Below the pieces are notes generated by a model, which saw only the letters and a list, made by a program, of their open reading frames with translations, made no database searches and was not told where the DNA came from. Position numbers and translations under genes: made by a program. Source: Crocinitomicaceae bacterium (lineage in GTDB: Bacteria > Bacteroidota > Bacteroidia > Flavobacteriales_D > Crocinitomicaceae). Taken from it: 64,000 bases of DNA. Of the stretch, positions 1-64,000 are shown piece after piece (the first letter of the stretch is position 1; each line of letters begins with the position of its first letter). The stretch spans positions 434,001 through 498,000 of the forward strand of contig JAJTCM010000001.1 of assembly GCA_021325675.1 (NCBI GenBank), given 5' to 3'.

Positions 1-2114
1 AGGATTGTACGTGAATCAATTTTGGACTGCACACGGAAAGCGATCCTGGCCGGGAAGTTCGCCTTGATCATACCGGTAATTACGTTTACGGACGGACGCT
101 GCGTCGCTACAATCAGGTGAATTCCAATCGCACGCGCAAGCTGGGCAATCCGCGCAATCGGGTGTTCGACTTCTTTACCTGCGGTCATGATCAGGTCGGC
201 AAACTCATCGATGAGTACCACGATATAAGGTAAATAACGATGGCCTTTTTCCGGGTTCAGGCGGCGGTTGATAAATTTGGCGTTGTATTCGATAATTGTG
301 CGCACCTGGGCTTCCTTCAGCAATTCATAGCGCGAATCCATTTCAATACAGAGTGAATTCAGCGTGTTGACAACTTTGGAAGTATCCGTGATAATCGCTT
401 CTTCTTCGCCCGGGAGCTTCGCCAGGAAGTGGCGCTCAATCTTGTTGTAAAGCGTTAATTCCACTTTTTTCGGGTCAACGAGCACAAATTTTACCTGGGC
501 CGGGTGTTTTTTGTAGAGAATCGATACGAGGATCGCGTTCAAACCAACGGATTTACCTTGTCCCGTAGCACCGGCAACGAGCAAATGCGGCATTTTCGTC
601 AGGTCGAAAGTGAAAATTTCGTTGGTAATCGTTTTTCCTACAACAACCGGCAGCTCAAAGTCTGAATTCTGGAATTTTTCAGAGGCGATCAGTGAGCGCA
701 TGGAAACCATTTCCGGCTTGCTGTTCGGTACCTCGATCCCGATCGTTCCCTTGCCCGGGATCGGCGCAATGATCCGGATTCCGAGGGCAGACAAGCTCAG
801 GGCAATATCGTCTTCGAGGTTTTTGATCTTGGAGATCCGGACGCCCGGAGCAGGGATTATTTCGTATAAAGTTACTGTTGGACCAACGGTCGCTTTGATC
901 TTGGCAATATCAATTTTATAATGGGAAAGCGTTTCAACGATCTTATTTTTATTGGTTTCGAGCTCGCCTTTATCAATATTAACCGTGCTTGAGCCAAAAT
1001 CCTTCAATAGCTCAATGGAAGGCAAAATATACCCGGATAAATCCAGTGTAGGATCGTAATCCCCGTATTCCTGGCGCAATTTATCCGTTTGGTCTTCAGA
1101 AAGTACGGCTTCCGCTTTCGGGATTTGAACTTCCATGAGGTTTGCGCTCAGCGGTTCGGAGAATTCGTCCGAGCTTTCCGGGATTTCGATTTCAAAATCG
1201 TCGTCGTCAGCAACAGTTACAGGCTTTTCCGGCATTTTGGTGAGAACTACAAAATCGCTGTCGGCCAGGTCATCGTCCTCTTCAATTTCTTCCTCTTCCT
1301 CGTCATCCTCAAAATTGATGGCTTCGGAAATCTTTTCTTCGTGCAGGTCCTCATCGCGGATCGTATTCACAATGCGGATATCGCCCATGTTCGTGATCCG
1401 GTTTTCGTCCGTTTCTTCCTCTTCATCAAAAGTAGCTTTGGAAAATAATCTGTTCCAGATCGCTTTGTAATCCGGGTTAAAGAGAATAACGGAAAGCACG
1501 TAGCCGAGGATCAGGATAAAAATCAAAGCCCCGAATTTCCCTAAAGTATGTGTCAGCCAATCGTTGACGCGGTAACCGAATGATCCGCCGAGATAATTCA
1601 CGAGGTTTGCAAAATATCCGAGGAAAAGCGAGAACCAAACGATCGAAACCAAAGAAACGGCTATCGTTTTGCGGATCGGTAAAATGTTAATTTCCAGCAT
1701 CCATTTGAAGCCGATCACGAAAAAAGTAAAGGCAAATCCAAAGGAAGAAAGGCCAAACCAGCGGTAAATAAACAGGTGCGAAATCCAGGCGCCGAGCTTG
1801 CCAAACCAGTTCGAAACAGGTTCTTCGTTGGCTTCAAAAAGAAATTCGATCAATCCTTTCTCAAGGACGCGGTCCTGGTCTTGTTTCCAGGTAAAAATAT
1901 AAGATAAGCAGGCAAAAAAGCAGTAAAAGGAAAGCAGTACGAATGCCGCACCAATGACGGTTTTCGTTTTTTTCTTGTCAAAGCGTGACGAAATTCCGGC
2001 AACAGGATTTTTGAACCGGGTTTTTGTTTCGGTTTTCTCCCTGGGTTTCGCCGTGCTTTTCGCTTTTTCCTTGTCGATATCCTCTTTCGCTCTGTATACG
2101 TTCTCTGATGGCAT
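1..2114 (-). CDS. ftsK: DNA translocase FtsK, N-terminal part (cut by window start)
   Basis: Septum-anchored DNA pump that clears chromosome termini into daughter cells and helps resolve dimers. About 704 residues are visible from the ATG at 2112-2114; the reading frame is open to base 1, so the C-terminus (rest of the motor and any gamma domain) is missing. Order seen: basic N-terminus; several hydrophobic membrane segments at roughly residues 50-220; a long acidic linker with runs of Asp/Glu; the alpha/beta motor domain. Walker A reads GATGQGKS (bases about 550-575) and Walker B reads VVLIDEFADL (about 200-230). This is the usual SpoIIIE/FtsK order. It lies downstream of two exported-protein genes on the same strand, after a 95-base gap. 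Identification is firm; the only uncertainty is the unseen end. Confidence 0.95.
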   Translation of the reverse strand, partial: MPSENVYRAKEDIDKEKAKSTAKPREKTETKTRFKNPVAGISSRFDKKKTKTVIGAAFVLLSFYCFFACLSYIFTWKQDQDRVLEKGLIEFLFEANEEPVSNWFGKLGAWISHLFIYRWFGLSSFGFAFTFFVIGFKWMLEINILPIRKTIAVSLVSIVWFSLFLGYFANLVNYLGGSFGYRVNDWLTHTLGKFGALIFILILGYVLSVILFNPDYKAIWNRLFSKATFDEEEETDENRITNMGDIRIVNTIRDEDLHEEKISEAINFEDDEEEEEIEEDDDLADSDFVVLTKMPEKPVTVADDDDFEIEIPESSDEFSEPLSANLMEVQIPKAEAVLSEDQTDKLRQEYGDYDPTLDLSGYILPSIELLKDFGSSTVNIDKGELETNKNKIVETLSHYKIDIAKIKATVGPTVTLYEIIPAPGVRISKIKNLEDDIALSLSALGIRIIAPIPGKGTIGIEVPNSKPEMVSMRSLIASEKFQNSDFELPVVVGKTITNEIFTFDLTKMPHLLVAGATGQGKSVGLNAILVSILYKKHPAQVKFVLVDPKKVELTLYNKIERHFLAKLPGEEEAIITDTSKVVNTLNSLCIEMDSRYELLKEAQVRTIIEYNAKFINRRLNPEKGHRYLPYIVVLIDEFADLIMTAGKEVEHPIARIAQLARAIGIHLIVATQRPSVNVITGMIKANFPARIAFRVQSKIDSRTI

Positions 2115-2209
2115 AGTATTCCTAAACTGATTCTACGAAATTACACCGAATTTGACCGCAAAAGCCGCGAAAATAAAGTATATATAAACAATCGGATGTT
2201 AGCTAAGTT

Positions 2210-2839
2210 TTACTTGCCCTGCATCATTTTGTTCATGAACTCATCGAAAGTAACTTTTTGATAATCAGATGGAATCCCGAAAAGATCGCGGTCGGTCGTT
2301 TCCTCTGAAAATTCAACGAGCTTGTAGCGGAACATGCCGTCCTCGGTTTGGATGTAATATTCCACCGGAAGTCCCGGAACACCTTTGATTGCTTCAATAT
2401 ATTTCGGGCTGATGTCTTTGAAATAATACATGGTCAGCGGTTCTGTAAAACCGGTAGCGTTAACCTGTACTTTTTTAGCCTTTTTGCCATCAAAGCGTTT
2501 TTTGCCCCATTTTTTGTCAAATGTGTATTTTGAAGCCGAAGTATCTGCCTCTGCCTGGTGCTGGATCGCATATTTTTCGCCGTTCACTTCGAGCAGGATA
2601 TAATATTTGTTGAGGACTAAATGACGGATCGTTGATTGCTTTCCCATTCTTCCGCTTTCGGTTTCAAGGCGAACAAGCGTATCATTGGTGTAAACGGTCA
2701 TAAAGCTCGTTGGCGCTGATTTTTTGGAAACAGAATCCGTAAAATCAACCTGGTAGATCAGTTTTCCGCTGAAAGGCTTATATTGCTGGGCGTAGCTGCC
2801 AAAACTCAGCAGCAGGATAAAAAGTAAGGTAAATTTCAT
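2210..2839 (-). CDS. secreted GLPGLI-like protein
   Basis: 209 residues with a clear signal peptide (hydrophobic core, cleavage near SYAQ). The mature part is beta-rich and contains GVPGLPVEYYI at about residues 153-163, resembling the signature of the Bacteroidota GLPGLI family, whose function is unknown. The ATG overlaps the stop of the upstream lipoprotein gene in an ATGA, so translation is probably coupled. Likely periplasmic or outer-membrane associated. The family assignment rests on the motif and general layout only. Confidence 0.65.
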   Translation of the reverse strand: MKFTLLFILLLSFGSYAQQYKPFSGKLIYQVDFTDSVSKKSAPTSFMTVYTNDTLVRLETESGRMGKQSTIRHLVLNKYYILLEVNGEKYAIQHQAEADTSASKYTFDKKWGKKRFDGKKAKKVQVNATGFTEPLTMYYFKDISPKYIEAIKGVPGLPVEYYIQTEDGMFRYKLVEFSEETTDRDLFGIPSDYQKVTFDEFMNKMMQGK

Positions 2840-3513
2840 TTAAAGGATTCGAATAAGTCCATAATTTTTTTGTCGTACAGCGTGTGCGAAATTTTCGTAC
2901 CGGGACGCTTCAATTGAACGACAGAATCGGGAATGGTTACAGCTTCAAATTTGGTGGCCTTGAATTCCATTCTCAAACCGTATTGAACAATGCTGTATTT
3001 CATCAGCACCCCGGGGATTTCCCCGAAGCCGTTAAACCAGTTTGAGTTTTTAAAATCAATGTCGTCCGTATACCACAATTCAATTTTTTCATTTGGCTTT
3101 TTCGGGTCAACGGCAATTGCCTGTTTGATGTCAAAGCCCAGTAACGTATCTTTTTTGTTCGTGAACGTGATTTTGTATTTGGGATGGGAAGCAAGCACCA
3201 TATTAATTTCATCCGGAGTCAGCTGCGTTGTGAAAATCTCTCCGTAATTATAATAGGACGCGATTTTTTTGCCCCTGGAATCAACGATGATCGTATTTTC
3301 CATATTGGCTTTTTTGATCTTCATTTCCATTTTATTGTCCTTGAAAGAAGTCCTGAGCTCTTTGGGAAGAACATGGTACAGAAAGAAATTATCCTTGCTT
3401 TCCGGGTAGTCAATACTGTAGGTAATCACACCTTCCTTTTTTTTCTCACCCCCGGCATTGCAGGAACTGAGGATGAAAAATAAAAACAATAGGGGGATTG
3501 CGCTGTATTTCAT
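2836..3513 (-). CDS. lipoprotein, GLPGLI-like
   Basis: 225 residues beginning with a lipoprotein signal peptide (FFILSSC, lipid Cys at about residue 18). The mature region is beta-strand rich, and GEIPGVLMKYS near residue 166 aligns by eye with the GLPGLI-type motif of the next gene, so the two are probably diverged paralogues. First gene of a minus-strand run (this gene, the 209-residue protein, ftsK). TATCTTTA at 3530-3537 (minus) could be its -7 box. Function unknown. Confidence 0.6.
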   Translation of the reverse strand: MKYSAIPLLFLFFILSSCNAGGEKKKEGVITYSIDYPESKDNFFLYHVLPKELRTSFKDNKMEMKIKKANMENTIIVDSRGKKIASYYNYGEIFTTQLTPDEINMVLASHPKYKITFTNKKDTLLGFDIKQAIAVDPKKPNEKIELWYTDDIDFKNSNWFNGFGEIPGVLMKYSIVQYGLRMEFKATKFEAVTIPDSVVQLKRPGTKISHTLYDKKIMDLFESFK

Positions 3514-3565
3514 GGATGCATATTCGGGGTAAAGATAGAAAAAAATAAGAAAATCGGAGCAGCGG

Positions 3566-3596
3566 GCTGAAAATTACGGAATATGCCCTATATTTG
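3566..3596 (+). promoter_or_regulatory. putative Bacteroidota promoter for the 3620 gene
   Basis: TATATTTG at 3589-3596 fits the TAnnTTTG -7 consensus exactly. GCTG lies 19 bases upstream at the -33 position, a weak match. The ATG follows 23 bases later. Confidence 0.4.
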
Positions 3597-3619
3597 CCCA
3601 TTATCAAAATTAAAACAAT

Positions 3620-4141
3620 ATGAAACAAGCAGTTAACATTGTAGGACTTGCATTCACGTTGATTTTTACAATCGTGATCTTCTACTACGCAGAAGAAGTA
3701 AGTGACGCCAGGCTCGACAGCCTTTTTTCTTCCATGTCGTCTTATTCCAGCTATTCCAGCCCGTATTCGTACTATTCGAGCTTTGAATCCAACCTGGACG
3801 ATGACCTCACGGAAGAAGCCGGATGGATTTCCCTGATTTTCATCTCTTATTTCGTTTTCCAGTTTATTTTCAACCTGATCAAGGTGAGAACGAAAACGAA
3901 CAAAATTATTTCTATTATCGGTATCTCCTTGTCAGGGATCTGGTTGATCTGGGATTTCCTGATGATCAGCAGCCCGGGAGCGTTGTCTTTTGACGAAATC
4001 GCGCCGGGGTTCCTGTTCTACACTATGACAGTGATTGCCTTTTCAATAATCGGTCTTGTGCACGTAGGGGTTTACAACCGCAAATACGCTGCTTCAGCTC
4101 CTGTGAATACAAACCATCCGCATGATGTGCTGGATGTGTAA
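3620..4141 (+). CDS. four-TM membrane protein of unknown function
   Basis: 173 residues with hydrophobic segments at about 6-24, 76-97, 103-127 and 138-164. Between the first and second lies a Ser/Tyr-rich stretch (residues about 35-60, many SSYS repeats) followed by an acidic patch (DDDLTEE). No catalytic motif is visible and I do not recognise the family. Single gene, with a promoter-like -7 box upstream and a hairpin terminator about 30 bases after the stop. Confidence 0.6.
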   Translation: MKQAVNIVGLAFTLIFTIVIFYYAEEVSDARLDSLFSSMSSYSSYSSPYSYYSSFESNLDDDLTEEAGWISLIFISYFVFQFIFNLIKVRTKTNKIISIIGISLSGIWLIWDFLMISSPGALSFDEIAPGFLFYTMTVIAFSIIGLVHVGVYNRKYAASAPVNTNHPHDVLDV

Positions 4142-4170
4142 GCATTGAATATATTTATAATGAATAATGA

Positions 4171-4196
4171 AAGCATCCTTCGGGGTGCTTTTTTTT
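4171..4196 (+). terminator. rho-independent terminator
   Basis: AAGCATCC / TTCG loop / GGGTGCTT (one G-U pair), followed by TTTTTT. It closes the 3620-4141 gene. Confidence 0.8.
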
Positions 4197-4296
4197 GTAT
4201 TCGTAGATTTGAAATTCGAAAATTATATTCGAATCCTGTGCAGCAGGGAAAATGTGTCCAGCTGCGCTAACGCTTGCTTTTTATCAATAGCTGTCG

Positions 4297-5634
4297 CTAT
4301 TTCTTTTTCTGCCCCCGTGTTTTTGGCTTGCCGTACTTATCCATTTTGGCCTTTTTCCAGTCTTTCCGGACGTTGACTTTCTTGTTTTTGTCTTTTTTCT
4401 CGTGGAAGGCTGCACCCACATTTTCACGCTTCGGCAGCTTCAGCTGGATGATTTTGTGCTCAACTCTCGGCATTTCTTCCGGGATTAAAACATCAGAAAC
4501 AGCAATGTTTTCAGGAAGCCCGTCAACTGTTACCTGCTGCTTGATGAACTCCAGAATGGTTTCCCATTGTTTGGTCTCAAAAGGAGAAACAAAAGTCACG
4601 GCATGTCCTTTGGCATCCGCACGGCCCGTACGACCGATCCGGTGGATATAGTTTTCAGCTTCTTCAGGAACATCGAAATTAATAACGTGGCTCACTTCGC
4701 TGATATCGAGACCGCGGGAAATGAGGTCGGTAGCGATCAGGTAACGGATGGTTCCTTCCTTGAATTCATTTACGGTGTTGAAACGCAGGTTCTGGGATTT
4801 GTTGGAGTGCATTACGCCCAAGCCCGGAATACCCGTTTCTTCGAGCGTTTCGTGGAGTAAATCAGCTTTTTTGCGGGAATCCACAAATATCAGCACTTTG
4901 GTATACAGCTCATGATTTTCGTGTATTAAATGCTTCAGCAAATTGATCTTGGTATTGAAATTCGGTACGGAAATCGCTTCCTGTGTAATTTGCTCCAAAG
5001 GCGTTCCGGCCGGTGCTGCTTCCACTTTAACCGGATCAACGAAATATTCATGCAGCAAAGCTTCGATTTCTTCTGAAAGTGTTGCCGAAAACATAAGGTT
5101 CTGACGGCGTGGCGGTAAAATTTCCAGGATTTGTGTAATCTGCGTCCGGAAACCGAGGTCGAGCATTTCGTCTACTTCGTCAAGCACCAGCTTTTTAATA
5201 TCACGCAGTACCAGGTCGCCGTTCAGGGCGAGGTCGAGGAAACGTCCGGGTGTGGAAACAATTACGTCGATTCCCTGTGAAATCGTTTCTGCCTGCGTGC
5301 GGATGTTGGCCCCGCCGTAAGTCCCGACAACAACCAGGTTCATATAAGGTGTCAGCTTTTCTATTTCTTCCACGATCTGGGCAACTAGTTCCCGCGTCGG
5401 GACCAGAATTGCGATCTGTGGCGTTGCTTTTTTACTGAAATTCCATTGTTTCAGGGATGGCAGCAAATAAGCAAGTGTTTTCCCCGTTCCCGTTTGTGCG
5501 ATCCCGATCACGTCCTTGCCTGAAAGAATAGGTGAGAAGGACTTTTCCTGGATCACTGTCGGGTGAATGAGCTGTAAATCGTCCAAAGCATTCCATAGCG
5601 GTTTGGATAAATTGAAATCTTTGAATGTTGTCAT
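4297..5634 (-). CDS. DEAD-box RNA helicase (RhlE-like)
   Basis: 445 residues. ATP-dependent RNA unwinding in ribosome assembly or RNA turnover is expected. Motifs in order: Q motif (FKDFNL...PTVIQ), Walker A AQTGTGKT, PTREL, TPGR, motif II, SAT, then in the second RecA domain FVDSRKK, ATDLISRGLD and HRIGRTGR. Motif II reads DEVD rather than DEAD, a conservative change known in some family members. A Lys-rich tail of about 35 residues ends the protein, typical of RNA-anchoring tails. The ATG at 5634 gives a normal N-terminus (MTTFKDF); a start ten codons upstream would add unrelated residues. Single gene. Confidence 0.92.
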   Translation of the reverse strand: MTTFKDFNLSKPLWNALDDLQLIHPTVIQEKSFSPILSGKDVIGIAQTGTGKTLAYLLPSLKQWNFSKKATPQIAILVPTRELVAQIVEEIEKLTPYMNLVVVGTYGGANIRTQAETISQGIDVIVSTPGRFLDLALNGDLVLRDIKKLVLDEVDEMLDLGFRTQITQILEILPPRRQNLMFSATLSEEIEALLHEYFVDPVKVEAAPAGTPLEQITQEAISVPNFNTKINLLKHLIHENHELYTKVLIFVDSRKKADLLHETLEETGIPGLGVMHSNKSQNLRFNTVNEFKEGTIRYLIATDLISRGLDISEVSHVINFDVPEEAENYIHRIGRTGRADAKGHAVTFVSPFETKQWETILEFIKQQVTVDGLPENIAVSDVLIPEEMPRVEHKIIQLKLPKRENVGAAFHEKKDKNKKVNVRKDWKKAKMDKYGKPKTRGQKKK

Positions 5635-5704
5635 AGGGATAAAATCTGGTGCAAAATTACGCATTAATGCTGCAAATTAAAAATAAACGTGCACCTTTGT
5701 GTTC

Positions 5705-6508
5705 ATGGAAGTTGCATACATGCTTGCTTATGTGCTGGCGGTCTTCACCGGGATCATCCTCGGAGTGCTTGGCGGCGGCGGTTCCATGATGATCCTCCCG
5801 ATATTTGTTTATATTCTCCACCTCGACCCGCCGCTGGCAGTTGTGTACTCACTCTTCGTTGTCGGGATTTCAAGCCTGATCGGGGCTTCAGCGCATTTTA
5901 AGCTGGGAAATGTACATCTGCGGACAGCCCTCATTTTTGGTTTGCCTTCCGTTGCCAGCGTAATTCTTACCCGCAAGGTGATTTTGCCGCATATTCCGGA
6001 AGTAATCATTGATTTCAGCTGGTTTTACCTCGATAAAAATACCTTTTTACTGAGCTTCTTCGCTTTTATGATGCTGTTTGCGGCTTACTTCATGCTGACA
6101 GATAAAAATCAACAGGTAAAACAGAACCAAAAACCGCAGAGCGGCTTCGGCGCTTTAGCCATTGAAGGGATCGTTGTTGGTTTCGTTACAGCTCTCGTGG
6201 GAGCGGGGGGCGGCTTCCTGATCATCCCGGCTTTGCTTTATTTTGCGCGTCTTCCCATCAAACGGGCAATCGGCACCTCGCTCACAATCATTGCGCTCAA
6301 TTCCCTGATCGGTTTCACCAGCTCGGCTTTTCAATACAAAATAGACTGGACTTTCCTGCTGGCTTTTTCAGCCGTGACGAGCGTAGGGATCCTTGTAGGA
6401 ACTCAGCTTTCTAAAAAAATCGGGGGACAAAAGCTCAAAAAAGGCTTCGCAGTCATGGTGCTCATTCTTGGAACGTTTATCGTCGTGAAAGAATTTTTCT
6501 TCAAGTAG
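5705..6508 (+). CDS. TauE/SafE family sulfite/anion exporter
   Basis: 267 residues and about eight hydrophobic segments in two homologous halves. Each half carries a glycine-rich loop followed by a Pro: LGVLGGGGSMMILP near residue 20 and VGAGGGFLIIP near residue 165. This internal repeat is the hallmark of the TauE/SafE family (inner-membrane export of sulfite, sulfoacetate or other small anions). The substrate cannot be told from sequence. ATG at 5705 chosen; a GTG two codons upstream is also in frame. Confidence 0.88.
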   Translation: MEVAYMLAYVLAVFTGIILGVLGGGGSMMILPIFVYILHLDPPLAVVYSLFVVGISSLIGASAHFKLGNVHLRTALIFGLPSVASVILTRKVILPHIPEVIIDFSWFYLDKNTFLLSFFAFMMLFAAYFMLTDKNQQVKQNQKPQSGFGALAIEGIVVGFVTALVGAGGGFLIIPALLYFARLPIKRAIGTSLTIIALNSLIGFTSSAFQYKIDWTFLLAFSAVTSVGILVGTQLSKKIGGQKLKKGFAVMVLILGTFIVVKEFFFK

Positions 6509-6590
6509 TATTTGTATCGCAAAGAACGCCAGGGGTTTTCGCAAAGTTTACAAAGATTTTTTTATGTTCTTTACTTAACTTATAACCTTC

Positions 6591-6609
6591 GCGCGCTTTG
6601 CGCGCTTTT
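6591..6609 (+). terminator. GC hairpin between convergent genes
   Basis: GCGCGC-TTT-GCGCGC then TTTT, in the 112-base gap between the exporter (+) and the beta-lactamase (-). A likely terminator for the plus strand. The gap also holds cgcaaag repeats similar to other gene-end repeats in the window. Confidence 0.6.
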
Positions 6610-6620
6610 GCGTTCCAATA

Positions 6621-7508
6621 TTACAATTTTCGGATTCCAAGCTCATCCAGCATCTCCAAGGCCATTTGCCTGCGGGCATTCAGAAAGTCCGGATGTTTTT
6701 CGTCGGCTGTTTGGACGCAATTCGCAAAGAAATACACCTTGTCTTTGGTTTCCACGAAACCGATAAACCAACCGATGTCGAGCTTATCCTGGAAACCCCA
6801 ACCGGTTTTACCATAGAGTTTCACGCCGTCTTTTTCGTCAATAAACATGATTTGTTTGACAATTTCCATGTTACGTCTGGAAAAAGGAAGCTCTTGTTTA
6901 TATAATTTTTGCAAAAAATCGATTTGCTCCAGGGGCGTAATCCGCAAGGAGGCGTTGAGCCAAAACATGTCAATTCCGCCGCTGGTGTCCTTGTTTCCGT
7001 AATCCGCTTTGTTGAGCCAGTAAGCCATGCGTTCGCCGCCTACCCGCCGCGCCAGTTCCTGGTAATACCACACGGTCGAATTTTTAAAGGCTTCTTTTAA
7101 TGTGTGGTCTTTGTTCCAGCTCTCGCTCCAGCGCTTGACGCTATCCCATTTGATCACAAAATTTTCATCCCTAATGACACCGGTTTCAAGCCCGATCAGT
7201 GAATTGCAGATTTTAAAGGTCGAAGCCGGTGTAAAAGGATGCGATACTTGTTCCTTATTATATACGGTATATTTTCCGCTTTTTCCATCCAGGACAACAA
7301 ACGAGCCCTGGAGCTTATATTTTTCATAATATTGCCCGAAACTCTCCCGGGTTTCAAATTCCTGGGCAGTGCTCATATGAAAAAAGGCCAGGACACACAA
7401 AATGCCCGGCCCGGATTTTTTAAGCAGTCCACTCCAAAGTGAAAAAGATATCCTGTGAGAAATGTCTTTTTTTGCTTTCGCGGTAAGCTTTATTGAATTT
7501 AAACGCAT
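6621..7508 (-). CDS. class D (OXA-type) beta-lactamase
   Basis: 295 residues. A periplasmic serine hydrolase that opens beta-lactam rings. All class D signatures are present: STFK (Ser about 96, Lys about 99), STV after NS, YGN in ADYGNKD, and KTGWG. The hydrophobic signal core (about residues 33-48, ending STAQ) is preceded by an unusually long basic n-region of some 30 residues, so a start further downstream is possible. Its ATG overlaps the TAA of the DUF3108 gene by one base (TAATG), so the two are coupled. Family placement is strong. Activity spectrum is unknown; some class D relatives (BlaR/MecR sensors) are not hydrolases, but the fused membrane sensor module of those is absent here. 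Confidence 0.93.
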   Translation of the reverse strand: MRLNSIKLTAKAKKDISHRISFSLWSGLLKKSGPGILCVLAFFHMSTAQEFETRESFGQYYEKYKLQGSFVVLDGKSGKYTVYNKEQVSHPFTPASTFKICNSLIGLETGVIRDENFVIKWDSVKRWSESWNKDHTLKEAFKNSTVWYYQELARRVGGERMAYWLNKADYGNKDTSGGIDMFWLNASLRITPLEQIDFLQKLYKQELPFSRRNMEIVKQIMFIDEKDGVKLYGKTGWGFQDKLDIGWFIGFVETKDKVYFFANCVQTADEKHPDFLNARRQMALEMLDELGIRKL

Positions 7509-8293
7509 TATTTTACTTTGTTGAGCGGGTGTTTTAAGCCTTCCCATTCCACGAGGTGCAGTTTCACGGTACCAACCGGGATTTTTGCCCTTACGAGGAT
7601 CGGAATGCGGTTTTCGTCATTGGTGATCCAGAAGTTGAGGTCGTTATCGGATTCAAAGTAACGTCCTTTCTGAACCACGGGAATAAATTTTTTACAGTTG
7701 AATTTCCCCTTACGGATGTGGATCACTTCATCGCCTACGAATTTGATTTTCAGCGGCCAGATTTCGTCGTCCATGAAACATTTAAATTCGATGATATCAC
7801 CCTTTTTCATGTTTTTGAAATCCAGCGTGCGGGCATAATAGAAGGAAGAAACCATGTCCTGGATCCCAACCGGGATTTTGAATTCTTTTCCTTCGCCGTT
7901 ATCCACTTTGAGCTTATCGTGCTTGAAAGCATAATCCTGGTTTACTTTGTATCCGCCTTCGTCTACCCGGCGAACAAAATACCACGGAAAAACACCTTTT
8001 TTATCAACGTAGCTTTCGTAAACGTCATTGACTTTAAAGAAGGCGTTAAAACCACCGAGCGTACGGCCGGTGCCTTTCAAATGGATCAGATCGCGTCCGT
8101 TGGCTTTTTTAGTTGTGCTTTTGACTTCCATTACCGCTTCACCGGCATCAACGAAGCCATACGTTACACGGTATCTTAATTTTTCGCCCACCTGGAACGA
8201 GTTATTGCTTACTGTCGGATAAGTAACCGTGTCTGCGCTTAACAAAGCTGCACTTAAACCTGTAAGTCCGAGAAATAAAAAAAACGTTTTCAT
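7508..8293 (-). CDS. DUF3108 family exported protein
   Basis: 261 residues with a signal peptide (MKTFFLFLGLTGLSAALLSA). The mature beta-rich domain begins FQVGEKLRYRVTYG, and DAGEAVMEVK follows, the typical start of DUF3108 proteins. Function unknown; the family is periplasmic or outer-membrane associated in Gram-negatives. First gene of a two-gene unit with the beta-lactamase. Confidence 0.82.
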   Translation of the reverse strand: MKTFFLFLGLTGLSAALLSADTVTYPTVSNNSFQVGEKLRYRVTYGFVDAGEAVMEVKSTTKKANGRDLIHLKGTGRTLGGFNAFFKVNDVYESYVDKKGVFPWYFVRRVDEGGYKVNQDYAFKHDKLKVDNGEGKEFKIPVGIQDMVSSFYYARTLDFKNMKKGDIIEFKCFMDDEIWPLKIKFVGDEVIHIRKGKFNCKKFIPVVQKGRYFESDNDLNFWITNDENRIPILVRAKIPVGTVKLHLVEWEGLKHPLNKVK

Positions 8294-8385
8294 TTGTTTT
8301 TAAATTTTATTATACTCTCAAAAGCAAATGCTGTGCCAAGTTCTTATTTACGCATAAGAATTAGACTCTTTCAAATATAAAAAAA

Positions 8386-8446
8386 AGCCACGAATTACAC
8401 GTGTTACACAGAATAAATTTTGTGTAACTGGGTGCGATTCGTGGCT
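8386..8446. repeat. inverted repeat element, family A (short copy)
   Basis: Outer arms AGCCACGAAT (8386-8395) and ATTCGTGGCT (8437-8446) are perfect. Inner arms GTTACACA (8403-8410) and TGTGTAAC (8421-8428) are also perfect. On the minus strand the element is followed by a T run (8379-8385), so it can terminate the 8474-8716 gene. A related, longer copy lies at 40708-40819 and a half copy near 45328. Confidence 0.8.
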
Positions 8447-8473
8447 AAATAAGACACGGCCTACTGTCCGGCA

Positions 8474-8716
8474 CTAGTTTCCTTTATTCCGGTTGTTGCT
8501 GGAAAGGATCGCTACGAGGATAAGGATGAAAGCGGCAGCACCGATCACCCAGGCCCACGGAGAAGCATACCAGGCCGGAGCCGGTGGGTTCTTGTGAACA
8601 TCAACATCGATAAGAGGCCCTCTGTCCTGCGCATAAGCCAGGCTATAGAAAAAAAACAGTGCAATGAAAGTAAGACATTGCTTTAAAGAAACAGGTAAGT
8701 TGATTGAGAATTTCAT
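8474..8716 (-). CDS. small exported single-TM protein
   Basis: 80 residues: signal peptide (hydrophobic core about 13-28, cleavage near AYAQ), a short Pro/Asp-rich stretch, then one transmembrane helix (about 53-71) and a short Asn/Lys-rich tail. If the signal is cleaved it is an inner-membrane protein with a small outside domain. I do not recognise it. Stands alone, ended by the inverted repeat. Confidence 0.6.
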   Translation of the reverse strand: MKFSINLPVSLKQCLTFIALFFFYSLAYAQDRGPLIDVDVHKNPPAPAWYASPWAWVIGAAAFILILVAILSSNNRNKGN

Positions 8717-8892
8717 AACACATCTTTTTATAGGATAAATTTCAGGCTATTCTGCGAATGGAATGTTATAAAATCGCCCGGAAGAATTGCATAAAACATA
8801 TTCAGCGTAAGAAAGGCTTTTGAACGATATGATCTGTGAGATCCCTTATATGGTTCACAAGAACACCTGTTCTTCAACGTGCCCTGGTAAAA

Positions 8893-8923
8893 CAAAAAAG
8901 CCGCCCCAAAAAGGAACGGCTTT
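8893..8923 (-). terminator. rho-independent terminator of the GAPDH gene
   Basis: Minus strand reads AAAGCCGTTCC / TTTTT / GGGGCGGCTTT followed by TTTG. It lies 22 bases after the GAPDH stop. The rest of the 8717-8944 gap shows nothing I can name. Confidence 0.8.
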
Positions 8924-8944
8924 CAATTATCGTGTAAGATTCAA

Positions 8945-10396
8945 TTAATAGTAAATCTTTCTTCTTACTTTGGAAATGTGTTTCGCAAGGCGGATTACTT
9001 GTTTCGTATAACCAAACTCATTATCGTACCACGCATACAATACTACGTTTTCGCCGTCTTCAGAAGCGATGGTAGCATGTGAATCGAATACGGAGCAGCA
9101 AGTGTTACCAACGATGTCGCTGGAAACGAGCTCAGGATCGAGGGAGTAGTAAATCTGGTTTACGAGCTCTCCGTTCAAAGCCGCATCTTTAATAACTGCG
9201 TTGATCTCAGCTACATTCGTTTTTTTCTTCAGCTGAAGGCTGAGGATCGCCAGGGAACCGTTTGGAGTTGGTACACGCACGGCATTCGCTGTCAGCTTGT
9301 CTTTCAAATCCGGGATAACTTTCGTTACGGCAGCACCTGCGCCCGTAGAAGTAATTACCATGTTGATTGCAGCTGAACGTCCGCGGCGGTGGCTTTTGTG
9401 CATATTATCCAGCAAGTTCTGGTCGTTCGTGTATGCGTGAACTGTTTCAATATGTCCTTTCACTACGCCGTACTTATCGTTAACGACTTTCAGGATAGGG
9501 GAGATGGCGTTTGTTGTACAGGAAGCAGCGGAGAAAATATTTTCACCTTCTACATCCAGGTCACTTTGGTTGATGCCGTAAACTACGTTCGGGATTTGTT
9601 TCCCCGGTGCAGTTAACAATACCTTGGAAACACCTTTAGCGTTTAAATGGCGGGACAAAGCTTCGCGGTCGGTGAAAACCCCTGTGTTGTCGATTACCAA
9701 AGCGTTGTTGATTCCGTATGATGTGTAATCAACGTCTTCCGGGTTGGATGCGTCGATCATTTGAACGCGCTGCCCGTTGATGATGATGGATTTGTTTTCG
9801 AGGTCTTCGATTACGCTTCCCCTGAATGCCCCGTGAACGGAGTCATTGCGCAATAAAGCGGCACGTTTTACGATGTCTTTGTCGGAAGATCCGCGGGTAA
9901 CGATAGCACGTAAGCGCAATTGCTGGCCTTTACCGGCTTGTTTGATCAATTCGCGGGCAGCCAGACGGCCGATACGGCCAAAACCGTACAATACAACATC
10001 ACGTGGCTCGATCTGGCCGGCTTCTGTTGTAAAGTAAGAAGATAATTTGTTGATGAGGAAATCACGCTTGGTTGCGAACTTTCCTTCTTCGGACAACCAC
10101 TCGTTCGCCAGCTTACCGATATCCAGCTTGGATGGCGCGAGATCCATTTTGTAAATTTCTTCCGCTAGTTCGGAAGTCGTGAAAATATCAATAGGTTTGT
10201 TAACTACCTTCTTTGCATATTCGTGCAAATTCAAAATCTCAGAAATCGTGATGTCGATCAGGTGATTTCTAAACAGTACCAGCTCAATTCCTTTGTCGTA
10301 GAGCAATTCGCCGGTTTTGCTGGCTAAAAGTACCGCTGCACGCTCTTTCTTAACGTGGGCGTTCAGTTCCTTTTCATAACCTACTAATGTTTCCAT
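8945..10396 (-). CDS. gap: glyceraldehyde-3-phosphate dehydrogenase, long form
   Basis: 483 residues, about 150 more than ordinary GAPDH. The first 130 form a helical extension ending just before VVLYGFGRIGRLAAREL, the NAD-binding Rossmann start. The catalytic motif ASCTTNAISP has its Cys at residue 293, and WYDNEFGYTKQ near the end is the standard C-terminal signature. It oxidises glyceraldehyde 3-phosphate with NAD(P) and phosphate (glycolysis, or the reverse direction). Long N-extended forms are known in Bacteroidota alongside the short form. AAGGA lies just before the ATG. Own terminator downstream. Confidence 0.93.
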   Translation of the reverse strand: METLVGYEKELNAHVKKERAAVLLASKTGELLYDKGIELVLFRNHLIDITISEILNLHEYAKKVVNKPIDIFTTSELAEEIYKMDLAPSKLDIGKLANEWLSEEGKFATKRDFLINKLSSYFTTEAGQIEPRDVVLYGFGRIGRLAARELIKQAGKGQQLRLRAIVTRGSSDKDIVKRAALLRNDSVHGAFRGSVIEDLENKSIIINGQRVQMIDASNPEDVDYTSYGINNALVIDNTGVFTDREALSRHLNAKGVSKVLLTAPGKQIPNVVYGINQSDLDVEGENIFSAASCTTNAISPILKVVNDKYGVVKGHIETVHAYTNDQNLLDNMHKSHRRGRSAAINMVITSTGAGAAVTKVIPDLKDKLTANAVRVPTPNGSLAILSLQLKKKTNVAEINAVIKDAALNGELVNQIYYSLDPELVSSDIVGNTCCSVFDSHATIASEDGENVVLYAWYDNEFGYTKQVIRLAKHISKVRRKIYY

Positions 10397-10430
10397 CCTT
10401 GTGTGTTTGTTAAATGTTAAAAATTAAAGT

Positions 10431-10461
10431 AAAAAAAAAGGGCCACAAATTATTGCAGCCC
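10431..10461 (-). terminator. terminator of the sigma-factor gene
   Basis: Minus strand GGGC...GCCC hairpin (10458-10461 with 10440-10443; an inner CAA/TTG pairing extends it) followed by nine T. It lies 10 bases after the sigma gene stop. Confidence 0.65.
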
Positions 10462-10470
10462 AAACGTTTA

Positions 10471-11337
10471 TTATCCTAAATAAGATTTTAGCAATTTATT
10501 GCGAGACGTGTGTCGTAACCTTCTGATTGCTTTTTCTTTGATTTGTCTTACACGCTCACGGGTGAGGTTGAATTTTGCCCCGATTTCTTCCAGGGTCAGA
10601 CCGTGGTTCATTCCGATTCCGAAGAAGAGACGGATGATCTCGCGCTCTTTATCAGTTAAGGTGCTCAATGAACGCTCGATTTCTTTCTGGAGGGATTCCG
10701 CCATCAGGGCGTGGTCAGCTTTCGGTGCATCCGCGTTAGCCATAACATCCATCAGCGTACCGCCGTCTTCACTGGAAGAGAGTGGTGCGTCCATCGATAC
10801 GTGGCGACCGGAAACATTCATGCTTTCCTTAATTTTATCCTCCGGAACTTCAAGCGCTTCTGCCAGCTCTTCTGCTGAAGGCGGACGTTCGAATTCCTGC
10901 TCGAGCTTTGAAAATGCTTTGTTGATTTTGTTTAGGGAACCTACCTGGTTCAAAGGCAAGCGCACGATACGCGCCTGTTCTGCCAAAGCCTGCAAAATTG
11001 ATTGACGGATCCACCATACGGCGTAGGAAATAAATTTAAATCCTCGTGTTTCGTCAAATTTCTGGGCTGCTTTGATCAGTCCTAAATTTCCTTCGTTGAT
11101 CAAATCCGGCAGGGTAAGGCCCTGGTTTTGGTACTGCTTGGCAACGGAAACAACAAAGCGCAGGTTGGCGCGGGTTAATTTCTCGAGTGCCTTTTGGTCA
11201 CCTTGTTTGATCTTTCTTGCTAATTCTACTTCCTCCTCCGCTGTTATAAGTTCCTCACGGCCAATGTCTTGTAAATACTTGTCAAGTGATTGACTTTCAC
11301 GATTTGTAATCGATTTGGTAATTTTGAGTTGTCTCAT
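10471..11337 (-). CDS. rpoD: primary sigma-70 factor, Bacteroidota type
   Basis: 288 residues. Housekeeping sigma factor that directs RNA polymerase to TTTG/TAnnTTTG promoters. Region 1.2 begins [10 protein letters not shown]. Region 2 is complete ([27 protein letters not shown], then [14 protein letters not shown]). Region 3 follows, and region 4 ends with [29 protein letters not shown]. Region 1.1 and the long non-conserved insert of E. coli RpoD are absent, which is normal for this phylum. Its own promoter upstream matches the consensus closely. Confidence 0.95.
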
Positions 11338-11385
11338 GCTTACTTATCCCCCTGTATTTTTAAGATGTAAAATGGAAATTGAGTG

Positions 11386-11418
11386 CAAAGATACGATGAA
11401 AAGAACCTCCGTTCCAAA
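11386..11418 (-). promoter_or_regulatory. promoter of rpoD
   Basis: On the minus strand TTTG (11418-11415), a 21-base spacer, then TATCTTTG (11393-11386). Both boxes match the Bacteroidota consensus perfectly. The leader to the ATG is about 45 bases. The rest of the 307-base gap to 11644 holds the inverted repeat at 11565-11646. Confidence 0.75.
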
Positions 11419-11564
11419 TATTTTTTTCATTTTTTCAAAAGTTTTTTTGCGTCAAAAACCATACCTTTCTTAAACGATTGAAGCGAAAAATAGTTACCCG
11501 GCAGAGCAGAATTTTTGCAAAGTTTAACGTTTGCCTTGTGTTAGGCGAGTTTTAATGAATTAAG

Positions 11565-11646
11565 AATTAAGAATGGAGAATTGAAATTAAGAATTAAAAA
11601 TTGGGGGTTACTATTTCATTCAATTCTTAATTCTCCATTCTTAATT
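11565..11646. repeat. inverted repeat, family B
   Basis: AATTAAGAATGGAGAATT (11565-11582) and its exact reverse complement (11629-11646): 18 paired bases around a 46-base loop. The right arm runs into the stop codon of the M14 peptidase gene, so it can fold at that transcript's 3' end. Similar A/T-rich units lie at 34425-34490 and 53480-53538. Confidence 0.8.
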
Positions 11647-12706
11647 AAAGACCAGCAATTTTGACCAGCTCATCACCATATTTAATCGTTTGCTCCAGGT
11701 ACATGTAAGGGATTTTCCATGCTTTGTCCCAGACTTCGCTGTTGAACTGGCTATCGGGAAACTGTGTACGGTCGTAGATAGGACGGGAGAGCTCCACGCA
11801 GGTTCCCATCAGCTTGTGCTTTGCGCGCACGTAGTTTTCCAGTCCGCAGCCGTAAATAGCCGGACTTTTGGAAACCTTGCCCAGAACGAATTTACTTCTG
11901 AGTGCAATTTCCTTGTTGATCTTCGTATCGATCTCCTTGAAATAGGGGTGCGTTTTTTTATCGGCCCAGTACAAAATGTTGCCTTTGGTATGAAAGGAAA
12001 CGGTCATCAAAGGCTTCACCTGTCCTACAAAGCGCTGTAAAGCTTGTGTTTCCTTAGGTTCTGCAGGGATTTTACCTTTGTATCCTTCCGAACAGGGAAC
12101 GGGGCTGTAATTGTCGGCGCGCTTCACGGCGTGGTTGCCGTCGTCAAAGGTAGCGTTCAGGTCAAGGCCTTTTCCGTTGGCTTTCCAGACGTCGTAGCTT
12201 TCGATCAGCCGGATGCTGTCTTTGTACAAATTAAATGAATCGGAAATGCCTTCCCAGTCTTCGTGCGCAATCTTTAACCCGTCGGGATTAGCAACCGGCA
12301 TCACGTAAATATCAACCGAATCCATGATTTTTAAGGCATTCGGATAAGTGTTGTCCAGCTTTTCCAGGTTCAGCAGGAAAACATTCAGGAACTTCATGAC
12401 AAGCTTGGAGCTGTAATCTTCCCGGGCGTGAATATTGCCGACTAAAAAAACGGATTTCTTTTTTGGGGTTTCCCCGCCAATCCTGACGGTTGACATTTCC
12501 AGCCCGAATTCCGATTTCCCAACGCTCAGCGGATGCACCCACTGCGGGAAATTTGCGTACAGGTAAGTGAGGTCATCGACAATCATAGAATACGTATACT
12601 TCGCTGTGTCTTCGACGACGTAATGCTTCATGCCTTCGTAGCTTTTCTGCTGGGAAAAGAAAGAAAATGAACACAAGAGGAAAAAACACAGGAGGAATCT
12701 ACTCAT
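11645..12706 (-). CDS. M14-family zinc carboxypeptidase-like protein
   Basis: 353 residues with a signal peptide (MSRFLLCFFLLCSFSFFSQ). Zinc ligands HxxE occur in GNIHARED and the third ligand His in SFHTKGN; the general base Glu is in CVELSRP; NPDG is also present. The usual DLNRNF motif reads DLNATF, so the Arg that binds the substrate carboxylate (Arg145 in bovine carboxypeptidase A numbering) is replaced by Ala. An exported metallopeptidase is likely, but specificity may be altered. The ATG at 12706 lies inside the end of the upstream lipoprotein gene (8-base overlap) and gives a clean signal peptide. Confidence 0.85.
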   Translation of the reverse strand: MSRFLLCFFLLCSFSFFSQQKSYEGMKHYVVEDTAKYTYSMIVDDLTYLYANFPQWVHPLSVGKSEFGLEMSTVRIGGETPKKKSVFLVGNIHAREDYSSKLVMKFLNVFLLNLEKLDNTYPNALKIMDSVDIYVMPVANPDGLKIAHEDWEGISDSFNLYKDSIRLIESYDVWKANGKGLDLNATFDDGNHAVKRADNYSPVPCSEGYKGKIPAEPKETQALQRFVGQVKPLMTVSFHTKGNILYWADKKTHPYFKEIDTKINKEIALRSKFVLGKVSKSPAIYGCGLENYVRAKHKLMGTCVELSRPIYDRTQFPDSQFNSEVWDKAWKIPYMYLEQTIKYGDELVKIAGL

Positions 12707-13154
12707 AGGTGTATTCGAGCATTTCGTTGTAATTCTCAAATTGCAGCTTCACTTTGTTGCCCGCATCATGGTGTTCCGCCAGGCGCGTAATGCTGAATTG
12801 CAGCTTTTCCGTTTTCATGGCTTTGCAGTTGTCGCCTTTCGCGTTGTGAAAAAGCTGTACGTTCCGGATAGGAGGAAGGGATTTGGTCAGCATCTGGCTG
12901 CCGATCAAACGGAAATCATGCGGCTCAACACATCCGCCGGAATAGCTGACCTCGAGCGTCAGGATATTGCGCTTCAGGGAAATGGATTTGATTGTTACCA
13001 AATCGCTGCCTTTTTGGTAGGGGCCGATTTCCGCTTCGGGATATTGTTCTTTCACGTCTTCGTTTCTCCAGCTGGTTTGGGAGTGTCTTTTTGTCTTGCA
13101 GGAACAGGCTGCAAAGACCAGCAAAAGCAGTATAAAATGTCTGTGATTCATCAT
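12699..13154 (-). CDS. lipoprotein of unknown function
   Basis: 151 residues from ATG 13154 (a second ATG at 13151 is equally good). The signal peptide ends FAACSC, so lipidation on the first or second Cys is likely. The mature part is beta-rich with a CVEPHDF stretch. It is co-transcribed and overlapping with the M14 peptidase, suggesting a joint envelope role, but no function can be named. Confidence 0.65.
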   Translation of the reverse strand: MMNHRHFILLLLVFAACSCKTKRHSQTSWRNEDVKEQYPEAEIGPYQKGSDLVTIKSISLKRNILTLEVSYSGGCVEPHDFRLIGSQMLTKSLPPIRNVQLFHNAKGDNCKAMKTEKLQFSITRLAEHHDAGNKVKLQFENYNEMLEYTYE

Positions 13155-13181
13155 AATCGAAATATAGGTCAATTTTAATAC

Positions 13182-13189
13182 CAAAGATA
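13182..13189 (-). promoter_or_regulatory. -7 box of the lipoprotein/M14 unit
   Basis: Minus strand TATCTTTG, a perfect -7 element about 28 bases before ATG 13154. No clear TTTG is seen at the -33 position. Confidence 0.45.
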
Positions 13190-13217
13190 TTGTTTTTAGT
13201 TGAAATGACTATATTTG
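13190..13217 (+). promoter_or_regulatory. promoter of the carboxylase gene
   Basis: TATATTTG at 13210-13217 with TTG at 13190-13192 (17-base spacer). It lies back to back with the minus-strand -7 box at 13182-13189. The leader to ATG 13238 is about 15 bases. Confidence 0.5.
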
Positions 13218-13237
13218 GGCACGAAAAAACGTAATAC

Positions 13238-14881
13238 ATGGCAATTTCCCAAAAAGAACTCGAATTTAACATGAATGAAGACCTGATGCGTCAGAAAATC
13301 TCCAGGTTAGAAAGCGAATTGTCTAAAATATATGAAGGCGGAGGAAAGAAACGCATCGAAAAGCTGCACGAAAAAGGCAAGCTTACGGCGCGTGAACGGA
13401 TTGATTTGCTGCTCGACCCAAAAAGCGAGCGCGTTGAAATCGCTGCTTTCGCCGGCTACGGGATGTACGAGGAGCACGGCGGCTGTCCTTCCGGCGGCGT
13501 AGTTGTTGTTATCGGCTACATTCATGGAAAACAATGTATAGTCGTGGCGAACGATGCTACCGTAAAAGCGGGGGCCTGGTTCCCGATTACCGGAAAAAAG
13601 AACCTGCGTGCCCAGGAAATTGCCATGGAAAACAAAATTCCGATTATTTACCTCGTTGACTCCGCCGGCGTTTATCTGCCGATGCAGGACGAGATTTTCC
13701 CGGATAAAGAGCACTTCGGACGGATTTTCCGCAACAACGCCATCATGAGCTCCATGGGGATTGTCCAGATTGCTGCCGTTATGGGAAGCTGTGTGGCGGG
13801 TGGCGCTTATCTGCCGATCATGTCCGACGAATCCCTGATTGTCAACAAAACAGGAACGATTTTCCTTGCGGGGTCCTACCTCGTGAAAGCGGCTATCGGC
13901 GAATCGATTGATAACGAAACACTCGGCGGTGCAACAACGCATACGCAAATTTCTGGCGTTTGCGATTACAATGTGGAGAACGACCAGGAATGCCTGGAAA
14001 CGATCCGCGGCCTCGTCAGCAAAATCGGGAAAAAAGAAGAAGCGGGCTTTGACCGTCAGCCTTCCGTTGAACCGAAGCGCCCGGCAAAAGATATTTACGG
14101 GATCCTGCCGTCTGATCGCTCCAAGCCATATAGCGTAAGGGATATCATCAGCTGTATTGTCGATGATTCCGAGTTTACGGAATACAAGCAGGATTACGGT
14201 AAAACGATTGTCTGCGCTTACGCCAGGATCGATGGCTGGAGTGTAGGGATTGTTGCCAACCAGCGCGAAATGGTAAAAAATGCCAAAAACGAAATGCAGT
14301 TTGGCGGTGTGATCTACAGCGATTCGGCGGACAAAGCCTCCCGTTTCATTATGAACTGCAACCAGAAAAATATTCCACTCGTCTTTTTGACTGACGTAAC
14401 CGGCTTTATGGTTGGTTCGAAGTCTGAGCACGGCGGGATCATCAAAGACGGCGCAAAAATGGTCAACGCCATGGCGAATTCAGTTGTTCCGAAATTCTCA
14501 ATTATCATGGGGAATTCTTACGGTGCCGGAAATTATGCTATGTGCGGAAAAGCGTATGATCCGCGCTTGATTGTAGGCTGGCCGACAGCTGAAATCGCTG
14601 TAATGAGCGGCGCTGCTGCAGCGAAAACTTTATTGCAGATCGAAGTGGCTTCCATGCAGGCGAAAGGCGAAGAAATCACACCGGAGCGCGAAAAGGAGCT
14701 TTACGATAAGATCAAAGACCGTTACGATTCACAGATTTCACCGTATTATGCGGCTTCCCGCTTGTGGATCGATGCCATCATTAACCCGGCGGATACCCGC
14801 AAGGTGATTTCCATGGGAATTGAAATGGCAAACCATAAAAAGGCTGACAAAGCATATAATGTTGGCGTAATCCAGGTGTAA
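13238..14881 (+). CDS. acyl-CoA carboxylase, beta (carboxyltransferase) subunit
   Basis: 547 residues, the normal length for this family. It transfers carboxyl from biotin to an acyl-CoA. The sequence LVDSAGVYLPMQ followed by FPDKEHFGRIF and GSCVAGGAYLP is closest to methylcrotonyl-CoA carboxylase beta subunits (leucine breakdown), though propionyl- or geranyl-CoA cannot be excluded. The C-terminal half contains the second crotonase-like fold (FMVGSKSEHGG, GNSYGAGNYAMCG). No biotin-carrying alpha subunit is in the window. The methyltransferase gene follows with no gap. Confidence 0.9.
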   Translation: MAISQKELEFNMNEDLMRQKISRLESELSKIYEGGGKKRIEKLHEKGKLTARERIDLLLDPKSERVEIAAFAGYGMYEEHGGCPSGGVVVVIGYIHGKQCIVVANDATVKAGAWFPITGKKNLRAQEIAMENKIPIIYLVDSAGVYLPMQDEIFPDKEHFGRIFRNNAIMSSMGIVQIAAVMGSCVAGGAYLPIMSDESLIVNKTGTIFLAGSYLVKAAIGESIDNETLGGATTHTQISGVCDYNVENDQECLETIRGLVSKIGKKEEAGFDRQPSVEPKRPAKDIYGILPSDRSKPYSVRDIISCIVDDSEFTEYKQDYGKTIVCAYARIDGWSVGIVANQREMVKNAKNEMQFGGVIYSDSADKASRFIMNCNQKNIPLVFLTDVTGFMVGSKSEHGGIIKDGAKMVNAMANSVVPKFSIIMGNSYGAGNYAMCGKAYDPRLIVGWPTAEIAVMSGAAAAKTLLQIEVASMQAKGEEITPEREKELYDKIKDRYDSQISPYYAASRLWIDAIINPADTRKVISMGIEMANHKKADKAYNVGVIQV

Positions 14882-15652
14882 ATGAAGAAGATCTATAAGT
14901 TTTTGCTGAATAAGCTTCCGCGCCCGCTGTTAATTCGTTTGAGCTACGTTTTCCGGGTGTTTGCACCGCTTTTGTACAAAGGAAATAAGGTTACCTGCCC
15001 GGTGTGCGAACGCAATTTCAGTAAATTTTTGTCTTACGGTTCCGAGGTTGCCCACCGCGAAAACGTGCTTTGTCCATACGATCTGACCTTAGAGCGTCAT
15101 CGTTTGATGTGGCTGTATCTCAAAAACGAAACGGATTTTTTTACCGCTCCTCATAAAGTGCTGCATATCGCACCGGAACAATGTTTTTACCACAAATTCA
15201 AGGCACAGAAAAACCTGGAGTATCTCACGGGAGACCTCGTTTCCCCGCTGGCGGATATTCATTTTGACCTGCACCGTATTCCCCTGGAAGACAACCGCTT
15301 TGATATCGTTTTTTGTAATCATGTTTTGGAGCATGTTGATGACGCTTTGCAATGTATGCGCGAGATTTACCGCGTGATGGAGCCCGGCGGATGGGCGATT
15401 ATGCAGGTCCCGCAGGATTTTACGCGCGCTGAAACTTACGAAGACAAATCGATCACTTCCCCGGAAGACCGCGAAAAGCATTTCTGGCAAAAAGACCATG
15501 TCCGTCTCTTTGGCCGTGACTACCCGGATTGGCTCCGCAAGGCCGGTTTCGAAGTTCAGGAATTCAATCCTGCCCTGCAATTTAGCGACGAATTTATTGA
15601 GCGTCACCGCCTGATGAAGTCGGAAATTTTGTATCTTGCACGCAAAAATTAA
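14882..15652 (+). CDS. SAM-dependent methyltransferase with N-terminal Cys-rich motif
   Basis: 256 residues. An N-terminal CPVC (about residues 39-42) and a later LCPYD suggest a small zinc site. The class I methyltransferase fold follows: VLHIAPEQ (motif I, lacking the usual GxGxG), DIVFCNHVLEHVDD (motif IV region) and EPGGWAIMQVP. The ATG is directly after the TAA of the carboxylase gene. Related proteins are often placed near polysaccharide genes; the substrate is unknown. Confidence 0.78.
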   Translation: MKKIYKFLLNKLPRPLLIRLSYVFRVFAPLLYKGNKVTCPVCERNFSKFLSYGSEVAHRENVLCPYDLTLERHRLMWLYLKNETDFFTAPHKVLHIAPEQCFYHKFKAQKNLEYLTGDLVSPLADIHFDLHRIPLEDNRFDIVFCNHVLEHVDDALQCMREIYRVMEPGGWAIMQVPQDFTRAETYEDKSITSPEDREKHFWQKDHVRLFGRDYPDWLRKAGFEVQEFNPALQFSDEFIERHRLMKSEILYLARKN

Positions 15653-15654
15653 CG

Positions 15655-16614
15655 ATGAAACATTTCTTGTTCCTGCTGAGCTTATTTACAGCGGGTTTCA
15701 TGTCAGCTCAAACAGCTTATAAAGTTTCCTTTACTCCAAGGGTGGATAATGTGTATTTCGCTCTCAACGAGATTGTTACGGATGATAACGGGAAAAAGAT
15801 GAGCATCGATCATTTCAATTATTATATTTCCCATGTGCACCTGATCCATGACGGCGGACAGGATTTGGACCTGGGAGATACGGTTTTCCTCGTAAAACAC
15901 AACAATTTTACCCTCGATTTAGGGACGCTGAACATCACTTCGCTCGAAAAGATCAAATTTGGCGTTGGTGTACCGGCTGAGCTGAGCCACCTCGATATTT
16001 CGCAGTATCCTGAAAACCATCCCCTGACTTACCAGACACCGAGTATGCAGTGGGGCTGGGCAGCGGGTTACATGCACATGATCGTAGGCGGGAATGCTGA
16101 TTCTGACAACGATGAGGTCCCGGATGCGTATTTTGAGATCCACAACCTGGGCGACCAGAATTACTACGAAATTGAGCTGGATGTAACGGCAGTAGACGAA
16201 GCTTCGCACAAAGCGGTTTACATCGATTGTAACCTTGATACCTGGCTCGGAATGACTGATCTCGCTGAAAACGGGATCAAGCACGGTGAAACGGGCGTGA
16301 ACTTCACCGTAATGAAAAATGTGATCCTGCGCCCGGTTTTTACGGCTTCAGCGAACGCTGGCCTCCAGGAATATGCTAAAACAGGCGAAGCGGTTTTCTT
16401 TAAGAATACAAGCGGGAATTTCCTCAAATGGTCTGAAATGAACGATCTGCAGGAAATCAGCTTGGTTGATATGAACGGAAAGCTTCTTGTTCAAAAGGAA
16501 ATCAGCGGTTCATCCGGCGAAATAGAATTAGGAGCGCTTAAAAACGGGGCGTATTTTGTTCAGTTTTATGCAAAAAACAAGAGCTTGCTCCGTGGAATGA
16601 AATTTGTGCTGTAG
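15655..16614 (+). CDS. MbnP-like copper-binding protein with T9SS C-terminal domain
   Basis: 319 residues: signal peptide (to MSAQ); an MbnP-like domain (about 20-225) with NYYISHVHLIHDGG, FGVGVPAEL and the family hallmark MQWGWAAGY (Trp133, Trp135); then a 75-residue type IX secretion sorting domain (ISLVDMNGKLLVQK ... LKNGAYFVQFYAKN). In studied MbnP proteins a Trp is oxidised to kynurenine by the partner MbnH and this creates the copper site. Its neighbour six bases downstream is an MbnH-type diheme protein, so the pair is intact. The sorting tail implies surface display or secretion, which is inference. Confidence 0.85.
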   Translation: MKHFLFLLSLFTAGFMSAQTAYKVSFTPRVDNVYFALNEIVTDDNGKKMSIDHFNYYISHVHLIHDGGQDLDLGDTVFLVKHNNFTLDLGTLNITSLEKIKFGVGVPAELSHLDISQYPENHPLTYQTPSMQWGWAAGYMHMIVGGNADSDNDEVPDAYFEIHNLGDQNYYEIELDVTAVDEASHKAVYIDCNLDTWLGMTDLAENGIKHGETGVNFTVMKNVILRPVFTASANAGLQEYAKTGEAVFFKNTSGNFLKWSEMNDLQEISLVDMNGKLLVQKEISGSSGEIELGALKNGAYFVQFYAKNKSLLRGMKFVL

Positions 16615-16620
16615 TTTATT

Positions 16621-17595
16621 ATGAAACAGGGTTTTCCGCTTTTTGTTTTAGTAGTTTCGGCTTTGGTCCTTGTCAAGTGTAAAAGCTGGGATTGGGGTGA
16701 AAGCTCTCCTCTGGGTAAGGTTGTTCATCCAAATGATAATCAGGATGATACTGCTAAAGTAGCTTTGGGCGAAAGCTTGTTTTTTGACACGCGTTTATCG
16801 CTGGACGAAACGGTTTCCTGCGCTTCCTGTCACAAGCCGGGACTCGCATTTACGGACGGCAAAGCAGTGAGCGACGGCATCCTGGGACGCAAAACAGCCC
16901 GCAATTCCCCAAGTATTCTGAATGCCGCTTACCTGACTTCCGTTATGTATGACGGCGAGCTCAAAAATCTTGAAATGCAGGCCATTGTGCCCATCCAGGA
17001 CCACAACGAAATGGGCATGGAAATGGGCGCTTTGATCGAGCGTTTGCGCAAAGTGCCTGAATACCAGGAAGCTGCCCGCAGGATTTTCAAACGTGATTTT
17101 GATCCCTGGGTTTTGTCGCGGAGCATTGCTGCTTATGAGCGCACACTGATTTCCGACGATTCTGATTTCGATTTGTTCTACTACGGAAAGAAAACGCACA
17201 AGCTTTCCAAAAAGCAGCAGCGTGGCTGGAAATTATTTTCTGAAAAGCTGAAATGTACCCAATGTCATGCTTTGCCGTACTTCACGAATTTCAAGGTCGA
17301 AAACAACGGCTACACGCCGGCTGACGCAGAAGATAAAGGCCGTTTCCGGATCCACGGAGATTCCAGCGATATCGGGAAATTCAAAGTTCCGAGCCTGCGC
17401 AACGTTGATTACACCGGGCCTTACATGCACGACGGCAAATTCGAAACCCTGGAAGAAGTAATTGATTTTTATGCTGCCGGCGGCCGCAATGTACTGAATC
17501 AAAGCCCGCTGATCAAACCCTTTAAAATTACCCAAAAGGAGAAAGAAGAGCTGGTTTCTTTCCTGGAATCACTGACGGGGAATTGGTATAAATAG
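16621..17595 (+). CDS. MbnH/cytochrome c peroxidase-like diheme lipoprotein
   Basis: 324 residues. The signal peptide ends LVLVKC, so it is probably a lipoprotein. Two heme c sites: CASCH (Cys67, Cys70, His71) and CTQCH (Cys212, Cys215, His216). VPSLRNVDYTGPYMHDG is the standard C-terminal signature of the bacterial diheme peroxidase superfamily. Placed next to an MbnP-like gene it is more likely a MbnH-type modifying enzyme than a hydrogen peroxide-scavenging peroxidase. The 190-base gap that follows is A/T rich with two GAATTGCGCAGC copies and no gene. Confidence 0.88.
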   Translation: MKQGFPLFVLVVSALVLVKCKSWDWGESSPLGKVVHPNDNQDDTAKVALGESLFFDTRLSLDETVSCASCHKPGLAFTDGKAVSDGILGRKTARNSPSILNAAYLTSVMYDGELKNLEMQAIVPIQDHNEMGMEMGALIERLRKVPEYQEAARRIFKRDFDPWVLSRSIAAYERTLISDDSDFDLFYYGKKTHKLSKKQQRGWKLFSEKLKCTQCHALPYFTNFKVENNGYTPADAEDKGRFRIHGDSSDIGKFKVPSLRNVDYTGPYMHDGKFETLEEVIDFYAAGGRNVLNQSPLIKPFKITQKEKEELVSFLESLTGNWYK

Positions 17596-17787
17596 CTGCA
17601 TTCGAAGATTCTCCCCTTCGCGGATTCCAAAATTCGTGGATTTGAAAATCCGTTAATTTTTGTATACGATCCTTGAATTGCGCAGCAACAAATTTTCGAA
17701 TTTCGAATTGCGCAGCGTTTTTTTTCCTGCAAAACCGGTTTTATTGAATTTTTTTAGCAAATTTGCTTCACATAAAATTTCAGTTTC

Positions 17788-18093
17788 ATGGGTTACGACA
17801 ACAAGGAGAAAAACGATGAAATTTACTCGAAAGTCATCAAAGCAGGCAAGCGCACTTACTTTTTTGATATCAAGGCTACAAAAGGCAATGATTTGTACCT
17901 AACCATCACCGAAAGCAAAAAAACGGAAGAGAACGGGAGGGAAGTGTATCAGAAACACAAGCTTTTCCTGTATAAAGAAGACTTTGAGAAGTTCCGTGAA
18001 GGCTTTGAAGACGTGATTTCCAAGATCGATGAGCTGAAAAAGGGGGAGAGTGTTAAATCCGGTACGGAATCCTTAACATTCGAAAGCCTGTAA
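17788..18093 (+). CDS. PUR-family DNA/RNA-binding protein (DUF3276)
   Basis: 101 residues with the pattern IYSKVIKAGKRTYFFDIKATKGNDLYLTITESKK, then KHKLFLYKEDFEKF: a single PUR repeat of the bacterial type, expected to dimerise and bind nucleic acid. Upstream of parAB by 85 bases. The biological role in Bacteroidota is not established. Confidence 0.85.
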   Translation: MGYDNKEKNDEIYSKVIKAGKRTYFFDIKATKGNDLYLTITESKKTEENGREVYQKHKLFLYKEDFEKFREGFEDVISKIDELKKGESVKSGTESLTFESL

Positions 18094-18127
18094 ATACCGG
18101 ATTAAAGTTGAAAACTATTGCGTTTTT

Positions 18128-18161
18128 CTTGTAAAAATGCCAAAATCTTATTGTAATTTTA
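18128..18161 (+). promoter_or_regulatory. possible parA promoter
   Basis: CTTG (18128-18131), 22-base spacer, TAATTTTA (18154-18161): one mismatch in each box. It ends 17 bases before the ATG. Confidence 0.35.
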
Positions 18162-18178
18162 CACACAAAAAGTGAAGA

Positions 18179-18991
18179 ATGGGTAAAATAATAGCCATAG
18201 CAAATCAAAAAGGCGGTGTTGGAAAGACAACTACGGCTATCAATTTAGGCGGTTGTTTTGGGGTGCTGGAATATAAAACGCTGATTGTGGACGCAGATCC
18301 GCAGGCAAACGCAACTTCGGGCGTGGGACTTGATCCTAAAAACACGAAAAACATTTACGAATGCCTGGTAAATGGCGTTCATCCAAGCGAAATCATTATC
18401 CCAACGGAAAACCCGAACCTGGATATTTTGCCTTCACATATTGATCTCGTCGGCGCTGAGCTGGAAATGATCAACATGCCGAACCGCGAATACATGCTGA
18501 AAGATGTGCTCGACAAGATTAAGGACGAGTACGATTTCATTATCGTGGATTGTTCGCCGTCATTGGGCTTGATCACGGTAAACTCGCTCACTGCAGCGGA
18601 TTCTGTGCTCATCCCGGTTCAATGTGAATACTTCGCTTTGGAAGGTCTCGGTAAATTGCTCAATACGATCAAAATTGTTCAGGGCCGTTTGAATACCGCT
18701 TTGGAAATCGAAGGAATTGTGCTGACGATGTACGATACGCGCCTGCGTTTAGCGAACCAGGTGGTGGACGAAGTGAAAACGCATTTCCAGGATTTGGTTT
18801 TCGATACGGTGATCCATCGCAATACCAAGCTGGGCGAAGCGCCAAGCCACGGTGAAACGATCGTAATGCACGACGCGGCAAGCAAAGGCGCTACGAATTA
18901 CCTGAATTTTGCACGGGAAATCCTGCAAAAAAACAACGTGACAAAAATTTCAAACGAGGATAAAAAAATTAAGTTAGAGGATGAGTTCTAA
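18179..18991 (+). CDS. parA: chromosome partitioning ATPase ParA (Soj)
   Basis: 270 residues. Deviant Walker A KGGVGKTT at residues about 11-18; DADPQANAT; DFIIVDCSPSLG (Walker B); ALEGLGKLL further on. It makes an ATP-dependent nucleoid gradient that moves ParB-parS complexes. It overlaps parB by 11 bases. Chromosomal type (short N-terminus, next to parB and DUF5683). No clear parS site was found in the window. Confidence 0.95.
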   Translation: MGKIIAIANQKGGVGKTTTAINLGGCFGVLEYKTLIVDADPQANATSGVGLDPKNTKNIYECLVNGVHPSEIIIPTENPNLDILPSHIDLVGAELEMINMPNREYMLKDVLDKIKDEYDFIIVDCSPSLGLITVNSLTAADSVLIPVQCEYFALEGLGKLLNTIKIVQGRLNTALEIEGIVLTMYDTRLRLANQVVDEVKTHFQDLVFDTVIHRNTKLGEAPSHGETIVMHDAASKGATNYLNFAREILQKNNVTKISNEDKKIKLEDEF

Positions 18992-19883
18992 TGTGAAAAA
19001 ACGCGGGGCGTTGGGGAAAGGCTTAAGTGCTTTATTGGAGAATGCGGCAACGGATATTACCACAAAATCAAACGACAGCGGGATTGTAGGTTCCATTTCG
19101 ATGATCCCGGTGGACCAGATTGAAGCCAACCCGTTTAACCCAAGAACAAATTTTGAAAAAGAAGCATTGGCTGAGCTGAGCCAGTCTATTTCCGTGCATG
19201 GAATTATCCAGCCGTTAACAGTTCGCAAGCTCGGGCGCGACAAATACCAGCTCATTTCCGGTGAGCGTCGTTTCCGCGCGTCGCAGATGGCAGGACTGAA
19301 AGAAGTTCCGGCTTATGTGCGCGTTGCCAACGACCAGACCATGCTCGAAATGGCGCTCGTTGAAAACATTCAGCGCGAGGACTTAAATGCGATAGAAGTA
19401 GCTTTGTCTTACCAGCGCCTGATTGATGAGTGCAGCCTGACGCAGGAACAAATGAGCCAGAAAATTGCCAAAAGCCGTTCCAGCATTACAAACCATTTAC
19501 GTTTATTAAAACTCCCTGTTGAAATCCAGCTGGGCGTTCGCGATAACTTAATCTCCATGGGGCATGCCCGTGCGCTGGTTTCTGCCGGTGACGAGCATTT
19601 CCAGTTGTCCCTCTATAACCGCGTTATTGGTGAAAACCTTTCCGTACGTGAATTGGAAACACTAATCCGCGAGGGTGGCCATGATCCAAAGGAACCGACG
19701 AAAAAAGTAGCGCCAAACAGTCCTAAGCTGAGCGGTGCGCAGGAAACATTCTGCTCTTTCTTCGGCGACAAGATTTCATCCAAGGTCGAGATCAAAAAAT
19801 CAAACCTCGGGAACGGAAAAATCGTGATCAACTTCAACTCCGAAGTGGACCTCAACCGCGTGATCGAAATTTTATACAAGTAG
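18981..19883 (+). CDS. parB: chromosome partitioning protein ParB (Spo0J)
   Basis: 300 residues. N-terminal RGALGKGLSALL (ParA-contact region), box I IEANPFNPR, the CTPase box with SGERRFRASQMAG, a helix-turn-helix region (LTQEQMSQKIAKSRSSITNHLRLLKLP) and GHARAL. The C-terminal dimerisation domain ends at residue 300. It binds parS and forms CTP-dependent clamps. Order parA-parB-DUF5683 is common in this phylum. Confidence 0.95.
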   Translation: MSSNVKKRGALGKGLSALLENAATDITTKSNDSGIVGSISMIPVDQIEANPFNPRTNFEKEALAELSQSISVHGIIQPLTVRKLGRDKYQLISGERRFRASQMAGLKEVPAYVRVANDQTMLEMALVENIQREDLNAIEVALSYQRLIDECSLTQEQMSQKIAKSRSSITNHLRLLKLPVEIQLGVRDNLISMGHARALVSAGDEHFQLSLYNRVIGENLSVRELETLIREGGHDPKEPTKKVAPNSPKLSGAQETFCSFFGDKISSKVEIKKSNLGNGKIVINFNSEVDLNRVIEILYK

Positions 19884-20449
19884 TGAAAATTGCTTTACTA
19901 TTTCTTGCATTAACATTTTCTATTTTTTCTTACGCACAAACAGCGGAAGCAACTGCTGCTGACAGTCTTGCCCAGGTAAAAGATACCGTTCATTCCGTCA
20001 AAAAGGCAACGATTTTATCTCTGGTTCTTCCCGGTGCAGGACAGGTTTATAATCACCTCGCGATGCCGAAAGGCAAAAAAAATGCTTACTGGAAAGTTCC
20101 CTTGATTTATGCAGCTTTGGGAGGTACGGGTTATCTTGTCCTGAAAGAAAATGCCTTACAGCGTGAGCTCAAAAAGGAATACAAAACCCGCATTGCCGGA
20201 AACGAAGGCCTGGAGAAATACGCAGAATACGATTTGCAAGGCGTTGAAACGCTGTATAACCAACACCTGAACCAGCGCGACCTCATGATTATTGCATTCA
20301 GTGCAGCTTACCTTCTTCAAGTCGTAGATGCAGCCGTAGAAGCTCATTTTGTGCGTTTCGACATCAGCGAAGACCTGAGCCTGCAGCTGCGTCCGTCATA
20401 TCTCTCACCAAACCAGGCGGGCGTGAAGCTGAGCCTGAGCTTTAAGTAA
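19883..20449 (+). CDS. DUF5683 family exported/membrane protein
   Basis: 188 residues from a GTG start that shares one base with the parB stop (TAGTG). Signal peptide to SYAQ, then SLVLPGAGQVYNHL and WKVPLIYAALGGTGYLVL, the signature region of DUF5683, with a second hydrophobic segment at about 133-150. Function unknown, but consistently linked to parAB in Bacteroidota. No terminator seen in the 190-base gap after it. Confidence 0.82.
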   Translation: MKIALLFLALTFSIFSYAQTAEATAADSLAQVKDTVHSVKKATILSLVLPGAGQVYNHLAMPKGKKNAYWKVPLIYAALGGTGYLVLKENALQRELKKEYKTRIAGNEGLEKYAEYDLQGVETLYNQHLNQRDLMIIAFSAAYLLQVVDAAVEAHFVRFDISEDLSLQLRPSYLSPNQAGVKLSLSFK

Positions 20450-20644
20450 GCTACAAAGGTCATAAAGGTTAATTTGTCTCCCCTCAAGAGAGAAATAACA
20501 TTTTCCTGCGCATTCCATATGGTTCAAAAACTAATCCCAACACTTCACTACACAAATACCCCATTTCAAGGTTTGAATACCGTCCTGCATCGGATTGTTT
20601 CTTTATATTTGTTTCGGCCGGTTTCAACGGCTTAAACTTTGCTT

Positions 20645-21937
20645 ATGAAAAGAACTCTGACTTTATTGTTCCTTTTGCTTTCTTATATTGGAAATGCCCA
20701 GGAATGGACGGTTTGTGCAAGCCCGGCTTTTGAAAATCGGGTCGATGACATTTTTATGGTCAATAACGAAGTCGGATACGCAGTTTGCGGGGATGGGCGC
20801 ATTGTTAAAAGTATTAACGGTGGAAATAACTGGTACCAGATAGCCCGCGACACAACTATTTATTGTCGTTCGGTGGAGTTTGTAAACCCGCTCAAAGGCT
20901 TTGTAGGTGGTTTTTCGATCACCCCGGTTACAAGCAATATTTTGCGCCGGACAGTCGATGGAGGTTCAACCTGGTCGGATCTTACCCCTTTGCTTCATCC
21001 ACGTGCAAAAGAAGGGATTTGCGGCCTGGCTGCACCCGACACAAACACGATTTACGGTTGCGGAAACTGGTACAACGACAGCGCTTATATCGTTAAGTCA
21101 ATAAATGGCGGAGATAGCTGGAGCTACATAGACATGAGCGCTTATGCCAGCTCCCTGATTGATATGCACTTTACCAGCCCGGATACAGGCTTTGTTACCG
21201 GAAGAGGAGTAAATCCACTGCGCAAATCCGTTATTTTATATACAACAAACGGAGGTCAAAGCTGGGAGCTCAAATTCGAAAGCGCTACAAGCAATGAGTA
21301 CTGCTGGAAAATTCAGCACCTGACAGATTCCGTTTATTTTGCTTCCATAGAAGATTTCAGTCCAACTGTTACGCCCAAGATATTGAAATCAACCGATGGT
21401 GGAATGAGCTGGGCTCCGCACACGCTTTCAAACGTAAATTACAACGTGGAAGGGGTTGGTTTTATTGACTCGCTGCACGGATGGGCCGGTGGAGATGTTG
21501 AATTTTCTTTTGAATCCTTTGACGGCGGGCTTTCGTGGGACATCGTTTACAATCTTTGTCCAAGTATGAACCGCCTATTCCGGGTGAGCGACTCGCTGCT
21601 TTTTGCCAGTGGTACAGGTATCTGGAAATACGGTCACGTACCGGCTATCGGCTTAAAAGAGATTACCAAAGAAACACGGTATGCATCCATGAGCTGTTCA
21701 CCGAACCCGGCGGCAGATCACATGGCAATAAATGTGGGCCTCACCCGCAATACACATCTGTTAATCATGCTCCTGGATCAGAATGGAGTAGAGGTTAAAC
21801 GGGTTGAAAATGCAGATAAAGCAAGCGGGACATTTGATTACAAGCTGGATGTCTCCCGATTACCGGCAGGGAATTATTTCATCGTGCTCAAAACGCATGA
21901 GGATAAAATCATTTCCAAAACAATTATCAACCACTGA
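20645..21937 (+). CDS. YCF48-like beta-propeller protein with T9SS C-terminal domain
   Basis: 430 residues: signal peptide (to GNAQ); about six repeats of the kind SINGGNNW, TVDGGSTW, SINGGDSW, TTNGGQSW, STDGGMSW (YCF48/BNR-like propeller); and a C-terminal type A sorting domain starting SCSPNPAADH and ending KTIINH. Probably a surface or secreted protein. ATG 20645 gives a normal signal peptide; a TTG two codons earlier is in frame. TATATTTG at 20604-20611 may be its -7 box. Such genes are usually variable between strains. Confidence 0.82.
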   Translation: MKRTLTLLFLLLSYIGNAQEWTVCASPAFENRVDDIFMVNNEVGYAVCGDGRIVKSINGGNNWYQIARDTTIYCRSVEFVNPLKGFVGGFSITPVTSNILRRTVDGGSTWSDLTPLLHPRAKEGICGLAAPDTNTIYGCGNWYNDSAYIVKSINGGDSWSYIDMSAYASSLIDMHFTSPDTGFVTGRGVNPLRKSVILYTTNGGQSWELKFESATSNEYCWKIQHLTDSVYFASIEDFSPTVTPKILKSTDGGMSWAPHTLSNVNYNVEGVGFIDSLHGWAGGDVEFSFESFDGGLSWDIVYNLCPSMNRLFRVSDSLLFASGTGIWKYGHVPAIGLKEITKETRYASMSCSPNPAADHMAINVGLTRNTHLLIMLLDQNGVEVKRVENADKASGTFDYKLDVSRLPAGNYFIVLKTHEDKIISKTIINH

Positions 21938-21951
21938 TCATAAAAAGGGTT

Positions 21952-21976
21952 TCAAAGTCTATTCTTTGATTATTTT
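21952..21976 (+). terminator. weak hairpin terminator
   Basis: TCAAAG-TCTATT-CTTTGA followed by TTATTTTT, 15 bases after the stop of the T9SS protein gene. A/T rich and therefore uncertain. Confidence 0.3.
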
Positions 21977-22006
21977 TATCCTGTTTTAAAACTTAAATTA
22001 CAGGCT

Positions 22007-23740
22007 ATGAAAAAGGGATGGACGCTATTGTTTTTGCCGCTATTATTGCTGTCTTGCGGACAGAAAGAGGTAAAAAGCGATACAGAATTCGATGCATTTA
22101 AAGAAAGCTTCATTGAAGACATGTGGAAACAATACCCGGGTTGGGCAAGCTCGGCGGGTTACCATAAATACGACGACCAGCTTTCTGTTCCGGATGAAGC
22201 GGGGCGTAAAAAGGAGCTCGCTTTTGCGGAAAAGAACCTGGAAAAACTGGAAGAATTTGATCCCAAAAGCTTATCAGCAAATAATAAGACCGATTATTAT
22301 ATGATCGAAAACCAGCTGAAATCCGTTCAGTGGCGCATCAACGAAGAAAAATCCTATCAATGGGACCCATCCGGCTACAACGTTTCAGGCTTATTTGCTG
22401 AAATGCTGATCAATGATTACGAAGCGCTTGAGAAACGGCTCCAAAACCTGGGCAAGCGTTTGCAGAAAGTTCCGGCTTATTACGAAGCAGCACAAAAAAA
22501 TATCCAAAACCCCACGAAAGAGCACACTGACCTGGCAATTATGCAGAGCACCGGCGGACTTTCCGTTTTTGAAACGGATTTGAAAGCTGCGCTGGAGAAA
22601 TCAAAGCTCAGCCAGGCGGAAAAAGACAAAATTGCAGCCGATGCAGCAAAAGCGGTAGCCGCGATCCAAAAATACGTTGCGTGGCTCAAAACGATTGATC
22701 ATTCCCAGGCGCGTTCGTTCCGTTTAGGAAAAAGCCTTTACGCAAAGAAATTTGAGTTTGACATTCAGTCGGGCTATAGCTACAATGAAATTTACCAGAA
22801 AGCGCTGGACCGCAAAAAGTTCCTCCACGGGAAAATGAATGAGCTGGCCGATCAATTGTGGCCGAAATATTTCGGAATGGCTGAAAAGCCGGCAGATCAG
22901 CTGGTGAAAATCAAACAGGTGATCGACAAAATTTCACTCGTTCATGCTGAGCCAACCGGGTTCCAGGCCGCAATTGAAAAACAAATCCCGGAGCTGGTGC
23001 AATTTGTTAAGGACAAGGATTTGCTTTATATGGATCCTAAAAAACCTTTGGTGGTGCGTAAAGAGCCGGATTACATGGCTGGGGTTGCAGGCGCTTCGAT
23101 TTCTGCTCCCGGCCCGTATGACAAAAAAGGAAATACGTATTACAACGTTGGCAGCTTATCGGGATGGGGCGCTGAAGAAGCCGAAAGCTACCTGCGTGAA
23201 TACAACCAGTATACCTTGCAGATTCTCAATATCCACGAAGCGATCCCGGGACATTATGCGCAGTTGGTTTACAGCAACCAGTCCCCAAGTATGATAAAAT
23301 CGCTGCTCGGAAATGGCGCCATGGTTGAAGGCTGGGCGGTTTATACCGAATTAATGATGCTGGAAAACGGTTATGGGAACAACCTGCCGGAACTGTGGCT
23401 GATGTACTACAAATGGAACCTGCGCACAGTTTGCAACACGATCCTCGATATCAGTGTCCACACGAAAAACATGAGCGAAAAAGAAGGGCTGAACCTGCTC
23501 ATTAATGAAGCTTTCCAGCAGGAAGCCGAAGCGAAAGGCAAATGGAAACGTGTTACGCTGACTTCCGTTCAATTGTGTTCTTACTTTACAGGTTTTACCG
23601 AAATTTACGATTTCCGGGAAGAGCTTAAAAAGAAGGAGGGAAGCGCCTTTAACCTGAAAAAATTCCATGAAAAATTCCTGGGCTACGGAAGCGCTCCGGT
23701 GAAATATATCCGGGAATTGATGCTTGCTGAGAAAGACTAG
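22007..23740 (+). CDS. DUF885 family lipoprotein, probable metallopeptidase
   Basis: 577 residues with a lipoprotein signal (PLLLLSCG). The C-terminal half contains NIHEAIPGHYAQ, the HExxxGH-type metal motif of DUF885, and GAMVEGWAVYTELMML, which carries the downstream Glu. Members are predicted zinc peptidases; experimental data are sparse. Followed directly by a 12-bp perfect hairpin. Confidence 0.85.
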   Translation: MKKGWTLLFLPLLLLSCGQKEVKSDTEFDAFKESFIEDMWKQYPGWASSAGYHKYDDQLSVPDEAGRKKELAFAEKNLEKLEEFDPKSLSANNKTDYYMIENQLKSVQWRINEEKSYQWDPSGYNVSGLFAEMLINDYEALEKRLQNLGKRLQKVPAYYEAAQKNIQNPTKEHTDLAIMQSTGGLSVFETDLKAALEKSKLSQAEKDKIAADAAKAVAAIQKYVAWLKTIDHSQARSFRLGKSLYAKKFEFDIQSGYSYNEIYQKALDRKKFLHGKMNELADQLWPKYFGMAEKPADQLVKIKQVIDKISLVHAEPTGFQAAIEKQIPELVQFVKDKDLLYMDPKKPLVVRKEPDYMAGVAGASISAPGPYDKKGNTYYNVGSLSGWGAEEAESYLREYNQYTLQILNIHEAIPGHYAQLVYSNQSPSMIKSLLGNGAMVEGWAVYTELMMLENGYGNNLPELWLMYYKWNLRTVCNTILDISVHTKNMSEKEGLNLLINEAFQQEAEAKGKWKRVTLTSVQLCSYFTGFTEIYDFREELKKKEGSAFNLKKFHEKFLGYGSAPVKYIRELMLAEKD

Positions 23741-23745
23741 GAGAC

Positions 23746-23790
23746 GATGGACATTAGGCTGGGGACGGTCTAATGTCCATCATCTTTTGT
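23746..23790 (+). terminator. 12-bp perfect hairpin after the DUF885 gene
   Basis: GATGGACATTAG (23746-23757), 12-base loop, CTAATGTCCATC (23770-23781), then ATCTTTTG. It starts five bases after the stop codon. The rest of the 243-base gap is low-complexity sequence rich in GTCTTTTGTC-like units, and no gene is seen. Confidence 0.6.
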
Positions 23791-23939
23791 GTTTCACCTA
23801 TTGTCTTGTAACTGATGCTTTTAACCGGGTTTAGTCAGCTTGTCTTTTGCCCGACATCTCTTGTCTTATGTCCCAATCAGATGTCTTTTGTCTTCAATCT
23901 GGTGTCTGTCATCTTCAAATAATAAAATTCGTTAAATCG

Positions 23940-23970
23940 CTTGTGCACTCTGAATAGATTGTTATTTTTG
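23940..23970 (+). promoter_or_regulatory. dapB promoter
   Basis: CTTG (23940-23943), 19-base spacer, TATTTTTG (23963-23970), 13 bases before the ATG. A near-consensus Bacteroidota promoter. Confidence 0.65.
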
Positions 23971-23983
23971 TCTTTTCATTATT

Positions 23984-24706
23984 ATGAAGATCGGGTTAAT
24001 CGGATATGGTAAAATGGGTAAAGCAATAGAAATGATTGCTTTAGAGCGCGGGCACACGATTTCGTGGAAAGCGACGTCCGACAATCCGCTTTCCGGACAG
24101 GATTTTTCAGCAGTTGATGCTGTAATTGAATTCACCCGCCCCGAGTTTGCAGTCGATCATATTAAAAAAAGCCTGGAAGAAAATACACCGGTGGTTATTG
24201 GTACAACAGGCTGGGGCTCCCATTTAAAAGAAATGAGCGATTTATGCCTTTCCCGTGAAGGCGCTTTGCTCCACGCCAGCAATTTCAGCGTTGGTGTCAA
24301 TATTTTCTTCCGGATCAATGAAAAATTAGCCAAACTGATGAACGGTCACAGCGATTACGTGGCTTCAATCGAGGAAATCCACCACACGGAAAAACTGGAC
24401 TCCCCAAGCGGAACGGCAATTACACTGGCAAACAGCTTGCTGGAAAACAACGAAAATTACCTCTCCTGGGTTTGCGGCGAAAACGAAACGCCCCATGTGA
24501 ACAACAAGCAGCTTGGCGTAACGGCTTATCGCCTGCCAAATGTGCCCGGAACACATACTGTGGAGTATAAATCAGAAATTGACAGCATTAAAATCACGCA
24601 TGAAGCGTTTAACCGCAAAGGCTTTGCCCTGGGCGCCGTTCTGGCAGCCGAATGGATAGCCGGGCGGAAAGGCGTTTTCACGATGAAAGATGTATTAGGA
24701 ATCTAA
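23984..24706 (+). CDS. dapB: 4-hydroxy-tetrahydrodipicolinate reductase
   Basis: 240 residues. NAD(P)H-dependent step of the diaminopimelate/lysine pathway. The N-terminal Rossmann motif reads GLIGYGKMGKAIE; the catalytic and binding loop reads EIHHTEKLDSPSGTA, with paired His, Lys and the SGTA. Slightly short but complete. It starts a compact dapB-lepB-wbqC group (10-base gap to lepB). Confidence 0.95.
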   Translation: MKIGLIGYGKMGKAIEMIALERGHTISWKATSDNPLSGQDFSAVDAVIEFTRPEFAVDHIKKSLEENTPVVIGTTGWGSHLKEMSDLCLSREGALLHASNFSVGVNIFFRINEKLAKLMNGHSDYVASIEEIHHTEKLDSPSGTAITLANSLLENNENYLSWVCGENETPHVNNKQLGVTAYRLPNVPGTHTVEYKSEIDSIKITHEAFNRKGFALGAVLAAEWIAGRKGVFTMKDVLGI

Positions 24707-24716
24707 ACTTATTGAA

Positions 24717-26612
24717 ATGAATGTAATCTATTTTTACCTTTTCTTATTGCTTCATCCTTACCTGGCGCTATGGTGGATCAGCTTCGAAAAAGCCGGCAGG
24801 AAATCCTGGGAAGCTTTATTGCCGGGCTACAATTATTACGTTGCATTCAAAATTTCCTGTCAAAAGCCCTGGTGGTCGCTCCTGATGATTTTTCCGGGCG
24901 TGCACCTCGTGATGTGGTCTGTTGTTAACGTCAGCTACCTGCGCCGTTTCGGACATTATTCCTGGATTGATACGTTACAGGGGATCTTTTTCCCGTATTT
25001 CCTGATGGCGAAAGTCACCAAAGAAGAATTTTTACCCATGACCAACTGGGCCAATCCGAAAGAGGTCCACCAGCGCTCAGCCGGCGATCATATTGTTTTA
25101 TTTTTATCCCTGCCGGTAATCGGGCACGTAGTTTCCTGGGTGCTGGGCATGTTTTCCCGTGAAAAAACCGGTAAAAAGACCCGCGTAAAAGAGTGGGGCG
25201 ATTCTATCTTATTTGCGCTTGTTGCAGCGAGCATTATCCGTACATACGCTTTTGAGCCGTTCCAGATTCCTACGGGTTCCATGGAAAAAACGCTGCTCGT
25301 GGGCGATTTCCTCTTTGTGAACAAAATGGCTTACGGCTGTAAAGTGCCGGTAACGCCGCTTTCCTTCCCGCTGGTGCACAACACTATTCCGTGGGTGGAC
25401 ATCCGTTCGTATTCAACTCTCGAAACGCTGGAATATACGCGTCTCCCGGGCTTTGGAAAAGTACAGCGAAACGATGTCATGGTATTCAACTATCCTTCGG
25501 GTGATACGGCAGTTTACGATCCGCGCATGCCTTTCGGCTTGATGGGACATGATTATCACGGAATTGTCATCAACGAATCCCGTCGCTTGTTCCAGGAAGA
25601 CCCGCAAACTGGCAATCGTTTCCAGAATTACCTGACGTATTATACCGACAGCCTCACCCGTGCGAAAAGCAAGCTGAATATTGACAGCATGGCAAATATT
25701 GCCGTTTACCGCGATTACCTCAAAAATATTGAAAAGTGGAAGAGCAAAGCGCGCAAATCACTGGCAGTTGATAAAATCGCTTTTGATTCCCGTGAAGGAA
25801 GATTGATCAATCATTACGGTTTAATTTACCGCCCGGTTGACAAACGCGAAAATTATATCAAACGCTGTGTGGGCTTGCCGGGTGATGTGCTGGAAGTGAA
25901 AAACTCTGTTCTTTACATCAACGGTAAAAAAGCGTGGGTAGCGCCAAACCAGGCCCTGCGTTACAAAGTGTACAATTTCACCGAATCTTTCTCCGAAGCA
26001 TCCATGAAGAACATGCTCCAGGAAAAATACGGGCTCGAAATCGACGAAATTGGCTTCAACAGGACAGATTTTTACACAGATCCGTCAGATGGTATTTTCA
26101 AAATGCTCCTGACCCGTTCGGAATTGGCGCAAATAAAGAAGAACCATCCGAACGCCCGTTTTGAGCTGGATGTTACGAAGGCAGAAAAAGACAAAAACGG
26201 CCAGTACCCGGTGTATACGGCCCTCGATAACCTGAGCTATTTCCCGAAAGACGTCAATCACGGGAACAACGCGACGAACTTTGAGAAAATCCGCATCCCG
26301 AAAAAAGGCGCAACTGTTAAGCTGACAAAAGAAAATATTGCGCTTTACCGCCGGATCATTACTGCTTACGAAGGACACAAGCTAGTTGAGAAAAACGGAC
26401 AATTCTGGATCGACGGTAAAAAACGGGCTTCTTATACATTTGCCATGAATTATTACTGGCTGATGGGAGATAACCGCTACAATTCAGCCGATTCACGTGT
26501 CTGGGGTTTTGTGCCTGAAGACCACGTAGTTGGAAAAGCATCTATCGTATGGTTCTCCAAGAGCCCTTACAAAGGTGTCCGCTGGGACCGGATTTTCAAG
26601 TTTATTGAATAA
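24717..26612 (+). CDS. lepB: signal peptidase I with long insertions
   Basis: 631 residues, far longer than E. coli LepB (324). Hydrophobic segments in the first 160 residues, then the catalytic Ser in IPTGSMEKTL (Ser188), the Lys in YIKRCVGLPGD (Lys382) and box E GDNRYNSADSR (Asp585). Ser and Lys are about 194 residues apart, against roughly 55 in E. coli, and the Lys to box E distance is also about 200, so two large insertions sit in the periplasmic domain. Enlarged forms occur in Bacteroidota. It cleaves Sec signal peptides. Confidence 0.93.
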   Translation: MNVIYFYLFLLLHPYLALWWISFEKAGRKSWEALLPGYNYYVAFKISCQKPWWSLLMIFPGVHLVMWSVVNVSYLRRFGHYSWIDTLQGIFFPYFLMAKVTKEEFLPMTNWANPKEVHQRSAGDHIVLFLSLPVIGHVVSWVLGMFSREKTGKKTRVKEWGDSILFALVAASIIRTYAFEPFQIPTGSMEKTLLVGDFLFVNKMAYGCKVPVTPLSFPLVHNTIPWVDIRSYSTLETLEYTRLPGFGKVQRNDVMVFNYPSGDTAVYDPRMPFGLMGHDYHGIVINESRRLFQEDPQTGNRFQNYLTYYTDSLTRAKSKLNIDSMANIAVYRDYLKNIEKWKSKARKSLAVDKIAFDSREGRLINHYGLIYRPVDKRENYIKRCVGLPGDVLEVKNSVLYINGKKAWVAPNQALRYKVYNFTESFSEASMKNMLQEKYGLEIDEIGFNRTDFYTDPSDGIFKMLLTRSELAQIKKNHPNARFELDVTKAEKDKNGQYPVYTALDNLSYFPKDVNHGNNATNFEKIRIPKKGATVKLTKENIALYRRIITAYEGHKLVEKNGQFWIDGKKRASYTFAMNYYWLMGDNRYNSADSRVWGFVPEDHVVGKASIVWFSKSPYKGVRWDRIFKFIE

Positions 26613-27205
26613 TGCTTTCCGTTTTCCCCGTTGCTTATTTCGGGCCGATTTCTTATTTCCGTGAGCTTGCGAGGGCTGAAAATCCTGTTTTTGAACAGTG
26701 GGAAACTTTTCCCCGGAGGTCTTTACGAAACCGCTGCCAGGTCCTTGATCCGAATGGTTTCCTGGAATTGAGCGTGCCGGTGAACAAACCCGCTGATTCC
26801 AAAACCAAGACGAAAGACGTGCGCGTTGATTATTCTACGGATTGGCAGAAAAAACACTGGCGTACCTTCATGAGCAGCTACGCGTCTTCTCCTTTTTTTG
26901 ATCATTACGGAATGGAAGTCGAAGAGCTGATTTTCAGCAATCCCGTTTTCCTCGTCGATTTCAACCGCGCGATCCACGAAAAGATCAACGGCTGGCTGGA
27001 CCTGGGTGTTCCTTTCGAGTTGTGCGAAACGTACCTGAAAGAAAATATCCACGATTTTCGGAACGATAAAACCTTTGGAAAACAAACCGATATTGTTCCT
27101 TACCAGCAGGTTTTTGTGTCCAAAGCGGAGTTTATTTCCGATCTTAGTATTTTGGATGCAGTATTCAATTTAGGGCCGATGGCGCGCAAGCTGATCCTGC
27201 CTTAG
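26612..27205 (+). CDS. WbqC-like family protein
   Basis: 197 residues. FPVAYFGPISYFREL at the start, then RCQVLDPNGFLELSVPV, WQKKHWRTFMSSYASSPFFDHY: the WbqC-like pattern. The family is associated with surface polysaccharide genes in other bacteria and has no proven activity. The ATG shares one base with the lepB TAA, so the two are translated together. Confidence 0.82.
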   Translation: MLSVFPVAYFGPISYFRELARAENPVFEQWETFPRRSLRNRCQVLDPNGFLELSVPVNKPADSKTKTKDVRVDYSTDWQKKHWRTFMSSYASSPFFDHYGMEVEELIFSNPVFLVDFNRAIHEKINGWLDLGVPFELCETYLKENIHDFRNDKTFGKQTDIVPYQQVFVSKAEFISDLSILDAVFNLGPMARKLILP

Positions 27206-27329
27206 ATAGTTTCCCGCAGATGTTCGCACATTCTTTAGCTGATCAATTTATATTCTCTTAGAAAAAAGTGCATACAGAAAATCTGCGCTTAAGTCTGCGC
27301 TATCAGGGGAAAATAAATAACAGTAAACA

Positions 27330-27357
27330 AAAAAAAGGGCCTCCGAAGAAGCCCTTT
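27330..27357 (-). terminator. strong minus-strand hairpin terminator without an obvious gene
   Basis: Minus strand AAAGGGCTTC-TTCG-GAGGCCCTTT followed by TTTT: ten pairs (one G-U), tetraloop and U-tract. The plus-strand version has a C-A mismatch and a poor T-tract. It lies in the 331-base gap between wbqC (+) and truA (+). Possibly a bidirectional terminator for wbqC; otherwise it ends an unrecognised minus-strand transcript. Confidence 0.7.
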
Positions 27358-27536
27358 AGTTTATTAACCTGTAGATGTTAATAATTGATCCGTTAATTCA
27401 TTAAACGCAAATCTTGTACCAAGGTTACATTTTTTTCAAAATACTTTGCGGAATTACAGTAAGTGTATGATCTTCAGGAACGAAAATTTGAAAAAAGCTT
27501 TCTCCCGGAGACAATAATATTCGCTAAATTTGCCGT

Positions 27537-28277
27537 GTGCAACGATACGCATTCGAAATTCAATATAAAGGGACAGCTTACTTTGGCTGGCAGCGTCAAC
27601 CGCGGCAAATTTCCGTGCAGGAAAAAATCGAGGATTGCCTGAAGCAGCTTTATGGGAAAGAAATTTCCGTTGTGGGCTGCGGCAGAACAGATACGGGAGT
27701 CCACGCGCACCGGTCGTTTTTCCACGTGGACCTGGAGGATAAATTCAAAATGGAAATTTTATTTTTCAAAATGAACCGGATGCTTCCGCCTGATATTTCT
27801 GTTGTGGCAATTCACCCGGTTTCACCGGATTTTCACGCCCGTTTTGGAGCTGTTTCGCGTACGTACCGCTATTTCATTCATCGCCAGAAAGATCCGTTCC
27901 TGGAAGGATTGAGCCTTCATTTACCGCAGGAGCTTGATATTGAAGCGATGAATCGGTCTTGTGCTTATTTGATTGGAAAACAGGATTTTACTTCTTTTTC
28001 AAAGTTGCATACGGACGTTAAAACCAACATCTGTGACATTTCGTCAGCGCAGTGGATAGCACTGGAAGATCAGCGCTGGTACTTCGAAATAACGGCCGAC
28101 CGCTTTTTACGCAACATGGTGAGGGCCATTGTGGGCACTTTGCTCGAAGTGGGGCAAGGCAAGATCGAAGCTTCCGAAATTGAAAAAATTATTTCCAAAA
28201 TGGATCGGGGAGAGGCCAAGTTGTCAGTGCCGGCCCACGCGCTTTATTTGTGGGAAATTAAGTACCCGGAACTTTAA
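27537..28277 (+). CDS. truA: tRNA pseudouridine(38-40) synthase TruA
   Basis: 246 residues from a GTG start (QRYAFEIQYKGTAYFGWQRQP). The catalytic loop GCGRTDTGVHA carries the nucleophile Asp52. RFLRNMVRAIVGTLLEVGQGK is the standard C-terminal signature. It isomerises uridines in the anticodon stem-loop. TAAATTTG at 27525-27532 resembles a -7 box but is almost on top of the start codon. Confidence 0.94.
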   Translation: MQRYAFEIQYKGTAYFGWQRQPRQISVQEKIEDCLKQLYGKEISVVGCGRTDTGVHAHRSFFHVDLEDKFKMEILFFKMNRMLPPDISVVAIHPVSPDFHARFGAVSRTYRYFIHRQKDPFLEGLSLHLPQELDIEAMNRSCAYLIGKQDFTSFSKLHTDVKTNICDISSAQWIALEDQRWYFEITADRFLRNMVRAIVGTLLEVGQGKIEASEIEKIISKMDRGEAKLSVPAHALYLWEIKYPEL

Positions 28278-28407
28278 AACCCCTTATTTTTTTAGCCTTT
28301 TAAAATGCTATGCGCGCATTTAAATCAATTGAAAGATATTTTCACTCATTTGCAAATAAAGTTTGGTATAGGTTTTGTTACTTTGCTAATAGATAACAAA
28401 ATCAGCC

Positions 28408-28536
28408 ATGAAAAAGAAAATAGTCATAGAGCTTCTTTTAAAAGATAAAATGAGAAGGCCCAAAGTAAAACCTTTCGATCAGACTTTGAAAAATCTCGGT
28501 GTAATTTCCAGCCAGCAAAAATTGGTGACTAAATAA
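28408..28536 (+). CDS. small basic protein, 42 residues
   Basis: ATG at 28408, stop TAA at 28534-28536. Begins MKKKIVIELLLKDKMRRPK and ends QQKLVTK; 11 of 42 residues are Lys or Arg. It sits alone in a 312-base gap between truA and the cation transporter, with TTACTTTG at 28378-28385 as a possible imperfect -7 box. Coding nature is plausible because of a regular start and spacing, not proven. Confidence 0.4.
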   Translation: MKKKIVIELLLKDKMRRPKVKPFDQTLKNLGVISSQQKLVTK

Positions 28537-28589
28537 ACCGGATCAAAATTTGAAAAAGGTTTGTATCTTTATCAGAAAAAAAGATAAGG

Positions 28590-29579
28590 ATGCAACGCTC
28601 GACCGAATCTAGTAACTACGCTTTCCAGAAGATAGTTGTCGCTGTCGGTCTTGTTCTTTTCGCAGTCAAACTGCTAGCCTGGTACCTGACCCGTTCCGTA
28701 GCCATTTATTCCGATGCTTTAGAAAGCATTGTCAACATCATCAGCTCCCTTTTAAGCTTATACAGTCTTTACCTGGCCAGCCAGCCCAAAGACGCTAATC
28801 ATCCTTACGGTCATGGTAAGGTAGAGTTCCTGTCATCCGCCGTAGAAGGCATCCTGATCAGTCTCGCGGGGATTTTGATTATCATTGAAGCCGTTCAGCA
28901 GCTTTTTCTCAAAACAAAAATAGTGCAGCTCGATTACGGGATTATTCTCATCCTGTTTACCGCACTTGTCAATTGTTTGCTGGGGTATGGCGCAATCCGG
29001 CGCGGGCGTAAGACAAATTCCGTGGCCCTGGAAGCAACGGGCAGGCATTTAATGACGGATACGTATTCAACCATCGGGATTATCGTAGGCTTAGGTTTGC
29101 TGTATTTCACAGAAATTGCCTGGGTTGACGCGGCCACAGCGATCATTTTTTCCGGGATTATCCTGTACACCGGTTTTGTCATTATCCGTCGTTCAGTAAG
29201 TGGGATTATGGACGAAGCCGACGAAAAATTAATCCGGGAAGTGGTTGATTTGCTGAATGAAAAACGCCGGCCTGCCTGGATCGATCTCCACAACCTGAGG
29301 ATCATTAAATACGGAAGCAAGCTTCACATTGACCTCCACATGACTTTGCCGTACTACTTCACAGTTTTGCAGGCACACGATGAAATCGAAGAAATGGATA
29401 TCATCATCAATGCGCATTTTGGCGACCGTGTTGAACTGTTTGTGCATACCGATCCCTGCGTGGATTTTTCCTGCCTGGTATGCTCGCTGGAAAATTGTGA
29501 AGTGCGCCGTACAATGCTGGAGAAAAAGCTTTCGTGGAATTTTGAGAATGTTTTACCCAACCGCAAACACCGGATTTGA
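28590..29579 (+). CDS. cation diffusion facilitator (CDF) transporter
   Basis: 329 residues. Membrane segments in the first 215, with YSDALESIVNI in TM2 and GRHLMTDTYSTIG in TM5, the two metal-site helices (Asp...Glu/His...Asp), and NHPYGHGKVEF between TM2 and TM3. A cytoplasmic domain of about 90 residues follows, and the tail has a Cys-rich DFSCLVCSLENC. It exports a divalent metal (Zn, Fe or Mn) by proton exchange. TATCTTTA at 28564-28571 may be the -7 box. Confidence 0.92.
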   Translation: MQRSTESSNYAFQKIVVAVGLVLFAVKLLAWYLTRSVAIYSDALESIVNIISSLLSLYSLYLASQPKDANHPYGHGKVEFLSSAVEGILISLAGILIIIEAVQQLFLKTKIVQLDYGIILILFTALVNCLLGYGAIRRGRKTNSVALEATGRHLMTDTYSTIGIIVGLGLLYFTEIAWVDAATAIIFSGIILYTGFVIIRRSVSGIMDEADEKLIREVVDLLNEKRRPAWIDLHNLRIIKYGSKLHIDLHMTLPYYFTVLQAHDEIEEMDIIINAHFGDRVELFVHTDPCVDFSCLVCSLENCEVRRTMLEKKLSWNFENVLPNRKHRI

Positions 29580-30649
29580 TGCTGATCGGAACAGAAAACC
29601 TGGCGCATCGGAGCAATAATTTCGATTTTATCCGCATGCTGGCGGCCTTCCTTGTTTTTTTGGATCACGGTTTCCAGCTGTTTACCGGTCACATGATGGA
29701 AGTCGATCCGATAAGGGAAATCTTTTCGTTCAGTTCCGGCGCTATCGGGGTCCAGGTTTTTTTCTGCCTGAGCGGATTCCTCGTTTCCAAAAGCCTGGAA
29801 AATACACCACATGTTTTCAATTACCTGCGCAACCGCTGTTTGCGGATCATTCCCGGTTTGGCTGGCGTCATCGTGCTTTCCGTTTTCGTTTTGGGGCTTT
29901 TTTTTAGTACACTGGATTTCAAAGCTTTCATTAGCTCGAAAGAGACGCTTTTGTACCTGCAAAATATATTGATTTACCGCAGTTATTATTACCTGCCGGG
30001 GGTTTTTGAAGGGAATATGCTCAATGCTTCCGTGAACGGTTCGCTGTGGTCGATCCCGTATGAGTTTACCTGTTATTTACTGCTTCCGCTGCTGTTTTTA
30101 TGGAAAGCTTACAGGAAATATGTCCTGCTTTTCGTTTTGCTTGCGGCATTTATCGTTTACGGTTTTTTTGAACAGCAGGTCAATGCTTTGGTAATCCCAG
30201 GCCTGGGCATTGCGATGAGCTCCTTTGTTTTGCCTGCTTTATTTTTCCTTTCGGGGAGCTGCTATTACCTTTGGCGGGAGCGGATCAATTATCACTGGCT
30301 TGGAATTGCGCTTTGTGTCATTTTTCTCGTTTTGGTGCGCTTTGAGCTTGTGGATCGCCGCTTGCTGGTGTTTATCCTGCCTTATTTGCTTTTCGCTTTT
30401 GCCTTCTCAAAAACGCTCAATCTAAACGCCTTTGGAAAGTATGGTGACTTTTCGTACGGCTTTTACCTGTACGCTTTTCCGGTGCAGCAGGCTGTTTCCT
30501 CGCTTTGGGCTAAAGAGCTGAATATTATTGCATTGATGATAATTGCATTCCTGCTGACTATACTTCTTGCTGTTTTCTCGTGGTATATGATTGAAAAACC
30601 GGCACTTTCCCTTAAGCAAAAAACAGGATCCCCAAGGTTAAAAAATTAA
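29579..30649 (+). CDS. acyltransferase family 3 membrane protein
   Basis: 356 residues and about ten hydrophobic segments. The N-terminal NNFDFIRMLAAFLVFLDHGFQL contains the conserved R...H of OafA/acyltransferase-3 proteins; GVQVFFCLSGFLVSKSL follows. It O-acetylates (or otherwise acylates) sugars of surface polysaccharides. Its ATG overlaps the TGA of the CDF gene by one base, though a functional link is not evident. Confidence 0.9.
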   Translation: MLIGTENLAHRSNNFDFIRMLAAFLVFLDHGFQLFTGHMMEVDPIREIFSFSSGAIGVQVFFCLSGFLVSKSLENTPHVFNYLRNRCLRIIPGLAGVIVLSVFVLGLFFSTLDFKAFISSKETLLYLQNILIYRSYYYLPGVFEGNMLNASVNGSLWSIPYEFTCYLLLPLLFLWKAYRKYVLLFVLLAAFIVYGFFEQQVNALVIPGLGIAMSSFVLPALFFLSGSCYYLWRERINYHWLGIALCVIFLVLVRFELVDRRLLVFILPYLLFAFAFSKTLNLNAFGKYGDFSYGFYLYAFPVQQAVSSLWAKELNIIALMIIAFLLTILLAVFSWYMIEKPALSLKQKTGSPRLKN

Positions 30650-30690
30650 CGCCAGCCCCTATTTTTAACGGAAAGTTAATTTGCCTAAAA

Positions 30691-30722
30691 TTTCACATTT
30701 CCAAAAAAAAGCAATATATTCG
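30691..30722 (+). promoter_or_regulatory. possible ilvE promoter
   Basis: TTTC (30691-30694), 20-base spacer, TATATTCG (30715-30722). Two mismatches to consensus. It supports the ATG at 30741 over the longer reading frame starting at 30681. Confidence 0.4.
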
Positions 30723-30740
30723 CACTACAAAAACTGGAAT

Positions 30741-31811
30741 ATGTTACAAGACACCATCAACATAAAGGTAAATACAACCACTAAATCCCGAATCAGTGAA
30801 GTGAACTGGGAAGACTTACCATTCGGTAAAGTATTTGCAGATCACATGCTGCTCATGGAATATAAAGACGGCCAATGGCAGGATGCGGAGATCGTACCTT
30901 TCGGTGAGATTGGCTTTCACCCGGCAACTTCCGCCATTCATTACGGGCAATCGATTTTTGAAGGACTGAAAGCTTATAAAAACCAGGATGGTGAAGTGCG
31001 GATTTTTCGCCCGGACATGAATGCCAAGCGTTTCATTGAATCGTGTGAGCGCATGTGTATGCCGATCATCCCGGAACAGCTGTTTGTAGAATGCGTACGT
31101 AAGCTCGTGGAAGTGGACCAGAACTGGATCCCGGACCGCGAAGGCTATTCGCTTTACATCCGTCCGTTCATGTTTGCAACGGATGAGTTTGTGGGGATCC
31201 GCCCGTCAGAAACATATAAATTTATGATTTTCACCTGTCCTGTTGGTTCTTACTATTCAGAGCCGGTACGTGTGAAAATCGAAGAAACATATACCCGTGC
31301 TGCTGAAGGGGGCGTTGGACGTGCAAAAGCTGCCGGAAATTACGGGGCTTCCCTTTTTCCTGCACGCAAAGGCCAGGCGGAAGGTTTTCACCAGATGCTG
31401 TGGACGGATGCTAAAACACACGAATATATTGAGGAATCCGGAACGATGAACGTGATGTTTGTCATCAACGGAAAGCTTGTTACCCCATCCGAGGAAAGCG
31501 ACACGATTTTGCGCGGGATTACCAAGCGCAGCGTAATCGACGTAGCGAAACACTGGGGCATGGAAGTGGAAGAGCGTAAAGTTTCCGTGAAAGAAATCGT
31601 GGAGGGCATCCGGAACGGTTCTGTGACCGAATGTTTTGGTGCCGGAACAGCAGCGACGATCGCCCACATTATTAAAATGGGCTACCGTGACGAAGTGCTT
31701 GATCTCAACCCGGTTGAAAACAGGCCTTTCTCCATGAAAATGAGCCAATACCTCGATGACCTGAAAGCGGGCAAAGAGCAGGACGTTTTCGGATGGACAC
31801 TGAAAGTCTGA
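30741..31811 (+). CDS. ilvE: branched-chain amino acid aminotransferase
   Basis: 356 residues, PLP fold type IV, of the longer (eukaryote-like, BCAT-type) group. Features: FGKVFADHMLLMEY; HYGQSIFEGLKAYKNQDG; a RAKAAGNYGAS segment containing the PLP Lys; YIEESGTMNVMFV; and GTAATIAHI for the PLP phosphate. It interconverts Leu/Ile/Val and their keto acids. A 14-bp terminator follows. Confidence 0.94.
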   Translation: MLQDTINIKVNTTTKSRISEVNWEDLPFGKVFADHMLLMEYKDGQWQDAEIVPFGEIGFHPATSAIHYGQSIFEGLKAYKNQDGEVRIFRPDMNAKRFIESCERMCMPIIPEQLFVECVRKLVEVDQNWIPDREGYSLYIRPFMFATDEFVGIRPSETYKFMIFTCPVGSYYSEPVRVKIEETYTRAAEGGVGRAKAAGNYGASLFPARKGQAEGFHQMLWTDAKTHEYIEESGTMNVMFVINGKLVTPSEESDTILRGITKRSVIDVAKHWGMEVEERKVSVKEIVEGIRNGSVTECFGAGTAATIAHIIKMGYRDEVLDLNPVENRPFSMKMSQYLDDLKAGKEQDVFGWTLKV

Positions 31812-31826
31812 TGAAATAAAACTTTA

Positions 31827-31866
31827 GAGAAAGGTATTTTTGTAATGAAAATACCTTTCTCATTTT
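31827..31866 (+). terminator. 14-bp perfect terminator hairpin
   Basis: GAGAAAGGTATTTT (31827-31840), 7-base loop, AAAATACCTTTCTC (31848-31861), then ATTTT. It ends ilvE. Confidence 0.8.
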
Positions 31867-31915
31867 ATAGCTGTAGCTATCTAACTTACAGCTTTTAGGA
31901 CCAGTAACCACACAC

Positions 31916-33019
31916 ATGAAAAAACTACTTATTCTCTTAGTTTTATTGCTTTCCGCAACAGCTTTCTCCCAACGGAAGTATGATTTTTTAGTGCATGAAG
32001 ACACGGTTTTCCAGCTCAATGATACCGTTAATGCCGAGCCCATGCTGCAGTTTACATTAAATCCGCTGAGTATCTGGACAGGAAATTACATTGAGCAATC
32101 ATTGGACGGCCCCAATTTTGCTGGGAATTTACTGGATGTCAATGCGAGAATATTCTACAAAAGGATGGGGCTCAATCTTCATTATATTGCGTCTAAGAAG
32201 TACTATCCGGAATTAGAATATAAGGATAAATACTACGGGGTAAGCAAGGAAAGCTTTCTGGATATGGGGTTTATGCTGGATTTCAGGATTAAAAGCTACG
32301 AGAAAAGGCAATTTAAAACATATAAGAATTTTTATTTAGAAAAAAAGCCGGAAAACCATCCATTCAAATCCAGTAAGCTCACGCGGCAGTTTTACAACTG
32401 GAGCTTATGTGCCGGGATTTCTGTATTCAATTATGCAAACCCGCAGTTAGTCAGCCAGGATTTAACAAGCAGCGTTTTGATGAGCGATACCTATTTTATA
32501 AACAAGTATACAGCTGATTATATGACGGGCAGCAAACAGCTCCGGTTTTTATTCGGTGTGCGTTTGGATAAGCTGATGAATGCCCGTTTGACTTCCGATA
32601 AAAGCATGGCCCGGAACTATTCCCGCCTGAGCGGCTTTTTTAATGTTGTGTATTTAATGAATGAAGACCGAAAATTTGCCCGCTTAGAAAATTATGACAT
32701 GGACAATTATCAGAATTCGCATACACAGTCAGACGGTAAAGAACATGAAGATCAGTTCAGGATCAGGAGCAACAAGCTGGGCATTAATTCAGGAATCGAT
32801 TACACCTGGGGAAAAAAGGGGAATTTGTTGTTATGGCATGCAGGCTTTGATTTTACGCTTAACCCGGCTTATAGATATCATGTTATTTATGACTATCACC
32901 CGGTAAAATTGAGCGACATCGAAAATTATCCGTACTACAATTACAGTATTGAGTATGATGAAACTGTATATACCTGTTATTTCCGCTGGAAGCTTGGCTT
33001 CACCATTTGTGCCAAATAA
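31916..33019 (+). CDS. secreted/outer-membrane protein of unknown function
   Basis: 367 residues with a signal peptide (to AFSQ). The rest is rich in Tyr/Phe/Asn and alternating hydrophobic strands (for example RIFYKRMGLNLHYIA, QLRFLFGVRLDKL, YTCYFRWKLGFTI), which suggests an outer-membrane beta-barrel. I do not recognise the family. Followed 79 bases later by another exported protein on the same strand. Confidence 0.6.
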   Translation: MKKLLILLVLLLSATAFSQRKYDFLVHEDTVFQLNDTVNAEPMLQFTLNPLSIWTGNYIEQSLDGPNFAGNLLDVNARIFYKRMGLNLHYIASKKYYPELEYKDKYYGVSKESFLDMGFMLDFRIKSYEKRQFKTYKNFYLEKKPENHPFKSSKLTRQFYNWSLCAGISVFNYANPQLVSQDLTSSVLMSDTYFINKYTADYMTGSKQLRFLFGVRLDKLMNARLTSDKSMARNYSRLSGFFNVVYLMNEDRKFARLENYDMDNYQNSHTQSDGKEHEDQFRIRSNKLGINSGIDYTWGKKGNLLLWHAGFDFTLNPAYRYHVIYDYHPVKLSDIENYPYYNYSIEYDETVYTCYFRWKLGFTICAK

Positions 33020-33098
33020 TAAATAGCTATCCCGTTTTCATGCGGAATCACTAATTTTATGGAAAATTTGCCGGGGCGGCATCTTGTGAGAAAAGGTC

Positions 33099-34412
33099 AT
33101 GAAAATTCTGTTATTTTTCCTGGGAATGATTTGGACGGGTTTTGCCCTTTCACAGGAAGCTGCGCGCGTCTATGTCAGCTGTATGAACCGTGAATCCGGC
33201 GATCCTGTTTTCAGGGCGAAAGTGACTTACACGCTGAACAGCATTTCGAAAACCGTCGAAACGAACAAAAAAGGGGAGTGCAGCTTCGATGTTTTGTCAG
33301 GAACAGAAATAACAGTTACAGTAAGCCACGACTATTTTGCGCCTCAAACCCGTATTTTAAAAGTAAAAGAAGGCGAGCCGGAGTTGAACCTGGAAATTTT
33401 CCTTGAGCGAAAAGTACGCGAATTAAATACGGTAAACATCAAAGCGCCGGGTGTTCCCGATATCATTTACGAATCCCGGACTTACAGCGTTGCGGATTTC
33501 GAGCTGCTGCCACAAGGCGAAGTTTTGCTGCTGCTTTATCCCAAAACACTAAAAAAAGGCAGTGAGCTGGCAGTTTTGTCCGGGGGAGAGATCATCAAAA
33601 AATTTTCCCTGCCCGAAAAGCCGCTGGAGCTGGTGCATGATTTCCGGAAAAACCCGCACGTGATCTGTGAAACCGGCGTGTTCGGGATCCACCGTTCGGA
33701 GCAGGAGCTCGGTATTTCCCGCCTGGATAAAACTTATTACCTCAAATACGTCATGCCGATCGTCGATACGAGCTATTCGAGTTTGTATTTTTCCACATTC
33801 AACCCGGTTTACCCGGCATTCGATTACCAGGCTTACGATCGGCTGGATTCTGCTTATTCCAATATCCTGGAAATCAAGGATGACCTGATGATGGAGCTTT
33901 ACCGTTCCGAATACAAATGGGTAGATGTGCGCACCAAGCTCTGGGCGAGGGAAAAAGAGCTGGAAACCGGTATTGACAAGGAAATCTGGATCGGGGCGAA
34001 CTATTTTACCCAGTCGGTTTATTACAAGGAATTGTACGCGCCGATGTTCAAGAAAAACGATTCCATTTATATTTTCGATTATTACAAAGACAAGCTCTTT
34101 ACTTTTAATCTTTCCGGCGAAAAAGTGGATTCCGTAGGGATTTACCATCATTATGAGCCCAAAAAAACGGGTTGGCGGCGCAATCTTATCCAGGACAACG
34201 AAACAGGCGAAATTTATGCTTTCTGTGAAAAAGACGGGATTTGCTCCCTGCGCCGGGTTGATTTAAAAACAGGCGAATTGGGAGACAACATTGTTTTCCA
34301 GCACCGGTACATCGATAAAATTGCCGTTAGCGGCGGAATGGCGTATTACATTTACCGTCCTTACGAATCAGCTCAGAAGAAGTTTTTGTACCGCGCGAAA
34401 CTACCTTTATAA
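33099..34412 (+). CDS. exported protein with carboxypeptidase-regulatory-like N-domain
   Basis: 437 residues: signal peptide (to ALSQ); an Ig-like domain (about 22-115) with SGDPVFRAKVTYTL and TNKKGECSFDVLSGTEITVTVSHDYF, typical of CarboxypepD_reg/CNA-B-like folds; then a large beta-rich region with repeats such as DKLFTFNLSGEKVDSVGIY that may form a propeller. No catalytic residues can be named. Likely envelope or surface. Confidence 0.6.
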   Translation: MKILLFFLGMIWTGFALSQEAARVYVSCMNRESGDPVFRAKVTYTLNSISKTVETNKKGECSFDVLSGTEITVTVSHDYFAPQTRILKVKEGEPELNLEIFLERKVRELNTVNIKAPGVPDIIYESRTYSVADFELLPQGEVLLLLYPKTLKKGSELAVLSGGEIIKKFSLPEKPLELVHDFRKNPHVICETGVFGIHRSEQELGISRLDKTYYLKYVMPIVDTSYSSLYFSTFNPVYPAFDYQAYDRLDSAYSNILEIKDDLMMELYRSEYKWVDVRTKLWAREKELETGIDKEIWIGANYFTQSVYYKELYAPMFKKNDSIYIFDYYKDKLFTFNLSGEKVDSVGIYHHYEPKKTGWRRNLIQDNETGEIYAFCEKDGICSLRRVDLKTGELGDNIVFQHRYIDKIAVSGGMAYYIYRPYESAQKKFLYRAKLPL

Positions 34413-34424
34413 TGAAGAAGGGAA

Positions 34425-34490
34425 AATTAAGAATTAAGAATTATTTTTTTCAATTCTCCATTTTCAATTTTTCATCTTAATTCTCCACTA
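34425..34490. repeat. A/T-rich inverted repeat, family B
   Basis: AGAATTAAGA (34430-34439) pairs with TCTTAATTCT (34475-34484), with CAATTCTCCATT units between. It lies between the convergent ends of the 33099 gene and endonuclease III and resembles the element at 11565-11646. Confidence 0.55.
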
Positions 34491-35132
34491 TTTAAGCTCT
34501 GCCAAAGCGGCTTTTGTTCCGATTTTTTCTGTGATGAAGTCTACGCCGCGTTTCGGGCTGCGGGCAGGCGAATATTCCCGGCCGTAGAATATGATCTGCA
34601 AATGCAGCTTATTCCAGGTTTCTTCGGGGAAAATAGCTTTCGCGTCTCTTTCAGTTTCCACGACGTTTTTGCCTGATGTAATTCCCCAGCGGGTGAGCAG
34701 GCGGTGAATGTGCGTATCCACCGGGAAAGCGGGCTGCCCAAAAGCCTGTGCCACAACTACCGAAGCGGTTTTATGGCCAACACCCGGCAATTCCTCCAGC
34801 AATTCCATTTGTTCCGGAACTTTCCCTCCATATTTGTCAATCAAGATATGTGACAGGTCATAAATAGCCTGTGATTTGCGCGGTGAAAGCCCGCACGGAC
34901 GGATAATGTCACGGATCTGGTCCACGCTCAGGCGGATCATATCATAAGGATTATTGGCTTTTTCAAAAAGCAAAGGCGTAATCTGGTTCACACGCACGTC
35001 AGTGCATTGGGCGGAAAGCAAAACGGCAATCAAAAGCGTGTAAGGGTCGGTATGGTCCAGCGGAACGGGTGTTGTGGGATACAGTTTTTCCAGTTCTTCG
35101 ATGATGTAGAGCGCTTTTTCTTTTTTTGTCAT
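34488..35132 (-). CDS. nth: endonuclease III-like DNA glycosylase without Fe-S cluster cysteines
   Basis: 214 residues. Base-excision repair of oxidised pyrimidines. The helix-hairpin-helix reads ELPGVGHKTASVVV with the catalytic Lys, and PVDTHIHR carries the catalytic Asp. The C-terminal loop, which in E. coli holds four Cys for a [4Fe-4S] cluster, here reads GREYSPARSPKRGVDF: no Cys remain after the HhH. The only Cys in the protein are in SAQCTDVR and IRPCGL. The frame is intact, so this is a cluster-less form, not damage. Confidence 0.92.
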   Translation of the reverse strand: MTKKEKALYIIEELEKLYPTTPVPLDHTDPYTLLIAVLLSAQCTDVRVNQITPLLFEKANNPYDMIRLSVDQIRDIIRPCGLSPRKSQAIYDLSHILIDKYGGKVPEQMELLEELPGVGHKTASVVVAQAFGQPAFPVDTHIHRLLTRWGITSGKNVVETERDAKAIFPEETWNKLHLQIIFYGREYSPARSPKRGVDFITEKIGTKAALAELK

Positions 35133-35243
35133 AGCTGCGAAGTTAGTTAGTTTTTGCTACGGAGACACAAAGGCACGAGGATACAAAGATTTTTTGGTGT
35201 GTTCTGAAGATCTATGTTTGTCGTAAAAAATGGCTCCTGGGTT

Positions 35244-36677
35244 TTAATAATTACGCTTATCGCTGAAGATAGCCGACTGAATTCCAACAGTGATGAATGG
35301 ATCATACTGCATTTTGCCCAGGCTGCGAATGACGTATAAACGCGGCTCGGCAAATACATTCCAGCGGAAACGTGAAACGCGGGTGGAAACATTTGCCCCG
35401 AATTGAGCGGTATAGCTTTTTTGTCCCACGCCGATGTAATAGCCGTAATCCTGGTAAACAGTACCTGATAAAGGGCGGTCCATGTAAGACCGGTTCGGAT
35501 CGCCGCCATAGGTGTATGGACTGCCCGCCGGGTCGTTCCCTTTCATATAAACCTGTCCCCAGGCGTGGATACTGAAGCGTTTGATGTTGAAACTGAATTC
35601 GTTGTACCACTCAACGAAGTTGGCGCCCAGCGGATGGGCAACCGGAAGTCCCTGGTTCGTGTAGTTGGTGCTTTCGTTCATGGAAGCGTACGAAAACGGG
35701 GTAACGAGATTGACTTCCGTTCGGATGAAAACCGGCGTGTTCCTGATGTTGAACCAGGCTTTGTAACCAGCCTGCAAACCGTATTTATTGGCCCACCATT
35801 TCGATCTTTTGCGGATTTCCTGGATATTGATGTCGTCCAGCATAAATTGGCCGTACAGCGTATTGTTTTTCCAGGAGATAAAGCCGTTTAATCCCAAAAG
35901 CACGTTGTCCGATGAACCGAGACTGTATTCCTGCGGACGGTAAAAAATGAGCGGATTGAGGTATTCAACTTCGTAACCGCGGTTGTAAAGCGTGTCTTTG
36001 ATGCCGTGAACAACCGTTTCGAAGATACCGATCGAAATTTTGTTTTCGTGGTTGAAATTGAGATAATGCGTAGAATTGGCTTTCGGTATATAATGTCCGG
36101 GACCGCCTTCTCGCCAGATTTGCTGCAGGTTCAGGTATTCAAGCTTCCAGAAATTGGCTTTCATCGAAACAAAAGGTGCGGGAATCCCCTGGTTGCCGAG
36201 AAGCAGGGAGCGGTCGCCTTCTCCTAAAAAATGCTTGTCGATCCCGGCCTGGAAATTGAAAACGCGGTTGGGCTGATAAGAAACACGGGCACGCAAATCG
36301 TTGTAAATTGGGTCAAAAGCAAAAAATGAGCGGGACTGAAGACGGGACTGGTAAGCAACCGGCGGATTAGTTCCGTAAAGCAGCTTATTGGAAAGTTTTA
36401 CGTTCCATTTGGGGTTAAAATCGTAAAGTGCAACGAGCTGTAAGCCGGATAAAGTAACAAACCGGTCTTTTTCCAAAGCAGCCGTAAACTCAGGTGCAAC
36501 ACCGTATCTCCATTTATTTTTCTGTACCAAACCGGAATCGCTTACGTGCTGAAAAGGGTTTTTAAAGGAGGAAACCAAGGAATTGTTGTCGGCCCAGCTG
36601 CGCTCAATTTCATAAGTAGATTGCGCTTCCAGGAAGAAGGCAGAACAGATGAATAATATGAAGAGCAGCTTCGACAT
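35244..36677 (-). CDS. Wzi/RemB-like outer-membrane beta-barrel protein (second copy)
   Basis: 477 residues with a signal peptide (MSKLLFILFICSAFFLEAQ). Long runs of alternating strands; GIDKHFLGEGDRSLLLGNQGIPAPFVSM resembles the conserved core of capsule-assembly Wzi-type barrels, annotated in gliding Bacteroidota as RemB. ATG 36677 overlaps the TGA of the upstream paralogue by one base (TGATG). Role in surface polysaccharide or motility is by family only. Confidence 0.68.
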   Translation of the reverse strand: MSKLLFILFICSAFFLEAQSTYEIERSWADNNSLVSSFKNPFQHVSDSGLVQKNKWRYGVAPEFTAALEKDRFVTLSGLQLVALYDFNPKWNVKLSNKLLYGTNPPVAYQSRLQSRSFFAFDPIYNDLRARVSYQPNRVFNFQAGIDKHFLGEGDRSLLLGNQGIPAPFVSMKANFWKLEYLNLQQIWREGGPGHYIPKANSTHYLNFNHENKISIGIFETVVHGIKDTLYNRGYEVEYLNPLIFYRPQEYSLGSSDNVLLGLNGFISWKNNTLYGQFMLDDINIQEIRKRSKWWANKYGLQAGYKAWFNIRNTPVFIRTEVNLVTPFSYASMNESTNYTNQGLPVAHPLGANFVEWYNEFSFNIKRFSIHAWGQVYMKGNDPAGSPYTYGGDPNRSYMDRPLSGTVYQDYGYYIGVGQKSYTAQFGANVSTRVSRFRWNVFAEPRLYVIRSLGKMQYDPFITVGIQSAIFSDKRNY

Positions 36678-38260
36678 CAAAAATCGAGGTATTGGTTATT
36701 TAAATTGACTTTCAGGCCCAGCATCAGGTAGCTGAATGTATTGCGCGTATCCCCGAAAACGGAAGACCGGATTTGGGTTTGTGCAAAAAGTGTCGGGTTG
36801 TACAGGCGGTTGATCCGGTAGCCAATTTCATAAGTTTGGATCAGCGTTGAGCCGGAGCTGAATGTTTGCGGCGCTTTATCCGTTTGGAAAATACTATTGC
36901 TGTAAATTTGTTCATTTATTGTTCCGCCGCGGCTTTGGTAGACGAGAAAGGAATAGCTTCCATACAGGCGCCTGAGCTCGTAATTGACATTCGCGTAAAT
37001 TTCCGTGAAATTATTTCCTTTTATGTGGGCCAGGGGCATATTGTACTGGCTGTAATTCAGTTTAACGTTATCGGAAGCATAAAAATTGTCGGGAACTACA
37101 TTCACTTCGAGCTGTAAGTTGAGGTTTTTTACCTTAAAAGCGTCAAAATAATATCCTCCCGCCTGGAAAGCCGTTAAATAAGTTTGCCGGTATTTATCAA
37201 GCACGAACTGACCGTAAAATTTAAACTTTTCAAGGGCGAAATCAATGTTCAGGCCTGCAATTCCATTGATCCTGGAAGATTCAAAAGCCATATCGGTATT
37301 GAATAAAGGCAGAGGAACGAACATCTGGCCTTCAACAGGATAATAAGAAACCGAATCGGCGCGGAGCTGATTTCCGGCAGTAAAAAGACTAAAAGCCAGG
37401 TTTTTAAGCGGTTTGAACGTCAGGTAGCTGGCAGAAAATAATTTATTCTCATAGGATTTTTCAACAGCTAAAGTAGCAGGTTTCCGGAAAAGGTTGCGGT
37501 GTTTGCGGTACAGCACCTGGTAGGAAAGCATCGGGCTGATTTTCCAGTACAGGCGCACATAAGGGGCGTAAAAAGAATTGTCCGAAAGCAGGAGCGAGCG
37601 GTAGCCCGAACCTATAAAATGTGGATTGTTCCCGGCTTCGATGCGTAGTTTTTTGTTCACTTCATAGGTAATCATCCCGAAGGAATACGCGTAATCGTAT
37701 CCGTCAGCTTTGAAAGGTTTTGTACGCCCGCCGGAAGGGATCACCGCGTTGGTTTTCTGGTATACGTTCCCCTGGTCATACAGCTCGCCGCGGTCTTCAA
37801 AGTACAGGCTTTCGTAAGACTGGAAGCGCGATTGGTTTTCACAGAGGCTGAAATTGAAGCCGACTTTATTGAAAAACTCACCGTTGATATTAATACCGCG
37901 CATATTCCGGTAGAGCGGAAGCGAATCATTTCCCCCAAGCGAGCGGCCGTAGCTGAGGTTAATAAACGGGTTGATGTTGATCTTTCCCTCAGGCTGTTTG
38001 AGCTCGATCCAGTTGCGCTGAAAGAACCAAACGACAAAATCGTAATAGAAAATCGTCGTGTCCCGCAGCGAATCATTCAGGTTCAGCTGGCTTTCATTGG
38101 CCGGGTAAAAGCTTTCGATGGCATTTTTACCGCTGTATTTCAGGAAATTTGTTTTATAGTACGTATGCAGCGGAATTGGTTTTTGCTGGGCAAATCCCTG
38201 TGCATAGAAGAATACCAGGATAAACAGGATGATGGCGCTATGTACCGCTTTCTTTCTCAT
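36677..38260 (-). CDS. Wzi/RemB-like outer-membrane beta-barrel protein (first copy)
   Basis: 527 residues with a signal peptide (to GFAQ). Contains GNNPHFIGSGYRSLLLSDNSFYAPYVRLYW, aligning by eye with the GIDKHFLGEGDRSLLL segment of the next gene, so the two are ancient paralogues. It ends in Phe (NNQYLDF), as many outer-membrane barrels do. It overlaps cysQ by four bases (ATGA) and the next barrel gene by one. Confidence 0.68.
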   Translation of the reverse strand: MRKKAVHSAIILFILVFFYAQGFAQQKPIPLHTYYKTNFLKYSGKNAIESFYPANESQLNLNDSLRDTTIFYYDFVVWFFQRNWIELKQPEGKININPFINLSYGRSLGGNDSLPLYRNMRGININGEFFNKVGFNFSLCENQSRFQSYESLYFEDRGELYDQGNVYQKTNAVIPSGGRTKPFKADGYDYAYSFGMITYEVNKKLRIEAGNNPHFIGSGYRSLLLSDNSFYAPYVRLYWKISPMLSYQVLYRKHRNLFRKPATLAVEKSYENKLFSASYLTFKPLKNLAFSLFTAGNQLRADSVSYYPVEGQMFVPLPLFNTDMAFESSRINGIAGLNIDFALEKFKFYGQFVLDKYRQTYLTAFQAGGYYFDAFKVKNLNLQLEVNVVPDNFYASDNVKLNYSQYNMPLAHIKGNNFTEIYANVNYELRRLYGSYSFLVYQSRGGTINEQIYSNSIFQTDKAPQTFSSGSTLIQTYEIGYRINRLYNPTLFAQTQIRSSVFGDTRNTFSYLMLGLKVNLNNQYLDF

Positions 38261-39066
38261 GGCCGGAATTCGTGCGCAAAGGGCTGTGTTAAAGCAACAA
38301 AATAGGGGTTTCTCAGGTCGGGTTTGTTATAGCGCAGGGGGCTGTGATCTTCTGCCTGAACGACAATTCCGCCCAGGTTCTCCAAAATTGCTTGTCCTGC
38401 AGCGATATCCCATTCCATCGTGGGGGCAAAGCGCGGGTAAATTGAAGCCCGGTTTTCAGCCAGGTCAAAAAACTTGAGCGAAGAGCCTTTTTGTATTGTC
38501 CCAAAAGGCCCGAACCGGTTTTCTATGCTGGTAACAAATTTCAGGATATTGCCTGAATAATGCGTGCGGGAAGAAATTAAGCTGAATGTTTCGGGGCGTT
38601 TTCCGGGGGCATCGATCTTTTTCCAGGAAGCAGGGTCGTTTTCCTGCGCAAAATCGAAAATATACACGCCTGTTTCCCCGCTGCCGATGATTATTTTTTC
38701 TTCTACTGGCGAAGCGATCAGCCCGAAAACAGCTTTGTGGTCTTCAATCAAAGCGATATTAACAGCAAATTCCCCGTTCTTTTTGATGAATTCTTTTGTT
38801 CCGTCCAGCGGGTCTACACACCAGCATTGTTTCCAGTTTTGACGTATTTCATAGCTGATTTCTTCGCTCTCTTCATCAATCACCGGAATCCCGGTTTGAC
38901 TGAGAATTTCCAGGATGCACTCCGAAGATGCGAGATCGGCTTCGGTAACGGGGGAGCCATCGGACTTGAATTCCGATTTAAAAGAAGAAGTATAAAAAAA
39001 CATGATTTTTTCCGAAGCGGCAATTGCTGCCCGGATAGCCTGCCGGTATGTTTCCCTGATCTCCAA
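38257..39066 (-). CDS. cysQ: 3'(2'),5'-bisphosphate nucleotidase CysQ
   Basis: 269 residues. Metal-dependent phosphatase of the inositol monophosphatase fold that removes phosphate from PAP/PAPS. VIDEESEE (metal Glu), CVDPLDGTKEFI (DPxDGT) and EWDIAAGQAIL (WDxAAG) are present in the normal order. First gene of a translationally coupled trio with two outer-membrane barrels. Confidence 0.92.
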   Translation of the reverse strand: MEIRETYRQAIRAAIAASEKIMFFYTSSFKSEFKSDGSPVTEADLASSECILEILSQTGIPVIDEESEEISYEIRQNWKQCWCVDPLDGTKEFIKKNGEFAVNIALIEDHKAVFGLIASPVEEKIIIGSGETGVYIFDFAQENDPASWKKIDAPGKRPETFSLISSRTHYSGNILKFVTSIENRFGPFGTIQKGSSLKFFDLAENRASIYPRFAPTMEWDIAAGQAILENLGGIVVQAEDHSPLRYNKPDLRNPYFVALTQPFAHEFRP

Positions 39067-39169
39067 TGAGTTTAAGCCGTTCGTTTCACCGGTCTGAGCA
39101 TTCGAGTGTTCATAAAAAATACTGCTTCAGCCGATACTTCTTGCGAATGTACTTATTTTTGCTTTAATA

Positions 39170-39781
39170 ATGAAAACCGGCTTCAAATCTTTAGCAGCGC
39201 AAAGCGAATTTCTCCACAAAGAGAAAGGCTCCAAGTTCATTGGGGTTGCCTGTAAATGCAGCAGCGAAGCGGAAGTGAAAGCTTTTTTAGCGGAATTGCA
39301 CGCAAAGCACCCACAGGCAACGCACATTTGTTATGCCTGGAAAATCGGGGTAAATAAAGTGTCCTTCCGGGCAAACGATGACGGCGAACCCAATAATTCA
39401 GCCGGTGCACCGATCCTGGGACAGATCAATTCGTTCGGGCTGACAAACGTTTTGGTGGCCGTGATCCGGTATTACGGAGGAACGAAACTGGGCGTCGGGG
39501 GCTTGATCATTGCTTACAAAACCGCGGCAAAAGAAGCCATTGAAGCCAACGGGATTATCGAAGAAGAATTGGCAAGCGAGCTTGAGCTTCACCTGAACTA
39601 CGAAGCGTACCCCGTTTTTATGAAATTGATGAAACAGCATAACCTGAGACTTCTTTTCCAGGAACAAACGGACAGCGTGACGTTGCGCGTAGAGATAAAA
39701 AACGCGCAGTTTGAAAATGTAAAAGCTCAATTGGCCGATATTAAAGGACTTGAAATACGAACAGAAATAATGAACTTATGA
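39170..39781 (+). CDS. YigZ/IMPACT family protein
   Basis: 203 residues. SEFLHKEKGSKFIG, then HICYAWKIG, RANDDGEPNNSAGAPIL and VAVIRYYGGTKLGVGGLI, the strongly conserved YigZ pattern, plus a C-terminal ferredoxin-like domain. Eukaryotic relatives modulate translation control; the bacterial function is not settled. TATTTTTG at 39154-39161 is a perfect -7 box just upstream. Overlaps the next gene by four bases. Confidence 0.9.
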   Translation: MKTGFKSLAAQSEFLHKEKGSKFIGVACKCSSEAEVKAFLAELHAKHPQATHICYAWKIGVNKVSFRANDDGEPNNSAGAPILGQINSFGLTNVLVAVIRYYGGTKLGVGGLIIAYKTAAKEAIEANGIIEEELASELELHLNYEAYPVFMKLMKQHNLRLLFQEQTDSVTLRVEIKNAQFENVKAQLADIKGLEIRTEIMNL

Positions 39782-40701
39782 AATTATTACAGGAATTAAT
39801 CGAAATCCGCGGGGCATCTTCCGACGAGTCGCGTGTCAGCGCTTTTTTGCTGGATTATGTAGCCAAAAACCAGGATAGCTGGAAAGTAAAGCCGCAGGTT
39901 TTTGCTGGTGAGGAATTCCAGGATGCTGTTATTTTAGTGTTTGGAAAACCGAGAACAGCAATTTTTGCGCATATTGACAGCATTGGATTTTCCACGGCTT
40001 ATGATAAAAACCTCTATAAAATCGGCGGCCCGAGAACGCAAGACGGTTTTCGCCTGGTTGGCTCCGATTCGCAGGGAGAAATTGAAACGGAAATTATGCT
40101 GATCGAAGACGCAAACGGTAGTATGACAATCAAATATGTATCTGACCGGGAAATTGACCGCGGCACGATCCTGACTTTTAAGCCCGATTTCAGGGAAACG
40201 GATTTGTATGTGCAATCGCCTTACCTGGATAACCGTCTCGGGGTGTGGTCGGCGCTGAAAGTAGCTGAAACGCTTGAAAACGGCGCAATTGTTTTCTCCA
40301 CATACGAGGAACATGGCGGAAACAGCGTAGGTTTCTGCGGACATTTCCTGAAGCGAAGCTTTGGTGTGCGCCAGGCCTTGATTTCCGATATTACCTGGGT
40401 AACAGACGGCGTTGTGCATGGCGGCGGCGTGGCGATTTCCATGCGAGACAGCGGTTTGCCGCGACGTAAATACCTGGACAGGATCATCGCCCTTGCCCGG
40501 GAATCAGGCGTTAAGTTCCAGCTCGAAGTTGAATCCTTAGGAGGCAGCGACGGGACGCAGCTTCAAAAAACAGATCTCGGTTTTGACTGGTGTTTTATCG
40601 GCGCACCGGAGGATTTTGTGCATTCACCGGATGAAAAGGTATACAAGCACGACATCATGTGCATGGTGGAGCTGTACCGGTACCTGATGCCGAGGTTGTA
40701 A
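39778..40701 (+). CDS. M42-family-like aminopeptidase
   Basis: 307 residues. Di-metal site pieces: AHIDSIGF (metal His and Asp), YLDNRLGVW (bridging Asp), YEEHGG (catalytic and metal Glu), ISDITWVTDG (metal Asp) and a C-terminal HSPDEKVYKHDI (metal His). Somewhat shorter than typical M42 enzymes (about 350), with a reduced internal beta domain. Cytosolic peptide trimming is expected. ATG overlaps the YigZ stop (ATGA). Confidence 0.82.
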   Translation: MKLLQELIEIRGASSDESRVSAFLLDYVAKNQDSWKVKPQVFAGEEFQDAVILVFGKPRTAIFAHIDSIGFSTAYDKNLYKIGGPRTQDGFRLVGSDSQGEIETEIMLIEDANGSMTIKYVSDREIDRGTILTFKPDFRETDLYVQSPYLDNRLGVWSALKVAETLENGAIVFSTYEEHGGNSVGFCGHFLKRSFGVRQALISDITWVTDGVVHGGGVAISMRDSGLPRRKYLDRIIALARESGVKFQLEVESLGGSDGTQLQKTDLGFDWCFIGAPEDFVHSPDEKVYKHDIMCMVELYRYLMPRL

Positions 40702-40707
40702 GTTTTC

Positions 40708-40819
40708 TTTAGCCGCGAATTACTTTCTCTATTTTCCCTTTATATTCCCACGAATAAATTTGTGCGCATTCAATTTATATGAATAAGTATCGCACTCATT
40801 CGTGTAATTCGTGGCTAAA
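40708..40819. repeat. inverted repeat element, family A (long copy)
   Basis: TTTAGCCGCGAATTAC (40708-40723) and GTAATTCGTGGCTAAA (40804-40819) pair at 15 of 16 positions. Inside lie further CACGAAT/ATTCGTG units. It fills most of the 159-base gap before the MATE gene. Same terminal sequence as the element at 8386-8446. Confidence 0.8.
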
Positions 40820-40860
40820 AGATCATGTAGATGAGTAAGAATCCTTAATTTTACAACCCG

Positions 40861-42189
40861 ATGCTCAGTCTGAAATACAAAACAATTCTTGCGGTGGCCG
40901 TGCCTTTGATGGTGTCGAGCTTCATTCAGTCTATCGTGTTTTTGACGGATGCCGCTTTTTTGAGCCGCCACAGTACTTTAGCTTTTGATGCGAGCGGAAA
41001 TGGCGGTTTGCTGTATGTGACGGTTTTTATGGCCCTGAGCGGAATGAGCGACGGCGTACAAATCCTGATTGCGCGCCGGATCGGGCAGGAGCGACAGGAT
41101 GCCATCGGCCGGATTTTTGGAACTTCGGTGTTTACCCTGTTTTTGCTGGCTTCGCTTTTGTTTTTGATTTTACATTTTGTGATGCCGGGTTTCCTGGAAA
41201 GCTATTCGAAAGACAAAGAGCTGGCCGCGGCACAGAATTCCTTTCTCAATATCCGGAGCTTCAGTCTCTTTTTCGGCATTATTACCTTGTCGGTGCAGGC
41301 TTTTTTCTTTGCTATTGGGAAAACCTGGGTTGTGCTGATCAGCGCCCTGATTGTGGCTGTTTCAAACATCATTATGGATAGCCTGTTCATTTTTGGCTGG
41401 GATTTCATTCCGGCAATGGGACTCGAAGGCGCAGCGATTGCGTCCACTTCGGCAGATGGTTTGGGCATGTTATTCTTATTGATTTTCGTATTTTTCTCAA
41501 AGGAAGCGAAGCAGTTTCATTTGTTCAGACATTTGGCTTTTCAATGGCAATCGATGCTGGAGCTGCTTAAAGTGGGAACACCGCTTTTTTTCCAGGGTTT
41601 TATGGCTTTGGCAACCTGGACGATATTTTTCACCTGGATCGAGCAGATGGGCAGCAGCGAGCTGACTGTTTCGCAAAATATCCGGGCAGTTTATTTCCTG
41701 GCTTTTGTGCCGATCTGGGGCTTTGCGTCGACAACCAAAACTTATATTTCGCAGTATATTGGCAAGGGCGATTTTGATTCGCTAAAAATTATCCAACGGC
41801 GAATCCAGCTGCTCACGGTAATTTTCCTGCTGGTATTTTTCCATGGGGCGATTTTTTATCCCAAAAGCTTGCTCTCGCTCATCAATCCGGAAGAAATATA
41901 CCTGGAGCAGAGCGCGGCTATTCTACGCTACGTGGCCGGTTCTATCCTGATTTACGGCCTGATCTCCGTGAAATACCAAACGATAAACGGTTCGGGAAAT
42001 ACCCAGGTCACTTTCCTGATCGAATTTACAAGCGTTTTTGTATACATGCTCGCCAGTTACCTGCTCATCAAAGTGTTTCAGCTGGATATTTTCTGGGTCT
42101 GGTCCGTGGAATATATTTATTTTATCTGCCTTGGCTCACTGTCGATTGTGTATTTGAAGTTTTTTAACTGGAAGAAAAAGAAAATATGA
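40861..42189 (+). CDS. MATE family efflux transporter
   Basis: 442 residues and twelve predicted membrane segments in two halves (for example FIQSIVFLTDAAFLSR in TM2 and GFMALATWTIFFTWIEQMG in the second half). Family of Na+- or H+-driven multidrug/organic cation exporters; the substrate is unknown. TAATTTTA just before the ATG may belong to its promoter. Confidence 0.88.
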   Translation: MLSLKYKTILAVAVPLMVSSFIQSIVFLTDAAFLSRHSTLAFDASGNGGLLYVTVFMALSGMSDGVQILIARRIGQERQDAIGRIFGTSVFTLFLLASLLFLILHFVMPGFLESYSKDKELAAAQNSFLNIRSFSLFFGIITLSVQAFFFAIGKTWVVLISALIVAVSNIIMDSLFIFGWDFIPAMGLEGAAIASTSADGLGMLFLLIFVFFSKEAKQFHLFRHLAFQWQSMLELLKVGTPLFFQGFMALATWTIFFTWIEQMGSSELTVSQNIRAVYFLAFVPIWGFASTTKTYISQYIGKGDFDSLKIIQRRIQLLTVIFLLVFFHGAIFYPKSLLSLINPEEIYLEQSAAILRYVAGSILIYGLISVKYQTINGSGNTQVTFLIEFTSVFVYMLASYLLIKVFQLDIFWVWSVEYIYFICLGSLSIVYLKFFNWKKKKI

Positions 42190-42254
42190 ATTAGATAACT
42201 GGATAGGATGCTTTCTAATAGTCCAAAGATCCAACCGTCTAAAATCTAAAAAAA

Positions 42255-43205
42255 ATGAAAATAGTATTTATGGGAACCCCCGATTTTGCGGTGGGAATTT
42301 TGGATAAGCTTGTGCAGGAAAACTGCCGGGTTGTTGGCGTAATTACCGCTCCGGATAAACCTGCAGGCCGCGGACAACAATTGTCTGAAAGCGCCGTGAA
42401 AAAATACGCTGTTGAAAAAGGCTTGCATGTTTTGCAGCCGGAGAAATTGAAGGATGAGCAGTTTATTTCTGATTTACGGGCTTTGGAAGCGGATCTGTTT
42501 GTTGTAGTCGCTTTCCGGATGCTGCCGGAAGTGGTGTGGAATATGCCGCCGAAAGGAACGATCAACCTGCATGCGTCGCTTTTGCCGGAATACCGGGGTG
42601 CAGCGCCAATTAACTGGGCGATTATCAACGGTGAAACGAAAACGGGAGTGACCACCTTCTTTATTGAGCAGGAAATCGATACCGGGCTCGTGATCGAACG
42701 CGATGAAACGCCAATCAGAGAAAACGAAACGGCAGGAGAGCTGCACGATAAACTGTTGGAAATTGGCAAAAAGCTGGTGTTTTCCAGTGTACAGAAAATA
42801 GAAAACGGCAGCGTGAAGCGGATTCCCCAGGCTGAGCTGACGCCCGAAGGTGAAATCAAATCCGCACCAAAGATTTTCAAGCCGATGTGCCGTGTCGATT
42901 GGTCTCAGCCCGTAACTGTTGCCCATAATCTTTGCCGGGGCTTGTCGCCTTATCCAACAGCGTGGACAATGCTGAAAAACAAGGAAACAGGGGAGGAGCG
43001 CTCGCTGAAAATCTTCCGCACGGAAAAAACGGATCAGCCTTCTACAGCGGAATTGAAGAGCTCGAAAACAGAATTACTGATCCCGTGTGCTGATTTTTAC
43101 CTCAGTGTTTCCGAATTGCAGTTTGAAGGAAAAAAACGCATGAGCGCCCGTGACTTTTTGCTCGGGTTCCAGCCGGAGAAATGGATTGTTGTGAATGTTG
43201 AATAA
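42255..43205 (+). CDS. fmt: methionyl-tRNA formyltransferase
   Basis: 316 residues. MGTPDFAVGIL at the N-terminus, NLHASLLPEYRGAAPINWAI (formyl-THF binding with the catalytic Asn/His), and the C-terminal OB-like domain with CRGLSPYPTAWT. It formylates initiator Met-tRNA. Single gene; a short A/T-rich spacer lies upstream. Confidence 0.95.
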   Translation: MKIVFMGTPDFAVGILDKLVQENCRVVGVITAPDKPAGRGQQLSESAVKKYAVEKGLHVLQPEKLKDEQFISDLRALEADLFVVVAFRMLPEVVWNMPPKGTINLHASLLPEYRGAAPINWAIINGETKTGVTTFFIEQEIDTGLVIERDETPIRENETAGELHDKLLEIGKKLVFSSVQKIENGSVKRIPQAELTPEGEIKSAPKIFKPMCRVDWSQPVTVAHNLCRGLSPYPTAWTMLKNKETGEERSLKIFRTEKTDQPSTAELKSSKTELLIPCADFYLSVSELQFEGKKRMSARDFLLGFQPEKWIVVNVE

Positions 43206-43233
43206 GTGGGGAACCGGTGAATTGTTTTAAAAC

Positions 43234-43261
43234 AAAAAACTCCCGGTTTTCGGCCGGGAGT
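43234..43261 (-). terminator. terminator of the tandem lipoprotein unit
   Basis: Minus strand ACTCCCGG-CCGAAAA-CCGGGAGT then TTTTTTG, 38 bases after the stop of the 43299 gene. It also faces fmt (+). Confidence 0.82.
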
Positions 43262-43298
43262 GAGGTACATTATTTCTTTCAGAAGTTTCCGGGTTGAA

Positions 43299-43928
43299 TT
43301 AATCTATAGAAAAAAGCCCGTGAAATGATCCTTCAGTTATATTGATAAATTCCGAAGGATTATTTTCGTTGAATAAACGGCAGGAATAAGTTCCTTTTAC
43401 CGTACGTGTTATTTGACTGCTTTGGGTGAAGGGAACAGATTCTGTTACGGTAAACACAGATGATGCCGGCTGGGTCCCCAGATCGCTTCTGTATACGGTT
43501 GAATTATGTAAAAGCATAACACAGGCTCCCGGATATGGTGAAGCAGAAGAATAGGTACGTGAGCCTACGCTGCAAATATCTTCCAGCATCTCATAATTAT
43601 TGTTCACGTAATAAGCGTAATCAATTGGCTCAGTGTTGAACTGGATGTAACAGATGTGATCCGAGTTTGCGTCAACCAGGCCCCCGCGCGCTGAAAAGTG
43701 GTAAGAATCGCTTGAGCTGACCGTATCTTGCACATGATCATACGATAATTGCCACTCGTAAGGATTCAGATCGCTCAGAAATGCTTGGCTCACCCCATTC
43801 ACCTTATGTGTCATGTGATGGGTATTCGGGTCCGGGATATTAGGATCATCCGGATCGGGCAAATCGTCGTTGCAGGATGCCAGTATAGCTACCGAAAACA
43901 GCGCTATTAATGAACTTTTGTAATTCAT
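43299..43928 (-). CDS. lipoprotein, second of a tandem pair
   Basis: 209 residues. Lipobox ILASC followed by an Asp/Pro-rich linker (NDDLPDPDDPNIPDPN). The mature domain contains KVNGVSQAF, SVGSRTYSS, TVYRSDLGTQPASS and VKGTYSCRLFNENN, all shared with the upstream gene. Function unknown, outer-membrane lipoprotein likely. It follows its paralogue after 11 bases. Confidence 0.65.
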   Translation of the reverse strand: MNYKSSLIALFSVAILASCNDDLPDPDDPNIPDPNTHHMTHKVNGVSQAFLSDLNPYEWQLSYDHVQDTVSSSDSYHFSARGGLVDANSDHICYIQFNTEPIDYAYYVNNNYEMLEDICSVGSRTYSSASPYPGACVMLLHNSTVYRSDLGTQPASSVFTVTESVPFTQSSQITRTVKGTYSCRLFNENNPSEFINITEGSFHGLFSID

Positions 43929-43939
43929 GGATTTAGTTA

Positions 43940-44596
43940 TTAATATGCTTCAAAAACCCCACTGAATGAACCGTTGGAAACATCAATGAAATCTGCTGTA
44001 TTATTCTCGTTAAAGAGACGGCAGGTATAAGTTCCTTTTACTTTGCGGCGGGCTTCTCCCATTGGTCCCGTTGCAGCGGTTGATTCGCTTACATTCAACG
44101 TAGAGGATGAAGGCTGTGTGCCCAATTCGCTTTTGTAAATACCGGTTCCATGCTTCAGGGTAAATGAAACACCTTCGCTTGACGTGCCGGAGGAGTAAGG
44201 ATGAGAGCCAACAGTGAAAATATCGGCCATAACCGCTTCTGTATTATCGTAATAATATTGGGTAGGACCAGAATACCCGTCATTGAAAGAGAGATCACAG
44301 CCGGAGTATTCAGATGCATTGATATCATTCAATCCGCCGCCCGAATCCATAGTGATGTGCATAACGGAATTTACCTCACCGATTTCACCGCCGGTGCTGA
44401 AGCTCCAGTAATAATTGTTCTTGGTGTCTTCAAATGTTTGCACCGATCCGTTTATCGTATGGGAAAAGAAATAGTTATTTCCACTTGGCGTGTTTGTGTC
44501 AACTGGGTCCGGTTCCGGGGTGGGATCGTCTTTTTTACAGGAGGAAAATACTAATGTCAGGGCGAATGCCGCCAGGAATAATCTTTTACAGTTCAT
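43940..44596 (-). CDS. lipoprotein, first of a tandem pair
   Basis: 218 residues. Lipobox VFSSC, a KKDDPTPEPDPVD linker, then the same plan as the downstream copy: TINGSVQTF, TVGSHPYSS, GIYKSELGTQPSSS, VKGTYTCRLFNENN. A tandem duplication with clear divergence. No recognised family. Confidence 0.65.
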   Translation of the reverse strand: MNCKRLFLAAFALTLVFSSCKKDDPTPEPDPVDTNTPSGNNYFFSHTINGSVQTFEDTKNNYYWSFSTGGEIGEVNSVMHITMDSGGGLNDINASEYSGCDLSFNDGYSGPTQYYYDNTEAVMADIFTVGSHPYSSGTSSEGVSFTLKHGTGIYKSELGTQPSSSTLNVSESTAATGPMGEARRKVKGTYTCRLFNENNTADFIDVSNGSFSGVFEAY

Positions 44597-44814
44597 GGTT
44601 TAAATATTTAATGGTTTAACGATGCGAATATGCTGATTTTTTTTGAGATATGAATTTATCACATCATTTTTTTGTATCCTGCCTGTCGGCAGACATAGTG
44701 CAAAGCAGGTGAAGTTTCGCAAAGGCAGCAAAGTAAGCGAAAGAGCCAGGTGAAAAACGCGCCGCCCAGGCAGCAACGAAGTGAATAGGTTATTATCTAA
44801 TCAGCACATTAACA

Positions 44815-45300
44815 TTATTTCACCCTCGTGAGCTTCGATTTCTCATCGCCCCATTTTTCCATAGACATTGAACGGGAAATTTGCCCGCGCAGGCTTTGGG
44901 AAGAATTGACTGCATCCACGCCACCATCCAGCAGGGAAACATCGTGGAATACAATTTCATCGCCTTTCATTTCGTATTGATAATGATAGAATTTCGCTTC
45001 GCCTTCCGGTTTGATGATCAGGAAAGTTTTGTCGTTCAAAACTGTTTGCCACACTTCGAGCTTATCGGTTTCCAGGGAATACATTTCACCGCGTTCGATC
45101 ACATTTGCTTTCAGGGAATTCGGGCGGTCCTTGATGAATTCAATTTTAGTAATCTCCCCGCCGGGATTGTCGCTCACCCAGGTGCCGATCAGTTTTTGGT
45201 TTATCGGTTCGCTTCCCAGCTCAGACATAGCATAATCCAGCCCGATCGGACAGGCTTGCAGCAGGAAGGCGAGAGGAAGAAGGAAGAGGAGCTTTTTCAT
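44815..45300 (-). CDS. lipoprotein of unknown function
   Basis: 161 residues. Signal peptide with lipobox FLLQAC. The mature part, KLIGTWVSDNPGGEITKIEFI and onward, has a lipocalin-like beta pattern, though I cannot assign a family. The 218-base gap before its paralogous neighbours contains CTGCC-TGTC-GGCAG at 44679-44692 and no gene. Confidence 0.6.
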   Translation of the reverse strand: MKKLLFLLPLAFLLQACPIGLDYAMSELGSEPINQKLIGTWVSDNPGGEITKIEFIKDRPNSLKANVIERGEMYSLETDKLEVWQTVLNDKTFLIIKPEGEAKFYHYQYEMKGDEIVFHDVSLLDGGVDAVNSSQSLRGQISRSMSMEKWGDEKSKLTRVK

Positions 45301-45327
45301 GTATAAATTTTATCAAATATAAGAAAA

Positions 45328-45354
45328 GGCCACGAATTGCACGGATACGACGAA
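45328..45354. repeat. half copy of repeat family A
   Basis: GGCCACGAATTGCACGG followed by a diverged GACGAATT. It resembles one arm of the elements at 8386-8446 and 40708-40819. Confidence 0.45.
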
Positions 45355-45392
45355 TTATTTTTTGTTTATTGATCCTGAACAAATACTCCACT

Positions 45393-45424
45393 AAAAAAGC
45401 CACCCCGATTCTTCAGGATGGCTT
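45393..45424 (-). terminator. terminator of the S46 peptidase gene
   Basis: Minus strand AAGCCATCC-loop-GGGGTGGCTT then TTTTAG, 29 bases after the peptidase stop. Confidence 0.75.
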
Positions 45425-45453
45425 CTCATGTCTATTGTATTAAACCGGGCTTC

Positions 45454-47583
45454 TTATTTCACCAGGTTCATTTCTGCAATCAGGTTGGAAGCGCCGTAGC
45501 ATTTGTCAACGATCCACAAAATGTAGCGGATGTCGCAAACGATCGTACGCTGCAGGTTCGGCTCGAAGTAGATATCGCCGGACATTGCTTCCCAGTTTCC
45601 GTCGAAAGCTGTACCGATGAGCTCACCGTTTCCGTTGATGCACGGGGAACCGGAGTTACCGCCTGTGATATCATTGTTTGTCAGGAAGTTTACCGGAAGC
45701 TTGCCTGTTTTTTTGTCAGCATACGGACCGAAGTCTTTTGCCATCCACACGTCTTTCATACGTTTTTCGAGGAAAAATTCCGGGTTGGTCGGATCTTCTT
45801 TCGCTACAACGCCGTCGAAGTCCGTGATGAAATCCATGTATTTGCCTTCGTTGGTTGTGTATGGCAATACGTTTCCGTAAGTCAAACGCATGGTAGAGTT
45901 CGCGTTCGGGTAGAATTTCTTTTTCGGCAGCATTTCGCGTGTTCCTTTCACGAACAAACGTGTTGCGCGGGTAGCTTTTTCATTAGCTTCCTTGATCTTT
46001 ACATCAGACATAGCTGTTGTGTAAGCAGCATCGAGGTCCTTGATGAGGATAAAGAGCGGATCGCTTGTCAAAGCCGCTTCGTTGTAATTTGCCAGGAAAG
46101 CATCAAAACGATTTTTGTCAGCAAATACAGAGTATGCTTTCACACGCGCCATGAATGCAGAAACGCTTTTTTCTGTCAGTTCTTTCGTGATCCCAACGCG
46201 CTGTGCGGCAGGAATGTCGCGGATATACATTTTCAATACTTCTTCGAGTGTTTCGATTTCGATATCCATATTACGCTCGCTGTAGAAAGTTTTCGCTTGC
46301 TCAGCTGCAGCTTCCATCATACGCTTGGAACGGTCAGCCTGGCCTTTTTTAGCCGCGTCAACCGCCATTTTGTATGTATAAACGAGAGAGTTGATGTCTA
46401 CCTGGCGAACGAATTCACTTTGGTACACTTTCAGGTAAATGATTGGATTTGTCGTTTTATAAGCATTTTCGATGTCGGCAAGAACATTGTTGTATTCAGC
46501 TTTACCGCTGGTATATTTCGCGAAATCTGTTTCAACGGCACGTTTTTTATCGGCAACTTTATTGTTTTTCAATTGTTCTGTCTGCCCGATGAAGTATTTC
46601 CAGTAGTTGGCAACCTGCGCATATTTGGAAGAATATTTCAAACGAACTGAAACGTCTTTATCCATGTACTTTTTCATGATTTTCAGTTTCATGTCGCGTA
46701 CATCAACAATTTTAGGCTGCTCGAGGGAAATTGCCTGCTCAACTCCGTAAGAAGTAAGGAAACGGTTTGTTCTTCCCGGGAAGCCCATTACCATAGCGAA
46801 GTCATTTTTAGCCACACCTTTCAGTGAAATCGGCAAAGAATGTTTTGGGTTCAACGGAACGTTTGCAGTGCTGTAAGCAGCCGGTTTGTTGTCAGCTCCT
46901 GCGTAAATGCGGAACATAGAGAAATCAGCTGTATGGCGCGGCCACATCCAGTTATCCGTGTCGCCACCGTATTTTCCGGCAGACTGCGGTGCAGTTCCAA
47001 CCAAACGAACATCGTTGTACGTTTCCTTTACGAAAAGGTAAAATTCGTTGCCATCGTAGAAATCACGTACGAAAGCTTCGTAATGCGTACCGGCAACAGC
47101 GTCTTTTTCCAAAACAGCCGCCAGTTCCTTGATTTTCGCAGCGCGCTCTTCAGCTGTCATGCCTTCTTTCAATTCTTTAGCAATGGTAGCCGTTACATCT
47201 TCCATGCGTACGATGAAAGTTGCGGTCAAACCTGCTACAGGAATTTCTTCGCCGTAGTTTTTCGCCCAGAAACCGTTATCGAGGTAATTTTTTTCCGGTG
47301 TGGAAGCATCGGCAATTGCGTCGTAACCACAGTGGTGGTTGGTCAATACCAATCCTTTTTTGGAGATCACCTCACCGGTACAAAACCCGCCGAAGGAAAT
47401 CACCGCATCCTTCAAAGAGGATTTGTTGATAGAATAAATTTGCTCAGGGGTAAGTTTGAGGCCGTTCTTTTTCATGTCTTCGTAGTTTCTTCCCAACATG
47501 AACGGGAGCCACATGCCTTCATCAGCTTTAGCGAACGTCGTACTGAGGATAATCGCTAAAAATGCATACAGTTTTAATTTCAT
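45454..47583 (-). CDS. S46 family dipeptidyl-peptidase (DPP7/DPP11-like)
   Basis: 709 residues, the usual S46 length, from ATG 47583 with signal peptide MKLKLYAFLAIILSTTFAKA. The frame stays open far upstream by chance. Chymotrypsin-like double beta-barrel with a helical cap: LVLTNHHCGYDA contains the catalytic His (83/84), and TGGNSGSPCINGNGELIG the nucleophile Ser644. DEGMWLPFML at the start of the mature protein is a family hallmark. It releases dipeptides from oligopeptides in the periplasm, feeding amino-acid use. Confidence 0.95.
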   Translation of the reverse strand: MKLKLYAFLAIILSTTFAKADEGMWLPFMLGRNYEDMKKNGLKLTPEQIYSINKSSLKDAVISFGGFCTGEVISKKGLVLTNHHCGYDAIADASTPEKNYLDNGFWAKNYGEEIPVAGLTATFIVRMEDVTATIAKELKEGMTAEERAAKIKELAAVLEKDAVAGTHYEAFVRDFYDGNEFYLFVKETYNDVRLVGTAPQSAGKYGGDTDNWMWPRHTADFSMFRIYAGADNKPAAYSTANVPLNPKHSLPISLKGVAKNDFAMVMGFPGRTNRFLTSYGVEQAISLEQPKIVDVRDMKLKIMKKYMDKDVSVRLKYSSKYAQVANYWKYFIGQTEQLKNNKVADKKRAVETDFAKYTSGKAEYNNVLADIENAYKTTNPIIYLKVYQSEFVRQVDINSLVYTYKMAVDAAKKGQADRSKRMMEAAAEQAKTFYSERNMDIEIETLEEVLKMYIRDIPAAQRVGITKELTEKSVSAFMARVKAYSVFADKNRFDAFLANYNEAALTSDPLFILIKDLDAAYTTAMSDVKIKEANEKATRATRLFVKGTREMLPKKKFYPNANSTMRLTYGNVLPYTTNEGKYMDFITDFDGVVAKEDPTNPEFFLEKRMKDVWMAKDFGPYADKKTGKLPVNFLTNNDITGGNSGSPCINGNGELIGTAFDGNWEAMSGDIYFEPNLQRTIVCDIRYILWIVDKCYGASNLIAEMNLVK

Positions 47584-47665
47584 TTTTTTCTGGTTTTTTA
47601 AAATCGCGTAAATGTAATTATTATTTATGGAAGAAATTTGCCGTTCGTGTAATTTTGAGTGGGAA

Positions 47666-47851
47666 TGCCACAAAGACGCGAAAGCCCGAAGGTTTTTTAG
47701 AACCACATAGGGCACAGAGCTAGAGATCTTTGACGGAAAAGTCTCGTCCTTATCACAAAGAACAAAATCAACCCCCTTGAAATTTCGAAATTTTGCGAAA
47801 AAAAAGAAAACAAGTCTTTGTGTAACCTCGCGTCTTCGCGTCTTTGTGGCA
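47666..47851. repeat. inverted repeat, family C
   Basis: TGCCACAAAGACGCGAA (47666-47682) and its exact reverse complement (47835-47851), 152 bases apart. It occupies most of the 280-base gap between the S46 gene and the SnoaL-like gene. No gene seen inside. Confidence 0.75.
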
Positions 47852-47863
47852 AAAAAAATAGAT

Positions 47864-48220
47864 TTAAACTTCCAGCGGAATATCATATAATCTGTGAAAC
47901 GAAAGCTTGTCCCAGTATCCACGCTGGAAAACGATCTTCCCGTTTTGAATATGGAAGAAGCCGCAGCCGCGCATTTCTTTGGGGTCTTTCCATTCGAGGA
48001 TTGCCCATTCGCCGTCGGTAAAGATGTTTTCCGGGATGCAGACCATATCGGCGCCGGCAAATTCGCGTTTGAACATTTGGTAAATTGCTTCGCGGCCAAC
48101 AACGGGCTCATTCGCTACCTGGTGGTTGGTTGCGTTTTCGCTGTAGAGAGCGGAAATCTGTTCTGCGTTGCCGGAATTAAAAAGCTCCAGCCAATGTTCA
48201 AGTACTTCGCGCGGTGTCAT
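47864..48220 (-). CDS. SnoaL-like (NTF2-fold) protein
   Basis: 118 residues. EHWLELFNSGNAEQISALYSENATNHQV and GREAIYQMF are typical of nuclear-transport-factor-2-like polyketide cyclase/ketosteroid-isomerase-like proteins. Small hydrophobic pocket fold; the substrate is unknown. Divergent from ssrA, with 87 bases between. Confidence 0.78.
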   Translation of the reverse strand: MTPREVLEHWLELFNSGNAEQISALYSENATNHQVANEPVVGREAIYQMFKREFAGADMVCIPENIFTDGEWAILEWKDPKEMRGCGFFHIQNGKIVFQRGYWDKLSFHRLYDIPLEV

Positions 48221-48265
48221 TGTTTTATATATTAAAGCGCTAAATTATCAATATTTGTTAATCTG

Positions 48266-48297
48266 CTTGTATCCGCTGCGCTTTTGTATTATCTTTG
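48266..48297 (+). promoter_or_regulatory. ssrA promoter
   Basis: CTTG (48266-48269), 20-base spacer, TATCTTTG (48290-48297), ending 11 bases before the mature tmRNA 5' end. Confidence 0.7.
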
Positions 48298-48307
48298 TAA
48301 AACAATT

Positions 48308-48706
48308 GGGGTCGTTTTTGGATTTGACAGCAAAAGCGATGATCAAGTGTAAGCATGTAGAGCGTTGGAGTGGAGCTCTTTAATATCCTGTTCCGAACAA
48401 TAATTGACAACACGTCATACGCACTTGCTGCTTAATTTGCCAAGCAAATAAGGCTTAATCCTTTCGAAGTATAGTAGATCGGACAAGTATTTCCTCCCAC
48501 GCCTCCGCCTGATAGGCAGGGATCCAGGAAATTCAAACTTTCAGGCTGGTATGCGCCCCGCTCCGTGGCAAGTACGAGATCTAAGGAGCTAAGCTGTGCA
48601 TTGGGTGTCCTTGTCCGTTGTACAGTCGAAAACTAATCAAAGACTAAACATGTAGAAGCCTTGAGAATTCTTTGTTTGGACGAGGGTTCGAACCCCTCCG
48701 ACTCCA
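48308..48706 (+). ncRNA. ssrA: transfer-messenger RNA (tmRNA)
   Basis: About 399 bases. The 5' end GGGGTCG pairs with 3' CGACTCC (one G-U) to form the acceptor stem, followed by discriminator A; CCA is not encoded. The T-arm reads GAGGGTTCGAACCCCTC. The tag frame ends TCA TAC GCA CTT GCT GCT TAA (48415-48435), giving ...SYALAA; aligned with the nine-residue GENNYALAA tags of relatives it would start at GAC (48406) as DNTSYALAA. It rescues stalled ribosomes with SmpB. A terminator follows six bases after the 3' end. Confidence 0.93.
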
Positions 48707-48711
48707 CCTTC

Positions 48712-48749
48712 GCCCTGCGTAGCTTGTAAAAGCGAAGCAGGGCTTTTTT
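48712..48749 (+). terminator. ssrA terminator
   Basis: GCCCTGC (48712-48718) ... GCAGGGC (48737-48743) then TTTTTT. Nearly the same sequence follows tRNA-Ala at 54810-54847. Confidence 0.88.
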
Positions 48750-48897
48750 GTTTAAAACGTTTATCATTCAATTTATCAACAAAGAATTTGCAGGGCTTCG
48801 GCGGACACTGTCCACTTTTAGATCTACAAATATTCACGCTCTTTCAACTTCATTTAGATTTTTCTTCTTATCTTCAGTTCAATTAATCTATCCTAAA

Positions 48898-49155
48898 ATG
48901 AAAACTGAAACCACCTCATACTGGTATGTATATCTTTTAAAATGTAGTGATCAAACGACTTATACCGGTTGTACTTCTAATCTGAAAGAACGCCTAAACC
49001 GGCATAAAAAGGGCACTGTCAGCTACACTCAAACAAGGCTGCCGGTTCAATTAATAACTTGCATTGCGTTTAATGATAAATACAAAGCATTCCACTTCGA
49101 AAAATATTTGAAATCAGGATCAGGAAAGGCATTTGCAAACAAGAGATTTCTCTAA
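48898..49155 (+). CDS. small GIY-YIG nuclease-like protein
   Basis: 85 residues from ATG 48898; an open frame further upstream has no family similarity. YWYVYLLKCSDQTTYTGCTSNLKERLNRHKKG is the UvrC/Intron-type GIY-YIG core of the short YhbQ/URI-like group. The second tyrosine motif reads YTG instead of YIG, with Arg in ERLNRH. FEKYLKSGSGKAFANK is the usual C-terminal end with the metal Glu. Activity of this group is poorly known. It stands 150 bases after the ssrA terminator and may be core or island. Confidence 0.85.
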   Translation: MKTETTSYWYVYLLKCSDQTTYTGCTSNLKERLNRHKKGTVSYTQTRLPVQLITCIAFNDKYKAFHFEKYLKSGSGKAFANKRFL

Positions 49156-49220
49156 GTTTATTCATTTTTTTCGCAAAATTCAAGATTTAACAGGTCAAAT
49201 TACCCCCTTTCCGGGACTGT

Positions 49221-49248
49221 TTTGATGTATTTTTAAATTGTAAATTTG
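49221..49248 (+). promoter_or_regulatory. possible promoter of the DUF4062 gene
   Basis: TTTG (49221-49224), 16-base spacer (short), TAAATTTG (49241-49248). It would give a leader of about 80 bases. Confidence 0.4.
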
Positions 49249-49332
49249 TGAAAAAATTTGTTTGTAAATGGGTGTGAACGATTCGGATGTGCTTCTATTT
49301 ATAAGCTAGGCACAATTTAAAACAACAAACAT

Positions 49333-50541
49333 ATGGCATTCAACGCTAGAGTATTCAGAATTTTCATTGCATCTCCTTCAGATGTTAAGGAAGAAAGAGA
49401 TGTAATTTCGAGGGTTATACAGGAATGGAATGATTTACATTCATTTGACCGAAAAGTTGTTCTTCTTCCATTAAGATGGGAAACACATTCAGCTCCAGAA
49501 TTGGGGAAGCGACCACAAGAGTTAATTAATTTAGAAATTGTGGACCATGCTGATATGGCAGTTGGCGTGTTTTGGACAAGAATAGGGACACCAACAGGAG
49601 GTTTTGACAGTGGAACCATTGAAGAAATCGACAGAATTGGCAAGGCAGATAAGTTGGTCATGTGCTACTTTTCAAAAGCTAAAGTTGAAATTGACAGCAT
49701 TGATTTGGAGCAGTATGCCAAATTGAAAGAGTTTAAAAAGAAAACATACAAAAATGGACTTGTAGAGCAATATGCCAATATTGTTGAGTTTAGAGATTTG
49801 TTTGTAAAACAACTGGAGATTAAAATCCGAACTTTAATAGCCAAAGATGGTGAAACCGGAAGTCAAGATTCAACCCCTTCAAAGCCGAGATTAGAACTTG
49901 GAATAATAGACCCAATATCGAAAGAAAATATTGGTGATAAAATAATCATAAATCCTCGGATGCTCAGTTTTACTAAATCCGATATTGAGGCTATACCTGA
50001 TTATGAAATTGAAGAAAAGAAAAAGGACTTGTTTTTTAGAGTAAATCGCGACTACTATAGACAATATGTCGAATATATTAGAGAGGAATGGGCTAAAACT
50101 CCAATTCAGTTTAGCTTATACAATCCAAGTCCAATAGCAATCAGAGACATTTTTATTGACATTCAAGTTAAGAAACTGGAGGGATTTATTATTACAAGAA
50201 AAATATCCAAAAAGCCCGAAGCTAATAGCTCAGGATTGTCAATTGACCTTGGTGAAAATTTTGAAGGCTTAATTGGGGTTAATACACTTCATGTCCAAGA
50301 AAAAGAAGACTATTATCAAATACAAATTTCATATTCTGCATTGCAACCTCAAAGAAGTATACAGTTTTCGTATCCATTTTTCATAGAAAGTTCGAAAAAG
50401 TTAGCTTTGGAATTAAATGTAAACATTTACGCGGACTGTTTTCCAAAACCATTTACAAAAGAAATGACAATAAATATTGAGCCGAATAAAATTAAGCACA
50501 CCCCAATAGAAATATTAAAGGAATTAGAAATATTTAAATAA
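49333..50541 (+). CDS. stand-alone DUF4062 protein
   Basis: 402 residues. The first 100 or so carry the DUF4062 hallmark RVFRIFIASPSDVKEERDVI, then LPLRWETHSAPELG and ADMAVGVFWTRIGTPTGGF, a fold related to TIR-like nucleotide-processing domains that is usually fused in front of NTPase or TPR modules in conflict/immunity proteins. Here a Lys-rich linker (115-170) leads to a beta-rich region (about 180-395) I do not recognise. No NTPase motif. Arg codons are mostly AGA and the gene is much richer in A/T than the core, so it is probably acquired. It faces the HNH-like gene. Confidence 0.82.
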   Translation: MAFNARVFRIFIASPSDVKEERDVISRVIQEWNDLHSFDRKVVLLPLRWETHSAPELGKRPQELINLEIVDHADMAVGVFWTRIGTPTGGFDSGTIEEIDRIGKADKLVMCYFSKAKVEIDSIDLEQYAKLKEFKKKTYKNGLVEQYANIVEFRDLFVKQLEIKIRTLIAKDGETGSQDSTPSKPRLELGIIDPISKENIGDKIIINPRMLSFTKSDIEAIPDYEIEEKKKDLFFRVNRDYYRQYVEYIREEWAKTPIQFSLYNPSPIAIRDIFIDIQVKKLEGFIITRKISKKPEANSSGLSIDLGENFEGLIGVNTLHVQEKEDYYQIQISYSALQPQRSIQFSYPFFIESSKKLALELNVNIYADCFPKPFTKEMTINIEPNKIKHTPIEILKELEIFK

Positions 50542-50713
50542 GGCAATAAAACTCTTAGACAAAATCAAACATAGTGCAATATTTTATTTGATTATTTTTT
50601 TTATTGTTTCCTGCGGATAACATAAAAAAGATTTCAAATGCTAAACATCTTTTTACGAGGATCGCCATTGCTTGATGTTTTGCTGTAAAAGTGAAAATGC
50701 AATCTAAAGGAAA

Positions 50714-51481
50714 TTAGCCCTTAATAGCAGTTTCAATTTCTTCTTTGGTTCTATAATCTAATGGTATAGGTAAATTTGTTTGTAGTCTGGCTATTTTTAA
50801 GTTTAAATCCGTTTCTTTATCAAACTCATAATTTTTAAAGTGGGTAATTTCTGCTAAATATTTAGACTGGGGATCAGAATCTATGGTCATCACATACCCA
50901 AATGGAGGAAAAGCAATTTCACAGCATTGGATTATTTCTCTGGATAAAAGATTTCCTGTTACCATATAGGGTAAATGTCTATAATTCCCTACGTTATTTA
51001 GGTAAACAAAAAATCTGTACCTATCATTCAATTCGGTAGCCCCAGTGTTTTTAATAAAAGTAATCAAGTCAGGGTGACGTTTGGCAAAATCAACCTGATT
51101 TATTGAAATGAACATCGAAACAATTTGTTTAAGTATTTTATTTGGTTTTTGCTTATATACGCTATACTCATAAATATCAAATTCTCCATGACTCAAAATG
51201 TAAGCTCCGATATGAGTCCATTCTTTAAATGACCTTACATATTCTTTACCCAAAAAATTATTACAAGATTCACAATAACTATAAAATCCAACTCCTCCTT
51301 GTTTTGGTTTACCTTTAATTTTTCTATTTAGAGGATCATCTTTCATAAAATCTTCATAGGGTATTTCACGAAACCTAGTATTTTTATTGAAAGTACTTCT
51401 TGGAGGCACGTGCTCAAAATTTAGCATTTTAATTTCATTACATAAATAACAAGTACCGTTTTTAAGTTGCCTTTTAGCCAT
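50714..51481 (-). CDS. HNH-like endonuclease-fold protein
   Basis: 255 residues from ATG 51481 (a TTG six codons upstream is in frame). CYLCNEIK (CxxC), FEHVPPRSTF, then YCESCNNFLG (second CxxC) form a zinc-stabilised HNH-type beta-beta-alpha module at residues about 10-85; the HVPPRS form is seen in proteins annotated as HNH endonuclease-like. The remaining 170 residues are unfamiliar. A/T rich with AGA-biased Arg codons, like the facing DUF4062 gene. Nuclease activity is inference. Confidence 0.65.
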   Translation of the reverse strand: MAKRQLKNGTCYLCNEIKMLNFEHVPPRSTFNKNTRFREIPYEDFMKDDPLNRKIKGKPKQGGVGFYSYCESCNNFLGKEYVRSFKEWTHIGAYILSHGEFDIYEYSVYKQKPNKILKQIVSMFISINQVDFAKRHPDLITFIKNTGATELNDRYRFFVYLNNVGNYRHLPYMVTGNLLSREIIQCCEIAFPPFGYVMTIDSDPQSKYLAEITHFKNYEFDKETDLNLKIARLQTNLPIPLDYRTKEEIETAIKG

Positions 51482-51499
51482 ATTTGATTTTAATTCCAA

Positions 51500-51532
51500 T
51501 AAAATTACGTTAAATTGATATTCAAAATCAAA
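51500..51532 (-). promoter_or_regulatory. possible promoter of the HNH-like gene
   Basis: Minus strand TTTG (51532-51529), 21-base spacer, TAATTTTA (51507-51500): one mismatch. It favours ATG 51481 as the start. Confidence 0.4.
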
Positions 51533-51661
51533 GCTGTTGATAAGAATGCAAAAGTTATAGAATTTAGTCCGAGGTGAGCAGTCCGATCCATTTTGATTTG
51601 CAATGCTTTATTATTCGGAAACTACTTTGAAAATTAATTCTCGGTATATTAGCGATAATTA

Positions 51662-51817
51662 ATGCAATCAAAACTTATGTGGACAAAAAAATACAAGTAT
51701 TGCCAATCGTGTGAATCAACATTTTTTCAACACGTTGCGAAAGGTTTATGTAAAGAATGTTATCGGATAGATAGAAAAAAACTAAAACTCAATGAGGAAT
51801 TAACTAAATTAAAGTGA
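51662..51817 (+). CDS. small zinc-ribbon protein (possibly 5' part of a broken gene)
   Basis: 51 residues. CQSC (residues 14-17) and CKEC (30-33) form a zinc-ribbon pair; the rest is strongly basic and ends in a helix (RKKLKLNEELTKLK). Its TGA is followed at +1 by a frame that continues as sensible protein (see next entry), so this may be the N-terminal part of a longer protein split by a frameshift. Part of the A/T-rich block. Confidence 0.5.
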   Translation: MQSKLMWTKKYKYCQSCESTFFQHVAKGLCKECYRIDRKKLKLNEELTKLK

Positions 51818-52130
51818 CCATGAAATAATTACTTTAAAAAGACCTTTACTACCCCATGAGTATTGGAACATTACCGAGAGAGACCAATTGATAGATATTA
51901 TTCTTAAAGAAGAAGACAAACTATACTACCTTAAATTCTATGGTATGCTTGAAAAAAGTGAATTAAATCTCGATTTATTAAAATTTGAGCTAATTTTTAA
52001 CAGAATCTCATACCAGATGAAAAAAGGCAAATATATATACACCCATAAACTAGACTCTTTATATAAATCACTTGATGAAGATCAAAGGAAGGGCGTTTTA
52101 ATGCAATTGCTAAAATTGCTTATAAAATGA
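51816..52130 (+). pseudogene. helical protein frame lacking a start codon; +1 continuation of the zinc-ribbon gene
   Basis: From GAC at 51816 the frame reads DHEIITLKRPLLPHEYWNI and on through ERDQLIDIILKEEDKLYYLK to LLKLLIK at 52130, about 104 residues with good coding character. There is no ATG or GTG between its upstream stop (51810-51812) and TTG 51888, so only a truncated start would be available. It joins the zinc-ribbon frame by a single +1 step at AAG-TGA-C. Either a mutated gene, a sequencing slip, or recoding. Confidence 0.45.
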
Positions 52131-52287
52131 AAATGTGGGAAAGAACTTGATTTTACTGGCCCAATTGGCTATCAAAACTGAAAACTTGGTTTTCCGAGTT
52201 TAAGAAGAAGTAGCTAACGTTCCTATTAAAATTTTAGAAATGCATCCTCAAATTAGCGTTTCGGAGTTCGACCGAAGTTGCGCCCGC

Positions 52288-52343
52288 TCCACAACGAAAG
52301 CAGAAAAGTCAGCCAGCAGGCTGGCTTTTTTCGCTTTGTTGTG
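52288..52343. repeat. nested inverted repeat
   Basis: CCACAACGAAAGC (52288-52300) pairs with GCTTTGTTGTGG (52332-52343) apart from one bulged G, enclosing a terminator hairpin at 52310-52330. It lies in the 407-base gap between the frame-broken gene and the VOC gene. The rest of that gap holds CTTCGT/ACGAAG at about 52484-52503 and no gene. Confidence 0.65.
52310..52330 (+). terminator. hairpin terminator
   Basis: AGCCAG-CAGG-CTGGCT then TTTTT. It lies 180 bases after the last open frame of the A/T-rich block, just after a CGCCCGCTCCA stretch that resembles a tRNA 3' end. Confidence 0.6.
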
Positions 52344-52537
52344 GTCCGTAGCGACTGACGCAGGAAGTCTGCTACAAGGTTTTATCCTAAAATAGAATTT
52401 AAATTAATCTAAATTTGAGTTCGGGTCCATTTTTCTTTCCGATTTTTATAATCCCGCAGATGCATTCTTAATTTCATTCTTAAACTTCGTAGCTTGAACG
52501 AAGAAGTTTCGTATCTTGCATTTAAAAACAATCAACT

Positions 52538-53458
52538 ATGACCAGACAACTTCCTTTAATTTCCCATGGGCTTTGGTTGGATAACCAGGCAGAAGAAGCC
52601 GTACAGTTTTACAAGTCCGTTTTTCCTGATTTTAAAATCCATTCAACTGCTTACTACGGCAAGGAAGGCTTTGAGCAGCACAAGCGTCCTGAAGGCAGTG
52701 TGATGGTGATCAACTTCGAAATTTTCGGTACGGAATTCCAGGTGATCAATGGCGGGCCGGTGTTTAAAATGAACCCTTCGGTTTCATATTTTATCCTGTG
52801 TGACAGTGACCGGGAAGCCGAAAATTTCTGGAACCTCCTGGTGGATGGCGGTAAAATCCTCATGCCGATCGATAAATATGAATGGAGTGAGCGCTACGGC
52901 TGGCTGCAGGATAAATACGGACTTTCCTGGCAAATTTATACCGGCGCACCGAATGACGTGAACCAGAAAATCTGCGCTTCACTGATGTTTACCGGCGAGC
53001 AGCACGGCAGGGCAGAGGAAGCCATCGATTTTTACACGTCGATCTTCAAAAATTCCGAAATCCAGGGAATCATGCGTTACCCGGCCGGTGGCATGGATCC
53101 CGAAGGAACAGTCATGCATTCGCAGTTTAAGCTTGGCGATCATGTTTTTATGGCCATGGATAGCGCTATGGAGCACAATTTCCAGTTCAACGAAGCGCTT
53201 TCTTTTATTGTTAATTGCCGCACACAGGAGGAAATCGATTATTACTGGACGAAATTGCTCGACGGCGGTCACCCCCAGGAATGCGGCTGGCTCAAAGACA
53301 AGTTCGGAATTTCCTGGCAAGTAGTTCCTGTGCAGCTGGAGGCGATGCTTCTCGACGAAGACAAGTGGCGTGTTGCCCGGGTAATGAAAGCTTTCTTCCA
53401 GATGAAAAAATTCGATATTCAGGCGTTGGAAAAAGCGTTTTTAGGAAATGATGAGTGA
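52538..53458 (+). CDS. double VOC-domain protein (PhnB-like)
   Basis: 306 residues with two tandem PhnB/3-demethylubiquinone methyltransferase-like VOC domains (about 1-135 and 145-285). Each has W/FYKSVFP or FYTSIFKNS, GTEFQVINGGP or GDHVFMAMDS, and YGWLQDKYGLSWQI or CGWLKDKFGISWQV. Catalysis cannot be predicted; many relatives are orphan. Base composition is back to core type. Confidence 0.88.
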   Translation: MTRQLPLISHGLWLDNQAEEAVQFYKSVFPDFKIHSTAYYGKEGFEQHKRPEGSVMVINFEIFGTEFQVINGGPVFKMNPSVSYFILCDSDREAENFWNLLVDGGKILMPIDKYEWSERYGWLQDKYGLSWQIYTGAPNDVNQKICASLMFTGEQHGRAEEAIDFYTSIFKNSEIQGIMRYPAGGMDPEGTVMHSQFKLGDHVFMAMDSAMEHNFQFNEALSFIVNCRTQEEIDYYWTKLLDGGHPQECGWLKDKFGISWQVVPVQLEAMLLDEDKWRVARVMKAFFQMKKFDIQALEKAFLGNDE

Positions 53459-53479
53459 TGAATTGGTAGGAACTTCTGT

Positions 53480-53538
53480 CCAATAATCTAATTTTCCATT
53501 CTCCATTCTACATTCTCCATTTTCCATTTTTCATTCTA
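53480..53538. repeat. CATTCTCCATT-type A/T repeat, family B
   Basis: Tandem units of TTCCATTCTCCATTCTACAT type between the convergent ends of the VOC gene and the channel gene, similar to one arm of the elements at 11565 and 34425. Confidence 0.5.
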
Positions 53539-54543
53539 ACGATTATTCGTATTCGGAAAAAGCACCCGCTCGGGCTGTTGGTTCAGCTCGCTGAGGATTT
53601 TTTGAATAAGGATGCTGCGAATGGCTGTGGCACGCTTCGGCTCAACGAGATAAGTGACCATGACTTCCACCCAGGTATTCATGTGGATGCGAAAGCTAAC
53701 GAAAGGATACTCCTTGATTTCTAGCTCATCAACCGGTGTTTGCTCAACCAATTCTTTATACCGTTCAATATTGGTAGCCATGTCTCCGAGCTCAGCTTTG
53801 GCTATGCGTTTGATGGTTTCCTCCACGAATTTGAGGTCGCTTTCATAAGCCACATGAAACGGGATTTCATTCCAGATATACGGAAATTTTTCCCAGGAAT
53901 AATTCAGTACGGCGGACTGAAGCACCAAACTATTTGGGAAACGGATCAGGCGTCCGCTAGGCAGGTCGTTGGTGAGATAATCGCCTGAAAATTCCCAAAG
54001 CGTCGTGTCCAGGTAGTTCACTTCCACCACATCGCCTTTAAAAGTTTCAATCTGGATGCGGTCGCCAACGTGATAAGGCTGCCTGATCAGGATATAGAGC
54101 CAGCCGATGAAGGATGAAATAGGATTTTGGAGCGCGAAGCCCAGGATCAGGGAAATCAGTCCCAGCGAAACTGCCGCAGAATACCAGTTTTGAAAGAGAA
54201 AGGAAATGCCAACGGCAATAATCAGCAGCCAGCTCAGCAGGCGCACCATTTTAGTGAGGTTGTAGCGCGTATAAACAACCCGTGTGCGGCGTGCGAAAAC
54301 ACCTTCCAGCAGCTTGGCAAACATCAGGATCAGCGTCGCGATGCAAGTGCCCAGCGCAATTTTTTGTAACAGAACGAGGTAATCCCCAAAAACATGGAAC
54401 ACATGCAATTTCAGCAGGAAATATACCGTCAGCGCCGACAGCGAAATGATGAGGTAGCCCGCCACCCAGATTTTGTCAGTCGTTGTGCTTCCCACAGGCC
54501 GTTTCTGGGCTTTTTTTACCTGGGATTTGTCCTGTATATCCAT
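53536..54543 (-). CDS. MscS-type mechanosensitive channel
   Basis: 335 residues. About four N-terminal membrane helices, then the pore-lining segment and MscS beta domain: GLISLILGFALQNPISSFIGWLYILIRQPYHVGDRI followed by GDVVEVNYLDTTLWEF and RFPNSLVLQSAVLNYSW. The C-terminal cage is shorter than usual. It opens on membrane tension to release solutes. Confidence 0.9.
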   Translation of the reverse strand: MDIQDKSQVKKAQKRPVGSTTTDKIWVAGYLIISLSALTVYFLLKLHVFHVFGDYLVLLQKIALGTCIATLILMFAKLLEGVFARRTRVVYTRYNLTKMVRLLSWLLIIAVGISFLFQNWYSAAVSLGLISLILGFALQNPISSFIGWLYILIRQPYHVGDRIQIETFKGDVVEVNYLDTTLWEFSGDYLTNDLPSGRLIRFPNSLVLQSAVLNYSWEKFPYIWNEIPFHVAYESDLKFVEETIKRIAKAELGDMATNIERYKELVEQTPVDELEIKEYPFVSFRIHMNTWVEVMVTYLVEPKRATAIRSILIQKILSELNQQPERVLFPNTNNR

Positions 54544-54690
54544 TGATCGGTTTAGATTTCAGAGCTAAAATGAGAAAATTTTACCGGCGGATTGTTATGG
54601 GAAAAAGGGAAAGAATTGTATTTATTTGAATGAGGGGTCAGGTATGTTAAGAATTGATTTTTGGCATTTTTTGTAAAATTCGGCTGCTTC

Positions 54691-54721
54691 CTTGATTTTT
54701 TACAAACTATGTTTATCTTTG
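54691..54721 (+). promoter_or_regulatory. tRNA-Ala promoter
   Basis: CTTG (54691-54694), exactly 19 bases, TATCTTTG (54714-54721), nine bases before the tRNA. Confidence 0.72.
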
Positions 54722-54730
54722 TCCTGCATT

Positions 54731-54804
<74 letters not shown>

Positions 54805-54809
54805 CTTTC

Positions 54810-54847
54810 GCCCTGCGGAACTTATAAAAGTGAAGCAGGGCTTTTTT
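54810..54847 (+). terminator. tRNA-Ala terminator
   Basis: GCCCTGC ... GCAGGGC then TTTTTT; a near copy of the ssrA terminator at 48712-48749. Confidence 0.88.
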
Positions 54848-54952
54848 ATTCAAAATTAGTTCAATTATGATTTTACTTAAGCCAGCGGGCTTTGGTGGAT
54901 GCGATCCACTAGTCATAACGAACAAACAATATTCCCGGCATCAAATTATTTA

Positions 54953-54993
54953 AACAAAAAAACGGGAGCCAGCTAAAAAGTCTGGCTCCCGTT
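54953..54993 (-). terminator. terminator of the outer-membrane barrel gene
   Basis: Minus strand AACGGGAGCCAG (54993-54982), 9-base loop, CTGGCTCCCGTT (54972-54961), then TTTTTG: 12 perfect pairs, 20 bases after the stop. Confidence 0.88.
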
Positions 54994-55012
54994 TTCTTTT
55001 GAAAGCTGATTC

Positions 55013-55618
55013 TTACAAACCAAATGCAAGACCGAGTTTCAACCCGAAATTAGAGTTGTACTGATCGGCACGGATCGGAATAAAACCGTTGTAATAAGTC
55101 AAATCTGTGTTCAGCCACATGTTTTCGGCCAGTTTCCAGTTGAAACCAGCAGAAGCATTCACACCGATGTCGAACATTTCGTAAGAAGAAGTAACATCGC
55201 TTGTTCCAATGCCTTCCACATCACTTTCTGCATCAATCATGAAACCCATGGATGGACCTATCGTTAATTTCGGCCGGAAATCATCTTCGAACGCACCGAA
55301 GAAGTAAGCGAATTTCAGTGGTACACGGATGTACTGCAAGGTAAGGTCGGTTTCCCGGCCACTGCTTTCGGCACGTGCACCTTCAATGGAGTACATCACG
55401 TCACCGGCAAAGCCAATGTGCTCACTTGTACTGTAATTGACAATCACCCCGGCGCTCCAGGCTGGCTTGAACATATCTGTTCCGGGCATGTGCCGGATAC
55501 CAGTATGACCAAAACCTACGGAAGGCCCGATTGAAAATGTTTTAGTCGCGTTCCCGTCTTGGGAAAATGCTGAAGAGAATGTAAATATCGCTGCAGCTAT
55601 AATCAGGATCTTTTTCAT
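55013..55618 (-). CDS. outer-membrane beta-barrel protein (PorT/OmpX-like)
   Basis: 201 residues from ATG 55618 with signal peptide MKKILIIAAAIFTFSSAFSQ. Eight or so amphipathic strands: FSIGPSVGFGHTGIRH, GVIVNYSTSEHIGFAGDVMYS, YIRVPLKFAYFFG, LTIGPSMGFMIDAESDV, GLKLGLAFGL. This is the pattern of PorT-family/opacity-like small barrels, common in Bacteroidota. Specific function unknown. Confidence 0.82.
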   Translation of the reverse strand: MKKILIIAAAIFTFSSAFSQDGNATKTFSIGPSVGFGHTGIRHMPGTDMFKPAWSAGVIVNYSTSEHIGFAGDVMYSIEGARAESSGRETDLTLQYIRVPLKFAYFFGAFEDDFRPKLTIGPSMGFMIDAESDVEGIGTSDVTSSYEMFDIGVNASAGFNWKLAENMWLNTDLTYYNGFIPIRADQYNSNFGLKLGLAFGL

Positions 55619-55645
55619 GTTATGTTTGTTAAATATTAGTATGAT

Positions 55646-55653
55646 CAAAGGTA
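55646..55653 (-). promoter_or_regulatory. -7 box of the barrel gene
   Basis: Minus strand TACCTTTG, a perfect TAnnTTTG, about 28 bases before ATG 55618. No clear -33 box. Confidence 0.45.
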
Positions 55654-55965
55654 GCCGAATTGTTCAGCACTTATATTATATCATAGATAGTAAAAGCTTG
55701 CAAAATTTACAGGTTTATGCAATGATGACATTAAAAAGGTAAAATGAAAGCGGCTTGGAATTTTAATTTTAGAGATATAATTTAAGATATATTTCCGCCT
55801 TTATTTTGAAACATATCTGGACGTAGCCCCGCCTGCCGGAAGCTGGTTTTCAGTAAATAGTCGAAAAAAACGATTAAAATTTTTCCAAGTCGTTCTTTTT
55901 CAGTAAATTTATAAAATTCCTTCAGGGAGAACAAAGTCTGATTCTAAAATATTTCGGCGCTAACT

Positions 55966-55996
55966 GTTGAATATAGAATTAATTAATCTATCTTTG
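55966..55996 (+). promoter_or_regulatory. promoter of the PAS kinase gene
   Basis: GTTG (55966-55969), exactly 19 bases, TATCTTTG (55989-55996). The leader to the ATG is about 80 bases. The rest of the 464-base gap (55654-55965) is A/T rich and shows nothing I can name. Confidence 0.65.
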
Positions 55997-56082
55997 GTAC
56001 ATTCACAACGGAAAAGCAGAACGAAGAATATACAATTATCGCGTTAGATTTACTAAAGTACCAACGAAATTTAAACGTTAAT

Positions 56083-59000
56083 ATGCAATCATCTGTATCC
56101 CAGAATAAAGGAAAAGGCTTTCCTCCAAAAGTGGAAGCAGCATACGCCGAAATTGTGGATAAACTGCCGGTAGCTGTTTATACCTGCGATGCGGAAGGTC
56201 ATATAGATTCTTACAACGAAGCCGCTGCGGAATTGTGGGGAGGATATCCTGAATTAGGCAAAGACCTCTACAGCTCAGTCAAAGTGTACTGCGTGGAAGG
56301 TTCGCCCCTGCCTGTTGAAAAATGCCCTATGAATATTATCCTCCGTGAAGGAAGGAGCGTCAATATGGAAATTATCATCGAGCGCCCGGATGGAAGCCGT
56401 CGTTCCGTGATCCCTTATCCCCGTGCTATTTATGATGATGAAGGAAACATTTCCGGGGCAATCAACACCTTAATTGATATCACTTCACAAAGCATCGCCC
56501 GTAAAAAACTAGAAGAGAGCGAGTACAGGTCCCGTTTTATCACCGATTCAATTCCTCATAAAGTCTGGACGGCTGATGCCGAAGGAAAAGTTAATTACTT
56601 CAACGAGCAGTGGCTTTCCTACACAGGGTTGACGATGGAGCAATTGCTTGACCCTAACCGGGAACCACTTCTTCATATTGAAGACCAGGAGGAACATCGC
56701 AGAAAATGGAGTCATTCCCTCGAAACCGGCGAACCTATTGAGGTAGAACACCGTTTCAGGAACTATAAAGGTGAATACCGCTGGCATCTCAGTAAAGGCC
56801 AGGCCTTGCGCGATGAAGAAGGCAGGATCACCATGTGGATCGGGACCAGCACGGATATCGAGGAAGAAAAGCTGAAGAAAGAAGACCTGGAAAAAGTGGT
56901 AGCTGACCGCACCCGCGAGCTTAAAAAGATCAACTCCAAGCTTCTCAGCACCATCCAGACGCATGAATATGCAGAAGATGTAGGGAAGTTCGGAAGCTAC
57001 CGCTACAATTTCCACACAAAAAAAATAAAATATTCCGATAATTTTTACCGTCTCCTTGGCTGCGAGCCCGGAGAATTTCCGCCTGGCGCCGAGCATTTCA
57101 TGAAATACGTTCACCCGGACGATGTCGAATACCTCCTCAATGCCCAGAAAGAAGCCATGGTTGACAGGAAAATGGCAATCTGGATTTACCGCCTGATCCG
57201 GAAGGACGGAGAAGTGATTTATGTACGCGGGACCTGTAAGTTCATCACCAACCGGAGGAATATTACGCTCATGATTGGTACCTTGCAGGATATTACCGCC
57301 GAAAAAGAACAGGAGGAAAAACTGCTGCAGGCCAACCTGATCCTGGAAAGCCAGAATGAAGTCCTTGTGGAAAGTGAAGAACGCTTCCTGAAGATTTTTG
57401 ACAATAACCCGGTTGCGATGACCCTCTCGGAATTGAAAACCAAAAAAATTGTGTACGCCAACAGGCAGTTTTACGATACTTTTGGTTACAGCCGGGAAGA
57501 AATTATCGGCAGCTCCTCAGAAGAGCTGAAATTTGTTTCACCGGAAGAAAGCCAGCGGCTTACCAATCTCCTGCTCAAGCATATACAGGAAGACCGCAGC
57601 ATCGAAGAGCTTAAAAACCTGTCCCTCGAGGAAGTAGAAGATATGCTCGTGAAGATCAAAGAATCCGGTTTCCTGAATGGTATCGAGGTTTTATATAACA
57701 GGAAGAACGGAGAAAGCTTCTATGCCCTCGTTTCCTACGAGCTGATTAAAATCGGGAATGAAAGCTATACGATTTCTTCCTGCCAGGATATCACTGACCG
57801 GAAAAAGGCCGAGCAAAGGCTGAAAGCCAGTGAAGAGCAGTTCCACCGGATAATCCGTGAAGTGAAGGATTATGCGATCCTTTCCCTTAATAAAAACGGG
57901 ATTGTCGAAAACTGGAATGAAGGGGCAAAAAACATCAAAGGCTATGCAGCTGAAGATATTGTTGGTCAGTATTTTGGTAAATTTTATACCGAAGAAGACC
58001 GCAAGGCCGGTTTACCTGAACAGCTGCTGATCCTGGCCTCCGAAAACGGGCGTGCTTCAAATGAAGGCTTGCGTGTCAGAAAAGACGGATCGACCTTCTG
58101 GGCCAACGTAATTATAACGGCGCTTCATGACGAAAACGGTGACATCATAGGCTATTCCAAATTTACGCGTGACCTTACAGCACAGAAAAAAGCGGATGAT
58201 GAGCTCAAATATGCTTACGAGCAGCTGAAAAAGCAGAACGAGGAGCTCAAGCTGATGTATAAAGACCTGCAGGAGCAAAAGCAGGCCCTGAGCAATGCAG
58301 AAATGAAAAAGCAGATCGCTGAGCAGGCTGTTAAATCCAAGCAGCAGTTCCTGGCGAATATGAGCCACGAGATCCGAACGCCGATGAATTCCATTATCGG
58401 GTTTACAAACGTCATGCTCAAAACGGAATTAACAGAAGAACAGAAAGATCATATCAACGCTATTAAAATGTCAGGTGATGCTTTGCTGGTTATTATAAAC
58501 GATATCCTCGATTTAGCCAAAGTTGATGCAGGACGGATGGTATTCGAAAAAATACCGTTCAGCGTCCTCGATTCAGTGTGCGGTACCATTCACCTGATGG
58601 ATGGTAAAATCCGTGAAAAGAACCTGACGCTTGTTAAAGATTACGCAGAAGCAATACCTGAAATGCTGGTAGGTGACCCGGTGCGTTTGCGCCAGATCAT
58701 TCTCAACCTGCTGAGCAACGCCGTGAAGTTTACGGAAAAAGGAACGATTACGGTCCGGGTAGGCGTTGTTGGCCAGGGCCCTGAAAAAGTGCGCCTGAAA
58801 TTTGCAGTGGAAGATACCGGAATCGGGATCCCGGAAGATAAGCTGGAGCATGTTTTTGACAGCTTTGAGCAGGCTTCCAGGGACACAGCGCGTCTCTACG
58901 GCGGAACCGGTCTTGGGCTCGCAATTGTGAAAAAATTCGTAGAGCTTCAAGGCGGGGAAATCGTTGTTGAAAGTAGCATGGGCAAAGGTACATGCATGAG

Positions 59001-59469
59001 CTTTGAGCTTGATTTCGAAAAAACAACGCTCCTGTTCGAGGAAAGTGAAATGAACAGCCCGTTCAATGGTTACGACCTGGAAACAACAAAAAGCATCCGC
59101 GTATTAGTAGTGGAAGACGTTTTCCTGAACCAGCTGCTTGTGAAAATCATGCTCACGGACTTTGGCTTTGATTTCGATATCGTCGAAAACGGCCGCCTGG
59201 CGATTGAAAAATTGCAGGAGGAAGAATATGACGTGATCCTGATGGACCTTCAGATGCCTGAAATGAACGGTTTTGAAGCTACGGCCTATATCCGTGTGCA
59301 GTTGAAATCAGATATTCCGATTATCGCGCTGACAGCAGATGTTACTTCCGTCGACACGGATAAGTCTCAGGCCGCCGGTATGAACGATTATATTTCCAAG
59401 CCGATTGACGAGAAGCTCTTGTACCGCAAAATAATGAAATACGTAAATAAAAACGCGGCACAGGATTAA
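56083..59469 (+). CDS. multi-PAS hybrid sensor histidine kinase
   Basis: 1128 residues with no membrane segment, so probably cytosolic. Five PAS domains (about 20-145, 150-275, 305-415, 430-575, 585-705; several end in the typical DITxxK or DLTAQK), a coiled coil (705-755), HisKA with ANMSHEIRTPMNSIIGF (phospho-His762), HATPase (NLLSNAVKF, DTGIGIP, GGTGLGLAI), and a C-terminal receiver with acceptor Asp1055 in VILMDLQMPEMNG and Lys in YISKPID. The ligand or signal is unknown. No output regulator is adjacent, so it signals to a protein elsewhere. Confidence 0.93.
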   Translation: MQSSVSQNKGKGFPPKVEAAYAEIVDKLPVAVYTCDAEGHIDSYNEAAAELWGGYPELGKDLYSSVKVYCVEGSPLPVEKCPMNIILREGRSVNMEIIIERPDGSRRSVIPYPRAIYDDEGNISGAINTLIDITSQSIARKKLEESEYRSRFITDSIPHKVWTADAEGKVNYFNEQWLSYTGLTMEQLLDPNREPLLHIEDQEEHRRKWSHSLETGEPIEVEHRFRNYKGEYRWHLSKGQALRDEEGRITMWIGTSTDIEEEKLKKEDLEKVVADRTRELKKINSKLLSTIQTHEYAEDVGKFGSYRYNFHTKKIKYSDNFYRLLGCEPGEFPPGAEHFMKYVHPDDVEYLLNAQKEAMVDRKMAIWIYRLIRKDGEVIYVRGTCKFITNRRNITLMIGTLQDITAEKEQEEKLLQANLILESQNEVLVESEERFLKIFDNNPVAMTLSELKTKKIVYANRQFYDTFGYSREEIIGSSSEELKFVSPEESQRLTNLLLKHIQEDRSIEELKNLSLEEVEDMLVKIKESGFLNGIEVLYNRKNGESFYALVSYELIKIGNESYTISSCQDITDRKKAEQRLKASEEQFHRIIREVKDYAILSLNKNGIVENWNEGAKNIKGYAAEDIVGQYFGKFYTEEDRKAGLPEQLLILASENGRASNEGLRVRKDGSTFWANVIITALHDENGDIIGYSKFTRDLTAQKKADDELKYAYEQLKKQNEELKLMYKDLQEQKQALSNAEMKKQIAEQAVKSKQQFLANMSHEIRTPMNSIIGFTNVMLKTELTEEQKDHINAIKMSGDALLVIINDILDLAKVDAGRMVFEKIPFSVLDSVCGTIHLMDGKIREKNLTLVKDYAEAIPEMLVGDPVRLRQIILNLLSNAVKFTEKGTITVRVGVVGQGPEKVRLKFAVEDTGIGIPEDKLEHVFDSFEQASRDTARLYGGTGLGLAIVKKFVELQGGEIVVESSMGKGTCMSFELDFEKTTLLFEESEMNSPFNGYDLETTKSIRVLVVEDVFLNQLLVKIMLTDFGFDFDIVENGRLAIEKLQEEEYDVILMDLQMPEMNGFEATAYIRVQLKSDIPIIALTADVTSVDTDKSQAAGMNDYISKPIDEKLLYRKIMKYVNKNAAQD

Positions 59470-59504
59470 TATTCATCACATTTCAAGTTCGATTTATGAC
59501 AATA

Positions 59505-59536
59505 AAAAAGGGAAGCCCGAAAGTGTTTCCCTTTTT
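59505..59536 (+). terminator. terminator of the PAS kinase gene
   Basis: AAAAAGGGAA (59505-59514), loop, TTCCCTTTTT (59527-59536): ten pairs, usable on both strands. Confidence 0.8.
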
Positions 59537-59582
59537 ATTTGTATGAACTCAAGACCTGTTATTTATCTTATGAATTATACCA

Positions 59583-59614
59583 AACAAAAAAAAGGAAGCC
59601 ATTAGACTTCCTTT
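59583..59614 (-). terminator. tRNA-Met terminator
   Basis: Minus strand AAAGGAAG (59614-59607), 8-base loop, CTTCCTTT (59598-59591), then TTTTT. Confidence 0.8.
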
Positions 59615-59617
59615 TTG

Positions 59618-59691
59618 TAGCGAGAGAGAGATTTGAACTCTCGACCTCGGGGTTATGAATCCCGCGCTCTAACCAACTGAGCTACCTCGCC
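59618..59691 (-). tRNA. tRNA-Met(CAT)
   Basis: 74 bases on the minus strand: 5' GGCGAGG, D-arm TAGCTCAGTTGGTTAGAGC, anticodon loop TTCATAA (CAT), T-arm GAGAG-TTCAAAT-CTCTC, 3' TCTCGCT plus discriminator A. The innermost anticodon-stem pair is A-C. Elongator Met is most likely because the three G-C pairs of the initiator are absent; tRNA-Ile(k2CAU) is the alternative. Confidence 0.88.
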
Positions 59692-59708
59692 ATTTGCGCT
59701 CCGACCTT

Positions 59709-59722
59709 CCGATAGCTATCGG
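59709..59722. repeat. 14-bp perfect palindrome in the tRNA-Met leader
   Basis: CCGATAGCTATCGG, between the tRNA-Met promoter and the tRNA. A possible processing hairpin or repeat relic. Confidence 0.5.
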
Positions 59723-59766
59723 GAGAGCTACCCCCCGCTATCGCATCGCCGTTGCAATTGCGGGTG

Positions 59767-59796
59767 CAAATATACGAACATTTTTCAAAGTTCAAA
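59767..59796 (-). promoter_or_regulatory. tRNA-Met promoter
   Basis: Minus strand TTTG (59796-59793), 18 bases, TATATTTG (59774-59767): perfect boxes. The transcript would have a leader of about 70 bases before the tRNA. Confidence 0.7.
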
Positions 59797-59797
59797 A

Positions 59798-60547
59798 CTA
59801 TGAACGGTCTTCTTCGTATAAAATTTTTGTATTGTGTTTTAATGTTCTCAATATCAAAGAGTAGAGAAGTGCCGCTCCCAGGATGATTACCTGGTGCAAA
59901 TGGAACTTCAATTCTTTTTCGGTAAACAGGCAGCGGAAAAAGTCTACGAATACGAAGCCGATCACGGTAGCTGTAATTCCGGAGTATTCCCTGCGAAGAA
60001 TGGTTTTGAAAGAAAAGGGGATATCTGTTTTTTCATAGTTTTTGAAGCCGGGAACAAAGGCCGGGACTTTCATTGACCAATCGACGTACATCTGTCCGAA
60101 TTTGCGTTCCAGGAAGCGTTCTTCTGCGAACATGATACGCTCGTAGTAAACCCAGAAAAGGAGGGAAGCGATGATGATGAACCAGATATTGAATGTGAAA
60201 ATGATAATTCCCATCCACATGAAATAATTTCCAAGATAAAGCGGATGACGGACCGTGGAGTAAATCCCTTTCGTATTGAGCGCTTCGGCAATCTGCTCGT
60301 ATTTATTACGTCCCGAAGTCAGTTTCTGGCTCGTACCGATGGCAATGGCGCGGATGTATTGTCCGAGGAAAGAAATAAAAACAGCAAAAGACGTTAATAT
60401 AGTGTACAAGACTGGATTTGCGTAAATCAGACTATAGTCAGTGAAATAAATCACGGGAACCGCCATTATAAACAGCATCACCGGAAATTCACCGCGGTAA
60501 CGGAATAAAAAATTTCCATTTTTTTCTAAAGAATGTATTAACGCCAT
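59798..60547 (-). CDS. isoprenylcysteine/phospholipid methyltransferase-like membrane protein
   Basis: 249 residues and about five membrane segments. GIYSTVRHPLYLGNYFMWMG and FAEERFLERKFGQMYVDWSMKVPAFVPGF are the SAM-binding and catalytic hallmarks of the ICMT/PEMT group. The substrate (lipid or small thiol) is unknown; true protein isoprenylation is not expected in bacteria. Its end abuts the tRNA-Met promoter. Confidence 0.82.
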   Translation of the reverse strand: MALIHSLEKNGNFLFRYRGEFPVMLFIMAVPVIYFTDYSLIYANPVLYTILTSFAVFISFLGQYIRAIAIGTSQKLTSGRNKYEQIAEALNTKGIYSTVRHPLYLGNYFMWMGIIIFTFNIWFIIIASLLFWVYYERIMFAEERFLERKFGQMYVDWSMKVPAFVPGFKNYEKTDIPFSFKTILRREYSGITATVIGFVFVDFFRCLFTEKELKFHLHQVIILGAALLYSLILRTLKHNTKILYEEDRS

Positions 60548-60608
60548 TGAAAAGATTATTATATTTCAAACCAAAATCGAGTGCGAATTTACAAATGAAT
60601 TTACAATT

Positions 60609-60998
60609 ATGAGTGAAAAACGTAAAATAGAGTTGGAATATTTACTGAAAACATCGGTTAAAGTATTTGAAAATTTGATTTTCACCCCGAGTGGTTTAGC
60701 CGAGTGGTTCGCCGACGATGTTAACGTGAAAGATGACATTTATAATTTCCAGTGGGACGGGAGCAATGAGAGCGCACGCCTCACGAATAAAAAGCTGGGT
60801 TCCTTCATTCGCTGGCAATGGATCCACGATGAAGAAGAAGGTCTTGACACTTATTTTGAAATCCAGTATTCCGTTGACCCGCTCACTAAAGCGCTCGTGC
60901 TCAGTATCGTGGATTTTGCAGATGAAGAAGATTACGATGAAATCAAAATGCTGTGGGAATCTGCCGTCCAGGAGTTAAAAAGAGTGTTGGGAGCTTAG
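60609..60998 (+). CDS. START-like domain (AHSA1-type) protein
   Basis: 129 residues, acidic. KIELEYLLKTSVKVFENLIFTPSGLAEWFADDV and YFEIQYSVDPLTKALVLSIVDFAD fit the SRPBCC/START-like group found as a single conserved gene in Bacteroidota. Possible hydrophobic ligand binding; function unknown. It lies upstream of the LptF/G gene. Confidence 0.82.
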   Translation: MSEKRKIELEYLLKTSVKVFENLIFTPSGLAEWFADDVNVKDDIYNFQWDGSNESARLTNKKLGSFIRWQWIHDEEEGLDTYFEIQYSVDPLTKALVLSIVDFADEEDYDEIKMLWESAVQELKRVLGA

Positions 60999-61130
60999 AA
61001 GAGGATTCTTAGCGAATAGGAATCAGTCGCTGGGGTGTGTTAAAACCAGTGACATTTTGACTAACAACTAATGACCCCGGACCAACAACCAATGACCAAA
61101 ATAAAGTATCTTTGCAAATAAAAATTTCAG

Positions 61131-62558
61131 TTGAAACGTCTTTACGTATTTAGTATCCGGTCTTTTGCCGGCCCTTTTGTCGTTACCTTTTGCATTTCCA
61201 TGTTCATGCTGATCATGCAGTTTTTGTGGAAATACATCGACGACCTCATGGGCAAGGGAATTGATTTTCTCATTATTGCGGAGCTTTTTATATACGTTTC
61301 TGCTTCTCTCATTCCGCTTGCCCTTCCGCTGGCAATGCTGCTTTCTTCGATTATGACAATGGGCAACCTGGCGGAAAACAACGAGCTTACGGCCCTGAAA
61401 TCAGCGGGGTTGTCGCTTTTCCAGATCCTCAAGCCGCTGACAAGCGTTGTGCTCGTGATCAGTTTTTGCACTTTTCTTTTTTCGAATTTCGTGATCCCGG
61501 TGGCGAACCTCAAATGGCATGCCCTCATTTATGATATCCAGGAAACAAAAATCGCTACGTTGCTGACCCCGGGAACTTACAGTACGGTGCTCGACGGCTA
61601 TGCGATCAAGATCAAGGAAGGCAACGACCAAAGCTTCAAAGAGATTACGATCCACGACCACACGGACCCTTCGGTAGTAAAAACCGTGCGGGCGGAATCA
61701 GGCGAAGTTTTCAAATCCAAAAACGGCGCTTACCTGTTTTTTAAGCTCAAAAACGGCCGGGTAGTAGAAGAATTGTCCCCCAATTCGGGAACCCAGGCCG
61801 GCCCCAGCGGAAACTTTTTGCCGACAAGGAGAAGCTCATTCCAGGAAGCGACCTATAAAATTGATGTTTCAGGCTTTAAGATCAACCGCACCGACGAAAA
61901 GCTGTTCAAGAATGAATACGAAATGTGGAACGTTTTCCAGATCGACGAAGCGCTCGATTCCATCCAGGATAATGTGATGGCAATCCGGCGTAATTTCCTG
62001 AAAAATGTAAAAATGGACTACCTGTATTTCCAGTCCAAAAAACAGGCAAAAAACACACCCAAAATCCCGGATTCGGCCATTCCTCAAAAGGTCGTCAGCA
62101 CAAAAGAGATGAACAACCAGGAACTGCGGATTGCTTACCAGAATGCAGCCAGCAAAATCCGCCGGATCAACCAAAGCCTGGATGCCCAGAAAGAATTTAT
62201 GAGGGCCTTTAAAATCAGCCTGCGCCAGTTTGAAATCGAATACCATAAAAAATTCGCGCTGACCTTTGCGATTATCGTGTTGTTTTTTGTGGGTGCACCG
62301 CTCGGCGCTATTGTGAAAAAAGGCGGTTTCGGCGCACCAGTAGTAATCGCGGCCCTGCTTTTCATGATTTATTATGTACTGACGGAAATCGGGCTGGGAT
62401 TGGCAGATTCCGAGATCACCTCGCCTTTTGTTGGGATCTGGCTGGCAACTTTTGTGCTCGCCCCGATAGCTTTTATCCTGATGCGCAGCGCAGCCATGGA
62501 TTCCCGGATTTTCGACAAACAAACCTGGAAAAAACTCTTTAATTTCTCCTACCGATGA
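61131..62558 (+). CDS. LptF/LptG family permease
   Basis: 475 residues from a TTG start (KRLYVFSIRSFAGPFVVTF). Three N-terminal membrane helices, a large periplasmic jellyroll-like domain (about 120-370) and three C-terminal helices (ALTFAIIVLFFVGAPLGAIVKKGG onward), the YjgP/YjgQ layout. Part of the LptBFG machine that extracts lipopolysaccharide from the inner membrane. The periplasmic part is longer than in E. coli. TATCTTTG at 61107-61114 is a perfect -7 box. It overlaps the glycosyltransferase by four bases. Confidence 0.9.
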   Translation: MKRLYVFSIRSFAGPFVVTFCISMFMLIMQFLWKYIDDLMGKGIDFLIIAELFIYVSASLIPLALPLAMLLSSIMTMGNLAENNELTALKSAGLSLFQILKPLTSVVLVISFCTFLFSNFVIPVANLKWHALIYDIQETKIATLLTPGTYSTVLDGYAIKIKEGNDQSFKEITIHDHTDPSVVKTVRAESGEVFKSKNGAYLFFKLKNGRVVEELSPNSGTQAGPSGNFLPTRRSSFQEATYKIDVSGFKINRTDEKLFKNEYEMWNVFQIDEALDSIQDNVMAIRRNFLKNVKMDYLYFQSKKQAKNTPKIPDSAIPQKVVSTKEMNNQELRIAYQNAASKIRRINQSLDAQKEFMRAFKISLRQFEIEYHKKFALTFAIIVLFFVGAPLGAIVKKGGFGAPVVIAALLFMIYYVLTEIGLGLADSEITSPFVGIWLATFVLAPIAFILMRSAAMDSRIFDKQTWKKLFNFSYR

Positions 62559-63742
62559 ATGTTTTGCATGTCACCAACAAGCCGATTTTTCCAATCCTGG
62601 ACGGGGGACAGCTGGCGATGCACCGCCTTTTGATGAACCTGCTCCACCAGGGCTTTGCGGTTAAAAACCTGAGTGTTGAAACCCATAAGCATCCTTTTGA
62701 TATCAATGCTTTCCCTGAAAAGCTGCAGGATATTATCGCGCCTGAAGCCCAATATATCGATACGAAAGTTAAAGCCTGGGACGTTGTGAAATCCTTGTTT
62801 TCCTCCGAGTCTTATAATATTAAGCGTTTTATTGATAAAGATTTTGAAACGAGGATCAAAGAGCTGCTGCAGGAAAACAGCTTTGAGCTGGTAATCCTTG
62901 AAAGCGCTTTTTTACTGTCTTATGTGCATATCATCCGGCAGTATTCGGATGCTAAAATAGTATTGCGCGCCCACAACGTGGAATACCGGATCTGGCGCCA
63001 GGCTGCCCGTCATGAGAAATCTGTCTTCAAGCGGATTTATTTCAAGAAGCTGGCTAAAAACCTCAAAAAATTCGAGTTGACGCACCTCAACATGGTGGAC
63101 GGGATTTTTTGTATTTCCGAGCAGGATAAGGAGTTTTTCCGCCGCCGTACGATCCGCGTGCCGATGACGGTGATCCCGGTGTACATGGAAACCCGCGACG
63201 AATACCCGGTTGATTACGGGAACAATGATTTCTTTTTCATAGGCTCGATGTCCTGGAAACCCAACGTGGAAGCAGTCCGGTGGATTGTAAACTCCATTGC
63301 GCCAAGATTGTATAAGATTTTACCTGATGTGAAAATTCATATTGCGGGCTCAGCCATGCCAAAAGCGATGATGGAGAAGAAGGTCAAAAACGTGGTTTTC
63401 CATGGAAAAGTGCCGAATATGCTCGATTTTATGAGCAAGCACGGAACACTGATCGTTCCTTTAAAAAGCGGTTCCGGTGTACGGATCAAAATCCTGGAAG
63501 CCATGAGCATCGGTGTTCCGGTGATCTCGACTGAAAAAGGAAAGGAAGGCATCAACCTTGTCCCGAAAAAGCATTTTCTCACCGCCAATATTACGGAAGA
63601 ATTCCTGCTCCAGATGAAGTTTATCGACACAAACACAGATATCAAGCAAACTGTTGGCCAGGAAGGAAAAGAATTTATCAGGCAAGAATACAGCATCGAT
63701 ATCGTATCCCAAAAAATCAGTGACTTCATCGCCAAAATATAA
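62555..63742 (+). CDS. glycosyltransferase family 1/4-type
   Basis: 395 residues, GT-B fold. N-terminal VTNKPIFPILDGGQLAMHRLL; ILRAHNVEYRIWRQ-like segment (LRAHNVEYRIW); C-terminal FIGSMSWKPNVEAVRWIVN, GKVPNMLDFMSKHGTLIVPLKSGSGVRIKILEAMSIGVPVIST, the donor-binding GT4 motif. Probably builds surface polysaccharide or LPS. Coupled to lptF/G by an ATGA overlap. Confidence 0.9.
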   Translation: MNVLHVTNKPIFPILDGGQLAMHRLLMNLLHQGFAVKNLSVETHKHPFDINAFPEKLQDIIAPEAQYIDTKVKAWDVVKSLFSSESYNIKRFIDKDFETRIKELLQENSFELVILESAFLLSYVHIIRQYSDAKIVLRAHNVEYRIWRQAARHEKSVFKRIYFKKLAKNLKKFELTHLNMVDGIFCISEQDKEFFRRRTIRVPMTVIPVYMETRDEYPVDYGNNDFFFIGSMSWKPNVEAVRWIVNSIAPRLYKILPDVKIHIAGSAMPKAMMEKKVKNVVFHGKVPNMLDFMSKHGTLIVPLKSGSGVRIKILEAMSIGVPVISTEKGKEGINLVPKKHFLTANITEEFLLQMKFIDTNTDIKQTVGQEGKEFIRQEYSIDIVSQKISDFIAKI

Positions 63743-64000
63743 ACAGAAGCTGCTGGTCGTCCTGTCGCGCTTTCCTTATCCGCTGGAAAAAGGCGATAAG
63801 CTGCGGGCATATTACCAGCTCATCGGCTTGTCTGAGGAATTTGACCTGCATGTGTTTTGCACGACAGATTGCGAAGTTTCTCCCGCTGATTTGGAGAAAA
63901 TTCGTCCATATTGCAAAGAGCTGAAGGTTTTTCGCCTGAAAAAGGGCCTTATTTTGCTTAACGTGCTCGGCGCTTTCATTACGGGCAAGCCTTTCCAGGT
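63720..64000 (+). CDS. glycosyltransferase, N-terminal fragment (cut by window end)
   Basis: About 93 codons from a GTG at 63720 that overlaps the previous gene by 23 bases. LLVVLSRFPYPLEKGDKLRAYYQL is a GT4-type N-terminal motif, as in the gene before it. No ATG is available near the start. The remainder lies beyond the window. Confidence 0.75.
   Translation, partial: MTSSPKYKQKLLVVLSRFPYPLEKGDKLRAYYQLIGLSEEFDLHVFCTTDCEVSPADLEKIRPYCKELKVFRLKKGLILLNVLGAFITGKPFQ

What the first reader, a model, noticed from the sequence alone, without database searches (positions are those of the whole stretch)
48750..52350. A/T-rich block behind ssrA: DUF4062, HNH-like and zinc-ribbon genes as a possible acquired conflict module
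The 3' side of ssrA is a classic integration site. Between ssrA and the VOC gene the sequence becomes clearly richer in A/T, Arg codons switch to AGA, and the genes are of mobile/defence flavour: a DUF4062 protein, a facing HNH-like protein and a basic zinc-ribbon gene. A hairpin terminator at 52310 closes the block. No integrase or exact direct repeat of the ssrA 3' end was found, so entry by site-specific integration is not shown.
Basis: partly seen in the sequence, partly recalled or inferred. Interest (0 to 1): 0.68.

Follow-up and report, generated by a model that had tools for sequence, protein, structure and literature searches.

The report
Endonuclease unit at tmRNA gene's end
The end of a stable-RNA gene in this bacterium carries a tiny DNA unit that encodes a DNA-cutting enzyme and turns up behind tRNA and tmRNA genes in many related bacteria, followed here by a foreign-looking stretch with a probable anti-virus "suicide" enzyme.

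Summary
Window 48708-52286 is A/T-rich (gene GC 0.29-0.36 against 0.46) and AGA-rich; its DUF4062 gene is absent from 4 of 4 congeners; it lies between ssrA and a hairpin that in one relative stands directly behind ssrA. That gene changes the picture. Its subfamily is patchy (33 of 395 class genomes). In 33 of 41 loci it lies 66-613 nt behind a tmRNA, tRNA-Ser, -Ala or -Asp gene on the same strand; of the other eight, seven are contig edges or, by eye, carry partial RNA 3' ends. 27 of the 33 begin with the same leader directly at the RNA 3' end. A second palindrome carries the target's own last five bases in 13 of the 14 loci where it is exact. Two elements are complete (336 and 385 bp: one gene, terminal inverted hairpins, 20-nt direct repeats of the tRNA end). 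I read this as a minimal mobile unit that occupies stable-RNA 3' ends; movement is inferred. The DUF4062 gene is a likely TIR-like NADase defence effector (Swarozyc-like), probably acquired separately. HNH and zinc-ribbon roles remain open. The conflict-module idea is partly supported; integrase-type entry is not.

The parts
48308..48708 (+). ssrA (tmRNA), tag DNTSYALAA; RNA end CTCCAC at 48702-48707 is the left junction
   Evidence: ARAGORN; pattern match placed at 48702-48723
48708..48749 (+). Leader of the GIY-YIG unit: CTTCGCCCTGCGTAGC...GCGAAGCAGGGCTTTTTT hairpin (stem 48712-48743), likely replacement terminator for ssrA
   Evidence: fold z -3.8; same leader start in 27 of 33 loci
48793..48815 (+). 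Second palindrome GGGCTTCGGCGGACACTGTCCAC; its 3' arm repeats the RNA 3' end TCCAC (here the other arm is mismatched)
   Evidence: sequence; motif matches the target end in 13 of 14 loci that have an exact one (the window's is not exact); on its own the window copy does not fold better than shuffles
48898..49155 (+). GIY-YIG endonuclease, 85 aa
   Evidence: PF01541 E 3e-13; alignments A1, A2; profile matches UPF0213 structures, best E 4e-14
49167..49249 (+). About 80-bp dispersed sequence found at four other intergenic places of the genome; stands before the DUF4062 gene
49333..50541 (+). DUF4062-type protein, 402 aa, N-domain with SGTIE97E98I, C-terminal beta domain; predicted TIR-like NADase defence effector
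50714..51481 (-). HNH_5-like protein (CxxC...FEHVPP...CxxCN), 255 aa
   Evidence: sub-threshold PF14279; relatives in 4 of 394 other class genomes and 9 plasmid records
51662..51817 (+). Small basic protein with two CxxC pairs (Zn-ribbon-like), 51 aa
   Evidence: sequence; weak phrog_20467 HNH match E 0.0016
51813..52130 (+). Open frame in +1 to the Zn-ribbon gene, ORFan; coding status unsure
   Evidence: three of the four hits elsewhere read as nuoK-like ORFs by eye, chance
52287..52375 (+). Right edge: CTCCAC plus long hairpin (stem 52289-52344) and following repeat; stands directly behind ssrA in G014, and a related copy behind tRNA-Arg in the own genome
54806..54909 (+). Copy of leader plus second palindrome (GGTGGATGCGATCCAC) behind tRNA-Ala(GGC), without a GIY-YIG gene

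Best explanation
The locus is a composite. (1) Directly at the last base of ssrA sits a minimal mobile unit: a leader hairpin that can end ssrA transcription, a second palindrome that carries the target RNA's last bases, and one gene, a GIY-YIG endonuclease. Proposed mechanism (inferred): the nuclease cuts at stable-RNA 3' ends (tmRNA, tRNA-Ser, -Ala, -Asp); repair or recombination leaves a copy of the unit there; the RNA gene stays whole because insertion is exactly at its end and the unit brings a terminator; the copied 3' end offers a new landing place, giving tandem arrays and gene-less copies. (2) Behind it lies an A/T-rich stretch, probably acquired separately. It carries a DUF4062 protein that most likely depletes NAD+ on phage infection (Swarozyc-like abortive infection); the C-terminal beta domain would be the sensor. 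The HNH-like and Zn-ribbon genes are companions of unknown role. (3) The hairpin at 52287 is probably the earlier ssrA flank pushed away. Shown: linkage, leader, target-matched palindrome, two complete elements with repeats, occupied and unoccupied sites. Inferred: cutting, movement, NADase activity, order of events.
For: Linkage: 33 of 41 loci have a tRNA/tmRNA on the same strand 66-613 nt before the GIY match; other GIY-YIG hits (L077, L079-L090): 0 of 13, one of them (L083) with only 76 nt of upstream sequence. Leader start CT[T/A/C]CGC at the RNA end in 27 of 33. Palindrome agrees with the target's last five bases in 13 of 14 loci with an exact one. Direct repeats of 18-20 of 20 bases of the RNA end, 34-65 nt after the GIY stop: 4 of 33; 16 or more in 0 of 598 controls (700-nt search). 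Two complete elements, L161 336 bp and L169 385 bp, with terminal inverted hairpins (score 16; 40 controls each, at most 10 and 11). Patchiness: 33 of 395 genomes, 29 of 196 genera. Within one genus 4 of 27 ssrA loci carry the unit. Target changes: 8 on the best tree; sister pair L179 tmRNA / L180 tRNA-Ala, support 92/82. dN/dS 0.03-0.15 in the five of six congener pairs where dS could be computed. A 22-base junction pattern: 23 matches in 395 genomes, 0 for its reversed control; 18 abut an RNA gene (the pattern itself includes CTCCRC). DUF4062: three relatives 42-50% identical at full length, N-domain 48.5% to Synechococcus plasmid proteins annotated DUF4062, SGTxEE invariant in 4 of 4, published NADase and defence data for the family (PMC13174449), fold list led by DNPH1-type hydrolases.
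Against: No movement or cleavage has been observed. 29 of 33 loci, the window's own included, show no strong direct repeat; at 15 of 20 the counts are 5 of 33 against 13 of 598, and with a 5-kb search 16 or more is 4 of 33 against 6 of 598. Two of the four repeats (L160, L183) look like the end of a different, non-coding tandem unit. 19 of 33 loci have no exact second palindrome, and the 13-of-14 agreement rests on only 3 non-TCCAC loci. The window's second palindrome has a mismatch and no folding signal. The tree is poorly resolved; its well-supported branches alone force only one change per target type. L189 and the truncated L078 have no RNA gene upstream. The 33-of-395 tally includes at least one frame that is no stand-alone gene (G004, 671 aa). 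The right-edge argument rests on one relative (G014), and that hairpin belongs to a type also found behind a tRNA, so it could be an independent arrival. The DUF4062 model has mean pLDDT 68.5 from four sequences, unrelated chains lie within 1 Z of the best rows and TIR domains do not stand above GTPases; the protein alone scores below Pfam's cut-off (16.4 against 24.7 bits).
Confidence: 0.66

Rival explanations
1. The 3' side of ssrA/tRNA genes is an ordinary hot spot for integrase-borne islands; the GIY-YIG gene is a passenger left over from decayed islands and has no part in its own placement.
For: ssrA and tRNA 3' ends are classic integrase targets (established knowledge); repeats of the ssrA end without a GIY gene exist, e.g. 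L046, L222, L229.
Against: The gene comes with a fixed leader exactly at the RNA end in 27 of 33 loci and, where exact, with a palindrome matched to the target in 13 of 14; the complete elements L161 and L169 are 336 and 385 bp with room for no other gene; the other GIY-YIG hits scanned (L077, L079-L090) show no RNA gene, 0 of 13.
Confidence: 0.15
2. Host function: the nuclease and palindromes are a domesticated tRNA/tmRNA 3'-processing or transcription-termination device, not a mobile unit.
For: Purifying selection on the gene; the window's leader folds as a terminator.
Against: Patchy presence even inside a genus, 4 of 27; different target genes in a sister pair; copies with internal stops, L162, L163, L177; tandem and gene-less copies.
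Confidence: 0.1
3. The whole stretch 48708-52286 entered in one event as a single island at ssrA, GIY-YIG being its mobility gene and DUF4062/HNH/Zn-ribbon its cargo.
For: Both edges are at CTCCAC; the G014 junction; all its genes are A/T-rich.
Against: Other GIY units carry no such cargo (2 of 39 with a GC drop over 0.06); a sequence shared with four other chromosomal intergenic places lies between GIY and DUF4062; no significant right-hand repeat.
Confidence: 0.2
4. The DUF4062-HNH-Zn-ribbon genes form one functional conflict system (effector plus nuclease).
For: Adjacent and equally A/T-rich; HNH relatives lie within 2 kb of a serine recombinase (L201) and a tyrosine integrase (L203), both named by eye; a DUF4062 relative lies in an IMG/VR contig beside a repressor-like gene.
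Against: DUF4062 and HNH face each other, and the pair was not found in the seven loci compared nor in those.
Confidence: 0.15

Closest known systems
Free-standing GIY-YIG homing endonucleases / UPF0213 proteins
   Same: GIY-YIG domain and residues; small stand-alone gene, patchy, purifying selection; UPF0213 structures are the best sequence matches among solved ones
   Different: Sits at the 3' end of stable-RNA genes, brings its own palindromic leader, uses several different RNA genes, and two copies show 20-nt direct repeats with inverted ends
REP/BIME repeats with RAYT transposases (recalled)
   Same: Single-gene enzyme linked to palindromic units; gene-less copies of the unit elsewhere in the genome
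   Different: Enzyme is GIY-YIG, not a Y1 HUH transposase; location tied to RNA 3' ends; unit matched to the target
Integrase-borne genomic islands at ssrA/tRNA 3' ends (recalled)
   Same: Same target, partial copies of the RNA end, RNA gene left intact
   Different: No integrase in the window block; complete elements are under 400 bp with only a GIY-YIG gene
Swarozyc (DUF4062 TIR-like NADase), PMC13174449: abstract, first of six parts of the text and search passages read
   Same: DUF4062 N-domain, conserved Glu at position 97 by motif, accessory C-terminal domain, patchy spread
   Different: The window protein was not aligned with KpSwz and its C-terminal beta domain was not compared; activity untested
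PADLOC candidate PDC-S60
   Same: N-terminal 175 residues match, E 1.3e-28
   Different: Only positions 3-182 of a 906-position model are covered

Membership tests
GIY-YIG endonuclease | GIY-YIG domain over curated cut-off | tested here: met
   50.3 bits against 22.6
GIY-YIG endonuclease | Catalytic residues (Tyr pair, Arg, His, Glu; roles recalled from I-TevI-type enzymes) | tested here: met
   Y12, Y22, R32, H36, E68 invariant in 16 of 16 rows
Homing endonuclease element | Filled and empty target sites among close relatives | tested here: met
   4 of 27 ssrA loci carry the unit in one genus, three of the other 23 being cut by contig ends; G514 filled (its GIY match is partial) against G360 empty behind the same repeat. 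Left junctions only; no clean pair with both junctions was found
Homing endonuclease element | Cleavage of the insertion target | not testable with these tools
   needs protein and DNA at the bench
REP/RAYT | Linked Y1 HUH transposase | tested here: not met
   linked enzyme is GIY-YIG
Integrase island at ssrA | Integrase gene in the block | tested here: not met
   none among the block's frames and family matches
Integrase island at ssrA | Direct repeat of the ssrA 3' end at the far side | tested here: not met
   best 12 of 20 within 5 kb, control level; only CTCCAC remains at 52287
DUF4062 / Swarozyc TIR-like NADase | DUF4062 sequence homology | tested here: met
   48.5% over residues 1-165 to proteins annotated as DUF4062; window protein and its three relatives all match PF13271 at E up to 0.1
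DUF4062 / Swarozyc TIR-like NADase | Pfam gathering score for the window protein alone | tested here: inconclusive
   16.4 bits against 24.7; a relative reaches E 2e-8
DUF4062 / Swarozyc TIR-like NADase | Conserved catalytic Glu | tested here: met
   E97 (and E98) invariant in 4 of 4; E97 is the active-site residue of KpSwz. That the two are equivalent is inferred from motif and number; no alignment with KpSwz was made
DUF4062 / Swarozyc TIR-like NADase | TIR/NDT-like fold | tested here: inconclusive
   residues 4-173: DNPH1 leads (Z 12.1, 2.6 A, 130 residues), but an unrelated dehydrogenase reaches 11.5 and TIR domains (9.6) do not stand above GTPases (9.9-10.1); model pLDDT 68.5
DUF4062 / Swarozyc TIR-like NADase | Phage-triggered NADase activity | not testable with these tools
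   bench assay
PADLOC PDC-S60 | Full-length match | tested here: not met
   model positions 3-182 of 906
HNH_5 | Pfam gathering score | tested here: not met
   16.5 bits against 27.5

The most novel reading that the evidence does not exclude
A previously undescribed class of mobile element: units under 0.4 kb in complete form (two terminal inverted hairpins and one GIY-YIG gene) that insert at the exact 3' end of tmRNA and tRNA genes across a bacterial class, restore the transcription terminator, carry a palindrome made from the target's own last bases, recreate the landing site for tandem growth, and mobilise gene-less copies in trans, as RAYTs do for REPs but with a homing-type nuclease.
Probability: 0.5. 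Interest if true: 0.86.

Novelty: new variant of a known kind. Interest (0 to 1): 0.72.

Why it matters
Stable-RNA 3' ends are the best-known landing places of mobile DNA, explained so far by integrases. A nuclease-only unit of under 400 bp that occupies the same spot, matches its palindrome to the target and spares the RNA gene would be among the smallest autonomous mobile elements and would offer another source for the repeated RNA-end fragments around tRNA genes. It is directly testable. The cargo adds a phage-defence candidate of a family whose NADase activity is reported in a 2026 preprint (PMC13174449).

Tried and rejected
Synteny from ssrA into congeners: the flanking genes (S46 peptidase, SnoaL, VOC, MscS) have no tblastn match near ssrA in the fetched congener loci, and VOC matches only the own genome, apart from one weak 48-residue hit in G003, so a right-hand anchor was not available. 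A direct repeat of the ssrA end at 52287: not above chance on its own; only the G014 alignment supports it. The frame 51813-52130 as a conserved protein or a frameshift product of the Zn-ribbon gene: of four weak relatives, the three whose ORFs I listed read as NADH-dehydrogenase subunits, chance. HNH and GIY relatives in viral contigs: none confirmed. A general A/T-rich cargo behind GIY units: rejected (mean GC 0.403 against 0.415 further on, 39 loci; the difference is small though nominally significant, p 0.018; 2 drop and 2 rise by more than 0.06). First DUF4062 model (pLDDT 59.9, three sequences): matches not used; Foldseek's own list for the second model is led by unrelated folds and was not used either. 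PDB sequence search with DUF4062: nothing credible. Promoter scan: below shuffles (13 against 15.8).

Rows left out: of the GIY hits, only 41 loci (window included) were re-fetched and counted. Seen but not counted: L066 (partial tRNA-Asp-like end, by eye), L068, L139 and L147 (contig edges), L078 (truncated, no RNA gene), L151 (tRNA-Ser upstream), L153 (ssrA cut by the contig end), further copies in G199, G346, G267, G204, and the 671-aa frame of G004. Three of the 33 loci with an RNA gene (L162, L163, L177) were dropped from the tree because of internal stops. In the G065 genus 31 of 41 genomes matched; 27 ssrA loci were examined, the remaining partial matches at contig ends were not; three of the 27 (L221, L224, L230) are cut within 112 nt, and the GIY match of L212/L239 is partial. 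In the junction-pattern set, L257 is a chance match in apparent coding sequence and five matches do not abut an ARAGORN gene.

Papers: six searches for GIY-YIG at tRNA/tmRNA ends or with palindromic repeats listed nothing on the subject by title or abstract start; only listings were seen (15 of 36 papers), in an open-access library without most subscription journals.

Full report
What was checked. The window lies at G000:C1:434001-498000 of a 3.57-Mb genome in 12 contigs. The DUF4062 gene is absent from 4 of 4 congeners; 4 of 98 other relatives have matches to its N-terminal half only.

The gene that was missed. The first gene behind ssrA is a stand-alone GIY-YIG endonuclease, 48898-49155 (PF01541, E 3e-13). 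The own genome has five GIY-YIG matches. Two lie in long frames (599 and 478 aa). The other three all lie directly behind an RNA gene on the same strand: ssrA, a tRNA-Phe and a tRNA-Asn. The two tRNA ones belong to other subfamilies, 28-29% identical to the window's.

A subfamily tied to RNA 3' ends. A profile of 14 relatives (A2) found the subfamily in 33 of 395 genomes of the class at E up to 1e-20, in 29 of 196 genera; this includes the own genome and one 671-aa frame (G004) that is no stand-alone gene. I re-fetched 40 loci and added the window: 33 of 41 have an ARAGORN tRNA or tmRNA on the same strand 66-613 nt before the GIY match: 21 tmRNA, 5 tRNA-Ser, 4 tRNA-Asp, 3 tRNA-Ala. Of the eight others, L155 starts near a contig edge, L187 and L192 hold ssrA ends cut by contig ends, L167, L173, L186 and L191 show partial RNA 3' ends by eye, and only L189 shows nothing. 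With some 40 RNA genes per genome, a gene would fall that close behind one by chance in well under 1% of cases (my estimate). Thirteen loci of other GIY-YIG hits (L077, a 671-aa frame, and L079-L090) have no RNA gene within the fetched sequence, mostly 1.5 kb on either side, in L083 only 76 nt upstream.

Anatomy. In 27 of 33 loci the DNA starts CTTCGC, CTACGC or CTCCGC right at the RNA end, usually followed by a hairpin; in the window this hairpin runs 48712-48743 with a T run (z -3.8). A second palindrome often stands before the gene. It is exact in 14 of 33 loci, and its arm equals the last five bases of that locus's own RNA gene in 13 of these: TCCAC behind tmRNA and tRNA-Ala, TCCGC behind tRNA-Ser, ACCGC behind tRNA-Asp; the exception is L184. 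Only three of the 13 are not of the TCCAC type, and the window's copy is not exact. In the own genome the unit without a GIY gene stands behind tRNA-Ala (window 54806-54909), the only one of the 30 (of 33) tRNA flanks printed whose RNA ends in TCCAC.

Ends and repeats. Behind the GIY stop, 4 of 33 loci have a copy of the RNA end with 18-20 of 20 bases at +34 to +65; none of 598 comparisons with loci of other RNA types reaches 16 in 700 nt (6 of 598 do in 5 kb; at 15 of 20 the counts in 700 nt are 5 of 33 and 13 of 598). In L161 (tRNA-Ser, G405) and L169 (tRNA-Ser, G253, another family) the picture is complete: 20-base direct repeats enclose 336 and 385 bp, with an inverted copy of the leader hairpin at the right end (alignment score 16; 40 controls each give at most 10 and 11) and nothing but the GIY-YIG gene between. 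In L160 and L183 the repeat looks like the end of another, non-coding tandem unit. The other 29 loci, the window's own included, show no such repeat.

Mobility, inferred. In the genus of G065, 4 of 27 ssrA loci carry the unit and 23 do not, three of these being cut short by contig ends. G514 carries it, with a partial GIY match, behind a repeated ssrA end at which G360 has other DNA. Genomes G007, G303 and G445 hold copies at two different RNA genes. On a poorly resolved tree of 30 rows the targets need 8 changes (3 would be the minimum; well-supported branches alone force one per target type; shuffled labels need 10.5 on average), and L179 (tmRNA) and L180 (tRNA-Ala) are sisters at support 92/82. 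The gene is under purifying selection: dN/dS 0.03-0.15 in five of six pairs of congener copies, the sixth having no computable dS. A junction pattern of 22 bases, which includes the RNA end CTCCRC, gave 23 matches in 19 of 395 genomes and none for its reversed control; 18 of 23 abut an RNA gene. Eight of the 23 loci show no GIY match; three of them (L247, L251, L267, all tRNA-Ala) have full flanks, four lie near contig ends and one (L257) is a chance match.

The cargo. The 402-aa protein has three relatives, 42-50% identical over the full length: in Rufibacter, in a Paludibacter MAG, and on an IMG/VR contig where it stands beside a repressor-like gene. Its N-domain matches plasmid-borne proteins, 48.5% to Synechococcus ones annotated DUF4062, and PADLOC's PDC-S60 over residues 6-180 only. 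A preprint (PMC13174449; abstract, first of six parts and search passages read) reports that DUF4062 is a TIR-like NADase family and that bacterial members defend by depleting NAD+, with E97 the active-site residue of the Klebsiella protein. The window protein has SGTIE97E98I, invariant in 4 of 4; I made no alignment with the Klebsiella protein. A model of modest confidence (pLDDT 68.5) matches DNPH1 best over residues 4-173 (Z 12.1), which fits the TIR/NDT kinship the preprint describes; but an unrelated dehydrogenase scores 11.5, and plant TIR domains (9.6) do not stand above GTPases, so the fold test is inconclusive by itself. HNH-like relatives are rare (4 of 394 other genomes); two lie within 2 kb of a serine recombinase (L201) and a tyrosine integrase (L203), named by eye. 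DUF4062 and HNH were not together in the seven loci or in those.

How the block came. In G014 the sequence 52287-52375 (83% over 94 columns, CTCCAC included) stands directly behind ssrA, and a related sequence stands behind tRNA-Arg in the own genome. The simplest reading is that it was the old ssrA flank and that 48708-52286 came in between. Other GIY units lack such cargo, and an 80-bp sequence shared with four other intergenic places lies between GIY and DUF4062, so I favour two arrivals over one.

Novelty. Six paper searches listed nothing on GIY-YIG units at RNA 3' ends; most subscription journals are not held. I rate it a new variant of a known kind (nuclease-bearing selfish elements), with an even chance that it deserves a class of its own. 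The DUF4062 part alone is a new member of a known kind.

Noticed in passing
G000:C8:25433-25767 (L056) and G000:C6:86601-86952 (L059): Two further stand-alone GIY-YIG genes of other subfamilies, each with its match about 50-70 nt behind a tRNA (Phe, Asn), with a terminator-like stretch between.
   Followed up: partly
window 49167-49249; L004, L005, L006, L007: About 80-bp sequence TTTCGCAAAATTC...AAATTACCCC-TTTCCGGG at five intergenic places, in four of them before a gene (DUF4062-type, a DUF2235-like, a membrane and a histidine-kinase gene, names by eye); regulatory site or small repeat.
   Followed up: partly
L212, L229, L215, L021, L036: A second, non-coding type of unit behind ssrA (TCTGAT...hairpin...ATCCAYTGCACGTT...) that ends in a full or partial copy of the ssrA 3' end, as if it grows in tandem.
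   Followed up: partly
L112, L121 (own genome tRNA flanks): Partial copies of the tRNA 3' end, in L121 with its terminator, lie shortly behind the tRNA.
   Followed up: no
L105 and L119 (own genome): Nearly the same leader (AACAGAAAGAGAAACAG...TTTCTCTTTTTTGTTTTA) behind two tRNAs; a GIY-YIG match lies behind only one of them.
   Followed up: no
L270:4001-5215 (IMG/VR contig): Full-length relative (42% identical) of the window DUF4062 protein on a viral-collection contig, beside a repressor-like gene.
   Followed up: partly
L130, L131, L143, L154: Tandem arrays of the leader/palindrome unit between tmRNA and the GIY-YIG gene.
   Followed up: no
window 51815-51830: The Zn-ribbon gene ends AAG TGA and an open frame runs on in +1; it could be a frameshift or a broken gene, no relative decides.
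   Followed up: partly
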